A stretch of 39,731 nt of DNA from Natrinema pallidum DSM 3751 (GTDB lineage: Archaea > Halobacteriota > Halobacteria > Halobacteriales > Natrialbaceae), in NCBI RefSeq assembly GCF_000337615.1, contig NZ_AOII01000041.1:72858-112588 (forward strand), written 5' to 3'. Shown here one piece after another: positions 1-39,731 of this stretch. The position numbers were made by a program, and so were the translations under genes. Under the pieces are notes generated by a model. The model saw only the letters and a list, made by a program, of their open reading frames with translations. It was not told the DNA's origin and made no database searches. The first letter of the stretch is position 1; each line of letters starts with the position of its first letter.

Positions 1-22
1 CAGAGATGTGTATAAGAGACAG
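1..22. other. Nextera/Tn5 mosaic-end adapter (left contig end)
   Basis: Positions 4-22 are exactly the 19-bp Tn5 mosaic end used in Nextera libraries (AGATGTGTATAAGAGACAG). This is library-preparation sequence left in the assembly, not chromosome. The three bases before it (CAG) match the last bases of another mosaic end, so a tandem adapter is possible. Genomic sequence starts at about 23. Confidence 0.97.
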
Positions 23-234
23 CGCTGGTCCCGCAATCGGTCGTCGAGATGAACCTTCATCTGGCCTACGAGAACGCGGATGAACTCGAGCTGAAACGAT
101 GGGTTGTCCCGCTGACACGCCTGTTAGGCGTTGTTTCCCTGCTCGCTGGCCTGTTCGCGACGCCGGTCGATACGCCGACGGACTCGGACGCGCCTCGACG
201 CGACGGGGCGGCAGAAACTTACCGGGCATCGTAG
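23..234 (+). CDS. C-terminal fragment of an unidentified, probably membrane-attached protein (5' end cut by contig end)
   Basis: A reading frame enters from the contig edge and stays open to TAG at 232-234, giving about 70 residues. Because codons before the ATG at 49 are also open and continue into the adapter, that ATG is probably internal and the gene is cut. The fragment has a charged stretch (LAYENADELELKRW) followed by a hydrophobic segment of about 20 residues (LLGVVSLLAGLFATP) and a polar acidic tail, which suggests a last transmembrane helix with a short tail. I do not recognise the family. It converges with rpiA, which ends 22 bp away on the other strand. A small complete gene starting at 49 cannot be excluded. 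Confidence 0.4.
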
Positions 235-255
235 AGGACGGGCTGTCGAATCGGC

Positions 256-963
256 TCAATACTGGTGAACGTCGACGCCGTCTTCGGTGCCGACGTAGGC
301 CGCGTCGGCCATCCCGACGAACAGGCCGTGTTCGACGACGCCCGGAACCGTAGAGAGTCGCGTCGCCAGTCGGTCGGGGTCGTCGATCGGGCCGAACTCG
401 CAGTCCAGCACCAGATTGCCGTTGTCGGTCACGACCGGCCCGTCCTTTCGTTCGGCCGCTCTGAGGGTCGCCTCGCCGCCCAGTTCGGTGAGGCGGTCCG
501 CGACGACGGTATGTGCGTCGGGGAGCACTTCGACGGGAACCGAGCGCTCGAGTCGGGCGGTCAGCTTCGAGGGGTCGGCGACGACGACGAATCGATCTGC
601 CGCCGTATCGACGAGTTTCTCGCGCGCATGGGCCGCGCCGCCGCCCTTGATGAGCGCGCCATGAGCGGTGGCATCGGGCGCGTCGACGACCCGATCGGCA
701 CCGTCGATCGCGAGGTCGACGCCGTCTGCGGCGTCGAGATCGGTCAGGGGAATCCCGACTTCCAGCGCCAGTTGCCGGGCTTGAAACGAGGTCGGGATGC
801 CCCGGACATCGAGGCCGTCGTCGATCGCCCGTCCGATCGCCCGGATGGCGTGGGCGGTCGTCGACCCGGTGCCGAGTCCGACCACGAATCCGTTCTCGAC
901 GTCCGCAACCGCCCGTTCACCGGCGCGCCGTTTCGCTGCATCGGAACCGCCGTCCGTCTTCAT
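256..963 (-). CDS. rpiA: Ribose-5-phosphate isomerase A
   Basis: Interconverts ribose 5-phosphate and ribulose 5-phosphate in the cytoplasm, supplying ribose for nucleotides. The 235-residue product has the usual RpiA length and all family blocks: phosphate loop GLGTGST at 29-35, DGAD at 87-90, KGGGAAHAREK at 106-116, VPVEV, and DNGNLVLD near the C-terminus. D87, D90 and E115 line up with the catalytic Asp81, Asp84 and Glu103 of the E. coli enzyme, and K106 with Lys94. The residue after DGAD is Arg, where bacterial enzymes have Glu; since the catalytic Asp and Glu residues are kept, activity is expected. The ATG at 963 gives a family-like N-terminus. A T-rich block about 27 bp upstream (987-996) may be the promoter. 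The exporter gene upstream ends 86 bp away and is probably a separate unit. Confidence 0.95.
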   Translation of the reverse strand: MKTDGGSDAAKRRAGERAVADVENGFVVGLGTGSTTAHAIRAIGRAIDDGLDVRGIPTSFQARQLALEVGIPLTDLDAADGVDLAIDGADRVVDAPDATAHGALIKGGGAAHAREKLVDTAADRFVVVADPSKLTARLERSVPVEVLPDAHTVVADRLTELGGEATLRAAERKDGPVVTDNGNLVLDCEFGPIDDPDRLATRLSTVPGVVEHGLFVGMADAAYVGTEDGVDVHQY

Positions 964-1049
964 GGGTGTGCAAGCGAGCGGCGGCGAGAAAAACGTTGCA
1001 CCTCCGCCCGGCCCGTAGCGCTACCGGTTGGCCGCTATGGCCGACCGTA

Positions 1050-1892
1050 TCAGAGGTCGACGTAGTCGAACCGCCAGAGGCCGAGTCCGATCGGGACGGC
1101 GGCCCAGACCGCGAGGATGACGAACCCGAACCAGGGCTCGGCGACGAGCGGCAGCGTCGAGATGTCGTACGCGCTGGCCACCGTGGGACCGGACTGGTTC
1201 AGCACGGCACCGATCGCGGAGCCGTAGGCGGCGTCCGGTGATACCGCGTTGTAGACGAAGTACCAGCCGGGTGGTGACTCCATCAGAAACGTCCCCTCGA
1301 TCACATAGAGGAGGATCGTGCCGACGATCCCCCAGATGACTTTGAACAGGATCACGACGCAGAGCGCACCGACCGCCGCTCTGGTCGTCGACCGCGTCAT
1401 CGCGGAGAGCCCGACGCCGATGGCGACGTAGACGAGTCCGAACAGTATCGTCACGGCGGTGAACGCGACGTAATCGGTGAGCGAGACCGAACCGACGAAC
1501 GCGAAGAGGCCGAGCAGGCCGATGGTAAAGCCCACGAAGATCGAAACGGCCACGACGCCAGTCCGGCCGAGCACCTTCCCGAGAACGACGTCGCGACGGC
1601 GGTGCGGGAGACCGAGCAGGAACTTCAGACTGCCGCTCTCTCGCTCGCCGGCGATCGCACCGTATCCGACGATCAGGGCGATAATCGGGACGAGAAACCC
1701 GGCGGGTGCCTGGAGAGTGAGGACCAGTTCGATCGTCGACTGGGCACTGGCGTCGTCGGACAGTCCCGAGAGCCACGATGCGAGGGCCGCGCCGCCGACG
1801 GTAAACAGGGCGAACAGGACGGTCAACCCGATCAGCACGCGCGACCGAATCGCATCCCGGAAATCCTTCTTCGCGACGATGATCGCACTCAT
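1050..1892 (-). CDS. ABC-2 type exporter permease (NosY-like)
   Basis: Membrane subunit of an ABC exporter of the ABC-2/NosY type. It has 280 residues with about six hydrophobic segments: residues 19-41, then 62-80, and four further helices in the second half. Between helices 2 and 3 lies the conserved cytoplasmic signature GERESGSLKFLLGLPHRRRD, the coupling region typical of this family. Its start overlaps the stop of the upstream ATPase by 4 bp (ATGA, 1889-1892), so the two are translationally coupled and form one transporter. The substrate is unknown; haloarchaeal relatives are usually annotated only as ABC-2 permeases. A copper-processing (NosY) role is not supported because no nos genes are nearby. 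Confidence 0.88.
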   Translation of the reverse strand: MSAIIVAKKDFRDAIRSRVLIGLTVLFALFTVGGAALASWLSGLSDDASAQSTIELVLTLQAPAGFLVPIIALIVGYGAIAGERESGSLKFLLGLPHRRRDVVLGKVLGRTGVVAVSIFVGFTIGLLGLFAFVGSVSLTDYVAFTAVTILFGLVYVAIGVGLSAMTRSTTRAAVGALCVVILFKVIWGIVGTILLYVIEGTFLMESPPGWYFVYNAVSPDAAYGSAIGAVLNQSGPTVASAYDISTLPLVAEPWFGFVILAVWAAVPIGLGLWRFDYVDL

Positions 1893-2827
1893 TGTATCAC
1901 CCCCGCACTGCCGGCCGCGTCCGAGGTGTAGGCGACGAACAGGTCCTCGAGCGAGGAGTCGTCGGTTTCGAAGTCCTCGACTGAGACGCCGTGCTCCTCG
2001 ATTCGCCGCAGTACGGTCGTCTTCGCGCGGTCCTCGCAGGCGACGATGAGGGTCCGGCCCTCGGGCTCCACCGACGACACGCCGTCGATGGATTCGATCG
2101 CCGCGAGCGCGGCCGCGGAATCGTCGGGGATGCGGTCGAGCGTCACGCGGAGCCGGGTCTGGGTCGGCATCGAGTCGCGGAGGCCGTCGATGGTGTCCTC
2201 GGCGATCAGGTGGCCATCACGGAGAATGCCGACGCGGTCACAGACCGCCTCGACCTGCCCGAGAACGTGCGAGGAAAAGAAGATGGTCGCACCGCGGGCG
2301 TTCTCCTCACGGATGATTTCCCGCATCTCGCGGGCCCCGTTCGGGTCGAGGCCGGTCGAGGGCTCGTCGAGGATCAGCAGATCGGGCTCGCCGACAAGGG
2401 CCGTCGCGAGCATGAGCCGCTGGGCCATCCCTTTCGAGTAGCCGCCGGCTTTCTTCCCGGCGGCGTCGGCGATTCCGACCCGCTCGAGGAGTTCGTCGGG
2501 GTCGTCGTCGGCCGCTTTCGATTCGATCGCGAACTCGACGTGCTGGCGACCGGTCAGGCGGTCGTACAGCGTGGCCCCTTCGGGAAGGATGCCAGTCCGC
2601 TTGCGGATCTCGAGGCTATCCGATCGTGCGTCCAGATCGAAGACGCGGACGTCGCCGCGAGTCGGCCGGATGAAATCGAGCACGAGGTTGATCGTCGTGG
2701 ACTTGCCCGCGCCGTTGGGGCCGAGAAAGCCGTATATGTCTCCGCTCTCGACGGTGAGGTCAAGTCCGTCGAGTGCCAGTTCGGTGCCGTATCGTTTCGT
2801 CACGCCGGAGATATCGATCGCGGTCAC
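1889..2827 (-). CDS. ABC exporter ATPase subunit (ABC-2 partner)
   Basis: Nucleotide-binding subunit for the adjacent permease. The 312-residue protein has Walker A GPNGAGKST at 36-44, the signature YSKGM at 130-134, Walker B LLILDEP around 150-156 and the switch histidine H187. After the ATPase core there is a C-terminal domain of about 95 residues, common in CcmA/NatA-like ATPases of ABC-2 exporters. The start is a GTG at 2825-2827. It lies about 30 bp from a good TATA element (plus strand GATATAAATA, 2855-2864), so the transcript is probably leaderless or nearly so. It is the first gene of a two-gene operon with the permease (4-bp overlap). The cargo is unknown. Confidence 0.9.
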   Translation of the reverse strand: MTAIDISGVTKRYGTELALDGLDLTVESGDIYGFLGPNGAGKSTTINLVLDFIRPTRGDVRVFDLDARSDSLEIRKRTGILPEGATLYDRLTGRQHVEFAIESKAADDDPDELLERVGIADAAGKKAGGYSKGMAQRLMLATALVGEPDLLILDEPSTGLDPNGAREMREIIREENARGATIFFSSHVLGQVEAVCDRVGILRDGHLIAEDTIDGLRDSMPTQTRLRVTLDRIPDDSAAALAAIESIDGVSSVEPEGRTLIVACEDRAKTTVLRRIEEHGVSVEDFETDDSSLEDLFVAYTSDAAGSAGVIQ

Positions 2828-2854
2828 GTTAATTATCCAAGTTATTTACGTGCG

Positions 2855-2864
2855 GATATAAATA
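2855..2864 (-). promoter_or_regulatory. TATA box for the ABC-2 exporter operon
   Basis: On the minus strand the element reads TATTTATATC, centred about 32 bp before the GTG start at 2827. This fits archaeal TATA spacing with a leaderless or very short leader. The flanks are also locally AT-rich. Confidence 0.6.
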
Positions 2865-3029
2865 CCTTGCTTGGGACCCCATCGCAACCGATCGCCGAGT
2901 GGACGAGTGCGCCAGCGGTAGCATTGCCCGTCGCCGGCCACTGAGCGGAGAGGCGTCTGCCGGTATCGACCGGGTGGCGTCGTCGTTTCGTGCTTGATCT
3001 AGTATATCACTGATGGAAAAGTGAGAAAG

Positions 3030-3038
3030 AAATATAAC
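3030..3038 (+). promoter_or_regulatory. TATA box upstream of the 32-codon ORF and small membrane protein
   Basis: AATATAACA is centred about 30 bp upstream of the ATG at 3065, the start of a short ORF that overlaps the next gene. The spacing predicts a transcript beginning at or just before this ATG. Confidence 0.5.
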
Positions 3039-3064
3039 ACCTATTCGATTATCATCACTTGTAT

Positions 3065-3163
3065 ATGAGAGTACTCACGTCGCGTTCGATCGATCGAAGC
3101 GGTAGCGATCGACACGGGAAACCCGACGGTCGATCGATGGACGAGTCGAACGGGGTGGTGTGA
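3065..3163 (+). CDS. Putative 32-residue leader ORF overlapping the next gene
   Basis: ATG at 3065 opens a 32-codon frame ending in TGA at 3161-3163. This overlaps the ATG of the downstream membrane-protein gene by one base (TGATG), a classic translational-coupling arrangement. A TATA element sits about 30 bp upstream, so this would be the first start codon on a leaderless transcript. The peptide is polar and arginine/serine rich (begins MRVLTSRSIDRSG), with no membrane segment or known motif. It may be a regulatory leader peptide whose translation delivers ribosomes to the next gene, or an unrecognised small protein. The evidence is arrangement only. Confidence 0.4.
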   Translation: MRVLTSRSIDRSGSDRHGKPDGRSMDESNGVV

Positions 3164-3477
3164 TGGTGCAACTCGCCCTCCTCCCACTGCAGGCCGGCGG
3201 CGAAGCCGTCAACGTCGACTCCACGGCGGCCCTCGTCGGGATGATAATCGGGCTCATCATCGGTGTGCTAATCGCGGCCGGTGCCGGATACTGGGTGTAC
3301 AAAGACGCCTCGAAGCGCGAGAACAACGAACTCCTGTGGGCGATCGGCGTCGCGGCGACGCTGTTCATCGTATTTCCGGTCGGAATCATCGTCCTGATCG
3401 CGTATGTCATCGTTCGGGGCAACGAAACGCAACCGGAACCGGTGCAGGAAGGCGGAGCCGCCGGCGGCGACTGGTAG
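3163..3477 (+). CDS. Small two-helix membrane protein, haloarchaeal hypothetical
   Basis: A 104-residue protein with a short hydrophobic N-terminus (VQLALLPLQ), two clear transmembrane segments (about residues 24-46 and 58-82) separated by a short charged loop (KDASKRENNE), and a polar Gly-rich tail. The layout resembles small haloarchaeal membrane proteins with a PLDc_N-like helical hairpin, but I cannot assign a family. I chose the ATG at 3163 because it overlaps the stop of the short upstream ORF (TGATG); a GTG at 3160 directly before it is the alternative. The next gene, a MacB-like ATPase, starts 120 bp downstream on the same strand, so a functional link is possible but unproven. Confidence 0.7.
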   Translation: MVQLALLPLQAGGEAVNVDSTAALVGMIIGLIIGVLIAAGAGYWVYKDASKRENNELLWAIGVAATLFIVFPVGIIVLIAYVIVRGNETQPEPVQEGGAAGGDW

Positions 3478-3597
3478 TCGCCGATCGGCTCGACGCCGAT
3501 CCGGACGCATCGACGACCGGACGGCCGCGCCCCCGCTTCGTTTGCGGCCCGTGCTGTTGCGCCGAACTTTTTTTGAATCGTCCGTGGACGATCCTGC

Positions 3598-4404
3598 ATG
3601 GCACGGGAGACGGCGGTCGCCCTCGAGAACGTCCGCAAGACCTATCGGATCGGCGAACCCGTTCACGCGCTCGACGGGGTCTCCCTCGCGGTGCCGCGGG
3701 GATCGTACACCGCGATCATGGGACCGAGCGGGTCCGGCAAGTCGACCCTGATGAACCTCGTGGGCTGTCTGGACACGCCGACGGCGGGCGAGGTCGTCGT
3801 CGGCGGCCGGCCGGTCGGCGAACTCGAGGACCGCGAACGGACGCGGCTCCGGGGGACGGAGGTGGGGTTCGTCTTCCAGACGTTCAATCTGATGCCGCGG
3901 CTGAACGCCCTCGAGAACGTTGCCCTGCCGCAGTTGTTCCAGGGTATCGATCGGGCCGAACGCCGGGAGCGGGCGCGGGACCTGCTCGAGCGGGTGGGCC
4001 TCGGCGACCGCGCGGAGCACCTGCCGAACGAACTATCGGGGGGCCAGCGACAGCGGGTGGCTCTCGCGCGAGCACTGGTCAACGACCCGGCGATCGTACT
4101 GGCCGACGAACCGTCGGGGAACCTCGATACCGACACCGAAGCGGACATTCTGGACCTCTTCGACGAGTTTCACGCGGCCGGGACGACGATGCTCGTCGTC
4201 ACCCACGAGCGACACGTCGCCGACCGCGCCGACCGCATCGTCCACCTCCTCGATGGGACAATCGAGCGGATCGAGGACCTCGAGCGCGGCAATGACGGTG
4301 GGTCGGCAGTGGACCCGGGACGCGGGACGGAGACGACACCCGACGCGGACGCCGATTCCGAGACGGGGTCGCCGACGGGACGTCGGGAGGCCGATTCCGA
4401 ATGA
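3598..4404 (+). CDS. LolD/MacB-like ABC ATPase
   Basis: ATPase of a MacB/FtsX-class ABC system. It has 268 residues. Motifs are Walker A GPSGSGKST at 42-50, Q-loop FVFQ ending at Q94, signature LSGGQ at 146-150, Walker B IVLADEPSGNLD from 166, and switch H203. The tail after about residue 228 is a disordered acidic Asp/Glu/Ser/Thr-rich extension, typical of haloarchaeal proteins. The gene overlaps the permease start by 4 bp (ATGA, 4401-4404), so the pair is coupled. In this class ATP hydrolysis usually drives mechanical work on extracytoplasmic substrates rather than transport through the membrane. A T-rich block (3568-3575) about 27 bp upstream of the ATG may be the TATA region. Confidence 0.92.
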   Translation: MARETAVALENVRKTYRIGEPVHALDGVSLAVPRGSYTAIMGPSGSGKSTLMNLVGCLDTPTAGEVVVGGRPVGELEDRERTRLRGTEVGFVFQTFNLMPRLNALENVALPQLFQGIDRAERRERARDLLERVGLGDRAEHLPNELSGGQRQRVALARALVNDPAIVLADEPSGNLDTDTEADILDLFDEFHAAGTTMLVVTHERHVADRADRIVHLLDGTIERIEDLERGNDGGSAVDPGRGTETTPDADADSETGSPTGRREADSE

Positions 4405-5711
4405 ATCCGCTCGAGAGCCTGCGTCTATCGTGGCGCTCCATTCGCGGTCACAAGCTCCGATCGGCGCTGACGACGCTGGGGATCGTGATCGGCATCGCGG
4501 CGGTGATCGCGTTCGTCACGCTGGGTGCCAGCCTCCAGGCGGGCATTATCGGCGACATCAGCCCGGACGACCGGCGCAACGTCTACGGCTGGGCCGCCGA
4601 TCCCGACACCGAGGGTGGCCCCTTGGCGGGAGCCCAACCGGTGTTCACCCCGGACGACCTCGACTCGGTTGCGTCGCAACCGGACGTGGCGGCGGCCTAC
4701 GGGTACGCGACGATTCAAACGCAGGCGATCTCGAACGGCAACGAGACGGTCGCACAGGGGAACGGACTGATCGCCACGGGGCCGTCGTACATCCGTGAGG
4801 GCAGGCTGGCCGAGGGCAGGCAATTCGAGCGAGGGGACCGCGAGGCGGTTGTCAATCCCGCGGCGGCGAACCAGTTCGAGGAGAACGTCACTATCGGCGA
4901 CGAACTCACGGTGACGATCCTCGGCGGCGAGCGCACGACGCTCGAGGTGGTCGGCATCACCGACACCAGCGAGGGACAGAGTCCGTTCGAAGGCTTCGAA
5001 TCCTCGCCGCGGGTCTACGTGCCGACGGACCCCTACTACGTGGAGCAGGCGGCCGGGCTGGGAATCGGCGGCGGGAGCGATGGAAGCGGGAACGATACCG
5101 GTGCCGGCAGTGAAAACGGAACCGGCACCGGTGACGCCCGCTTCCTCGCGATCATTATCGAAGCCGACTCCGCCGCCCAGTCCGATATCGACGCCGCCCG
5201 CGAGAGCGCGACCGCCTACCTCGAGAGCGAGCAGTCCGACGCGAGCGAGTTGCTGGGCGACGATCTCGCGGTCACGTTCCAGACGAGTACGGAACTGCTC
5301 CAGCAACTCCAGGACGTGCTGGCTCTGCTGCGGAACTTCATCGTCGGCATCGCGGCTATTTCCCTGCTGGTCGGCTCGATCGGCATCGCGAACATCATGC
5401 TCGTCAGCGTCACCGAACGGACCCGGGAGATCGGCATCATGAAAGCCGTGGGCGCGCAGAACCGCGACGTACTCGGACTCTTCTTGACCGAAGCGGTGAT
5501 CCTCGGCGTCATCGGCGCGATCCTGGGAACGGGGCTGGGGCTGCTCGGCGGCTATCTCGGCGCGCAGTACATCGACCTGCCGCTGGTCTACCCCCTCGAG
5601 TACGTGGCGCTGGCGATCGGCGTCGGAGTCCTCGTCGGGATTCTCGCCGGCCTGTATCCAGCCTGGCGGGCCGCGCGAACGGACCCGATCGATGCGCTCA
5701 GATACGAGTAA
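4401..5711 (+). CDS. MacB/FtsX-family ABC permease
   Basis: Membrane partner of the preceding ATPase. It has 436 residues in the MacB topology: one N-terminal helix (about 24-42), a large extracellular MacB_PCD-like domain (about 45-300), then three C-terminal helices (about 312-335, 362-386 and 398-417) forming the FtsX domain. The cytoplasmic coupling segment ERTREIGIMKAVGA lies between helices 2 and 3, as in the family. The extracellular domain carries a Gly/Ser/Asn low-complexity insert at about residues 221-245, plausibly a flexible loop and a possible N-glycosylation target. The gene starts inside the ATPase stop (ATGA). Substrate unknown; lipoprotein, peptide or antimicrobial handling are all possible for this family. 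Confidence 0.9.
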   Translation: MNPLESLRLSWRSIRGHKLRSALTTLGIVIGIAAVIAFVTLGASLQAGIIGDISPDDRRNVYGWAADPDTEGGPLAGAQPVFTPDDLDSVASQPDVAAAYGYATIQTQAISNGNETVAQGNGLIATGPSYIREGRLAEGRQFERGDREAVVNPAAANQFEENVTIGDELTVTILGGERTTLEVVGITDTSEGQSPFEGFESSPRVYVPTDPYYVEQAAGLGIGGGSDGSGNDTGAGSENGTGTGDARFLAIIIEADSAAQSDIDAARESATAYLESEQSDASELLGDDLAVTFQTSTELLQQLQDVLALLRNFIVGIAAISLLVGSIGIANIMLVSVTERTREIGIMKAVGAQNRDVLGLFLTEAVILGVIGAILGTGLGLLGGYLGAQYIDLPLVYPLEYVALAIGVGVLVGILAGLYPAWRAARTDPIDALRYE

Positions 5712-5779
5712 CCCGTCGTACAAAGCGCTTCACCATCGCTTTCGGCGGTCGGAGCGGCTGGCATCGGTCACGGTCGTGA

Positions 5780-6352
5780 TCACCGATCCGACTCGTACTC
5801 CCGGTCACGGTCCGGGTAGCGATCCCCGTCGGACCCGGCCGATGGGTCCCGATCCGACCGTCCGTCGCGGTCCCACCCTCGCGTCGTCTCGGGATCGCGG
5901 TCCGGGGACGGCGGGACATCGGCAGCGTGGGACGGGCGCTCCGACGCCGTCGAGAAGCCGATCGTGTCCCGCGTCCGCCGTCGTTTCTCGGGATACTGGC
6001 GCGCGAGGTAGGCACCCAGATAGCCACCGAGCACCGAGAACCCGATGGTGTAGACGAGCACGATCAGGAGGGCGACGACGACGAAAATCGAGAGGACGGC
6101 GATGCCGCCGCCCGGAACGCCGCCGAGGAGTCCCAACCCGAGGAACCCGAAGACGAGGGCCCCTCCGGTCGCGATCGGGAGGAACATGACGAATCCGGCT
6201 ATCACGCCCGCGATCGTTCCCGCCCGTCCGTCGGGTCCCTCGAGAAAGCCCGCGACGGCTCCGCCGAGGACGGTCGAGCCGGGGATAAACGAGAGCGCGA
6301 CGCCGACGACGGCACCGATGACCGCGTTGACGAACGTGCGAGTGCTGACCAT
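5780..6352 (-). CDS. Haloarchaeal multi-helix membrane protein (DUF5518-like)
   Basis: A 190-residue protein with four hydrophobic, Gly-rich segments in the first 115 residues. The first two have the pattern GAVVGVALSFIPG...GGAVAGFLEG, resembling the haloarchaeal DUF5518 membrane family. The last 75 residues are a polar, Asp/Arg/Ser-rich tail, probably cytoplasmic and disordered. Function is unknown. A TATA-like element (plus strand GAAAATTG, 6376-6383) is about 27 bp upstream of the ATG, supporting this start. The gene converges with the MacB-like permease; the 68-bp gap contains a weak inverted repeat (AAAGCG...CGCTTT). Confidence 0.75.
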   Translation of the reverse strand: MVSTRTFVNAVIGAVVGVALSFIPGSTVLGGAVAGFLEGPDGRAGTIAGVIAGFVMFLPIATGGALVFGFLGLGLLGGVPGGGIAVLSIFVVVALLIVLVYTIGFSVLGGYLGAYLARQYPEKRRRTRDTIGFSTASERPSHAADVPPSPDRDPETTRGWDRDGRSDRDPSAGSDGDRYPDRDREYESDR

Positions 6353-6719
6353 GCCGAACGGACGACGGGACCGGTGAAAATTGTGGCGGAGAACGGCGTA
6401 AATGGACAGGGGAAACGGTTGTCTCGAAGGGGTACCCGCCGGTCGGTGGCAGCTTCAGTTCGTAGCTGTTCAGTATCACCAGAAGACATATGACCTGGTG
6501 GTGAGAACCCAAATGTGAGTTATGAGACATGATCAGGCCACCACAGAGAAGGGACTCTCGACCCGGCCGGACGGAGTCGGCAAGCGCCGATGGGTCGGTT
6601 CGAAACCACTCACCGCGGTCCGAGACGGTCGAGTTCTCGACCGCCGACGGCGAACGCAGTGTAGCCGCAGGAAGACTCGAGCGGGCGATAGTGGACCCGG
6701 CGAGCAGTGACCGATCACC
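6353..6719. other. Intergenic stretch without a supported gene
   Basis: The left part holds the promoter of the leftward DUF5518-like gene. The rest, to the small membrane gene, has short open frames on both strands without convincing haloarchaeal codon use. I see no repeat, tRNA or clear operator here. Confidence 0.4.
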
Positions 6720-6734
6720 GTGGACCCAACAACG

Positions 6735-6944
6735 ATGACAGAACCAACCATGCTCGGACGGCTGAATGGAGTATTGAAAGAAAACTATCTTCTTCACGCA
6801 GTCATCGCGATGCTCGTCGTTTTCGTTATCAGAATCGGGTTCAACATCTATAACGGAGAGGACCCATCGTTCATCGAAGCAATCGCTTCCGGTGTATTCA
6901 TGGGGGTAATATACTACGGCGGAATGAAATACGGCAGCTCGTAG
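6735..6944 (+). CDS. Small two-helix membrane protein of unknown function
   Basis: A 69-residue protein with two hydrophobic segments: LLHAVIAMLVVFVIRIGF, and a second after NGEDPSFIEA that starts at IASGVFMGVIYYGG. Base composition is nearer 50% GC and clearly less GC3-biased than the neighbours, with AAA, TAT and ATA codons, hinting at recent acquisition or relaxed selection. Possible starts are GTG 6720, ATG 6735 and ATG 6750; I chose 6735 but the choice is weak. It ends 12 bp before the large membrane protein on the same strand and may share its transcript. No family recognised. Confidence 0.6.
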   Translation: MTEPTMLGRLNGVLKENYLLHAVIAMLVVFVIRIGFNIYNGEDPSFIEAIASGVFMGVIYYGGMKYGSS

Positions 6945-6956
6945 TCACCCCGAGGA

Positions 6957-8561
6957 ATGGCACGACACGACCGGACTCTCGTCCACGGACTGCGGATCGG
7001 ATACGTCGACGTGGTGCGGGACTGGCGGACGCTCAAGCGGGACCGCGTCCGACTCGCGTTGCTCGCTGGTGCCGCTCTCTTCGGGACGCTCTATCTCGGA
7101 CTGATGGCGCTGGTCGTCCAGGGTCGAACGGCCGACCTCGCGGCTCGAGCCGAGCCGTCGCTACCGCCGGCGGTGGGTTTGCTCGTGACGCTGCTGTGGC
7201 TGTCGAGTACTCTCATGTTCGGCCAGCGAGCGGCGGTCCGAACGATCGATATCGACGCCCCATCGCTGGTGCTGACCAGCGTTCGACCGAGAGCGGTGAC
7301 GATCGGCGTTCTCTTCGCGGAGTTCCTGCGTGGACTCGCGTTCGTCGTCCTCCCGGTCGGCATCCTCGGTATCGGATTCGCCACCGGTGCCGGGACGCCC
7401 GTTCCGATCCTGACGCTGCCGCTCGTTACCGTCCTCTTTCTGACGAGCAGCGTCTGCGCAGGCATTGCGATCGGTGCCGCGGTCGCCGTCTGGGGTCGCC
7501 GCGCCCGCTGGAAGACCGAGTACGTGGCCGGCGGGCTGGCCCTCTTCGGCGCGCTCGTCGTCGCCGGGGTGATGACACGACTGAGTACGACCCCGGAGCT
7601 GGCCGCTGGGCTGCCGACGAGTTGGTACGGCGACCTCTTCGTCGTCGGGACGCCGATCGCGGCGAGCCAGGCCCGCGCCTTCGGCGCGGTGCTCGGGACG
7701 GTCGCGATCGGCTACGCGGGCGCGACGGTAACCGAGCGGTTCGCAACGCAGCTCTGGCTCGGCGAAGTAGGAGCGGGCGGTAACGATCGAGGAGTCGCGG
7801 CCCCGGGCGAGCGATCACGGCCGTTCCCTCGCCTGCGAGGATGGATCGACCGTCCGACGCGGTACGTCGCGTGGCGATCGCTCCACCGAGTAAAACGCGA
7901 CCCGACCCGTCTCTCGCATCTCGGCCTCCCGCTGCTGGGGGCCGCGTGGTTGCTAGTCGATCTGGCACGGTCGACGACCGGACGGTCCCTGCTTCCGATC
8001 GCCGTCGGCCTCCTCGGGTCGTGGGTCGTCGGGAGCGTCCTGACGCTAAATCCGCTCGGTGACGACGGAGGGGCGTTACCGGCGACGCTGACATCGCCGG
8101 TCGACGGGAGCCAGTTCGTGCGGGGAACCGCACTGACGAGCGCGCTCGTCGGCGTGCCGCTGCTCGTCGCGGCCGGAAGCGCGGTCAGCATCGCGACATC
8201 GGCGCTTCCGCTCGCGCTCGGACTGAGTCTCTGGGTCGGCGTTCACGGAGCGGCCGCCATCGGGATCGCACTCGCCGTCGGCATGCGCTTTCCCCGGTTC
8301 GGCGCGATACGGGTCAGCCGTCGGCGAACCGTGGTCCCGCCGAGTTTGTCGGCGATCGTGATCTACTCGATGACCGTACTGTCGCTCGGACTGATCGGGG
8401 TCGGCGCTCTCGTCGGTCCACGGCTCCTTTTGCACGACGGCGCGGCAGCAACGATCGCTCAGGGCGCGTCGGTACTGGTGTGGCTCTCCCTGGAAGGTGG
8501 AATCGGATACGGCTGTTATCGAGCGGCGGTACGGCGGTTCGATCGATATACGCTCGAGTGA
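6957..8561 (+). CDS. Large polytopic membrane protein, ABC-2-permease-like, without a cognate ATPase
   Basis: A 534-residue hydrophobic protein with about ten to twelve membrane segments and a polar central loop near residues 265-300. The arrangement suggests two permease-like halves in one chain. The N-terminus (DWRTLKRDRVRLALLAGAALFGTLYLG) and an early cytoplasmic segment (RAAVRTIDIDAPSLVLTSVRP) resemble haloarchaeal ABC-2-like permeases, in which such a segment contacts an ATPase. No ATPase gene is adjacent, so either it pairs with one elsewhere or it is a stand-alone membrane protein. ATG at 6957 is 12 bp after the small membrane gene and is preceded directly by GAGGA. Substrate and role are unknown. 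Confidence 0.7.
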   Translation: MARHDRTLVHGLRIGYVDVVRDWRTLKRDRVRLALLAGAALFGTLYLGLMALVVQGRTADLAARAEPSLPPAVGLLVTLLWLSSTLMFGQRAAVRTIDIDAPSLVLTSVRPRAVTIGVLFAEFLRGLAFVVLPVGILGIGFATGAGTPVPILTLPLVTVLFLTSSVCAGIAIGAAVAVWGRRARWKTEYVAGGLALFGALVVAGVMTRLSTTPELAAGLPTSWYGDLFVVGTPIAASQARAFGAVLGTVAIGYAGATVTERFATQLWLGEVGAGGNDRGVAAPGERSRPFPRLRGWIDRPTRYVAWRSLHRVKRDPTRLSHLGLPLLGAAWLLVDLARSTTGRSLLPIAVGLLGSWVVGSVLTLNPLGDDGGALPATLTSPVDGSQFVRGTALTSALVGVPLLVAAGSAVSIATSALPLALGLSLWVGVHGAAAIGIALAVGMRFPRFGAIRVSRRRTVVPPSLSAIVIYSMTVLSLGLIGVGALVGPRLLLHDGAAATIAQGASVLVWLSLEGGIGYGCYRAAVRRFDRYTLE

Positions 8562-8568
8562 GCGGTGA

Positions 8569-8781
8569 CTACAGTTCCCGGCGGAGCGTGCCGGCGAGGT
8601 CGAAGTAAAACGAGAGGACGGCACACCCGAGCAGAACGACGATCGAACCGAGGTAGAGTTCGAGCCCGAGCGTCTCGAGCATCCAGTCCGGGTCGAGAAA
8701 GCCGGTTGCGATCACCAGTGTACAGACGGCTGCGATACCGGTGACGAGGACCGCGACCGGGAGCGATGTCTGCCGATTCAT
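8569..8781 (-). CDS. Small two-helix membrane protein, hypothetical
   Basis: A 70-residue protein starting MNRQTSLPVAV with two transmembrane segments (about residues 7-25 and 40-60) and a short basic tail. The frame stays open upstream as far as 9144, but that extension is antisense to a gene remnant on the plus strand. An AT-rich TATA element (8806-8818) sits about 30 bp upstream of the ATG at 8781, so I take 8781 as the start. Family unknown. It converges with the large membrane protein, leaving 7 bp between stop codons. Confidence 0.65.
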   Translation of the reverse strand: MNRQTSLPVAVLVTGIAAVCTLVIATGFLDPDWMLETLGLELYLGSIVVLLGCAVLSFYFDLAGTLRREL

Positions 8782-8805
8782 ACCCGAATATCTATTGCTA
8801 GAGAT

Positions 8806-8818
8806 GATTAATTTAATG
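8806..8818 (-). promoter_or_regulatory. TATA region for the 70-residue membrane protein gene
   Basis: The minus strand reads CATTAAATTAATC, centred about 30 bp upstream of the ATG at 8781. It is the most AT-rich stretch locally and fixes the start choice. Confidence 0.5.
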
Positions 8819-8841
8819 GGTTTTATCCAATCCGATCCGAT

Positions 8842-9060
8842 TCCGACAGCATCGTTGCCGGCTACGCCCGGGGAGAGAACTTCGCTCGAGAGGTCGTCCA
8901 ATACGATCTCGAGAACCTGACGGACGCCGCCGAGGCCAGCATCGTCATCGGTCGCAATCCCGACAGCGGTGAGATCGAAGTCGCCAATCTCGATTACTAC
9001 TACGAAACCGACGACGGTGTCCTCGACGAGGTGCACCGGTTCGAGCCCACGAACGGACCA
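8842..9060 (+). pseudogene. Remnant of a plus-strand gene (no start, no conserved end)
   Basis: In one plus-strand frame this stretch reads like real haloarchaeal protein: acidic, G/C third positions, with blocks such as AREVVQYDLENLTDAAEAS and IEVANLDYYYETDDGVLDE. There is no usable start: the frame begins after TAA at 8809-8811 with no ATG or GTG near a promoter. After about 9060 the sequence turns into basic, non-coding-like residues. The opposite frame shows the Val/Gly-rich pattern of antisense to a coding region. I read this as a decayed internal fragment of a larger gene. Family not recognised. Confidence 0.45.
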
Positions 9061-9151
9061 GAAACTGCGTCCAACAACCCTCCGTTCCGGAACGAACGAC
9101 GTGATGCGGACGGCTGTCCGGTAGCGGGACGGATCAGTCACCACGTCCCGG

Positions 9152-10273
9152 TCAGTCGTCGACGGCCTGCGAACTCGAGTCCTCGAACGTCGTCTCGGTA
9201 TCGGCAGCCGCGTTTGGCGGCTCCTGGTCGTCGGCTTCGACGAGTTCGGTAAACGTCGTGTCGCCGTTGACTTCGTCGGCGAGCAGGTCGACGGCTTCGA
9301 CGAAGACCGCGACGATCAGCGGCCCGACGACGATGCCGATCGGGCCGAGCGTGAAGAGCCCGCCGGTAAAGCCGACGAAGTAGAGGCTGCCGGGTAGGCC
9401 GGCCGACCGGCGGGAGAGCCGCGGTCGGACGGCGAGGTCGGGCAGCCAGGCCACGAATACGAGCCCCAAAACGCCGATCAGGGTCGCCGCGACGAGGTCG
9501 CCGACCGCGACGTGGTAGAGCGTGATAGGGGCGATGAGCATACTCGGACCGATGATGGGGACGAACTGTAAGACGGCGGCCATGATCGAAAGCGTCAGTG
9601 CAGCCTCGTAGCCGAGGAGTCGGAACAGTGGGTACGCGACGAGAAGCGTCGCGATCGAGGTCGCGACCTGCAGGACGTAAATCGCGTACAGCGTCTCGCG
9701 GGCCCGTTTGGTGAGCGCGTAGACGACATCACGATAGCCGTAGGGAATCGGCGCGACGGCGGCTCGACCCGCTTCGTCACCCTTGAGCAGGAGGCCGAAC
9801 ATGAGAACGATAAACAGCGCGAACTTGATCCCGAGCACCGGCAGCGCCAGCGCGAACGAGGTCGCGGCGTCGCTGAGATAGTCGACCGAAAGCGCCTGTA
9901 TCTCCCCGGCTTCGACGGTGTACGTCGCCTCGAGCACCGTCACGGAGAACTCCGGAGGGAGGGCCTTGACGGCGTCGAGCACCTGCTCGATGCGGAAATA
10001 CAGCGCGACGACGATCGGTGCGAAGACCGCGATAGCGGCGACGAAGCCGACGACGGTCGCCGCGAGCGCGCCGGTCCACTCGGAGAGGCCGCGCCTGACG
10101 AGCCAGCCTTGAACGGGCAGAAGGACGTAGGCGACGGTGAGCGCAAAGAGGATCGTCCCGAGAACGTCGAGCAGGATACCGCCCGTGAGGACGCCGAGGG
10201 CGACGACGATTCCAGCGAGGACGTATCGTCGCCGGCCGTTCGAACTCGCCGGTCCGGTCGATGATCCTGTCAC
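9152..10273 (-). CDS. AI-2E family transporter (PerM-like permease)
   Basis: A 373-residue polytopic protein of the AI-2E/PerM family. It has hydrophobic helices near the N-terminus, a soluble segment rich in Glu/Asp between helices 3 and 4, and C-terminal helices including LLVAYPLFRLLGYEAALTLSIM and the family-like VPIIGPSMLIAPITL block. A polar tail of about 45 residues follows. Families of this kind move small solutes or ions, and several are Na+/H+ antiporters; the substrate here cannot be read from sequence. The frame is open far upstream, but only as antisense of the thiamine genes. I chose GTG at 10273 because a TATA element (plus strand ACAATAAAGT) is centred 25 bp upstream; GTG 10288 is the alternative. 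Confidence 0.85.
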   Translation of the reverse strand: MTGSSTGPASSNGRRRYVLAGIVVALGVLTGGILLDVLGTILFALTVAYVLLPVQGWLVRRGLSEWTGALAATVVGFVAAIAVFAPIVVALYFRIEQVLDAVKALPPEFSVTVLEATYTVEAGEIQALSVDYLSDAATSFALALPVLGIKFALFIVLMFGLLLKGDEAGRAAVAPIPYGYRDVVYALTKRARETLYAIYVLQVATSIATLLVAYPLFRLLGYEAALTLSIMAAVLQFVPIIGPSMLIAPITLYHVAVGDLVAATLIGVLGLVFVAWLPDLAVRPRLSRRSAGLPGSLYFVGFTGGLFTLGPIGIVVGPLIVAVFVEAVDLLADEVNGDTTFTELVEADDQEPPNAAADTETTFEDSSSQAVDD

Positions 10274-10292
10274 AGCGGTGCGTCTCACCCGG

Positions 10293-10302
10293 ACAATAAA
10301 GT
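10293..10302 (-). promoter_or_regulatory. TATA box for the AI-2E family gene
   Basis: The minus strand reads ACTTTATTGT, centred 25 bp before GTG 10273. It sits 50 bp from the divergent thiamine promoter. Confidence 0.45.
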
Positions 10303-10350
10303 CTTTCGGCTCTGACGGCGGTGCTGGAACGAAACGATGCCGATCACGGG

Positions 10351-10360
10351 CCTTAAGACT
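10351..10360 (+). promoter_or_regulatory. TATA box for the thiamine ABC importer operon
   Basis: CCTTAAGACT is centred about 27 bp before the ATG at 10382, consistent with a leaderless transcript. I saw no TPP riboswitch fold; the leader is too short for one. Confidence 0.5.
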
Positions 10361-10381
10361 ACCCAGTGCAACCACCCGGTA

Positions 10382-11461
10382 ATGAGACGACGAACGTTCG
10401 TTGGCGCAGTCGGTGGGGGTGCAGTCGCCGGCGTCGCAGGCTGTCTGACACGCGACAGTACGTCGGGAGGCAGCGACGGCGATACGCTTCGCATTGCGAC
10501 CTACCCCTCGATGGTCGAAGAGGGGGACCCCGCCGGCGTGTGGCTCAAGGAAGCGTTCGAGTCGGCGTATCCCGAAGCCGAGATCTCCTGGACGGTGCCC
10601 GAAAACGGCATCAACACCTACATCCAACGGGCGCGACAGGACACCGTCGACGCGGACGTGTACTTCGGTCTCAACATCGACGAACTCGTCCGTGTCGACG
10701 ACAGTCTCGACGGGCAACTGTTCCGATCGCTCGAGCGGGACCGGATCGAGGGCGTCGATCGGCTCCGGGACGATCTCACGTTCGGCGATCCAAACGGCCG
10801 CGTGCTCCCGTACGATACGGGCTACATCAGCCTCGTGTACGACGAGAGCGTCGTCGCCCCGCCGGAATCGCTCGATGCGTTGCTCGGTGCCGAGTACGAG
10901 GACACCCTGATCACCCAGAACGCCCAGTCGTCCGATCCGGGGCTGGCGTTCCTGCTCTGGACCATCGCGGAGTACGGGGCCGACGGCTACCTCGAGTACT
11001 GGCGCGCGCTTCGGGACAACGGCGTACAGATCCTCGACGGGTGGAGCGAGTCGTACTTCGGATCGTACACCGAGGAGGAGCGGCCGATGATCGTCTCCTA
11101 CTCGACCGATCAGGTGTTCCACGCGACGGGCGATGAGCCCGACCTCACCAGACATCAGATCGCGTTTCCGAACGGGCAAGGGTACGAGAATCCGGAGGGA
11201 ATGGCGATCTTCGCCGACAGTGACAAGGCGGACCTCGCCGCCGATTTCATGGCGTTCGTGCTCTCGAGCGAGGCGCAGGCCGAGATCGCGCAGCGAAACG
11301 TCCAGTTCCCCGCCGTCGCCGACGACCACGTCGACCTCGACGAGAGCTTCAGCCAGTACGCTCACGCACCCGCAGAGCCGGTTACGTTTACGTACGACGA
11401 CCTTCGGGGCACCCTCAACGGCTGGATCGAGGACTGGGCGCGCGAATTCGCCAGCCAGTAG
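10382..11461 (+). CDS. thiB: Thiamine ABC transporter substrate-binding lipoprotein
   Basis: Extracellular thiamine (or thiamine phosphate) binding subunit. The 359-residue precursor starts MRRRTFVGAVGGGAVAGVAGC: a twin-arginine signal with a lipobox (VAGC), so it is exported by Tat and lipid-anchored, as usual in haloarchaea. Blocks match bacterial TbpA/ThiB along the whole chain: ADVYFGLNIDEL (TbpA has ADVVLGLDNNLL), VLPYDTGYISLVYD (VPFDYGYFAFVYD), SSDPGLAFLLW (TSTPGLGLLLW), DGWSESY (KGWSEAY) and a C-terminal WIEDWAREFA (WISEWQRAVS). It is first in an operon with permease and ATPase. The comparison is from memory of E. coli TbpA. Confidence 0.88.
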   Translation: MRRRTFVGAVGGGAVAGVAGCLTRDSTSGGSDGDTLRIATYPSMVEEGDPAGVWLKEAFESAYPEAEISWTVPENGINTYIQRARQDTVDADVYFGLNIDELVRVDDSLDGQLFRSLERDRIEGVDRLRDDLTFGDPNGRVLPYDTGYISLVYDESVVAPPESLDALLGAEYEDTLITQNAQSSDPGLAFLLWTIAEYGADGYLEYWRALRDNGVQILDGWSESYFGSYTEEERPMIVSYSTDQVFHATGDEPDLTRHQIAFPNGQGYENPEGMAIFADSDKADLAADFMAFVLSSEAQAEIAQRNVQFPAVADDHVDLDESFSQYAHAPAEPVTFTYDDLRGTLNGWIEDWAREFASQ

Positions 11462-11465
11462 GCTC

Positions 11466-13379
11466 GTGTCTCGACCGAACCGGTCCGAGCGGGGAGCCCG
11501 GCTGCGACGGCGATCGGCCGACGTTCGCCGCTGGCTCGAGCGCCGCGCGCTCGCGTTGACGACGCTCGTCACGGCCGGCGTCCTCGCCGTCATGCTCTAC
11601 CTGCCGGTCGGCGTCGTCTTCGGTGAGGCGGTGATCGACGACGGCGCGGCGACGCTCGCGTTCTTCCGTGCGGTCCTCACCGATCCGTTCTACGTCGGCG
11701 TCCTCGCGGACGTCTTCGCGGAGCCGCTGGCAGTGAAAACGCACCTCGAGTCGCTGGTCGGCTGGCTCGGGGCGATTTCGGTGGCCGTGTCGTTCGAGTC
11801 CCCGCTGCCCGGCGTTTCGCTGCCGGTCCCGTGGCTCGCTCTCGAGGTGCCGCCGATCCGAAAGGGACTGTTCGGCTTTACCGCGTATCAGGCCGCGCTG
11901 TCGACGATCGCGAGCGTCGCGCTTGGACTGCCCGCCGCCTACGTCCTCGCGAACTACGAGTTCCGGGGCCGGCGAACGCTACGTTCGCTGACGATCCTCC
12001 CGTTCGTGCTGCCGGGAATCATGGTCGCCGTGGGGTTCTACGCGATGTTCGGCCGGGCGGGCACGCTCAACCAGGGACTCGCTCTCGTCGGACTGGGACC
12101 GATCCCGTTCATCGAGTGGAACCCGCTCGCCATCGTGATCGTCGCCCACGCGTTCTACAACGCGCCGCTGGTCGCTCGCGTGACCGTCGCCGCCTGGGAA
12201 TCCGTCGACGCCCGAAGCGTCGAAACCGCACGCAGTCTCGGGGCGAGTCCCCGTCGCGCGTTCCGCGATGTGGTCGTTCCGCAGCTCCTGCCGGCTATCC
12301 TGACGGGCGCGTTGCTGACGTTTATTTTCACCTTCATGACCTTCCCCATCGTGCTCGCGCTGGGCGGGCTCCAACTCGCGACCGTCGAAGTCTGGATCTA
12401 CGATCGGGTCCGCCGGCTCGCGTACTCCGAGGCGGCGACGCTGGCCGTCCTCGAGACGCTCCTCTCGCTTGCCCTGACCTACACCTACCTGCGGTACGAG
12501 TCCGCCCAGTCCGGCCTGGCTCGAGCGGCGACCGCACCGTCCCGAACGCCGCTGTTCCCGGACCGTCGGACGGCACTGTCGCCGCGGCGGCTGGCGATCG
12601 TCGGTTACGGGCTCGTCACCCTCGTCGTCTTTGTCGGCCCGCTGGCGAGTCTCGTCGTCGGGAGCGTGACCGACGGGAGCGGGTTCACGCTGGCTCACTA
12701 CGCGTTCCTGCTCGAGCGCCAGCTCGAAGGGGCGTCGTACCAGACGTTACCGTGGGTCGCGATCCGGAACTCGCTGCTGTTCGGCGTCGCAACGTTGGCC
12801 GTCGCCGTCCCGATGGGCGTCGTCGTCTCGGTCGTGACGGTCCGGGCCGGTCGCGGCGGCACGATCGTCGATACGCTGGCGATGCTCCCGCTGGCGGTCA
12901 GCGGCGTCGTGTTCGGGATCGGGCTGTTACGTGGCTTGGTCTTCGGCGTTTCGCTGCCCGGCGGCTGGCAGTTTCGGGTGACGGGCGGGGTCGCGATCGT
13001 TGCCGCTCATGCGGTCGCGGCGTACCCCTTCGTCACGCGCAACGTCTCGCCGCTCCTGTCGACGCTCGATCCGGCACTGGTCGAGTCCGCGCGTGCGCTC
13101 GGGGCTTCCCGGTATCGCGCCCTCCGAGACGTGGAGTTGCCGCTGGTGGCCAGCGGGATCGTCGCCGGCGCAGCCTTCGCGTTCGCCATCTCGATCGGCG
13201 AGTTCTCTTCGACGGTGCTATTGGCCAGCGGAAGCCAGACCTACACCATGCCCGTTGCCGTCGAGCGCTATCTCGGCCGCCGCTCCGGGCCCGCGGTCGC
13301 CATGGGAACCGTGCTGTTGGTCGTCACGGCCGCGAGTTTCGTCGTCGTCGACCGCGTCGGCGGGAGGTTCGAGCGATGA
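11466..13379 (+). CDS. thiP: Thiamine ABC transporter permease, two fused domains
   Basis: Membrane subunit of the thiamine importer. It has 637 residues with two homologous binding-protein-dependent permease halves, about twelve helices in all, as in bacterial ThiP. Each half carries an EAA loop that docks to the ATPase: ARSVETARSLGASPRRAFRD in the first, ALVESARALGASRYRALRD in the second. An insert of about 100 residues after the first helix is longer than in E. coli ThiP. The frame is open upstream through thiB, but I chose GTG at 11466, 4 bp after the thiB stop. Its end overlaps the ATPase start (ATGA, 13376-13379). Gene order matches tbpA-thiP-thiQ. Confidence 0.87.
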   Translation: MSRPNRSERGARLRRRSADVRRWLERRALALTTLVTAGVLAVMLYLPVGVVFGEAVIDDGAATLAFFRAVLTDPFYVGVLADVFAEPLAVKTHLESLVGWLGAISVAVSFESPLPGVSLPVPWLALEVPPIRKGLFGFTAYQAALSTIASVALGLPAAYVLANYEFRGRRTLRSLTILPFVLPGIMVAVGFYAMFGRAGTLNQGLALVGLGPIPFIEWNPLAIVIVAHAFYNAPLVARVTVAAWESVDARSVETARSLGASPRRAFRDVVVPQLLPAILTGALLTFIFTFMTFPIVLALGGLQLATVEVWIYDRVRRLAYSEAATLAVLETLLSLALTYTYLRYESAQSGLARAATAPSRTPLFPDRRTALSPRRLAIVGYGLVTLVVFVGPLASLVVGSVTDGSGFTLAHYAFLLERQLEGASYQTLPWVAIRNSLLFGVATLAVAVPMGVVVSVVTVRAGRGGTIVDTLAMLPLAVSGVVFGIGLLRGLVFGVSLPGGWQFRVTGGVAIVAAHAVAAYPFVTRNVSPLLSTLDPALVESARALGASRYRALRDVELPLVASGIVAGAAFAFAISIGEFSSTVLLASGSQTYTMPVAVERYLGRRSGPAVAMGTVLLVVTAASFVVVDRVGGRFER

Positions 13380-14431
13380 CCGAACTCCGTCTCGAGGGCG
13401 TCTCGAAAGTCTACGGGGCGAACGGAACCGGGACCAGCGCGCTCGAGGGCGTCGACATCACCGTTCGCGACGGCGAGTTTTTCACCCTGGTCGGCCCCTC
13501 CGGCTGCGGCAAGACCACGACGCTGCGGACGATCGCCGGCTTCGAAGCACCGACCGACGGAACCATCCGTTTCGACGGACGGGAGATGGGCGATGTCCCG
13601 CCCGAACGGCGGGATGTCGGCGTCGTCTTCCAGAGCTACGCCCTGTTCCCCCACATGAGCGTCGCCGAGAACGTCGGCTACGGCCTCCGATTTCGGGAGC
13701 CACCGGACGGCGTGACAGTCGACGACCGCGTCGCCGACCTGCTCGAACTGGTCGATCTCGAGGGGATGGGCGACCGCGACCCGGATCAGCTGTCCGGGGG
13801 ACAGCGACAGCGGGTGGCACTGGCACGGGCGCTCGCGCCGGCACCGGACCTGCTCTTGCTCGACGAGCCGATGAGCGCGCTCGACGCACAGCTTCGGGAG
13901 TCACTGCGTCGCCAGGTCAGCCGGATTCAGTCCGAGCTCGGAATCACGACCGTCTACGTCACCCACGACCAGGCGGAGGCGCTGGCGATCTCCGATCGAG
14001 TCGCGGTCATGAACGGAGGACGGATCGAACAGGTCGGCCGGCCACAGGAGGTCTATCGGGAGCCCGCGACGCGGTTCGTCGCCGAGTTCGTCGGCGACAA
14101 CAACGTTTTCGAGGGCGACGTACGGGGCCGGAACGGCGAGTACTCCCGGATAGCTATCGACGGCGAGACGTTCTCGCTGCCGTCGATCCCCGACGGAGCC
14201 GATCGTGTCACCTTCTGCGTGCGGCCGGGAGCGCTCTCGCAGGCTGCCGATCACAACCGGCTGCCGGTGACCGTCGAAACCAGCGAGTTCCTCGGGGAAA
14301 CCGTCCGGGTCAACGGCCGATGGAACGGGCGCAGGGTCGTCCTGCAGCTTCCGGCCGTCCCCGAGAGCGCCGAGCTCACCGTCGGGTTCGCGCCCGACGA
14401 CGCACACGTCATCGACCTCGACCGGGACTGA
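13376..14431 (+). CDS. thiQ: Thiamine ABC transporter ATPase
   Basis: Energises the thiamine importer. It has 351 residues. Walker A GPSGCGKTT lies at about 39-47, the Q-loop at VVFQSYALFPHMS, the signature at LSGGQRQR, Walker B at LLLLDEPMSALD, and the switch His at YVTHDQAEA. After the ATPase core a C-terminal TOBE-like domain of about 110 residues follows, as in CUT1/iron/putrescine-type importers. It is therefore longer than E. coli ThiQ (about 230 residues) and closer to PotA/FbpC. The thiamine assignment rests on the operon and the binding protein. The start is set by the 4-bp overlap with thiP. Confidence 0.87.
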   Translation: MTELRLEGVSKVYGANGTGTSALEGVDITVRDGEFFTLVGPSGCGKTTTLRTIAGFEAPTDGTIRFDGREMGDVPPERRDVGVVFQSYALFPHMSVAENVGYGLRFREPPDGVTVDDRVADLLELVDLEGMGDRDPDQLSGGQRQRVALARALAPAPDLLLLDEPMSALDAQLRESLRRQVSRIQSELGITTVYVTHDQAEALAISDRVAVMNGGRIEQVGRPQEVYREPATRFVAEFVGDNNVFEGDVRGRNGEYSRIAIDGETFSLPSIPDGADRVTFCVRPGALSQAADHNRLPVTVETSEFLGETVRVNGRWNGRRVVLQLPAVPESAELTVGFAPDDAHVIDLDRD

Positions 14432-14514
14432 TTCGGATCCCGCCTACCGGGGCCGCTCGGCATGCCGGAACACGCAGGTGATTTCTTTTCCCGACGGCAC
14501 TGGTAGCATTCCAC

Positions 14515-14826
14515 ATGCAGATCACACGACAGCTCCGGATCGACGTCGGGCGGCGGGAGGTCGACGTCGGTACCGAAACGACCGTCCGGGTGCGCGACGA
14601 CCGGCGACAGCCCGTCGAGGGAGCCATCGTTTCGACGGAGACGAAATCGACGCGAACCGACGAACGCGGGCTGTGTAAACTGCAGTTCGGATCGCCGGGG
14701 TTCTGGAAACTCACCGCCGCGAAATCCCCGACCGACCGCGTGGCGTACAAGCCCGCGTCGACGCTCGTTCGGGTCGTCCCGAACGCGGCCGCGCTTCGGC
14801 CGTATCGTCCGATCGGCTCCCGGTAA
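14515..14826 (+). CDS. Small carboxypeptidase-regulatory-like (beta-sandwich) protein
   Basis: A 103-residue protein. The pattern VDVGTETTVRVRDDRRQPVEGAIVSTETKSTRTDERGLCKLQF resembles a single carboxypeptidase regulatory-like or bacterial Ig-like module (modifiable surface strands, then TDERG turn). No signal peptide or membrane helix is visible, so it is probably cytoplasmic or membrane-peripheral. Function is unknown; similar small proteins are scattered in haloarchaea. A weak T-rich promoter element (14482-14490) is about 29 bp before the ATG. It follows the thiamine operon by 83 bp and could be read through from it. Confidence 0.7.
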   Translation: MQITRQLRIDVGRREVDVGTETTVRVRDDRRQPVEGAIVSTETKSTRTDERGLCKLQFGSPGFWKLTAAKSPTDRVAYKPASTLVRVVPNAAALRPYRPIGSR

Positions 14827-14840
14827 CGCCATGTGATGGG

Positions 14841-14954
14841 ATGGTACAGGTTATCTCGGCCGCCGCGTGGAAGACCGTGACGGACACCAAAGAGAGTCGG
14901 GACGAGCAGGCCGGCGACGAGTCCGACGAAAAGCAGACGACGGGAGCGGAGTAG
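14841..14954 (+). CDS. Possible 37-residue acidic small protein
   Basis: ATG 14841 to TAG 14954, 15 bp after the preceding gene. The peptide begins MVQVISAAAWKTVTDTKES and continues as an acidic Asp/Glu/Gln tail, with G/C-rich third positions like real haloarchaeal genes. It fills the space between two convergent genes. It could be a true small protein co-transcribed with the upstream gene or the leftover end of a lost gene. No promoter of its own was found. Confidence 0.3.
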   Translation: MVQVISAAAWKTVTDTKESRDEQAGDESDEKQTTGAE

Positions 14955-14959
14955 CGTCG

Positions 14960-16921
14960 CTACAGACCCCAGAAGAAATTGATTCCGAGGACGGTCACGA
15001 TCGAGAGCAGCAACTGGAGCGGTGCACCGACTCGGACGAAGTCGGTGAACTTGTAGCCGCCGGGGCCGTAGACGAACAGGTTCGTCTGGTAGCCAACGGG
15101 TGTGAGGAACGCGGTCGAGGCCGCGAACGTCACCGCCAGCACGAACGCAAAGGGGTTCGCGCCGATCTGGTCGGCGGTCTGGACGGCCACCGGGAGCATC
15201 AACACGACGCTGGCGTTGTTGGAGATGACGCCCGTGATGAGCCCGGTCGCGAGGTAGAACACCCAGAGCACACCGAGCGGCGGTAGATAGGTGCCGGTCA
15301 TGGCGACGAGGCTCCCGAGCAGATCCGCGCCGCCGGTCTGCTCGAGGGCGATTCCCAGCGGGATGATGCCGGCCAGCAGGAAGATCACGTCCCACTCGAC
15401 GGCATCGTAGATTTCCGTCGGCTTGAGCACGCCCGTCGCGACCATCGCGACGACGCCGGCGAGTGCGGTCACGAGGATCGGCAGGGAGAGCGCGGACAGC
15501 GCCTCGAACGCGCCGACGCCCGTCAGCCCGGTGAGGGTGGTGCCGACCGTGCCCCACGGCACGGCGACGAAGCCGACGACGCCCGCCATGATCGCCGCTG
15601 CGTGGGGAATCTTCTCCGTTCGGTAATCCGGCTCCTCGGGTTCGTGTGCGACGATGAAATCGTCGTTCTGCGAGAGTCGGTCGATGCTGTCCGGGGCCGC
15701 CTGGACTAACAGCGTGTCACCGACCCGAATCCGGCGTTCCTCCATGTGATCGCGGACCGTCTCTCCGCGGCTGCGAAATGCCAGCACAGTCGCGTCGTAG
15801 CGCTGGCGGAACGTCGACGTCTCGAGCGATTCGCCGACGAGGAACGAACCCCGCGGGACGACGATCTCGACGAGGGTTTGATCGGTCACCTCGTCGGGCT
15901 CTAACTCCTCGTCCGTCTGCGGGTTGCCCGCGAGCGTAAGCGTCCCCCGATCGACGAACTGCTGGACGGTGTCGCGGTCGGCGCGCAGCCGCAACAGGTC
16001 TCCCTCGCGAATCGTTTTCTGCGCGATCGGTTCGATGAACTCCTCGTCGTCGCGGACGACCTGAAGGATGTCGGCGTCGAACTCGACGTGGTCGATCGCG
16101 TCCGCGACGGTCGTGCCGACGATCGGCGAGTCCCCGTCGACGACGACCTCGGTCAGATACTCCTCGATCGCGTACTCCTGGACGTAGTCCTCCTCGACGG
16201 GGACGCGCTCGGGCAGCAGTCGGTGGCCGATAGTCATGAGATAGAGGCTCCCGACGACCAGGACGACGATTCCGAGCTTGGTGAACTCGAACATCGAGAA
16301 CTGGTGGAGTTCGGGATACTCGGTGCTGAGGCGGGCGCTGACGTCGCTCGCGAGGATGTTCGTGGACGTGCCGATCAGGGTGAGCATCCCGCCGAACATC
16401 GAGGCGTAGGACAGCGGGATCAGGAGCTTCGAGGGCGAGGTCTTCCCCTTGTGGGCGATATCCGAGACGACGGGAACGAGGATGGCGACGACCGGCGTAT
16501 TGTTGATAAAGCCGGAAATCGGGCCGCTAATGCCGATCGTCGCCAGGAGCTGTTTGTCGAGGTCGTCGCCGGCGAACGCGGCCATCTTGCGGCCGAGTAT
16601 CTGAACGACCCCCGTTTGACTGATCCCCGAACTGAGGATCAGCATCGCTAGCACGGTGATCGTCGCCGAACTCGAAAAGCCCGACGTTCCCTCGCTCGTC
16701 GATATCTCGGTGGCGTTCACCACGCCGTCGGCCCCGAGCACCATCAGCAACACCATAATCAGGATGGCGGTCACGTCGATTGGCAGCCACTCGGTAATGA
16801 ACAGCACCAGCGCGATAGCGATGATCCCGAACACGACCAGCATCTGGGGGGTCACGGTGAGCGTTCCTGACTCGGCGGCCAGCGGCACGACCCCGATACC
16901 CGGGAGGGGACATCCAGGCAC
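14960..16921 (-). CDS. SLC13-type permease with two TrkA-C domains
   Basis: A 653-residue membrane transporter of the SLC13/ArsB superfamily. About six helices lie in residues 25-250, two cytoplasmic RCK_C/TrkA-C modules follow at roughly 260-340 and 355-435 (GDLLRLRADRD and GDTLLVQAAPDS mark their ends), and helices resume from about 475. Motifs GFINNTPVVAILVPV, TLIGTSTNILAS, SNNASVVLMLPVAVQ and TPVGYQTNLFVYGPG match the paired, pseudo-symmetric SLC13 signatures. Likely substrates are sulfate, dicarboxylates or other anions coupled to Na+; TrkA-C modules suggest ligand gating. Start is uncertain: GTG 16921 gives an atypical Cys/Pro/Gly leader, and GTG 16888 would give VPLAAESGTLTVTPQ, more like relatives. 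Confidence 0.88.
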   Translation of the reverse strand: MPGCPLPGIGVVPLAAESGTLTVTPQMLVVFGIIAIALVLFITEWLPIDVTAILIMVLLMVLGADGVVNATEISTSEGTSGFSSSATITVLAMLILSSGISQTGVVQILGRKMAAFAGDDLDKQLLATIGISGPISGFINNTPVVAILVPVVSDIAHKGKTSPSKLLIPLSYASMFGGMLTLIGTSTNILASDVSARLSTEYPELHQFSMFEFTKLGIVVLVVGSLYLMTIGHRLLPERVPVEEDYVQEYAIEEYLTEVVVDGDSPIVGTTVADAIDHVEFDADILQVVRDDEEFIEPIAQKTIREGDLLRLRADRDTVQQFVDRGTLTLAGNPQTDEELEPDEVTDQTLVEIVVPRGSFLVGESLETSTFRQRYDATVLAFRSRGETVRDHMEERRIRVGDTLLVQAAPDSIDRLSQNDDFIVAHEPEEPDYRTEKIPHAAAIMAGVVGFVAVPWGTVGTTLTGLTGVGAFEALSALSLPILVTALAGVVAMVATGVLKPTEIYDAVEWDVIFLLAGIIPLGIALEQTGGADLLGSLVAMTGTYLPPLGVLWVFYLATGLITGVISNNASVVLMLPVAVQTADQIGANPFAFVLAVTFAASTAFLTPVGYQTNLFVYGPGGYKFTDFVRVGAPLQLLLSIVTVLGINFFWGL

Positions 16922-17172
16922 AGTTGACAGTACGGCTATTCGGATCGTCCCGCTTGAAGGCCTCGGTTCGGGACGGGTTCTCGACCCGTGAACATCTTCG
17001 GAGGAGTTCCTTTGATTCGGGAACCGGACGGGACACTCAAGTGACTGCTCCGAACACGAACGCGTACGACGGCGGCCGCCGCTCGAGTCGCCCGGACCAC
17101 TGCGGTCGACCCGCGGTGCTCGCGCGATCGAATCGGACGCGGCGAGCGGTCGACGCCGATCCGGAGACGACC

Positions 17173-17481
17173 ATGAACGAGTATGCGCTCGTCATCGCGA
17201 TCGCGAACACGACGACGGTGCTGGCGGGAGGTGCAATCGCACTGCTAGCCTATCGTGCGTTCCGGCGAACCGGTGCCACGGCGCTGCGGACGGTCGCCAT
17301 CGGCGTCGGCGTCATCGTCGGCGGATCGATACTGGGAAGCAGCATACACCTCGTCGGCGATGCGGTGGGGCTCGGGATTGCCCTCCAGAGCGCGGTCACT
17401 GCGGTCGGATTCGTTATCTTGCTGTACTCGCTATACGCCGAAACGAGCGATCTGAGCGTTACGACCGAACTGTCACTATGA
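17173..17481 (+). CDS. Haloarchaeal small three-helix membrane protein (DUF7521-like)
   Basis: A 102-residue protein starting [33 protein letters not shown], with three hydrophobic segments (about 5-27, 38-58 and 66-88). The N-terminal pattern and size resemble a haloarchaeal family often found beside HTH regulators (I recall it as DUF7521; not checked). There is no HTH gene here; instead its stop overlaps the ribL start by 4 bp (ATGA, 17478-17481), so it is co-translated with the FAD synthase gene. The 250 bp upstream contain no clear TATA match. Confidence 0.7.
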
Positions 17482-17975
17482 CCGACGGATCGACGGAACG
17501 GCCGACGCGTGTCGTCGCACAGGGGACCTTCGACCTCCTCCATCCGGGGCACGTCCACTACCTCGAGGAAGCCGCCGCTGCGGGCGAGGAACTCCACGTC
17601 ATCGTCGCCCGCGCCGAGAGCGTCGCCCACAAGCCCGCGCCCGTCCTCCCGGACGCGCAGCGCCGTGACGCCGTCGCAGCCCTCGAAGCGGTCGATCGGG
17701 CTCGGCTCGGGCATCCCACGGATTTCTCGGTCCCGATCCGCGAGGTCGACCCCGACGTGCTCGTCCTCGGCCACGACCAGCACCACGACGACGACGAGGT
17801 CAGAGAATTGCTCGCGGCGTGGGGGATCGACTGTCGCGTCGAGCGGGCCAGCGGGCTCGAGTCGACCGGCGACGAACTGTACGGGAGCAGCGACATCGTC
17901 GAACGGGCGGTCGCCGACCGGGCACGGGCCGGACCGCGATCGTCGGGCGAGTTGGAAGCCGACGCCGACGACTGA
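17478..17975 (+). CDS. ribL: FAD synthase, archaeal RibL-type nucleotidyltransferase
   Basis: Transfers AMP from ATP to FMN to give FAD in the cytoplasm. The 165-residue protein is a single cytidylyltransferase-like domain. It has the nucleotide-binding block [15 protein letters not shown], with HxGH as HPGH at 22-25, and [12 protein letters not shown] where the family has its second conserved block. This fits archaeal RibL (described for Methanocaldococcus MJ1179) better than glycerol-phosphate cytidylyltransferases. The C-terminus ends in an acidic disordered tail. The start is fixed by the ATGA overlap with the upstream membrane gene. It converges with the helicase gene 22 bp away. Confidence 0.82.
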
Positions 17976-17997
17976 CGGCTGACGACTCCCATCGCCG

Positions 17998-20373
17998 TTA
18001 CTGCGATGACAGCCGCGGTCGGAACCGCTCGAGGCCGACGTCGAGCATGTCCGGACTCACCGTCTGGAACTCGCCGTCGTCGGGCAGGTACGGCCGGACG
18101 GAATCCCAACTCTCGCGCGCGTAGCGCTCGTCGAGCAGGACGCGAACGCCGACATCGTCGGGACTGCGGATGACGCGGCCGATCGCCTGTCGGGCTTTCC
18201 GGACTGCGGGAATGGTCAGTGCGTAGGTGAAGCCGTCGCCGAACGCGTCGTCGTAGGCCCGGCGCACGGCCGTGGTTCGCGGACTCGAGGTGTTGACGAT
18301 CGGGACCCCACAGACGACGGCAGCGGCGAGGCGATCACCGCTATAGTCGACGCCCTCGGTCAGCGTCCCCCGGAGGCTCGTGACGAGTACTTTCCCCGGA
18401 CCCGCGAAGAACTCGTCTTTGAGCGACTGCGTGGTCTCGTCGTCGCTCGCGGCGTCGAGCAGGACCGGCTTCTCGACCCGCTCCTCGAGAGTTCCGGCGG
18501 CCCACTCGGCCTCGGCGTAACTGGGCATCCCGACGAGGACGTTGCCGGGAAGGCGAGCGACCGTCGCGATGGCATCGGCATAGGACCGTCGCGTCGGCGT
18601 CTCCTCGTCGGGGCTGCCCCGATTATCGTAGGTGAACTTCGGCGCGGCGACCGCGAAGCTCTCGCGGTTCTCCGCGGGGAAGTGGAGGCCGTACCGGCGC
18701 TCGACGACCGGCCTGTCGTCCTCGCGGGCGAGGTACTGAAGCCCCGTAACCTCGGTGAAGGCGTCCATCGGCTCGAGAGTCGCGCTCATCAGGATGCCGC
18801 CGCCGAAGTGTCCGAGTCGGTCGCCGATGGCGTCGCTCGGCACGCAGTTGTGCAGGGCGAACCGGGCGTTATAGGCCCGCCGCCACGAATCCGGCGGCTC
18901 GGTGTCGTCCCACGTCCGCTCGAGTTCGATCTCCCGGAAGTAGTCGGTGTGGCCGCGGCGATACCACTCGCCGAGCACGCGGCCGACGGCGGGCGCGGCG
19001 CGGGTTCGGTCCTCGTCTTCGGCCTCGTTCAGGACCCGTTCGACGATCGCGCCGACGGCCTCGGCGCGGACCCAGTCGGCGTCGCCGTAGCCCGCCTCCC
19101 TGGCCCACTCCGAGAGTTCGTCCTCGGCGGGCTCACCCGGATCGCGGAGCGGGATTTCCGCGTCGTGAAGCCCGGTCAGGTTCGATTGCCAGCCCCGGTG
19201 GTTCCGGTCGAGATGGGCCCTGACCCGGCGGTCGAGTTCCTCCCGGAGGTCCCGGACGAACTCGAGCGTTCGATTGAGTTCCTCGAACGAAACGTCGCTC
19301 TCGGTCAGTTCTCCGCGGACGAGGTCGGCGTCGGCGGTCTTGGAACCGCCTTCGGCTTGTCGTCCCTCGCGTTCGAATTTGATCGGCTGGATGACCCGCG
19401 AGAGTTCGGTTTCGACGTCACGGAGGGTGCGGTCGGCGATCCCGTCGCTGACCAGATCGCGGACGCGCGGCTCTAACATGTGGGCCTCGTCGCAGACGAC
19501 GAACGTCGACTCGTCGAGGAGCGCGCCGGTGAACGAGCCGACCGTTCGGGGATCGAAGGCGTGGTAGTAGTTCCCGATCACGACCTCGACCTCGCCGAGG
19601 GCAGCCCCCATCACGGAGTGGGGACAGGTGCCGTGTGTGACCGACCGGGCGACCAAGTCCTCGGGCGTGACCATCCCCGCGTCCGTGAAGTCGTAGGGAA
19701 CCGCCTCGGCAGCCGATCCGGTTTCCTCGTCGTCGGGCAGGTCCGACAGGTACTGGGCGTAGAACGGGCAGTACTCCGTTTCGGCACCGACGGGACCACC
19801 CTCTCCGTACTCGGGGAGGTCGGGCGGGTACGGCGTGGGCTCGCCCGCGGTCTCGAGGAAGGTGTTCTTCGATTGGCTGCCGCTGTCGGCCAGGCCGATC
19901 TGCTGGCTCCGGGCGCGGGCGGCCAGGGTTTCGGCCGTCGTATCGCCGCCCTCGCCAGTGAGGTCGCGGGTGCGATCCCGCAGCGTTTCGCAGCGATCGT
20001 AGACGGTGCTGTCGTCGATTCCCGCCGCGTTCTCACGGTTGTACGGACAGACGTCGGCCTTCCCGACGAGCGTGAGTCCCGACACCGGGTCCCAGTCGGC
20101 GGGCAGGTTCTCGTTGATCGTCTCGAGGTCCGCTTCGAACTGGCGCAGTTGCTGTTTGACGCTCGTCAGCACGAACACGCGCTCGTAGTCGGTGTCCGGA
20201 TCGCGCACGAGGTCGATCCCCGCGGTGAGCGCGATCATCGTCTTCCCGGTGCCACAGGCCCCTTCGATGACGGTGTACCCGCCTTCCCGTCCGGTATCGA
20301 TAGCCGTCTTGATGCCGTCGACCTGCGGGTCGTAGGGCTGCGCGTGGCCGAACACCGTCCGCCAATTCGTCAT
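17998..20373 (-). CDS. XPD/Rad3-family Fe-S DNA helicase
   Basis: ATP-dependent superfamily 2 5'-to-3' helicase, expected in DNA repair. It has 791 residues. Walker A GACGTGKT is at 38-45 and the DEAH box at 295-298 (VCDEAHMLEP). Four cysteines between them, C109, C128, C202 and C250, have the spacing of the XPD 4Fe-4S domain (DVCPYN, DRCETL, EYCPFY, GTCPHS). The C-terminal helicase half ends with a QAIGRVIRSPDDVGVRVLLDER block (split here: QAIGRVIRSPDD then GVRVLLDER), the motif VI region of the Rad3/XPD/DinG group. Archaeal XPD is usually 550-650 residues; the extra length is acidic insertions, mainly at 135-240. An ATG at 20373 gives MTNWRTVFGH, with a weak TATA (CGCTATGG) about 28 bp upstream. 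Confidence 0.88.
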   Translation of the reverse strand: MTNWRTVFGHAQPYDPQVDGIKTAIDTGREGGYTVIEGACGTGKTMIALTAGIDLVRDPDTDYERVFVLTSVKQQLRQFEADLETINENLPADWDPVSGLTLVGKADVCPYNRENAAGIDDSTVYDRCETLRDRTRDLTGEGGDTTAETLAARARSQQIGLADSGSQSKNTFLETAGEPTPYPPDLPEYGEGGPVGAETEYCPFYAQYLSDLPDDEETGSAAEAVPYDFTDAGMVTPEDLVARSVTHGTCPHSVMGAALGEVEVVIGNYYHAFDPRTVGSFTGALLDESTFVVCDEAHMLEPRVRDLVSDGIADRTLRDVETELSRVIQPIKFEREGRQAEGGSKTADADLVRGELTESDVSFEELNRTLEFVRDLREELDRRVRAHLDRNHRGWQSNLTGLHDAEIPLRDPGEPAEDELSEWAREAGYGDADWVRAEAVGAIVERVLNEAEDEDRTRAAPAVGRVLGEWYRRGHTDYFREIELERTWDDTEPPDSWRRAYNARFALHNCVPSDAIGDRLGHFGGGILMSATLEPMDAFTEVTGLQYLAREDDRPVVERRYGLHFPAENRESFAVAAPKFTYDNRGSPDEETPTRRSYADAIATVARLPGNVLVGMPSYAEAEWAAGTLEERVEKPVLLDAASDDETTQSLKDEFFAGPGKVLVTSLRGTLTEGVDYSGDRLAAAVVCGVPIVNTSSPRTTAVRRAYDDAFGDGFTYALTIPAVRKARQAIGRVIRSPDDVGVRVLLDERYARESWDSVRPYLPDDGEFQTVSPDMLDVGLERFRPRLSSQ

Positions 20374-20453
20374 TCTTTCCGTACTCGTCGTCGGTTGTCC
20401 ATAGCGTTGACGGACTGGAGTGGCCGCACCATCGGTTGCTGGCAGCGTGACCC

Positions 20454-20462
20454 TTTACTTAG
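20454..20462 (+). promoter_or_regulatory. TATA box for the Hsp20-like gene
   Basis: TTTACTTAG is centred 25 bp upstream of GTG 20483. It decides this start over the longer frame that begins at 20420. Confidence 0.5.
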
Positions 20463-20482
20463 CTGAGTTCCTACGGCACTAT

Positions 20483-20719
20483 GTGAAGGTCCCCCAATCA
20501 CTCGAGAACGTCGGACAGGACGTGGTCATCCGCACGTTCGAGTACGGCGACGGCAGCGTTATCGCGGTCGACTTCGGCAGTTCGGCCGCCGACATCGCGG
20601 TCGATATCGTCGGCTCGACCGCGATCATCGTGGCGGACGGCGAACAGTTCGAGTTCGAACTCCCGCCCGAGGCGAGCGCCGTCTCCGCGCACAACGGCGT
20701 GCTCACGATCGAGGAGTAA
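20483..20719 (+). CDS. Small Hsp20-like (alpha-crystallin fold) haloarchaeal protein
   Basis: A 78-residue, single-domain protein that reads as alternating beta strands: DVVIRTFEYGDGSVIAVDF, AADIAVDIVGSTAIIVADG, FEFELPPEASAVSAHNGVLTIEE. The ending NGVLTIE is the typical last-strand motif of Hsp20/alpha-crystallin domains, but the chain lacks the flanking arms of true small heat-shock proteins. A haloarchaeal family of this kind exists (I recall DUF7127; unchecked). Role unknown; a chaperone-like or protein-interaction function is an inference. The GTG start fits the TATA spacing. It is divergent from the helicase gene. Confidence 0.7.
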   Translation: MKVPQSLENVGQDVVIRTFEYGDGSVIAVDFGSSAADIAVDIVGSTAIIVADGEQFEFELPPEASAVSAHNGVLTIEE

Positions 20720-20854
20720 CGTCCCGACCGGTACGAACGGCTTCGACGAGGTCGATACCACTGTGTCGACGGGGGCGACCGGATTCCGAGCGACTGGCGT
20801 TTCGAACCGGGACCGAAGCGCAACGCCTTCCCCGATCCGTCGACTACCCCGCCC

Positions 20855-21430
20855 ATGAGCGATTCGATCGATGTCGACCGCTGGCGCGCGGACCTCGAGT
20901 CGAAACGCGCCGAGAAAGACGAGTTCTTCGCGGAGCATCCCCAGTCGCCGATCCCGCCCGACGCACGGGACGGCTTCGAGGGGCTCGCGTATTTCGATCC
21001 CGATCCGACCTACCGCGTGACCACGACGGCGACGGTCCACGACGATCCCGAGGTCGTCCTGATGGACACCACCGCGGGCCGAGAAATGCGCTACCTCCGC
21101 GTCGCCACGCTCGAGTTCGACCTCGACCGCGAGGACGAAGACCTGGACGACGGCACCGTCGCGCTCGCGGCCTACCGGCAGGAGAGTCCGAACGAACAGC
21201 CGCTGTTCGTCCCGTTCCGGGACAAGACAACGGGCCAGCAGACCTACCAAGGCGGTCGATACATGGAACTCGAACCGGATCGGGACCTCGAGGACGGCGA
21301 CGAGATCGTCGTGGACTTCAACCTCGCGTACTCCCCGTTCTGTGCCTACAGCGATACGTTCGACTGTCCGCTCCCGCCCGAAGAAAACTGGCTCGAAGTG
21401 GCGATCCCGGCCGGCGAGCGCTACGAGTAG
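20855..21430 (+). CDS. DUF1684 family protein
   Basis: A 191-residue cytoplasmic protein. It has the family landmarks: N-terminal R..K..EKDEFFAEHPQSPI, then the C-terminal block RDKTTGQQTYQGGRYMELE and NLAYSPFCAYSDTFDCPLPP, ending EENWLEVAIPAGER. The two conserved cysteines lie in SPFCAYSDTFDCPLPP. DUF1684 proteins occur across bacteria and haloarchaea and have no established biochemical role; a small-molecule-binding or enzymatic beta-barrel fold has been inferred for relatives. No operon partner is apparent, and I could not identify a TATA element upstream. Confidence 0.85.
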   Translation: MSDSIDVDRWRADLESKRAEKDEFFAEHPQSPIPPDARDGFEGLAYFDPDPTYRVTTTATVHDDPEVVLMDTTAGREMRYLRVATLEFDLDREDEDLDDGTVALAAYRQESPNEQPLFVPFRDKTTGQQTYQGGRYMELEPDRDLEDGDEIVVDFNLAYSPFCAYSDTFDCPLPPEENWLEVAIPAGERYE

Positions 21431-21567
21431 TCGGCCGTCCCCGGAGAGGTGCGTTTCGACTCGAGTTATCGGCCTCCGTACGTCCTGTCTCGTGTGTTTC
21501 TCGGCCTCGAGTGGAAACCGGGGGGTTTTCGCCGACAGGTCGGCCGTCGATAGATGACGCCGACGCG

Positions 21568-22248
21568 TCAGTGAGCGACGCCGACGGTGAGCAGCGTCCC
21601 GAGTTCGCGGTAGCGTTCGACCATGTCCTCGCGGGTGTCCCAGTCCTCCGTGGGGAACTCGGTCGCGTCGGGAATCGTGATCTCGCGGTCGGGAATGGTA
21701 TCCTGTTCGGCGACGGAGAGCCCCGCATCGCGGAAGGCATCGCGGTACTGGTCGCGGTCCCAGCGGGTCATCTCAATGGTGATGAACTCCTGCCACTCGT
21801 GGGAATGGACGTTCTCCTCGTAGTAGTTCACCGCACAGTAGAAGGTGCCACCGGGTCGGAGGACTCGAGCGATTTCCGCGAGCGTATGGTCGGGATCGGC
21901 CGCGTAATAGAACGCTTCCATGCTCCAGACGTGATCGATCGAGTCGTCGGCGAAGGGAAGTTCGTCGAAGTCACCGACGAGATAGCCGACGACCGGATCG
22001 TCGGTGTACCCCGCGGCGTTGCGCGCCATCTCGGGGGAGCCGTCGAGTCCGTAGACGCGGCCGGCGTCTTTGGTATCGCGCAGCGCGCGTCCGGCGTAAC
22101 CGCTTCCACAGCCGAGATCGAGGACGGTATCGCCGGGTTCGATTGGCATCCGCGCGAGCGCGTGCTTTGCAGTGTGCCAGTGGCGCTCTTCCATGCCCTT
22201 GTCCCGGCCGCTCGAGGCCCAGTCGTCGAACTCCTCGCGAACGCTCAT
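21568..22248 (-). CDS. Class I SAM-dependent methyltransferase
   Basis: A 226-residue Rossmann-fold methyltransferase. Motif I is VLDLGCGSGYAGRAL, the acidic motif II is GLDGSPEM, motif III/post-I is GDFDELPFADDSIDHVWSMEA, and LRPGGTFYCAVNYY follows, the UbiE/Methyltransf_11 pattern. The acceptor is unknown. I chose ATG 22248 because it gives MSVREEFDDWASSGRDKG and a TATA-like CCTAAACCC (22273-22281) lies about 29 bp upstream. A longer form from GTG 22407 would add 53 residues with no recognisable domain; that GTG lies about 24 bp from the iron operator, so an alternative operator-controlled transcript is possible. Confidence 0.82.
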   Translation of the reverse strand: MSVREEFDDWASSGRDKGMEERHWHTAKHALARMPIEPGDTVLDLGCGSGYAGRALRDTKDAGRVYGLDGSPEMARNAAGYTDDPVVGYLVGDFDELPFADDSIDHVWSMEAFYYAADPDHTLAEIARVLRPGGTFYCAVNYYEENVHSHEWQEFITIEMTRWDRDQYRDAFRDAGLSVAEQDTIPDREITIPDATEFPTEDWDTREDMVERYRELGTLLTVGVAH

Positions 22249-22417
22249 ATACAAACCCGTGAACGCCGCGGCCCTAAACCCGTTCGCATCGAAACGAATC
22301 TCGTCAGAACCCGACCCTCGTCGGAACCGGGTCGGATCGACACGCGGATCGCTCGAGTCGCCCCCCGCGGCCGAACCGGGCACCCTTCTCACTGTGCTGA
22401 GAACCACCGATAGATTC

Positions 22418-22433
22418 TTTAGGCTAGCCTAAA
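22418..22433. promoter_or_regulatory. Perfect 16-bp palindrome matching a DtxR/Idr-type iron-regulator operator
   Basis: TTTAGGCTAGCCTAAA is its own reverse complement. The TTAGG...CCTAA architecture is the core of DtxR/IdeR operators in bacteria and of metal-dependent Idr/SirR-type regulators in haloarchaea. It lies between the leftward methyltransferase gene and the rightward gene at 22618. A CCTAAAAC element at its right edge could act as TATA for a rightward transcript starting near 22457; TTTTAGG on the minus strand could serve a leftward one. Which transcript it controls is not decided by the sequence. Confidence 0.7.
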
Positions 22434-22456
22434 ACATATGGAGTGAAGGGTCGGTG

Positions 22457-22530
22457 ATCGAAATCCGTGGGCATCCGGATTTCGATTCGACGCTCGGTGA
22501 GTCTCGCTGTCCCACCCCTCGCCAGTTTTT
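22457..22530 (+). ncRNA. Putative small RNA: strong hairpin then U-tract behind the iron operator
   Basis: Positions 22457-22467 (ATCGAAATCCG) pair perfectly with 22476-22486 (CGGATTTCGAT) around an 8-base loop. A run of five T at 22526-22530 follows and could end transcription. If the AT-rich right half of the operator palindrome acts as TATA, transcription would begin at about the hairpin. No convincing ORF overlaps it, and the next gene has its own TATA at 22584-22592. The hairpin and U-tract are seen directly; RNA status is inference. Confidence 0.3.
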
Positions 22531-22583
22531 CAGACCCTTCCTCCGTTTCCGACGCTAACTTCCCCCGGGAGACACATCCGCAC

Positions 22584-22592
22584 GCTTAAGGG
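22584..22592 (+). promoter_or_regulatory. TATA box for the gene at 22618
   Basis: GCTTAAGGG is centred about 30 bp upstream of ATG 22618, predicting a leaderless transcript independent of the operator further upstream. Confidence 0.45.
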
Positions 22593-22617
22593 AGTTCCCA
22601 AAGTTGTTCACGGCACT

Positions 22618-23196
22618 ATGGATTACACACTTGCAATAGACGGGACACCGGAAACGGTTCCCGGCGGAACCGGAATGCTTCTCTTGCACCCGAGCACCGG
22701 CGAAACCGACCGTATCGACACGGATTTCCTCAAAATCGATACCGACAACTTCCTCGTCGTCTCCACGCGAACTACCGCTCGCGAGGTCAGACAGAAACTC
22801 GAGTACTACGACGTCGACGAGGAGCGCGCCGAAATCCTGGACACCCTCAGCATCGAACGCGGCTACTCGCGGCGCTCCTCCGAGACCGTCCACTACGTCG
22901 CCGCACCCGACGACGTCGACGGCATCGTCGAGCACATCGACGGCTTCCTCGACGAGCACGACGGCAAACTCCGCATCAGCTTCGACTCCGTCACCGAACT
23001 CGCCTATTACGCCGGCGACGACCAGGCCCTCGAGGCGGTCGAGCGGATTCTCGAACTGCTCGAAAAACACGACGCCGTCGGCCTCTTTCATCTCTCGGAG
23101 GAGCCCCACGACGAGGCGGTCGTCGACGAGTTCCGCGCCCTGTTCGACGGCATCATCGATCTCGACGAGGACGGCAGCGTCGACGCCGACTTCTAA
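22618..23196 (+). CDS. Haloarchaeal RecA/KaiC-fold-like protein without a P-loop
   Basis: A 192-residue acidic cytoplasmic protein. The order of predicted elements (GMLLLHPSTGETDRIDTDFLK, NFLVVSTRTTAREVRQKLEYY, KLRISFDSVTELAYYAGDDQALEAVERIL, AVGLFHLSEEPHD) resembles haloarchaeal KaiC-like or HTR-like proteins (DUF7504/DUF7090 group, from memory), with the S/T-rich strand following a helix. No Walker A motif is present, so ATP hydrolysis is not expected. These proteins are often tied to signalling in haloarchaea, but no function can be assigned here. The start is supported by the TATA spacing. It converges with the gene at 23225. Confidence 0.7.
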   Translation: MDYTLAIDGTPETVPGGTGMLLLHPSTGETDRIDTDFLKIDTDNFLVVSTRTTAREVRQKLEYYDVDEERAEILDTLSIERGYSRRSSETVHYVAAPDDVDGIVEHIDGFLDEHDGKLRISFDSVTELAYYAGDDQALEAVERILELLEKHDAVGLFHLSEEPHDEAVVDEFRALFDGIIDLDEDGSVDADF

Positions 23197-23224
23197 CCGG
23201 CACCCGGCGGTCGAGTGTCGGAAG

Positions 23225-24007
23225 TTACTCCTCGAGCGAGTCGAACGTTTTCTCGGCCCACCGAATCGCGTACTCCGGGCCGTGGTCCAGATACGCCTCG
23301 GTATCGAGCGCGGCGAAGGGTGGTGGCAACTCGATCGCGTGTTTGAGCGCGGCACACGCCAACTCCGTCGCATCGGCGAACGTGGTCTCGCCGCGTGCGA
23401 CCGCACGCGGGAGTCCGGCAACCCGATCCTCGAGCCGGGTCCCGGCGTCCTGCCATGCCGCGGCGAGTTCCGGGTGGTCGGCGTGCCAGTTCGCGAAGAC
23501 CGCACGCGTCTGGAGTCCGACCCAGCCGTCGAACAGTGCCGCGGCGATCTGGTACGTATCGTTCGGGTCGAGCGCGACCGCTCGATCGAGATCGGGATAG
23601 GCCGCCTCGAAGAAGCCGATGAAGTGTTCGGGCACCTCGAGAGCGACCTGGACGAGCGCCTCGGCGATCAGGAAGTCGACGAACGAGTCGGGCGATCCCT
23701 CGACCCGGGGTTTGACGAGAACGATCGGCGGGTCGGTCTGGCGGGTCCAGGCGACGCTCCCGTCGCCCGGCATCCCGACGGTGAGATCCGAACTCGCGTA
23801 GCGAGCGAGCAGGGTCGGTGCGTCCTCGGGAAGCCAGGCCGCGGAGTAGCTCGCGGGCTCGAGCGCGTCGACGATCAGGCCGAGGTCCTCGGCGACTGCC
23901 GGGTTCAGCGTCTCGAAGTCGCGCTCGCAGTCGAGAACCCGGACGTCGGGCGCGTGGGCCTGACGGACGGCCTCGACCCGATCCGAGAGCGCACGCGCCT
24001 CGAACAT
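23225..24007 (-). CDS. Conserved haloarchaeal hypothetical protein
   Basis: A 260-residue soluble, mostly alpha-helical acidic protein starting MFEARALSDRVEAVRQAHAPDVRVLDCERD. Notable segments are FVDFLIAEALVQVALEVPEHFIGFFE and YQIAAALFDGWVGLQTRAVFANWHADHPEL, which look like a helical repeat core. I recognise no catalytic motif, membrane helix or signal peptide. The start overlaps by one base (TGATG, 24005-24009) the stop of a 29-codon gene upstream, so the two are coupled. Similar proteins are recalled as a haloarchaeal DUF; function unknown. Confidence 0.75.
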   Translation of the reverse strand: MFEARALSDRVEAVRQAHAPDVRVLDCERDFETLNPAVAEDLGLIVDALEPASYSAAWLPEDAPTLLARYASSDLTVGMPGDGSVAWTRQTDPPIVLVKPRVEGSPDSFVDFLIAEALVQVALEVPEHFIGFFEAAYPDLDRAVALDPNDTYQIAAALFDGWVGLQTRAVFANWHADHPELAAAWQDAGTRLEDRVAGLPRAVARGETTFADATELACAALKHAIELPPPFAALDTEAYLDHGPEYAIRWAEKTFDSLEE

Positions 24008-24096
24008 CAGGCGAACGCGTTCTGGAAGACGAGCAGGATCGACAGCAGCGCCGATACGGCGACCGTGGTGAGAACGACCTTGGTTGCAGTGCTCAT
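24007..24096 (-). CDS. 29-residue single-helix membrane miniprotein, coupled to the next gene
   Basis: ATG 24096 to TGA 24007-24009 encodes 29 residues, starting MSTATKVVLTTVAVSALLSI and ending with QNAFA. Most of it is one transmembrane segment with a Lys near the N-terminus. A TATA element (plus strand CTTAAATCC, 24121-24129) is centred 28 bp upstream, so this ATG should be the first codon of a leaderless transcript. The stop shares its first base with the ATG of the 260-residue gene. Promoter spacing, hydrophobicity and the TGATG overlap together make a real gene likely. It is too short for most annotation pipelines. Confidence 0.65.
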   Translation of the reverse strand: MSTATKVVLTTVAVSALLSILLVFQNAFA

Positions 24097-24120
24097 GTCC
24101 GGTGGGTTGTCTCCGCGTCG

Positions 24121-24129
24121 CTTAAATCC
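24121..24129 (-). promoter_or_regulatory. TATA box for the miniprotein operon
   Basis: The minus strand reads GGATTTAAG, centred 28 bp before ATG 24096. It supports the 29-codon gene as the first cistron. Confidence 0.55.
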
Positions 24130-24421
24130 ATCTGTCTCGGTCGCGCTTCCCACTCTGCCAGCCGTCAGCGCCCGTTTCGGCCCCCGCGAGTTCGCGCGGT
24201 TCGTCCGTCCGTCGCGGTCGTGTTCTCGTGACTATCGACCCCGCCGGTTCGGCCCCATTGAGACGGGAGGGTCGCGTGGATGGACGACGGTTAGAGGGCG
24301 TGGGCGGACGAACGAGTAGCGGGAGGCGTTCTCGAGAACTGGGCTAGCAGTCGAACCAATGCCATGCTGGGAGACAAACCGTGCCGTGCTGGGAGGCAAA
24401 CCGAGGCGGCCGAGCGGCAGG
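24130..24421. other. Intergenic region with a short tandem repeat
   Basis: There is no supported gene here. Near the oapC end, TGCTGGGAGACAAACCG (24365-24381) is repeated at 24387-24403 with one mismatch, a period of 22 bp. The rest is GC-rich without other structure I can identify. Confidence 0.5.
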
Positions 24422-25375
24422 TCAGTCGTCTTCGTCGCCGTCGTGCCACGAATCCGGGACATCGATGACGTATCGTCCGTCTTCTTGTAGGGAGATGATG
24501 TACTCGTCCCGGTTGTAGAGCTCCATCAGGTTGAGTTCGTACTGTCCCGGTCGAACGATCTTGATGCTCTCGAACTGCTCGTTAAGCTCCGCCCGGAGGT
24601 CCTCGATCGACGGACGCTGCCCGCTCGGCTCGCTGACGACGCGCCCGTGTTCCGGAGGTCGGTCGGCGTCATCGGAGCCGACCTCGGCCCCGGTCTCGGC
24701 TTCGCTATGTGTGCCGGCGACACTGTCCGCATCGCCGTCCGGCTCCGCTCCGCCCTTCTCGGGACGGTCGGAGTGTGCAGGGAGATCGTCCGAGGGCACG
24801 ACTTCGGTACGGGCGTCGGCCTGTGCCGAGTTCTCGTCGTCCGCCATGGTCGCGGTCGGACCGCTCGATGGGCGGTCCGACGAGTTCCGGGAGTGGGACT
24901 GCTCGTCGGAGCCTGCCTCGGTCGGCGATCCGGACCGATCCTCGGGTCGTCGGGCCGTCTCGGGCCACTCCTCGAACTCGCCGTCCGATGGCGGCTCCGA
25001 ATCGTCACTGTCGGTCTCGTCGCTCGCGGGCCAGGATTGGTTCGACTCCGTGGCTGCCGTCGAGCCGGCAGACAGCGGCTGTTCGGCAGCTTCCGGGCCT
25101 GAGTCATCGTCGGAGTCGGCCGACACCCAGTCGCGAACGGTCTCCGCGGCGCGCGTCGCGACGCCGTCCGACTCGGACGAGGACGCGTCCGCGGAGCCGC
25201 TTGCGGTATCGACCGATCCGGAGCCGTCAGTTCCCGCTCCACCGGACGATTCGGCTGCGGCCGTCGTGGTCGGCGCGAACTGGAACTTGTTCCCGCCGCA
25301 GTTCGGACACCCCGACAGCATCTCCTTGGAACCGTCGGCGAACGTCCGGCCGCAGTTCGTACACTGATGTGGCAT
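24422..25375 (-). CDS. oapC: Origin-associated Zn-ribbon protein OapC
   Basis: A 317-residue protein in three parts: an N-terminal zinc ribbon with C5, C8, C23 and C26 (CTNCG...CPNCGG); a long disordered acidic linker of about 200 residues rich in Asp, Glu, Ser and Pro; and a conserved C-terminal domain from about 255 (IEDLRAELNEQFESIKIVRP, YELNLMELYNRDEYIISL). It is third in a tight operon with OapA and OapB next to the replication origin; this order is the origin-associated protein cluster known beside oriC1 in haloarchaea. The start overlaps the oapB stop by one base (TAATG). Molecular role is unknown; nucleic-acid or Orc1 interaction is an inference. Confidence 0.85.
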   Translation of the reverse strand: MPHQCTNCGRTFADGSKEMLSGCPNCGGNKFQFAPTTTAAAESSGGAGTDGSGSVDTASGSADASSSESDGVATRAAETVRDWVSADSDDDSGPEAAEQPLSAGSTAATESNQSWPASDETDSDDSEPPSDGEFEEWPETARRPEDRSGSPTEAGSDEQSHSRNSSDRPSSGPTATMADDENSAQADARTEVVPSDDLPAHSDRPEKGGAEPDGDADSVAGTHSEAETGAEVGSDDADRPPEHGRVVSEPSGQRPSIEDLRAELNEQFESIKIVRPGQYELNLMELYNRDEYIISLQEDGRYVIDVPDSWHDGDEDD

Positions 25376-25776
25376 TAGTTACGGGACACGAGCGCGCTGA
25401 TGAGCGTTTCGTCCTTGTGGAGCGTCTCGATCTGGTTCGCCGGCCCGATCACCGTCAGCTTCGCTTCCGTCTCGTCACCCCCCATGATACGACCGAGCAG
25501 CGACGAGTCACGGGTCTCCGATTTGGGGTAGGTCTCGATCTCGATCCCGTTGAACTCGTCGGGACTGATTTCGGCCATCGTCACTTCGATGAGGCGGCTC
25601 TCCTCGTCCGGCGTCAGCCCCTCCTCCAAGATGACGATATTGCCGTCGTGGACGCCGTCTAAGATCATCCTGATCTTCTCCATGGTCGCCATTCCGGCCA
25701 TTCGCTCGCCGCTGATCAGGTCGATCTGTACGCCGTCGGGTGCGTCCGAGTCGTCCGCGTTAGTTGCTTTTGGCAT
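25375..25776 (-). CDS. oapB: Origin-associated protein OapB (DUF2073)
   Basis: A 133-residue cytoplasmic protein with the DUF2073 pattern: VQIDLISGERMAGMATMEKI, IRMILDGVHDGNIVILEEGL, SRLIEVTMAEISPDEFNGIE and KLTVIGPANQIETLHKDE. The family is almost exclusively archaeal and is coupled to Era-like GTPase genes. It lies between oapA and oapC: oapC starts on its stop (TAATG), and a GTG at 25785 would overlap the oapA stop by 4 bp (GTGA). I prefer ATG 25776 because MPKATNADDSD fits relatives I remember, but GTG 25785 is possible and would add three residues. Biochemical role unknown. Confidence 0.87.
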   Translation of the reverse strand: MPKATNADDSDAPDGVQIDLISGERMAGMATMEKIRMILDGVHDGNIVILEEGLTPDEESRLIEVTMAEISPDEFNGIEIETYPKSETRDSSLLGRIMGGDETEAKLTVIGPANQIETLHKDETLISALVSRN

Positions 25777-25781
25777 CGTAA

Positions 25782-26420
25782 TCACCCGAAGTACTCGGCG
25801 ATGTTGTCGTACACTTCGTCCATGTTGTCGCCTTCCTTCGCGGACAGGGGAATGGTTTTGTGCTGTGGGAAGGCGTCCTCGATCCGCTTGACGCTCGAGT
25901 CCTCGAGGTCGGTCTTGTTCGCGAAGATCAACACGGGGAGATCACGCGATTCGACGATCCCGATGAGCATCGTGTTGACCTGCGTGATCGGATCCTCCGC
26001 GCTATCCAGAACGTAGATGACGCCGTCGACGTCCTCCCGTAGCCAGTGCATCGCTTCGGCGACACCTTCGGTCGCCTCGCGAGAGCGTCGGATCGCGTCC
26101 TCTTCGTCCATCTCGTCGGTGAACTCCTCGTAATCGACTTTCGTCGTCACACCAGGTGTGTCGACGATGTCGATCGTCACCGTCTTGCCGTCCCGTTCGA
26201 TCTCGACATTTTCTTTTCTGCGTGCGCGGCGTGTCTCGTGGGGGACGTGGCTCTCCGCACCGACCGCGTCACCAGTCCAGTCACGCGCGATACGGTTCGC
26301 GAGCGTCGTCTTGCCGGCATTCGGCGGCCCGTAAATACCGATTCGTTTGGGCTCCTGTTCCGAAAACAGGCGGTCCGTAGCCCGGGAAATACTATCTTTG
26401 AGTTCTGTGAACAGTCCCAT
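25782..26420 (-). CDS. oapA: Origin-associated Era-like GTPase OapA
   Basis: A 212-residue GTP-binding protein. G1 is GPPNAGKTT at 31-39, G3 DTPG at 87-90, G4 NKTD at 168-171 and G5 SAK at 193-195, a complete small-GTPase set, so activity is expected. It is the first gene of oapA-oapB-oapC, running away from the origin and divergent from orc1. In Haloferax and other haloarchaea this cluster flanks oriC1. ATG 26420 gives MGLFTELKDSISRATDRLF, a good family N-terminus; a longer frame to 26477 adds a Cys/Arg-rich stretch with no support. The AT-rich GCTTAAGTG block near 26478-26487 may be the promoter, leaving a leader of about 30 nt. Confidence 0.9.
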   Translation of the reverse strand: MGLFTELKDSISRATDRLFSEQEPKRIGIYGPPNAGKTTLANRIARDWTGDAVGAESHVPHETRRARRKENVEIERDGKTVTIDIVDTPGVTTKVDYEEFTDEMDEEDAIRRSREATEGVAEAMHWLREDVDGVIYVLDSAEDPITQVNTMLIGIVESRDLPVLIFANKTDLEDSSVKRIEDAFPQHKTIPLSAKEGDNMDEVYDNIAEYFG

Positions 26421-26692
26421 CTGTAGAGGCCTCCAGCACCGCGGGGTGCATCTGCGCGTACTACAAACTGAACTCACTTAAGCCTACGTCAGACGTGTAG
26501 ACAATTCGACGAAAAGGAGTTAGTACGATCTGTGACTGTATACGAGGCGGACACACACCTGGAATCTGTCGCCGAGCGGGTGATCGGGGGGTCGTCCCAA
26601 CTGGAGAGGACAGGAGAGGGAGTATACGGGTACCGAAAGACCAGTACGGGTAACGGAAAACCGTAGCCGGAGTGCCCGATCGACAGCAGATA

Positions 26693-26707
26693 GTGGTATT
26701 ATACCAC
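26693..26707. repeat. 15-bp dyad in the left part of the origin
   Basis: GTGGTAT-T-ATACCAC is a perfect inverted repeat around one central base. It lies 43 bp left of the left ORB. It may bind a regulator or serve as a promoter-proximal operator; no family consensus fits. Confidence 0.5.
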
Positions 26708-26742
26708 ATACTAATATTTGCGAGGTACTCGAGAGGGCGGAG

Positions 26743-26770
26743 CCCCCCACCCCTTCGTTTCGAGTGGAGA
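26743..26770 (-). other. ORB (Orc1 box), left, reading leftward
   Basis: On the minus strand the core at 26750-26768 reads TCCACTCGAAACGAAGGGG, followed by a longer G-tract. It matches the haloarchaeal ORB pattern (dyad half, GAAAC, G-string) and is inverted relative to the ORB at 27084. Confidence 0.85.
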
Positions 26771-26894
26771 TCCGCGAGGCCGTCGGGTGAGATACGAACT
26801 GGACAGTCGCTACTGGCGGGGATATCGGCCTGCTTTTCGGCTCGAGAAGGTTCTCAGCCCCATTACGATGGTGTATTCGCTGATACGGACGGTT

Positions 26895-27084
26895 CTAGTA
26901 ATCCAGAAGCTAGTCTAGCAATATAGATGGCTCTGAGAACCAGTTCTAGTAGGATCTAGTAAATAGCATTCTATACCTAGTAAGAACATCTTGTTTGCTA
27001 GTGCTACGGATACTGTTTCTAGCCGACCCAAATAAATCTTCTCATCACAAATTCCGTCGAACCCCCACCCACCCTCGTGGCTAG
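26895..27084. other. Probable duplex-unwinding core with nine CTAG sites
   Basis: This is the lowest-GC stretch of the window. CTAG occurs at 26895, 26910, 26915, 26946, 26956, 26977, 26998, 27019 and 27081, mostly as TCTAG or GCTAG. Between the two inverted ORBs it is where origin melting would be expected. Confidence 0.6.
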
Positions 27085-27116
27085 TTCCACCTGAAACGAA
27101 GGGGTGGGGGGGGGTT
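27084..27116 (+). other. ORB (Orc1 box), right, reading rightward
   Basis: The core at 27086-27104 reads TCCACCTGAAACGAAGGGG and is followed by T and an uninterrupted run of nine G. It pairs as an inverted partner with the box at 26743, across about 310 bp. Confidence 0.85.
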
Positions 27117-27290
27117 GGACATCTCGATGCCTCCACCGTTTGGAAGATATTGCCATACCCGATCCCCGCTAATCGGGGAAATCGTAACCGAACTCGCGAC
27201 TCGAGTCGATTCGATCCTCCTTCAACTGCTCGATTGCTTTTCACCGACTCGAAACGTGGTCGCAACGAACGGATCGGTTCCGCAACGACC

Positions 27291-27320
27291 GCCCGTTTCG
27301 GTCGGAAACGGGGGGGAAGG
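27291..27320 (+). repeat. Dyad CCCGTTTC/GAAACGGG with G-tract, partial ORB
   Basis: CCCGTTTC and GAAACGGG form an 8-bp inverted repeat with a 5-base centre (27292-27312). The right arm runs into a G-tract, so its GAAAC-G-string resembles half an ORB. It may be a mini-ORB or weak Orc1 site. Confidence 0.4.
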
Positions 27321-27445
27321 GAAGACTTTATTACCATGGTTTTCCTCTGTTTCGTTTGCATCAACTGGACCCGGAACGGGCATTTGGAACGGTGAATTCG
27401 GCCATGGAGGCCATCACACCGCTATATTCCCGCTCCCGGGTTCGG

Positions 27446-27470
27446 TGTTCCACTCGAAATAAGGGGGTGC
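27446..27470 (+). other. ORB-like site overlapping the orc1 promoter
   Basis: The core at 27449-27467 reads TCCACTCGAAATAAGGGGG. Its AAATAA lies about 22 bp before the orc1 ATG at 27481, so box and probable TATA overlap. Orc1 binding here could repress its own gene, an inference from position. Confidence 0.65.
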
Positions 27471-27480
27471 TGCACGACGG

Positions 27481-29265
27481 ATGTCAGACGACAACTCAGA
27501 GATCACTGGCTCGGACGAGGTCGACGGAACGAGCGGTTTCTCGACGGACTTCGAGAGCGCCGACCTCGGCGACGACGAGTCGAATCAGGGACTGTTCGAC
27601 GACCTGCTCAGCGGCGAGCCCATCTTCGAGAACAAGGAAGTCCTCCGTCCGTCCTACACCCCACACGAACTCCCCCACCGGAGCGATCAGATCAACAAGA
27701 TGGCGACGATTCTCGTCGCCGCGCTCCGCGGTGAAACGCCGTCGAACATCCTTATCTACGGCAAGACCGGCACCGGCAAAACCGCGAGCGCCAAGTTCGT
27801 CAGCAAGGAACTCGAGAGCACCTCACAGAAGTACTCGGTTCCGTGCGATGTCGAGTACATCAACTGCGAAGTTACCGACACCCAGTACCGCGTGCTCGCA
27901 CAGCTCGCGAACAAGTTCATCGAGAAGAACGAAGCGCGGATCGACGACCGCGTCGCGACGCTCGAGTCGCTGCTCGACGATATCGACGAGTACGACGCCG
28001 ACGCGGCGCGCCGCAGTGCCGACGCGACTACACCGGACGACGGCGCGGACGACCGGACGGCGTCGGACCCCTTCGATTTCGTTTCGAGCGCGGACGCGGA
28101 GCCGGACGCCGACGGTTCAGGTGGAGACGAAACCGGCGCTCAGTCTGGTGGTTCTGCAGTCGAAACAGGGGGGTCTCCGGACGGATCGACGGATGCCGCC
28201 GACTCCTCGTCGTCCGCATCGGAGACCGGGCGGGAGGTCGCCGGCGGTCCCGGCCACGACGAGGCCACGACCGATTCGTCCGCGCCCCCGCCGGCCCATC
28301 CACTCGAGTCGACGGCGTTCGAGACTCGCGCCGAGGTCGAGGACCGCATCGCCGAACTCGAGGACGACAAGGAGTCGTTCGAGGAGGTACCGATGACCGG
28401 GTGGCCGACCGACCGGGTCTACAGCGTTTTCTTCGACGCCGTCGACTACGACGAACGGGTCGTCGTCATCATGTTAGACGAGATCGACAAACTCGTCGAG
28501 AAAAGCGGCGATGACACCCTCTACAACCTCTCGCGGATGAACTCCGAACTCGAGAACTCGCGGGTCTCGATCATCGGTATTTCGAACGATCTGAAGTTCA
28601 CCGACTTCCTCGATCCGCGGGTCAAGTCCTCCCTGGGTGAAGAGGAGATCGTCTTCCCGCCGTACGACGCGAACCAGCTACGGGACATCCTCAAGCACCG
28701 GTCCGAGGTCGCGTTCAAGGGGAACGCGCTCTCCGAGGACGTGATCCCGCTGTGTGCGGCCTTCGCCGCACAGGAACACGGCGACGCGCGACGCGCGCTG
28801 GACCTCCTGCGGACCGCGGGCGAACTGGCCGAACGGTCCCAGGCCGAGACGATCGTCGAGGAACACGTCCGGCAGGCCCAGGACAAGATCGAACTCGATC
28901 GCGTCGTCGAAGTCGTCCGGACGCTCCCCACCCAGAGCAAACTCGTCCTCTTCGCGATCATCCTCCTCGAGAAAAACGGCGTCCACAGCATCAACACGGG
29001 CGAGGTGTTCAACATCTACAAGCGCCTCTGCGAGGAGATCGACGCGGATGTCCTGACCCAGCGCCGGGTGACGGATCTCATCAGCGAACTCGACATGCTC
29101 GGGATCGTCAACGCCGTCGTCGTCTCGAAGGGGCGGTACGGCCGGACCAAGGAGATCAGCCTCTCCGTTCCACTCGAAGAGACGGAGGCCGTCTTGCTTT
29201 CCGACTCCCGACTGAGCGACATCGACGATGTCCAGCCGTTCGTTCAGGCGCGGTTCGAAAACTGA
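27481..29265 (+). CDS. orc1: Orc1/Cdc6 replication initiator
   Basis: Origin-binding AAA+ initiator that also loads the MCM helicase. It has 594 residues. An acidic N-terminal extension (1-50) is followed by the AAA+ domain with Walker A GKTGTGKT at 94-101 and Walker B VIMLDEID at 329-336. Sensor-type segments (SIIGISNDLKFTDFLDPRV) and the C-terminal winged helix (from about 480, ending in FVQARFEN) follow. Residues about 178-285 form an acidic, disordered insertion between the Walker motifs, making this longer than the usual 400-residue archaeal Orc1; haloarchaeal oriC1-linked Orc1 proteins often carry such an insertion. It faces away from the origin, directly beside it. Its insertion-coding DNA contains an ORB-like sequence. 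Confidence 0.93.
   Translation: MSDDNSEITGSDEVDGTSGFSTDFESADLGDDESNQGLFDDLLSGEPIFENKEVLRPSYTPHELPHRSDQINKMATILVAALRGETPSNILIYGKTGTGKTASAKFVSKELESTSQKYSVPCDVEYINCEVTDTQYRVLAQLANKFIEKNEARIDDRVATLESLLDDIDEYDADAARRSADATTPDDGADDRTASDPFDFVSSADAEPDADGSGGDETGAQSGGSAVETGGSPDGSTDAADSSSSASETGREVAGGPGHDEATTDSSAPPPAHPLESTAFETRAEVEDRIAELEDDKESFEEVPMTGWPTDRVYSVFFDAVDYDERVVVIMLDEIDKLVEKSGDDTLYNLSRMNSELENSRVSIIGISNDLKFTDFLDPRVKSSLGEEEIVFPPYDANQLRDILKHRSEVAFKGNALSEDVIPLCAAFAAQEHGDARRALDLLRTAGELAERSQAETIVEEHVRQAQDKIELDRVVEVVRTLPTQSKLVLFAIILLEKNGVHSINTGEVFNIYKRLCEEIDADVLTQRRVTDLISELDMLGIVNAVVVSKGRYGRTKEISLSVPLEETEAVLLSDSRLSDIDDVQPFVQARFEN
28151..28177 (+). other. ORB-like site inside the orc1 coding sequence
   Basis: The core at 28155-28173 reads TGCAGTCGAAACAGGGGGG, about 16 of 19 matching the ORB-like sequence in polB at 31839-31857. 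It encodes part of the disordered acidic insertion (SAVETGGSP), where protein constraint is low. Confidence 0.4.
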
Positions 29266-29498
29266 CCGCGGCTGTGTCCGCGTTCCCGTCCGCCCTTCGC
29301 GTTCGCTGCAAGCGCTTCAATCCCTGTCCGCGTCCCAGCGCGATTCCAGCGGTGATTCAATCGGCCGATATTCCGGCGTCGCGTTCCGATCCCCTTCGTT
29401 TCGACTCGAGTTCTCACGGACTGCGACACAGCCGCGAGCCGTGATGCAGCCGCGTCTCGGGGGGCGCGGATTCCGGGTGGAGACAGTCGGCGGTCGGT
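29266..29498. other. orc1 - signal peptidase intergenic region with an ORB-like box
   Basis: This is the convergent gap between orc1 and the signal peptidase gene. The minus strand at 29391-29409 reads TCGAGTCGAAACGAAGGGG, matching 17 of 19 bases with the polB box and sharing TCGAAACGAAGGGG exactly with the left origin ORB. No gene supported. Confidence 0.55.
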
Positions 29499-30446
29499 TC
29501 AGTGTCGATGCCGGCCGATCGCGACCGCGGCTCCGGCCCCGGTACTGGCGATGGCAGCGACCCCGGCGAGGTTCCCGTCCGGTCCGACACCAGTGGCACC
29601 CGGATCGGCGGGCGTCGGTGCCGGTATCGATCCCTGGGTTGTACTCGAGGGCGACGTCGGAACGAGCATTCCACCGAGGAGTTTGTCGAAGGTCAGGCGG
29701 ACGTGCCCGAGCCACGGGATGCGGAACATCGCTTTGCCTTGAATCCACGTTGGTTTGACGACGTCGCTAATCCCGTTTCCGTACTGGTCGTATCCGTCGT
29801 TGTTGTCACCTTTCGTGACGAAGCCGGCGTGCTCTGCGGGGCAGGTCGCGACATCCTCACAGGTCGCATCCCCGACGATCTCCTCGCTGGCCTTGGTATC
29901 GACCCAATGTTCTCCCTTGTCGACCCAGAAGTGGGCGCGGTGGATCACCGGCGTTTCCGCCGGATCGCCGTTGGGTTGGTAGATGATCACGTCGCCGGGA
30001 TTGCCGAACTTCTCGTGGTCGCTCTCCTGACCGTTTTCGAGGGTGACGACACCGGTTCCGGCGGCGGCAGCGTCACCGGCGAATCGGCCCTCGTCTGCGA
30101 CGAAGATGAGATCGCCCTTGTGCATGTTCGGCTCCATACTGCCGCTTTCGACGGCGACGAGTGGGGGCCAGATGCCGCTGACGCCGAACAGGAGGAGACC
30201 GACGACGGCGACGATGGCGACGCTGCTCAGGATATCCCGCGTCACCATGACGGTCTCGTTGTCGGTGTTGAGGAACCAGCGCAGGAGCCCGTCGTCTTCG
30301 ATCGTCACGCCGTCGTCGGCGGTGGCGGCGTTTCCGGGTGGCTCCTCGGGTGCAGGCGGCGTTTGCGAACTGCCGGCGCTTCGATCCCGCTCGCGATCGT
30401 CGTCGCCGGAATCATCCGGGGGCGACCCGGCACTAGAACCGCTCAT
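29499..30446 (-). CDS. Signal peptidase I, archaeal type (copy 1)
   Basis: Membrane serine protease that cleaves signal peptides outside the membrane. It has 315 residues: an acidic N-terminal region (1-60), one membrane segment (about 72-94), then the S26 catalytic domain with SGSMEPN (nucleophile S103), VIHRAHFW (H169) and TKGDNND (D214). The Ser-His-Asp set is that of archaeal/ER Sec11-type peptidases rather than the bacterial Ser-Lys dyad. A second hydrophobic C-terminal segment ends in GRHRH after a Pro/Ala/Thr/Gly stretch. ATG 30446 was preferred to GTG 30452; a TATA-like CAAATCAAC (30470-30478) lies about 28 bp upstream. It is a tandem paralogue of the next gene. Confidence 0.87.
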   Translation of the reverse strand: MSGSSAGSPPDDSGDDDRERDRSAGSSQTPPAPEEPPGNAATADDGVTIEDDGLLRWFLNTDNETVMVTRDILSSVAIVAVVGLLLFGVSGIWPPLVAVESGSMEPNMHKGDLIFVADEGRFAGDAAAAGTGVVTLENGQESDHEKFGNPGDVIIYQPNGDPAETPVIHRAHFWVDKGEHWVDTKASEEIVGDATCEDVATCPAEHAGFVTKGDNNDGYDQYGNGISDVVKPTWIQGKAMFRIPWLGHVRLTFDKLLGGMLVPTSPSSTTQGSIPAPTPADPGATGVGPDGNLAGVAAIASTGAGAAVAIGRHRH

Positions 30447-30508
30447 CGTCACTCGTTTTGCCGGGCCGTCAAATCAACTTTCCGTTCGCGGGGATCGCCC
30501 CGATCGTC

Positions 30509-31423
30509 TCAGTGACTGCCATCCTCGGCAGCCATCCCGAACAGGACGAGCGCGATCGTGCCCGTCGCGACGAAGGTACCCGTCGGTCCCAACCCGGTCG
30601 CTGCGCCTACCGAGCCGACCGCCAGCCGAAGCTCTCCGACCCATGGCACCCGAACCATTGCTTTCCCGGTGATCCAGTCGGGGCTGACGATCGTCGTCTC
30701 CGCCCCCGAGCGTGGCAGTTGGTCGTAACCGGGATTGGCGTCGCCTTTCGTAACGAACCCGGCGTGCGGTGCCGGACACGTGGTGATCTCGTCGCAGGTC
30801 GCACCGTTCAACGACCCTGGGTCGGCTTTCGTCTCGACCCATCGCTCACCCTTGTCGACCCAGAAGTGGGCGCGGTGAATCGTCGGCGTCTTCGTCGGAT
30901 CGCCGTTCGGGATGAAGACGATGACATCGCCGGCGCTGGCGAACTTCTCGTGGCCGTTTTCCCGACCGCTCTCGAGGGTGACGACGCCGGTGTCGCCGAT
31001 GGCGTTTTCGCCGGCGAACCGATCGTCGTCGACGACGAAGACGAGATCCCCCTCCCGGATGTTCGGTTCCATACTCCCGCTCTCGACGGCGACGAACGGC
31101 GGCCAGGTTCCGCCGATAGCGAACAGGAGGAGACCGATGGTCGCGATGATCGCGAGACTCGCTGCGACATCCCGACACGTCGTGACTCGCCAGTCGTCGG
31201 TCTCGAGCAGCCAGCGACCGATCCCGTCCTCGATCGCAACGCCGTCGTCGTGAGTGGGGTTCCTGCGGTCGTCGGGCGCTCGATCTCGGCGGTCGGGCTC
31301 GCGGTCGGCTGGCTTGGCCGCGCGGTCACCGGGGTCGGCTCCCCGAGCCGAGTCCGGTCCCGAGCGTCCGTCAGGGGGTCCGGTCGGGTCGTCGCCCCGC
31401 GTCTCGCCGTCAGGCCCATCCAT
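30509..31423 (-). CDS. Signal peptidase I, archaeal type (copy 2, tandem paralogue)
   Basis: A 304-residue paralogue of the adjacent peptidase: charged N-terminal region (1-65), one membrane segment (about 87-107), SGSMEPN with S117, TIHRAHFW with H183, and TKGDANP with D228. All three catalytic residues are kept, so both copies should be active. The blocks HRAHFWVDKGE and HAGFVTKGD are shared exactly between copies, while the linkers and N-termini have diverged. C-terminal hydrophobic residues (FVATGTIALVLFGMAA) suggest a second membrane helix. The 62-bp spacing suggests duplication and possible co-transcription. Whether the copies prefer different signal peptides cannot be read from sequence. 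Confidence 0.87.
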   Translation of the reverse strand: MDGPDGETRGDDPTGPPDGRSGPDSARGADPGDRAAKPADREPDRRDRAPDDRRNPTHDDGVAIEDGIGRWLLETDDWRVTTCRDVAASLAIIATIGLLLFAIGGTWPPFVAVESGSMEPNIREGDLVFVVDDDRFAGENAIGDTGVVTLESGRENGHEKFASAGDVIVFIPNGDPTKTPTIHRAHFWVDKGERWVETKADPGSLNGATCDEITTCPAPHAGFVTKGDANPGYDQLPRSGAETTIVSPDWITGKAMVRVPWVGELRLAVGSVGAATGLGPTGTFVATGTIALVLFGMAAEDGSH

Positions 31424-31551
31424 TGGGAACCGCTTTCTCCGAGCCGGGTATCAACCTTCCGGCGACCGTCGCGGGGACGGCGGATGGACGCTATCGTTCC
31501 GTCGACTCGAGCGCCGCGAAACCGGCCGCCGCGAGCGGGGCATTCGCTACC

Positions 31552-31559
31552 CTTTTGAC
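31552..31559 (+). promoter_or_regulatory. T-rich core promoter for polB
   Basis: CTTTTGAC is centred about 26 bp upstream of GTG 31582. It supports this start over the longer frame that begins at 31423. Confidence 0.4.
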
Positions 31560-31581
31560 CTCGCTCTCGAATGCGAGAGGT

Positions 31582-33138
31582 GTGCCACTCGAGGCCCCCG
31601 CTCGGATCGTCGGCGAACTCACGAGCCGCGGGTACAACGCCGAACGCGAGGCGGTGACGCGGCTCGCCGCGGCCGAGAACCCGAACGCGGCGCTCGAGCG
31701 CGTCCTCGAGGAGATCCCGGACGATGCACTGGTCGTCCGGACCGACCACGTGGAGACGGCCCTCTCGACGGCCGGCGCGGCCGGGGCGGTCGGGGCCGAG
31801 ACCGTCGCCGGAGCCGAATCGCAGCCGGCCGATTCGACCCCCTCCGTTTCGACTGGAACCTCGCCCGTGGACGGCGACCCGACCGGCGGGTCTCCAGTTG
31901 AAACGGAGGGGTCTCGATCCGCCGATCCCGCCCAGCGCTCGCTCGAGATCGTCGGCGACATGACGGGCCAGAGCACGGGGACGGGCGAATACAGCGACTT
32001 CGTCTCCGTCTTCCGTGATCGGCTCGATCGACTGGGCGCGAAACTGCGGGGCCGAGTCAACCATCGGCCGGCGACGGCCATTCAGGACATGCCGGGCGGC
32101 AGCGAGGTGGCGATGGTCGGGCTGGTCAACGACATCCGCTCGACCGCCAGCGGCCACTGGCTGATCGAACTCGAGGATGCGACGGGAACGTTTCCGTGGC
32201 TCGTGATGAAAGACAGGGAGTACGCCGACCTCGTCGGGGAACTGCTCTGCGACGAAGTGCTGGCGATGGAGGGGACCCTGGCGGACGATTCGGGGATCGC
32301 ATTCGTCGACGCGATGCACTTCCCGGACGTTCCCCGGACCCACGAGCCATCGACGGCGGACCGGCACGTGCAGGCGGCGCTGATCAGCGACGTCCACGTC
32401 GGCAGCCAGGAGTTCATGGCCGACGCCTGGAACGCCTTTGCCGACTGGCTACACACTCCGGACGCCCAGCACGTCGAGTACCTACTGCTCGCGGGCGACA
32501 TGGTCGAGGGGGTCGGCGTCTACCCCGACCAGGACGAGGAACTCGACATCGTCGACATCTACGAACAGTACGAGGCGTTCAGCGAGCACCTCAAGAAGAT
32601 CCCGGGCGACATCGAGATCGTCATGATCCCGGGGAACCACGACGCGGTGCGACTCGCCGAACCCCAGCCCGGATTCGACGAGGAACTCCGGGAGATCATG
32701 TCCGTCCACGACCCGCAGATCGTGAGCAACCCGTCGATGGTGACCCTCGAGGGCGTTTCCGTCCTGATGTATCACGGCGTCAGTCTGGACGAGGTCATCG
32801 CGGAACTGCCCGAGGAGAAAGCCAGCTACGACGATCCTCACAAGGCGATGTACCACCTCCTCAAGAAGCGCCACGTCGCGCCGCAGTTCGGCGGTCACAC
32901 CCGCCTGGCTCCCGAGGAGAAGGATTACCTCATCATCGACGAGGTACCCGATATCTTCCATACCGGCCACGTCCACAAGCTCGGCTTCGGCAAGTACCAC
33001 GACGTGCTCGCGATCAACTCCGGTTGCTGGCAGGCCCAGACCGACTTCCAGAAGAGCGTCAACATCGACCCCGACGCCGGCTTCGCGCCGATCGTCGACC
33101 TGGATACGCTGGACGTGACGGTCCAGAAGTTCTCCTAA
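31582..33138 (+). CDS. polB: DNA polymerase D small subunit DP1
   Basis: Exonuclease/scaffold subunit of replicative polymerase D; it pairs with DP2 (not in this window). It has 518 residues. An N-terminal helical region (about 1-75) is followed by a disordered Ser/Thr/Pro/Glu linker (about 75-125), an OB-like region (about 165-250), and the calcineurin-like phosphoesterase domain: LISDVHVGS (D270, H272), LLAGDMVEG (D306), MIPGNHDAV (N352, H353) and FHTGHVHKLG (H463, H465). The full metal-binding set suggests an active 3'-5' exonuclease. GTG 31582 gives VPLEAPARIVGELTSRGY, a family N-terminus, and has a promoter at the right distance. The linker-coding DNA holds two inverted ORB-like sequences. 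Confidence 0.93.
   Translation: MPLEAPARIVGELTSRGYNAEREAVTRLAAAENPNAALERVLEEIPDDALVVRTDHVETALSTAGAAGAVGAETVAGAESQPADSTPSVSTGTSPVDGDPTGGSPVETEGSRSADPAQRSLEIVGDMTGQSTGTGEYSDFVSVFRDRLDRLGAKLRGRVNHRPATAIQDMPGGSEVAMVGLVNDIRSTASGHWLIELEDATGTFPWLVMKDREYADLVGELLCDEVLAMEGTLADDSGIAFVDAMHFPDVPRTHEPSTADRHVQAALISDVHVGSQEFMADAWNAFADWLHTPDAQHVEYLLLAGDMVEGVGVYPDQDEELDIVDIYEQYEAFSEHLKKIPGDIEIVMIPGNHDAVRLAEPQPGFDEELREIMSVHDPQIVSNPSMVTLEGVSVLMYHGVSLDEVIAELPEEKASYDDPHKAMYHLLKKRHVAPQFGGHTRLAPEEKDYLIIDEVPDIFHTGHVHKLGFGKYHDVLAINSGCWQAQTDFQKSVNIDPDAGFAPIVDLDTLDVTVQKFS
31839..31857 (-). other. ORB-like site in polB, left arm (reads leftward)
   Basis: The minus strand reads TCCAGTCGAAACGGAGGGG. It matches 17 of 19 bases with the left origin ORB and 18 of 19 with the partner at 31893. 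It encodes linker residues around DSTPSVSTG, in antisense sense relative to the box. Confidence 0.5.
31893..31911 (+). other. ORB-like site in polB, right arm (reads rightward)
   Basis: It reads TCCAGTTGAAACGGAGGGG, inverted relative to 31839-31857 across 35 bp, with both G-tracts facing outward as at the origin. It encodes linker residues SPVETEGS. Confidence 0.5.
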
Positions 33139-33272
33139 CGAAATTTTGCGCTGCGCTCTGGTGAGACGACGCCAGCAGAGCCGACACACGTCTCGCCGAC
33201 GCTCGGCAACAGTTCGATCAAAAGTCCCTTTCCTTCGTTCGCTCATCTCACTCGCTCACATCGGTCGTCGGC

Positions 33273-33297
33273 CCGCGAGCGCCTCCGACGCTCGCGG
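33273..33297. terminator. Strong hairpin between convergent polB and GNAT genes
   Basis: CCGCGAGCG and CGCTCGCGG pair perfectly over 9 bp around a 7-base loop. It lies 134 bp after polB and 63 bp past the end of the leftward gene. The rest of this 220-bp gap is rich in CTCACTCGCTC-type simple sequence common in haloarchaeal spacers. Confidence 0.35.
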
Positions 33298-33359
33298 AAC
33301 AACCACTTGCCAAGTTACTTTTGCCACAGCATTCCCTCGACGCTTCGGGACCACTCCGA

Positions 33360-33797
33360 TTACGGCTCGAGTCGAAACCGAACCGTCGGGGAGCCGTCGA
33401 ACCGCGGACCGTGGCCGCGCCGTTCGAACCCGAGGTCCTCGGCGGCCGTCTCGATGGAGTCGGCGTCCTGTGCCGCCAGCACTTCGACGGCCATCGACTC
33501 GCGTTCGGCGAACCGGACGGGTTCGGCCAGCAACCGTTTGCAGGCCTCGCAGGTGCCGTCGAGTTGGGTGACGTGAACGGTATCCTCGCGTGCGTCGAAG
33601 CTAATGAATCCCAGCAGGTCCTCGGGATCGGAGCCGCTATACTGCGAATCCGACACGTCCGCGTTCGGATCGTGGCTCCCGTCCTCGGCGACGCGGACCG
33701 TTCGGTCGTGGACGAGATTCCGCATCACGTCCGTTGGGGAGTCGGCGATCGACGCGAGCGCGTCGGCGTCGGCCTCGAGTGCGTCCCGTACGTTCAT
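33360..33797 (-). CDS. GNAT-like acetyltransferase, probable
   Basis: A 145-residue protein whose N-terminus MNVRDALEADADALASIADSP is the typical beta1-alpha1 opening of haloarchaeal GNAT enzymes. It ends in a GFERRGHGPRFDGSPTVRFRLEP motif (split: LGFERRGHGPRFD then SPTVRFRLEP), the usual GNAT C-terminal strand. The acetyl-CoA loop (Q/R-x-x-G-x-G/A) is not evident, so binding is uncertain. A CEAC pair (TCEACKRLL) is unusual for the family. A TATA element (plus GACAATAAAT, 33821-33830) lies about 29 bp upstream of the ATG, with a dyad around it. Confidence 0.6.
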   Translation of the reverse strand: MNVRDALEADADALASIADSPTDVMRNLVHDRTVRVAEDGSHDPNADVSDSQYSGSDPEDLLGFISFDAREDTVHVTQLDGTCEACKRLLAEPVRFAERESMAVEVLAAQDADSIETAAEDLGFERRGHGPRFDGSPTVRFRLEP

Positions 33798-33816
33798 CGG
33801 CGTGTGGTAATGAGGT

Positions 33817-33855
33817 GCACGACAATAAATCCCGGTCGCGCATCCGTTGTCGTGC
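33817..33855. repeat. 9-bp inverted repeat flanking the GNAT-like gene promoter
   Basis: GCACGACAA (33817-33825) is repeated inverted as TTGTCGTGC (33847-33855), a perfect 9-bp match with a 21-bp spacer. The TATA element of the leftward gene overlaps the left arm and start of the spacer. Placement is that of an operator or looped repressor site. Confidence 0.5.
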
Positions 33856-33926
33856 GCCGCGCGCTCTAGTCAGCGTCGCGATCGCGGGGGCGAACGGGGA
33901 CAGGTAAAAATGCGGACGATGAACAC

Positions 33927-33936
33927 AGTTATTTGC
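33927..33936 (+). promoter_or_regulatory. TATA box for the aspartate kinase gene
   Basis: AGTTATTTGC is centred about 27 bp before an ATG at 33959 and 70 bp before the lysC ATG at 34003. The transcript probably has a leader of about 45 nt. A GAGGTG element (33992-33997), complementary to the 16S tail, lies 5 bp before the lysC start, so initiation there is Shine-Dalgarno type, unlike most genes in this window. Confidence 0.45.
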
Positions 33937-34002
33937 CCGCTCTGGTTACGGACGGAGTATGAGTCACACCATCGCACCGCTCGCGGCCCGTGAGGTGTCA
34001 GT

Positions 34003-35181
34003 ATGCGCGTCGTAGCCAAGTTCGGCGGGACGAGCCTCGGCAGCGGCGACCGGATCAACCGCGCCGCCGATTCGATCGCCGCGGCCGTGGAGGACGGCCA
34101 CGAGATCGCCGTCGTCGCCAGTGCCATGGGGTCGACCACCGACGAACTGCTCGACGAGATTTCCTTCGAGACCGACGAGGCCGACCGCGCTCAGATCGTC
34201 AGCATGGGTGAACGGACGTCGGTCCGCATGCTCAAGGCCGCACTGTCGGCTCGCGGTATCGATGCGATCTTCCTCGAGCCGGGCAGCGATCGGTGGCCGG
34301 TCGTCACCGACGAGTACGGCGAGGTCAACGTCGAGGAGACCCAGGAACGCGCCCAGGAGGTCGCGGCGGATCTCGACGGGACGGTGCCGGTCATCACCGG
34401 TTTCCTCGCCGAGGGGCCGGACGGCTCGATCACGACGCTGGGTCGGGGCGGCAGCGATACCACGGCCGTCATGATGGGCAAGTACATGGACGCCGACGAG
34501 GTCGTCATCGTCACCGACGTCGAGGGCGTCATGACCGGCGACCCCCACGTCGTCGAAGGGGCCCGCAACGTCGGCGAAATCTCCGTCGACGAACTTCGGA
34601 ACCTGTCGTTCCGCGGTGCCGAGGTCGTCGCTCCCTCCGCGCTGTCGTACAAGGACGGGAAGTTAGACGTCCGTGTCGTCCACTACCAGCACGGCGATCT
34701 CCTGTCGGGCGGCACGAGCATCGAAGGCGAGTTCAAGAACTTGGTCGACCTACGCGAGCGGCCGCTCGCCTGTCTGACCGTCGCCGGCCGTGCCATCCGC
34801 AATCAGCCAGGTATCTTCAACCACCTCTCGGAGTCCGTCGCGGAGAGCGACATCAATATCGACGCCGTCGCCAGCGGGATGGACACCATCACGTTCTACA
34901 TCGACGAGGAGGAAGCCGAACGCGCCGAGAACATCCTCCACCGCGAGGTCATCGCCCGCGACGAACTCTCGAGTGTCACCGTCGACTCGCCGATCGCCGT
35001 CATCCGCGTGACCGGCGGCGAACTCCCCAACCAGCCGGGGATTATCAGCGAGATCGTCAACCCGCTGGCCGAGGCCCGGATTCACCTGCAGGACATCATC
35101 ACCAGCGCGACCAGCGTCGCGCTGTTCGTCGACTGGGATGACCGCGAGGAGACCCTCGAGTTGACTCAGGACCTGTTCTAG
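34003..35181 (+). CDS. lysC: Aspartate kinase
   Basis: First step of the aspartate family pathway (lysine, methionine, threonine): phosphorylates aspartate to aspartyl phosphate. The 392-residue protein has KFGGTS at 6-11, the GRGGSDTTA and TDVEGVMTGDP blocks of the kinase domain, and two C-terminal ACT domains from about 265 (ERPLACLTVAGRAIRNQPGIF and SPIAVIRVTGGELPNQPGII), the usual sites of feedback inhibition. It is monofunctional with no homoserine dehydrogenase fusion. A short ORF (33959-34015, 18 codons) overlaps the start; the start ATG has a GAGGTG element 5 bp upstream. It stands alone, with no other pathway gene next to it. Confidence 0.94.
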   Translation: MRVVAKFGGTSLGSGDRINRAADSIAAAVEDGHEIAVVASAMGSTTDELLDEISFETDEADRAQIVSMGERTSVRMLKAALSARGIDAIFLEPGSDRWPVVTDEYGEVNVEETQERAQEVAADLDGTVPVITGFLAEGPDGSITTLGRGGSDTTAVMMGKYMDADEVVIVTDVEGVMTGDPHVVEGARNVGEISVDELRNLSFRGAEVVAPSALSYKDGKLDVRVVHYQHGDLLSGGTSIEGEFKNLVDLRERPLACLTVAGRAIRNQPGIFNHLSESVAESDINIDAVASGMDTITFYIDEEEAERAENILHREVIARDELSSVTVDSPIAVIRVTGGELPNQPGIISEIVNPLAEARIHLQDIITSATSVALFVDWDDREETLELTQDLF

Positions 35182-35317
35182 CTCGAGCGTGTCGTTGTCC
35201 GGACGCGACTCACGGTTTCGGGCACCGACTCGGACGCGACCGCTGGTAACACGCTATTATCTTCGTCGTTGCCCGCGTATACAGCTGCTACAACGGTCAC
35301 GGCCGGTGTATGCAGTC

Positions 35318-35328
35318 GCTAATATAGC
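35318..35328 (+). promoter_or_regulatory. TATA box for the gene at 35350
   Basis: GCTAATATAGC, itself a dyad, is centred 27 bp before GTG 35350. Confidence 0.5.
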
Positions 35329-35349
35329 GGTAACAGCATCGTAACGAAG

Positions 35350-35988
35350 GTGGTAGTCGATGCGGACGGGCACATGAGCACCGACCCGACAGCGACGGCG
35401 GTCCTCGAAGAGGTCGAGGCCGACCCGGACGCGATCCTTGCGGCGTTCGACGCGGACTCGCCCGCCGACCTCGTCGACGCCGGCGGCGACCACGACCCGA
35501 GACCGGACGACGCCGTCGATACGACGGCGACCGACCTGTTCGCCGACCTCGCGGCCGGCGAGACGGCGGCTACAAACGGTACGGACGGTGAGCCGCCGGC
35601 TGCGAACGCCACCGATGCCGATTCCGACGGGATGGGACGCGCCACCGACGCCGACGGCGGAGCCCCGACGCGTGCGGACCGCGAGTTCGAATTCGTCGGC
35701 CACCCGGACATGATCATCCGTGGCGACGGCGACGTGATCGATGCTACCGCGGTCGAACTCGGCGCGCTCGTTGCGACCGACGTCGTCGCTGCCGACTCGA
35801 CCGATCCCGCTGACTGCGTCGACCCTCGCGCGGCACCCGATACCGACTCGACCGACGCCACCGCTTCGTCGCGGACACTCACCATCCGTGACGGGCGGAC
35901 CGAGAGGCTGGCACTCGTCGGTCCCGAACCGACGAGGACGCGGATCGCCGACGACGTCTTCGGTGGCGTCCGTGTCGACACTCACTGA
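35350..35988 (+). CDS. Acidic protein of unknown function
   Basis: A 212-residue protein (or 204 if it starts at ATG 35374). It is strongly acidic and Ala/Asp/Thr-rich, with a conserved-looking N-terminal helix (TATAVLEEVEADPDAILAAFD), a disordered middle, and a C-terminal beta-rich part (EFEFVGHPDMIIRGDG, RTLTIRDGRTERLALVGPEP). No catalytic motif, signal peptide or membrane helix is seen. I do not recognise the family. A TATA at 27 bp spacing supports the GTG start as leaderless, although the ATG eight codons later would be a normal haloarchaeal start. It lies between lysC and tnaA with its own promoter. Confidence 0.6.
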   Translation: MVVDADGHMSTDPTATAVLEEVEADPDAILAAFDADSPADLVDAGGDHDPRPDDAVDTTATDLFADLAAGETAATNGTDGEPPAANATDADSDGMGRATDADGGAPTRADREFEFVGHPDMIIRGDGDVIDATAVELGALVATDVVAADSTDPADCVDPRAAPDTDSTDATASSRTLTIRDGRTERLALVGPEPTRTRIADDVFGGVRVDTH

Positions 35989-36160
35989 GTCCGCGGCCGT
36001 GATCGTCTCCGTCCACACTGTGTCACCGTCGGCTCCGTTCGCGTGCGGTCCACCGATTCCGTCCATCGATGCGTCGATCCGTCCGGCGGGGGCCGTCTCG
36101 AGCCATCGACGCTCACAACCTCTCAGCTAGACTGAACACGCTGGGCGGCGTTGAGCGGGT

Positions 36161-37540
36161 ATGGTCGCGTACAAGTCGAAAGTAGTCGAACGGATCACCC
36201 TTCCATCGAAAGAACGACGAACGCAGGCGCTCGAAGCGGCTGGATACAACGCGTTCAATCTCCCAGCGGACGACGTGTTTATCGATCTCCTGACCGACAG
36301 CGGGACGGGCGCGATGAGCGACGACCAGTGGGCCGCGCTGCTTCAGGGGGACGAGGCGTACGCCGGCTCGTCGAGTTTCGACCGCCTCGAGTCCGCGGTC
36401 GCGGACGTGATGGGGTTCGAACGCGTGGTCCCGGCTCATCAGGGTCGCGGTGCCGAAAACGTTCTCTACGGTAGCCTGCTCGCCGAGGACGACGTCGCGC
36501 TCAACAACACGCACTTCGATACGACGCGAGCGCACGTCTCGAATCAAGGTGCCGATCCGGTCGACTGTCCGGTTCCGGGAGCCCACGATCCGGCGACGAA
36601 CGAGCCGTTCAAGGGTAATTTCTCGATCGAGCGGGCTCGCGAAGTCGTCGACGAGGTCGGCGCGGACCACGTCCCGCTGGTGATCCTCACCATTACGAAC
36701 AATTCGACGGCGGGCCAGCCGGTCAGCGTCGAGAACACCCGTCGCGTCCGGGCGTTCGCCGACGAGATCGACGCCACGTTCGTGATCGACGCCTGTCGGT
36801 TCGCGGAGAACGCCTACTTCGTGACCCGGCGCGAAGACGAGTTCGCGGACGCGACGGTCGCCGAGGTGGCACGCGAGCAACTCGGGCTCGCGGACGCGCT
36901 CGTCATGAGCGGGAAGAAAGACGGGCTGGCGAACGTCGGCGGGTTCGTCGCGACCGACGACGAGGCCCTCTTCGAGCAGTGTAAACAGCGCGCGATCCTC
37001 TACGAGGGGTTCCCCACGTACGGCGGCATGGCCGGACGCGATGTCGCCGCGATGGCAGTCGGCCTGCGTGAGGCCGTCGAGGAGTCGTACATCGAGGATC
37101 GGGTCGAACAGGTCCGCGAACTCGGCGCGATGCTCGAGGAGGCTGGCCTGCCGGTGTACACGCCGACCGGCGGGCACGCGGTCTACCTCGACGCGGGAGC
37201 GACTTTTCCGGAGATCCCGGCCGAGCAGTTCCCGGGGCAGGCGCTGGTCTGTGAACTGTATCGGGAAGGGGGTGTCAGGGGCGTCGAACTCGGGAGCTTC
37301 GCGTTCCCCGAAACCGACCGACCGGAACTGGTTCGACTCGCGGTCCCACGCCGGACCTACCACCGGGAGCACTTCGAGCACGTCGTCGAGACGGCCGAAG
37401 CAGTCCTCGAGAAGCGACACGAGGTATCCGGACTCGAAATCGCTTCCAACCCCGCAGTCCCCGAGCTTCGTCACTTTTCGGCGTCGCTCGAGCCGGTCTC
37501 GGCCGAAGCCGCGACCGCTGTTGACGCGGGATCGGACTGA
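36161..37540 (+). CDS. tnaA: Tryptophanase (tryptophan indole-lyase)
   Basis: PLP enzyme that splits tryptophan to indole, pyruvate and ammonia. The 459 residues match the tryptophanase/tyrosine phenol-lyase family: GSSSFDRLESAV, THFDTTRAHV, the PLP phosphate and ring contacts in NNSTAGQPVS and DACRFAENAYF (D210, R213), and the Schiff-base lysine in SGKKDGLANVGG (K253, second Lys, with K252 before it). Family members are about 455-470 residues. ATG 36161 gives MVAYKSKVVE. Tryptophanase and tyrosine phenol-lyase are hard to separate by eye; haloarchaeal copies are normally tryptophanases. In Haloferax volcanii the tna promoter is tryptophan-inducible, and similar control is plausible here. No tnaC-like leader is seen. 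Confidence 0.9.
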   Translation: MVAYKSKVVERITLPSKERRTQALEAAGYNAFNLPADDVFIDLLTDSGTGAMSDDQWAALLQGDEAYAGSSSFDRLESAVADVMGFERVVPAHQGRGAENVLYGSLLAEDDVALNNTHFDTTRAHVSNQGADPVDCPVPGAHDPATNEPFKGNFSIERAREVVDEVGADHVPLVILTITNNSTAGQPVSVENTRRVRAFADEIDATFVIDACRFAENAYFVTRREDEFADATVAEVAREQLGLADALVMSGKKDGLANVGGFVATDDEALFEQCKQRAILYEGFPTYGGMAGRDVAAMAVGLREAVEESYIEDRVEQVRELGAMLEEAGLPVYTPTGGHAVYLDAGATFPEIPAEQFPGQALVCELYREGGVRGVELGSFAFPETDRPELVRLAVPRRTYHREHFEHVVETAEAVLEKRHEVSGLEIASNPAVPELRHFSASLEPVSAEAATAVDAGSD

Positions 37541-37563
37541 CGGACGGGTGCGGCCGACGCGAG

Positions 37564-37929
37564 TTACCGATTCGAGAAAGCGCTGCGCGCTCGCTCTCGA
37601 ACCGTCTTCGGTTCGGGCTCGGATCGACTCCTGAACTGTCGCTTCGCGATCGTTTGCAGCCCCTTCGATGTCGCTTCGGACCGTATCATGTCGGCCGCCC
37701 AGTCGGGAACCTGTGACTCGAGCTCTCGGCGTTTCTGCGCTTTCACTCTGCTGAATCGGCGAAGCGCGACGCCGACGCCGAGGAACAATCCGGCGTCGAC
37801 GATCTCGCGTCGGAACCGGTCCCGGTCGTTGCGGACCGCGATCGCTTTCACCAGCGAGAGCAGCCCGATCGCCAGATAGACCTTCGAACTCTTCGACGGA
37901 TCGCCGCTGAGCATCCGTTGGAGCGCCAT
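37564..37929 (-). CDS. Small haloarchaeal protein with a membrane segment, unknown function
   Basis: A 121-residue protein with one or two weak hydrophobic segments (VYLAIGLLSLVKAIAV and AGLFLGVGVALRRF), a basic central region (RRFSRVKAQKRRELE) and an Arg-rich C-terminus. The first segment suggests a membrane anchor; the rest would be cytoplasmic. No family recognised. A TATA element (plus GATAAAACG, 37957-37965) is centred about 32 bp upstream of ATG 37929. It converges with tnaA 23 bp away. Confidence 0.6.
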   Translation of the reverse strand: MALQRMLSGDPSKSSKVYLAIGLLSLVKAIAVRNDRDRFRREIVDAGLFLGVGVALRRFSRVKAQKRRELESQVPDWAADMIRSEATSKGLQTIAKRQFRSRSEPEPKTVRERARSAFSNR

Positions 37930-38001
37930 ACTGGGGCACGTACCACATTCATCCCCGATAAAACGACCCCGGCAGGCGACGGGGCCCCATGAGTCGGGCC
38001 A

Positions 38002-38430
38002 TCAGACGCGCCCGGCCGCCACCGCCACACCGCGGTGGCGCTGGTCGTCGATCGGTTCGATCGAAAACCCCAATCGCTCGTAGAACGGCCTGACATCGTC
38101 GTCGAACCGGGCCGTGAGCCGCTTTTCTCGCTCGAGCGCCCGGTTGATCAGCGCCGAGCCGATCCCCCGACCCCGGTGGCGACGGCGGACGCCGATCGCC
38201 CCGACGTGGGCACCCGGCTCGCTCTCGAGGGGTTCGAGGACGGCCGTACCGAGTACCCGTTCGCTCCCATCGGATTCGCCGGCCGGCTCCGTGCCGCCTC
38301 GCCGATCGCCGGCCACGAAGACGTCTCCGTCGTCGATTCGCTGTTCTACGTCGCCCGGCTCGAGCATCGCCGCGTCGAGGATGCGACGGACCTCCAGAAC
38401 GTCGTCGGCGGTGGCGGTACGGACGAACAT
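38002..38430 (-). CDS. GNAT-family N-acetyltransferase
   Basis: A 142-residue acetyltransferase. The opening MFVRTATADDVLEVRRILDAAM is the standard GNAT beta1-alpha1; GAIGVRRRHRGRGIGSALIN is the acetyl-CoA pyrophosphate loop (R-x-x-G-x-G), and VRPFYERLGFSIEP is the conserved C-terminal strand with the FYERLGF motif. The fold is complete, so it should be active; the acceptor is unknown. Part of the middle (GGTEPAGESDGSERVL) is a loose insertion. The intergenic spacer of 178 bp upstream contains no clear TATA. Confidence 0.85.
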   Translation of the reverse strand: MFVRTATADDVLEVRRILDAAMLEPGDVEQRIDDGDVFVAGDRRGGTEPAGESDGSERVLGTAVLEPLESEPGAHVGAIGVRRRHRGRGIGSALINRALEREKRLTARFDDDVRPFYERLGFSIEPIDDQRHRGVAVAAGRV

Positions 38431-38608
38431 GTGTCAGATGCATCGGCCGGCGTGGGCCAACAGCGCGTCGATTGTCGCTCGATCGACTCTCGCTTTCGGC
38501 AGGGCAACCACGAGGGACATACGCGGAGTACCACATCGATGGGGAAAGCGGCTGGGCTTTCACCGATCGCGCGAGCACCGAGGGGTTCGTCGTCCGGGAG
38601 TGATGGTA

Positions 38609-39109
38609 TTACCGTACATGGTTCCGTGCTGTCGGGAGCCACGATCGACCGATTCCCGCCAGTAGCGCGTCACCGTCGGAGTCCCTGAGGGCGACCGCAG
38701 TGAACTCGTGAGGAACCAAGTCACCGTCGGCCGTTCGGAGGGCGGCGTCGACTCGAGTGCTCCCGGTCTCGATCGCCGCCTGGATCGATCCCCTGTCCGG
38801 TCCCTCGTAGAAATCAAGCGCGTGCATCGACTCGATCCGTTCGTTCGAATAGCCCGCTCTCTCGGGCAGCCGCTCGTTCCAGTCCTGACGGTTCCCCTCC
38901 GCATCGAGGACGTAGAACACATCGTCGATTGCGTCCGCCAGGGCACCGAGTTCGTCGTCGCGATCGCTCGAGAAGTCGACGGCGTCCGCGCCGGCTTCGA
39001 ATCGCTCGATTTTCGCCGTCAACCGCGCGATCGCGCCCCCCGTGTCGCTGGGGTTGACGAGAGCGAGGAGTTTGACCGTCGGGACTGCGTCCAGTAGCGG
39101 CCGGGCCAC
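38609..39109 (-). pseudogene. HAMP-PAS fragment, truncated sensor protein
   Basis: A 166-residue frame from GTG 39109. The first part resembles a HAMP linker (IARLTAKIERFEAG then DRDDELGALADAIDD), followed by a PAS domain with VFYVLDAEGNRQDWNERLPERAGYS. It ends abruptly after LLAGIGR with a short unrelated tail (SWLPTARNHVR), where relatives continue GIGRDIT and a kinase or second PAS. There is no transmembrane part at the front and no output domain behind. I read this as a broken sensor kinase or transducer; a short regulatory PAS protein is the alternative. Confidence 0.55.
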
Positions 39110-39275
39110 GATGGACCGAATCGACTATGCGAGTTCAGTAGTCGCTGACCGGCTATTACTGAGCGGGTCGGTGCCGCACAAACTCTTGCTAGCTGAGCAT
39201 TCATCCCGATCGACTCGGATGCAGGGTGGTAACTGCTCCCTCGAGTCGGAGACGCTACGGACCGAGTCGCCAGCG

Positions 39276-39527
39276 TTACCCGCCCTTGATCAGCCGCAAC
39301 ACCGTTACGTGGTCGCTTTCGACGGGCTGATCCTCCGGGACCGGACGCCCGTCGACGAGGACGCTCACCTCGTGGGGACTCAACTCGACCTCGCGGAGCA
39401 GGTCCGCGTACGTCGGCGTGGCGTCGGTGGGATCGCCGGTCGCCTCCCCGTCAGCCGCGACCCCCGCCACCGCCTCGAGTTCGAGTTCGTAGGTGTCCTC
39501 GCCCTTGACATCGACGGTGACGTGCAT
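39276..39527 (-). CDS. samp2: SAMP2-type ubiquitin-like modifier and sulfur carrier
   Basis: Small archaeal modifier protein of the beta-grasp family. By analogy with Haloferax SAMP2, it is joined to lysines of target proteins and carries sulfur for tRNA thiolation after activation by UbaA. The 83-residue protein ends in a diglycine (VTVLRLIKGG), and ADLLREVELSPHEVSVLVDGRPVPEDQPVE matches SAMP2 closely (quoted as separate parts: ELSPHEVSVLVDGRPVPEDQ). It is longer than Haloferax SAMP2 (66 residues) because of an acidic insert (AADGEATGDPTDATP). ATG 39527 starts MHVTVDVKGEDTYELE; the longer frame upstream is not supported. No TATA is visible; it probably shares a transcript with the gene ending 56 bp upstream. 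Confidence 0.85.
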   Translation of the reverse strand: MHVTVDVKGEDTYELELEAVAGVAADGEATGDPTDATPTYADLLREVELSPHEVSVLVDGRPVPEDQPVESDHVTVLRLIKGG

Positions 39528-39583
39528 ACGCCCCGTTACGCCGCGGCGGCCTTGAGCGCGTCGCTCGAGGCTCGGCTCGTCGC

Positions 39584-39712
39584 TCACTCCGCCGCCGGCT
39601 CGTCCGATCCGGCTCGCCGCTCTCGACCGCGCTTCCGGCCGGCGCGCCAGTGGCCGTAGAGGGCGCGGACGAGCGCGCCGAGTCCCAGCAGGAGGACGAG
39701 CAGGTTGATCAC
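39584..39712 (-). CDS. Small membrane protein, 5' end at contig edge
   Basis: The last 42 codons of a frame that enters from the contig edge. A hydrophobic segment (NLLVLLLGLGALVRALYG) is followed by a strongly basic stretch (RAGRKRGRERRAG) and an acidic end. A GTG at 39710-39712 directly abuts the adapter and could be the start, but truncation is more likely. It is upstream of and co-directional with samp2 and may be in its operon. No family recognised. Confidence 0.45.
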   Translation of the reverse strand: MINLLVLLLGLGALVRALYGHWRAGRKRGRERRAGSDEPAAE

Positions 39713-39731
39713 CTGTCTCTTATACACATCT
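39713..39731. other. Nextera/Tn5 mosaic-end adapter (right contig end)
   Basis: CTGTCTCTTATACACATCT is the exact reverse complement of the mosaic end at 4-22. It is library sequence, so the genomic part ends at 39712. Confidence 0.97.

Follow-up and report, generated by a model that had tools for sequence, protein, structure and literature searches.

A conserved CTAG array in the predicted unwinding region of haloarchaeal oriC1 and its proposed role in methylation-tuned origin firing

We analysed a stretch of 39,731 nucleotides from Natrinema pallidum DSM 3751 (hereafter the window), in which a replication initiator gene adjoins a pair of inverted ORBs. Two features by which a haloarchaeal oriC1 is recognized were found here, namely a conserved orc1/cdc6 gene next to the origin (27481–29265) and an inverted G-string ORB pair around an AT-rich region, with the window's least stable stretch between the two ORBs. 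The features of the locus are as follows.

26743–26770, minus strand: left ORB with C/G-string (CCCCCCACCCCTTCGTTTCGAGTGGAG), differing at 4 positions from the haloarchaeal ORB in reverse complement
26870–27060, unstranded: AT-rich duplex-unwinding region of oriC1, the least stable 100–150 bp of the window, between both ORBs
27002–27018, plus strand: conserved box TGCTACGGATACTGTTT beside CTAG site E; other families have boxes of related sequence (TACGGGTTTGGTT and similar) in the corresponding position
27084–27114, plus strand: right ORB with G-string (GTTCCACCTGAAACGAAGGGGTGGGGGGGGG), assigned by sequence
27481–29265, plus strand: orc1/cdc6, the oriC1-associated initiator, 594 aa (NCBIfam NF001625, ORC1-type DNA replication protein; score 653 bits, cut-off 501)

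By nearest-neighbour energy over 100–150 bp, the lowest duplex stability in the whole window falls on a stretch rich in CTAG, which is predicted from its sequence and position to be the AT-rich core (DUE) of this orc1-adjacent oriC1, between the inverted ORBs. The layout resembles the haloarchaeal oriC1 of Wu et al. (2012, 2013; PMC3528665, PMC3936714), in which orc1/cdc6-A lies beside inverted G-string ORBs around an AT-rich region; the cis elements dissected there differ, being ORBs, G-strings and a G-rich repeat in the excerpts of those papers used here, and the word CTAG is absent from the 2012 paper (PMC3528665). An exact count gave 21 CTAG in the window, 9 of them inside 26895–27084 and 12 elsewhere, all single, in agreement with an earlier note on this DNA that had counted nine in 190 bp and about a dozen others by eye. 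That note had also described CTAG as avoided in haloarchaea, and both the window, with 21 sites against 49 ± 7 expected from dinucleotide shuffles, and the O/E of 0.25 outside the origins of methylase-bearing genomes bear this out. Within a 210-bp core there are 9 CTAG where dinucleotide shuffles average 2.0, and a count of 9 was reached in 0 of 5000 shuffles. The cluster had rightly been placed inside the origin, as the row of sites sits between the inverted ORBs, upstream of orc1. The note had missed the helical phasing and the extended motif TCTAGTAA, as well as the fact that conservation across the family is limited to five of the nine sites. The nine sites, all unstranded, are as follows.

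26895–26898: CTAG site A0 (GTTCTAGTAA), confined to the genus, phased helically with A–E
26910–26913: CTAG, private to the window's genome in the alignment, out of phase
26915–26918: CTAG site A, kept in 15 of 17 Natrialbaceae genera
26946–26949: CTAG site B (TTCTAGTAG), 16 of 17 genera, A–B 31 bp
26956–26959: CTAG site C (TCTAGTAA), 17 of 17 genera, B–C 10 bp
26977–26980: CTAG site D (CCTAGTAA), 22 of 23 genomes, C–D 21–22 bp
26998–27001: CTAG site E (TTTGCTAGT), 13 of 17 genera, D–E 20–21 bp
27019–27022: CTAG, in phase, shared by some members of the genus only
27081–27084: CTAG, private to the window's genome, overlapping the right ORB at its first base

In an alignment of 23 Natrialbaceae origins from 17 genera, sites A–E recur at 0/31/41/62–63/83 bp whilst the spacers between them drift. 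This spacing (31/10/21–22/20–21 bp) is kept in 13–17 of the 17 genera, the C–E distance stays close to 42 bp even where D moves by one, and conservation reaches 90 % in the CTAG columns compared with 64 % in the others. At the best period of 10–11 bp the vector strength is 0.99 for the five sites of the window and 0.97 for the family spacing, and none of 5000 draws of five random sites reached the observed value; the p of at most 0.0008 applies to one arrangement, and these genomes, being of common descent, are not independent of one another. For all nine window sites taken together, the phasing p is 0.005. The extended flank TCTAGTAA was found in Natrialbaceae only, whereas in other families CTAG alone is constant and its flanks are almost uninformative. 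A search for 10–11 bp CTAG periodicity in origins outside Natrialbaceae found none, and phasing as a rule for all haloarchaea was thus rejected. Within Natrialbaceae, the phasing of five sites on one face together with the longer consensus TCTAGTAA points to a protein lying along that face.

For the comparison across haloarchaea, we looked for the methylase in 391 genomes of the class and scored 59 as having no ortholog, either because a match was missing or because its E-value was no better than ∼1e-25. The oriC1 regions of 166 genomes were gathered, and an ORB pair was located in 146 using the right ORB of the window (27084–27114) as search pattern. Across the 111 methylase-bearing haloarchaeal genomes, the CTAG density over the 1.5 kb before orc1 is 2.85/kb, vs 0.32/kb farther upstream, the largest such ratio among all 16 palindromic tetramers; the corresponding densities in methylase-less genomes are 0.64/kb and 0.17/kb. 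Expressed as O/E, near and far values are 1.43 vs 0.25 with the methylase and 0.44 vs 0.15 without it. As O/E away from the origin is low also in methylase-less genomes, the avoidance of CTAG is independent of the methylase. When origin cores of methylase-bearing genomes are compared with methylase-less ones, CTAG tops all 256 tetramers with a 9.5-fold enrichment, and TATA and ATAT are commoner in the methylase-less cores. In order to control for composition, we compared windows of 50–60 % AT in origin cores and elsewhere, and found 29.3 vs 2.5 CTAG/kb in Natrialbaceae, 16.1 vs 1.5 in other families, 10.7 vs 0.8 in family f4 with the methylase and 1.0 vs 0.7 in methylase-less genomes.

The interval between the ORBs holds two or more CTAG in 71 of 101 genomes with the methylase vs 3 of 45 without, or, by genus median, in 44 of 57 genera vs 0 of 8. 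Outside family f4, every methylase-bearing origin with an ORB pair (51 of 51) has at least one CTAG in this interval. Contrasts within genera are also available: methylase-less members have 0 CTAG between the ORBs vs 1, 3 and 3 in genus g66, 1 vs 3 in g81, and 0, 0 and 0 vs mostly 1–2 in g32. Of the phylogenetically independent pairs, ∼3.2 agree, 0.2 disagree and 2.6 tie (p ∼0.25, at low power and on a quick tree). After correction for phylogeny, the association between cluster and methylase thus points the expected way without reaching significance.

Exceptions to this association are of two kinds. Three methylase-bearing genomes, G005 of the same genus as the window as well as G070 and G042, have neither CTAG upstream of orc1 nor ORBs. 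In G005 orc1 is kept (L095) with no ORBs or AT-rich array within 3 kb upstream, and the same lack is seen upstream of orc1 in Halovivax (G070, G042) and in G044. The oriC1 locus seems to have been lost or moved in all four, and the upstream sequences suggest that array and origin were lost together in G005, G070 and G042. As the ORBs, and hence the origin itself, are gone in G005, this genome was discarded as a same-genus counter-example. The second kind is found in Halorubrum, where species and relatives without the methylase have intact ORB pairs and no CTAG, and where the cluster is likewise missing from seven genomes that have a CTAG-type methylase; the presence of a methylase as sufficient for the cluster is thereby ruled out. 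The enzymes of these seven (L315–L321) make up a tight clade of their own, apart from all others (100/98), which suggests, as a post hoc reading, one later acquisition in a genus without origin CTAGs.

The genome of the window (G000) encodes one full-length PF01555 protein of 351 aa (L081:1435-2490) and has one further partial match. The full-length protein shares 48 % identity over 97 % with the enzyme of plasmid pFZ1, whose gene adjoins an MjaI-family nuclease gene and which we take to be M.MthZI. M.MthZI is a characterized CTAG m4C enzyme from the host species of pFZ1 and a homologue of Haloferax volcanii HVO_0794 (PMC5867850). A search of the window's genome for nucleases of the RE_MjaI type, limited to the MjaI family and with a positive M. 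jannaschii control, gave no match. CTAG is modified as m4C at 97.0 % in N. versiforme BOL5-4 and 98.7 % in N. pallidum BOL6-1 (PMC6696651). The earlier note had anticipated an orphan CTAG methylase, which this homologue and the absence of an MjaI-type nuclease corroborate, and had held that the idea would fail if relatives lacked the enrichment or the organism lacked CTAG methylation; instead, the origins of relatives are CTAG-enriched, and m4C was reported at 97–98.7 % in two Natrinema strains. We looked for a gene conserved beside the methylase across families and found none in 16 neighbourhoods, so that a reader encoded next to the enzyme was dropped as a candidate.

Clusters of CTAG upstream of orc1/cdc6, together with an orphan m4C methylase, were reported in Haloarchaea by Blow et al. 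(2016; PMC4752239, Fig. 6D; the motif is printed once as CATG in the text and as CTAG in the figure legend), who proposed that the orphan methylase may regulate replication, and they are discussed by Ouellette et al. (2018; PMC5867850). The core idea is thus already known, since the association of CTAG with origins is published. Motif, methylase family and place are the same here, as is the raw correlation across genomes, and two marks of that system recur: a cluster of CTAG in non-coding DNA at orc1/cdc6 that relatives share, and a CTAG methylase without cognate nuclease, in the form of the homologue and the missing MjaI-type enzyme. Those studies deal with motif density, to which we add the location in the DUE between the ORBs, the AT-matched control, the co-loss with ORBs, the phased five-site array with TCTAGTAA, and the exceptions given by Halorubrum and the independent pairs. 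A search of open-licence papers turned up no mention of the helical array, the TCTAGTAA extension, the AT-matched specificity, the ORB co-loss or the Halorubrum exception, and the evenly phased five-site layout is apparently newly described. Our data strengthen the published idea by sharpening its position and specificity and adding the phased array, whilst the mechanism remains a proposal.

We regard it as near certain that the CTAG cluster is a selectively kept, conserved cis element of the oriC1 unwinding region. Beyond this, it is reasonably probable that methylation state tunes origin firing through this DUE element. The array sites would be substrates of the orphan m4C methylase recognizing CTAG; as the motif is palindromic, each passage of a fork would leave sites hemimethylated, and the whole array would stay so until the methylase catches up. 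Methylation state would in turn alter the ease of DUE opening or of binding, and with it the time at which the origin can fire again. In Natrialbaceae, the five sites on one helix face over eight turns, with TCTAGTAA, may serve a protein laid along that face, whilst other families would have retained CTAG alone. We infer both the effect of methylation on initiation and its reader or physical route. The probability given to this reading as a whole is shared about equally by a SeqA-like reader, duplex stability and an effect on some other bound protein. Deletion of the methylase in H. volcanii gave no growth phenotype, and the authors of that work note that origins are dispensable in the species (PMC5867850). 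The Haloferax origins we examined have only 1–3 CTAG between the ORBs, which suggests that this deletion is a weak test. The deletion, the CTAG-less ORB origins of methylase-less lineages and the independent pairs argue against a strong version of methylation control.

A rival that we consider possible, though well short of probable, is that an initiator, an MCM-loading factor or a chromatin protein reads CTAG or TCTAGTAA irrespective of methylation, with the link to the methylase incidental or due to shared ancestry. The motif TCTAGTAA and the one-face phasing in Natrialbaceae would fit such a protein, as would the loss of significance after phylogenetic correction and the methylase-positive Halorubrum without a cluster. 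It accounts poorly, however, for the constancy, beyond Natrialbaceae, of just the methylase target CTAG amid almost uninformative flanks, for the lack, by genus median, of two or more CTAG between the ORBs in all eight methylase-less genera, and for the contrasts within g66 and g81, which fit a methylase link.

Two special cases of methylation-tuned firing are, each taken singly, unlikely. In the first, a putative protein bound to hemimethylated CTAG pairs would block loading of Orc1/MCM until remethylation, much as in E. coli oriC, where the palindromic target of an orphan methylase is likewise clustered in the unwinding region with sites on one helix face. SeqA uses just such one-face helical-turn spacing on GATC, and the Natrialbaceae sites (this family only) are spaced by 1, 2 and 3 helical turns; the origin cluster, the orphan methylase and the genus methylome also speak for it. 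The two systems differ in base, motif and initiator (m4C, CTAG and Orc1/ORB here; m6A, GATC and DnaA there), with both the methylase family and the genus methylomes indicating m4C and not the m6A of Dam. Moreover, E. coli has SeqA, whereas no such reader is known in archaea, the methylase has no conserved neighbour gene, the phasing is not general, and the enzyme is dispensable for growth of H. volcanii. In the second case, to which we give a similarly low probability, no reader is needed: m4C, together with the weak TA step of CTAG, would lower DUE stability, and a fully methylated origin would open more readily than one just replicated. It is known that m4C lowers duplex stability, although a literature search on its melting effect found nothing useful. 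The sites do coincide with the window's minimum of duplex stability, and the higher TATA and ATAT content of methylase-less cores looks as if another easy-melting sequence had replaced CTAG, but the fixed helical spacing and the TAA extension in Natrialbaceae are left unexplained. Marginally less probable than either is a full archaeal counterpart of SeqA, evolved independently of the bacterial system, in which a putative protein on one DUE face would recognize hemimethylated m4C CTAG (TCTAGTAA in Natrialbaceae) and time re-initiation by Orc1/ORB. Finally, the view that AT-rich intergenic DNA simply tolerates CTAG, as the relative frequency of the motif upstream of genes in Haloferax lucertense might suggest, is very improbable and was rejected as a composition artefact, given that AT-matched windows elsewhere hold about one-tenth as many CTAG, that methylase-less origins of similar AT are at background level, and that conservation is position-specific over 17 genera.

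The means by which archaea guard against a second firing of the same origin are little understood. Should oriC1 be gated by CTAG methylation, a methylation clock resembling the one in E. coli would have evolved in archaea whose initiators are eukaryote-like, and it would use another base, another enzyme and another initiator. With the phased array, the correlation of 2016 becomes a set of exact bases open to mutation in a genetically tractable genus, for which Natrinema J7 vectors built on chromosomal origins exist (PMC5350488).

When a cluster was defined as three CTAG with gaps of up to 30 bp, the genome of the window contained nine, of which five lie just upstream of orc/cdc6 genes (contigs C41, C22, C110, C24 and C38), two at contig ends and two elsewhere. 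The four further orc/cdc6 genes concerned (L257, L258, L259 and L261, on C22, C110, C24 and C38) have upstream clusters of different spacing. The box at 27002–27018 is possibly an undescribed haloarchaeal origin element; its Halorubrum version is GTCGAGGGTACTGTT, and in methylase-bearing lineages boxes of this type are often directly preceded by CTAG, with AATAAA ∼20 bp further on. Within the otherwise conserved Orc1 (27481–29265) there is a long acidic, low-complexity insertion at about residues 165–275, and the open frames of orc1 orthologs range from about 420 to 850 aa. Additionally, two tandem genes resembling archaeal signal peptidases (29499–30452 and 30509–31423; by eye, from an ESGSMEPN motif) are flanked by orc1 and a gene resembling the small subunit of DNA polymerase D.
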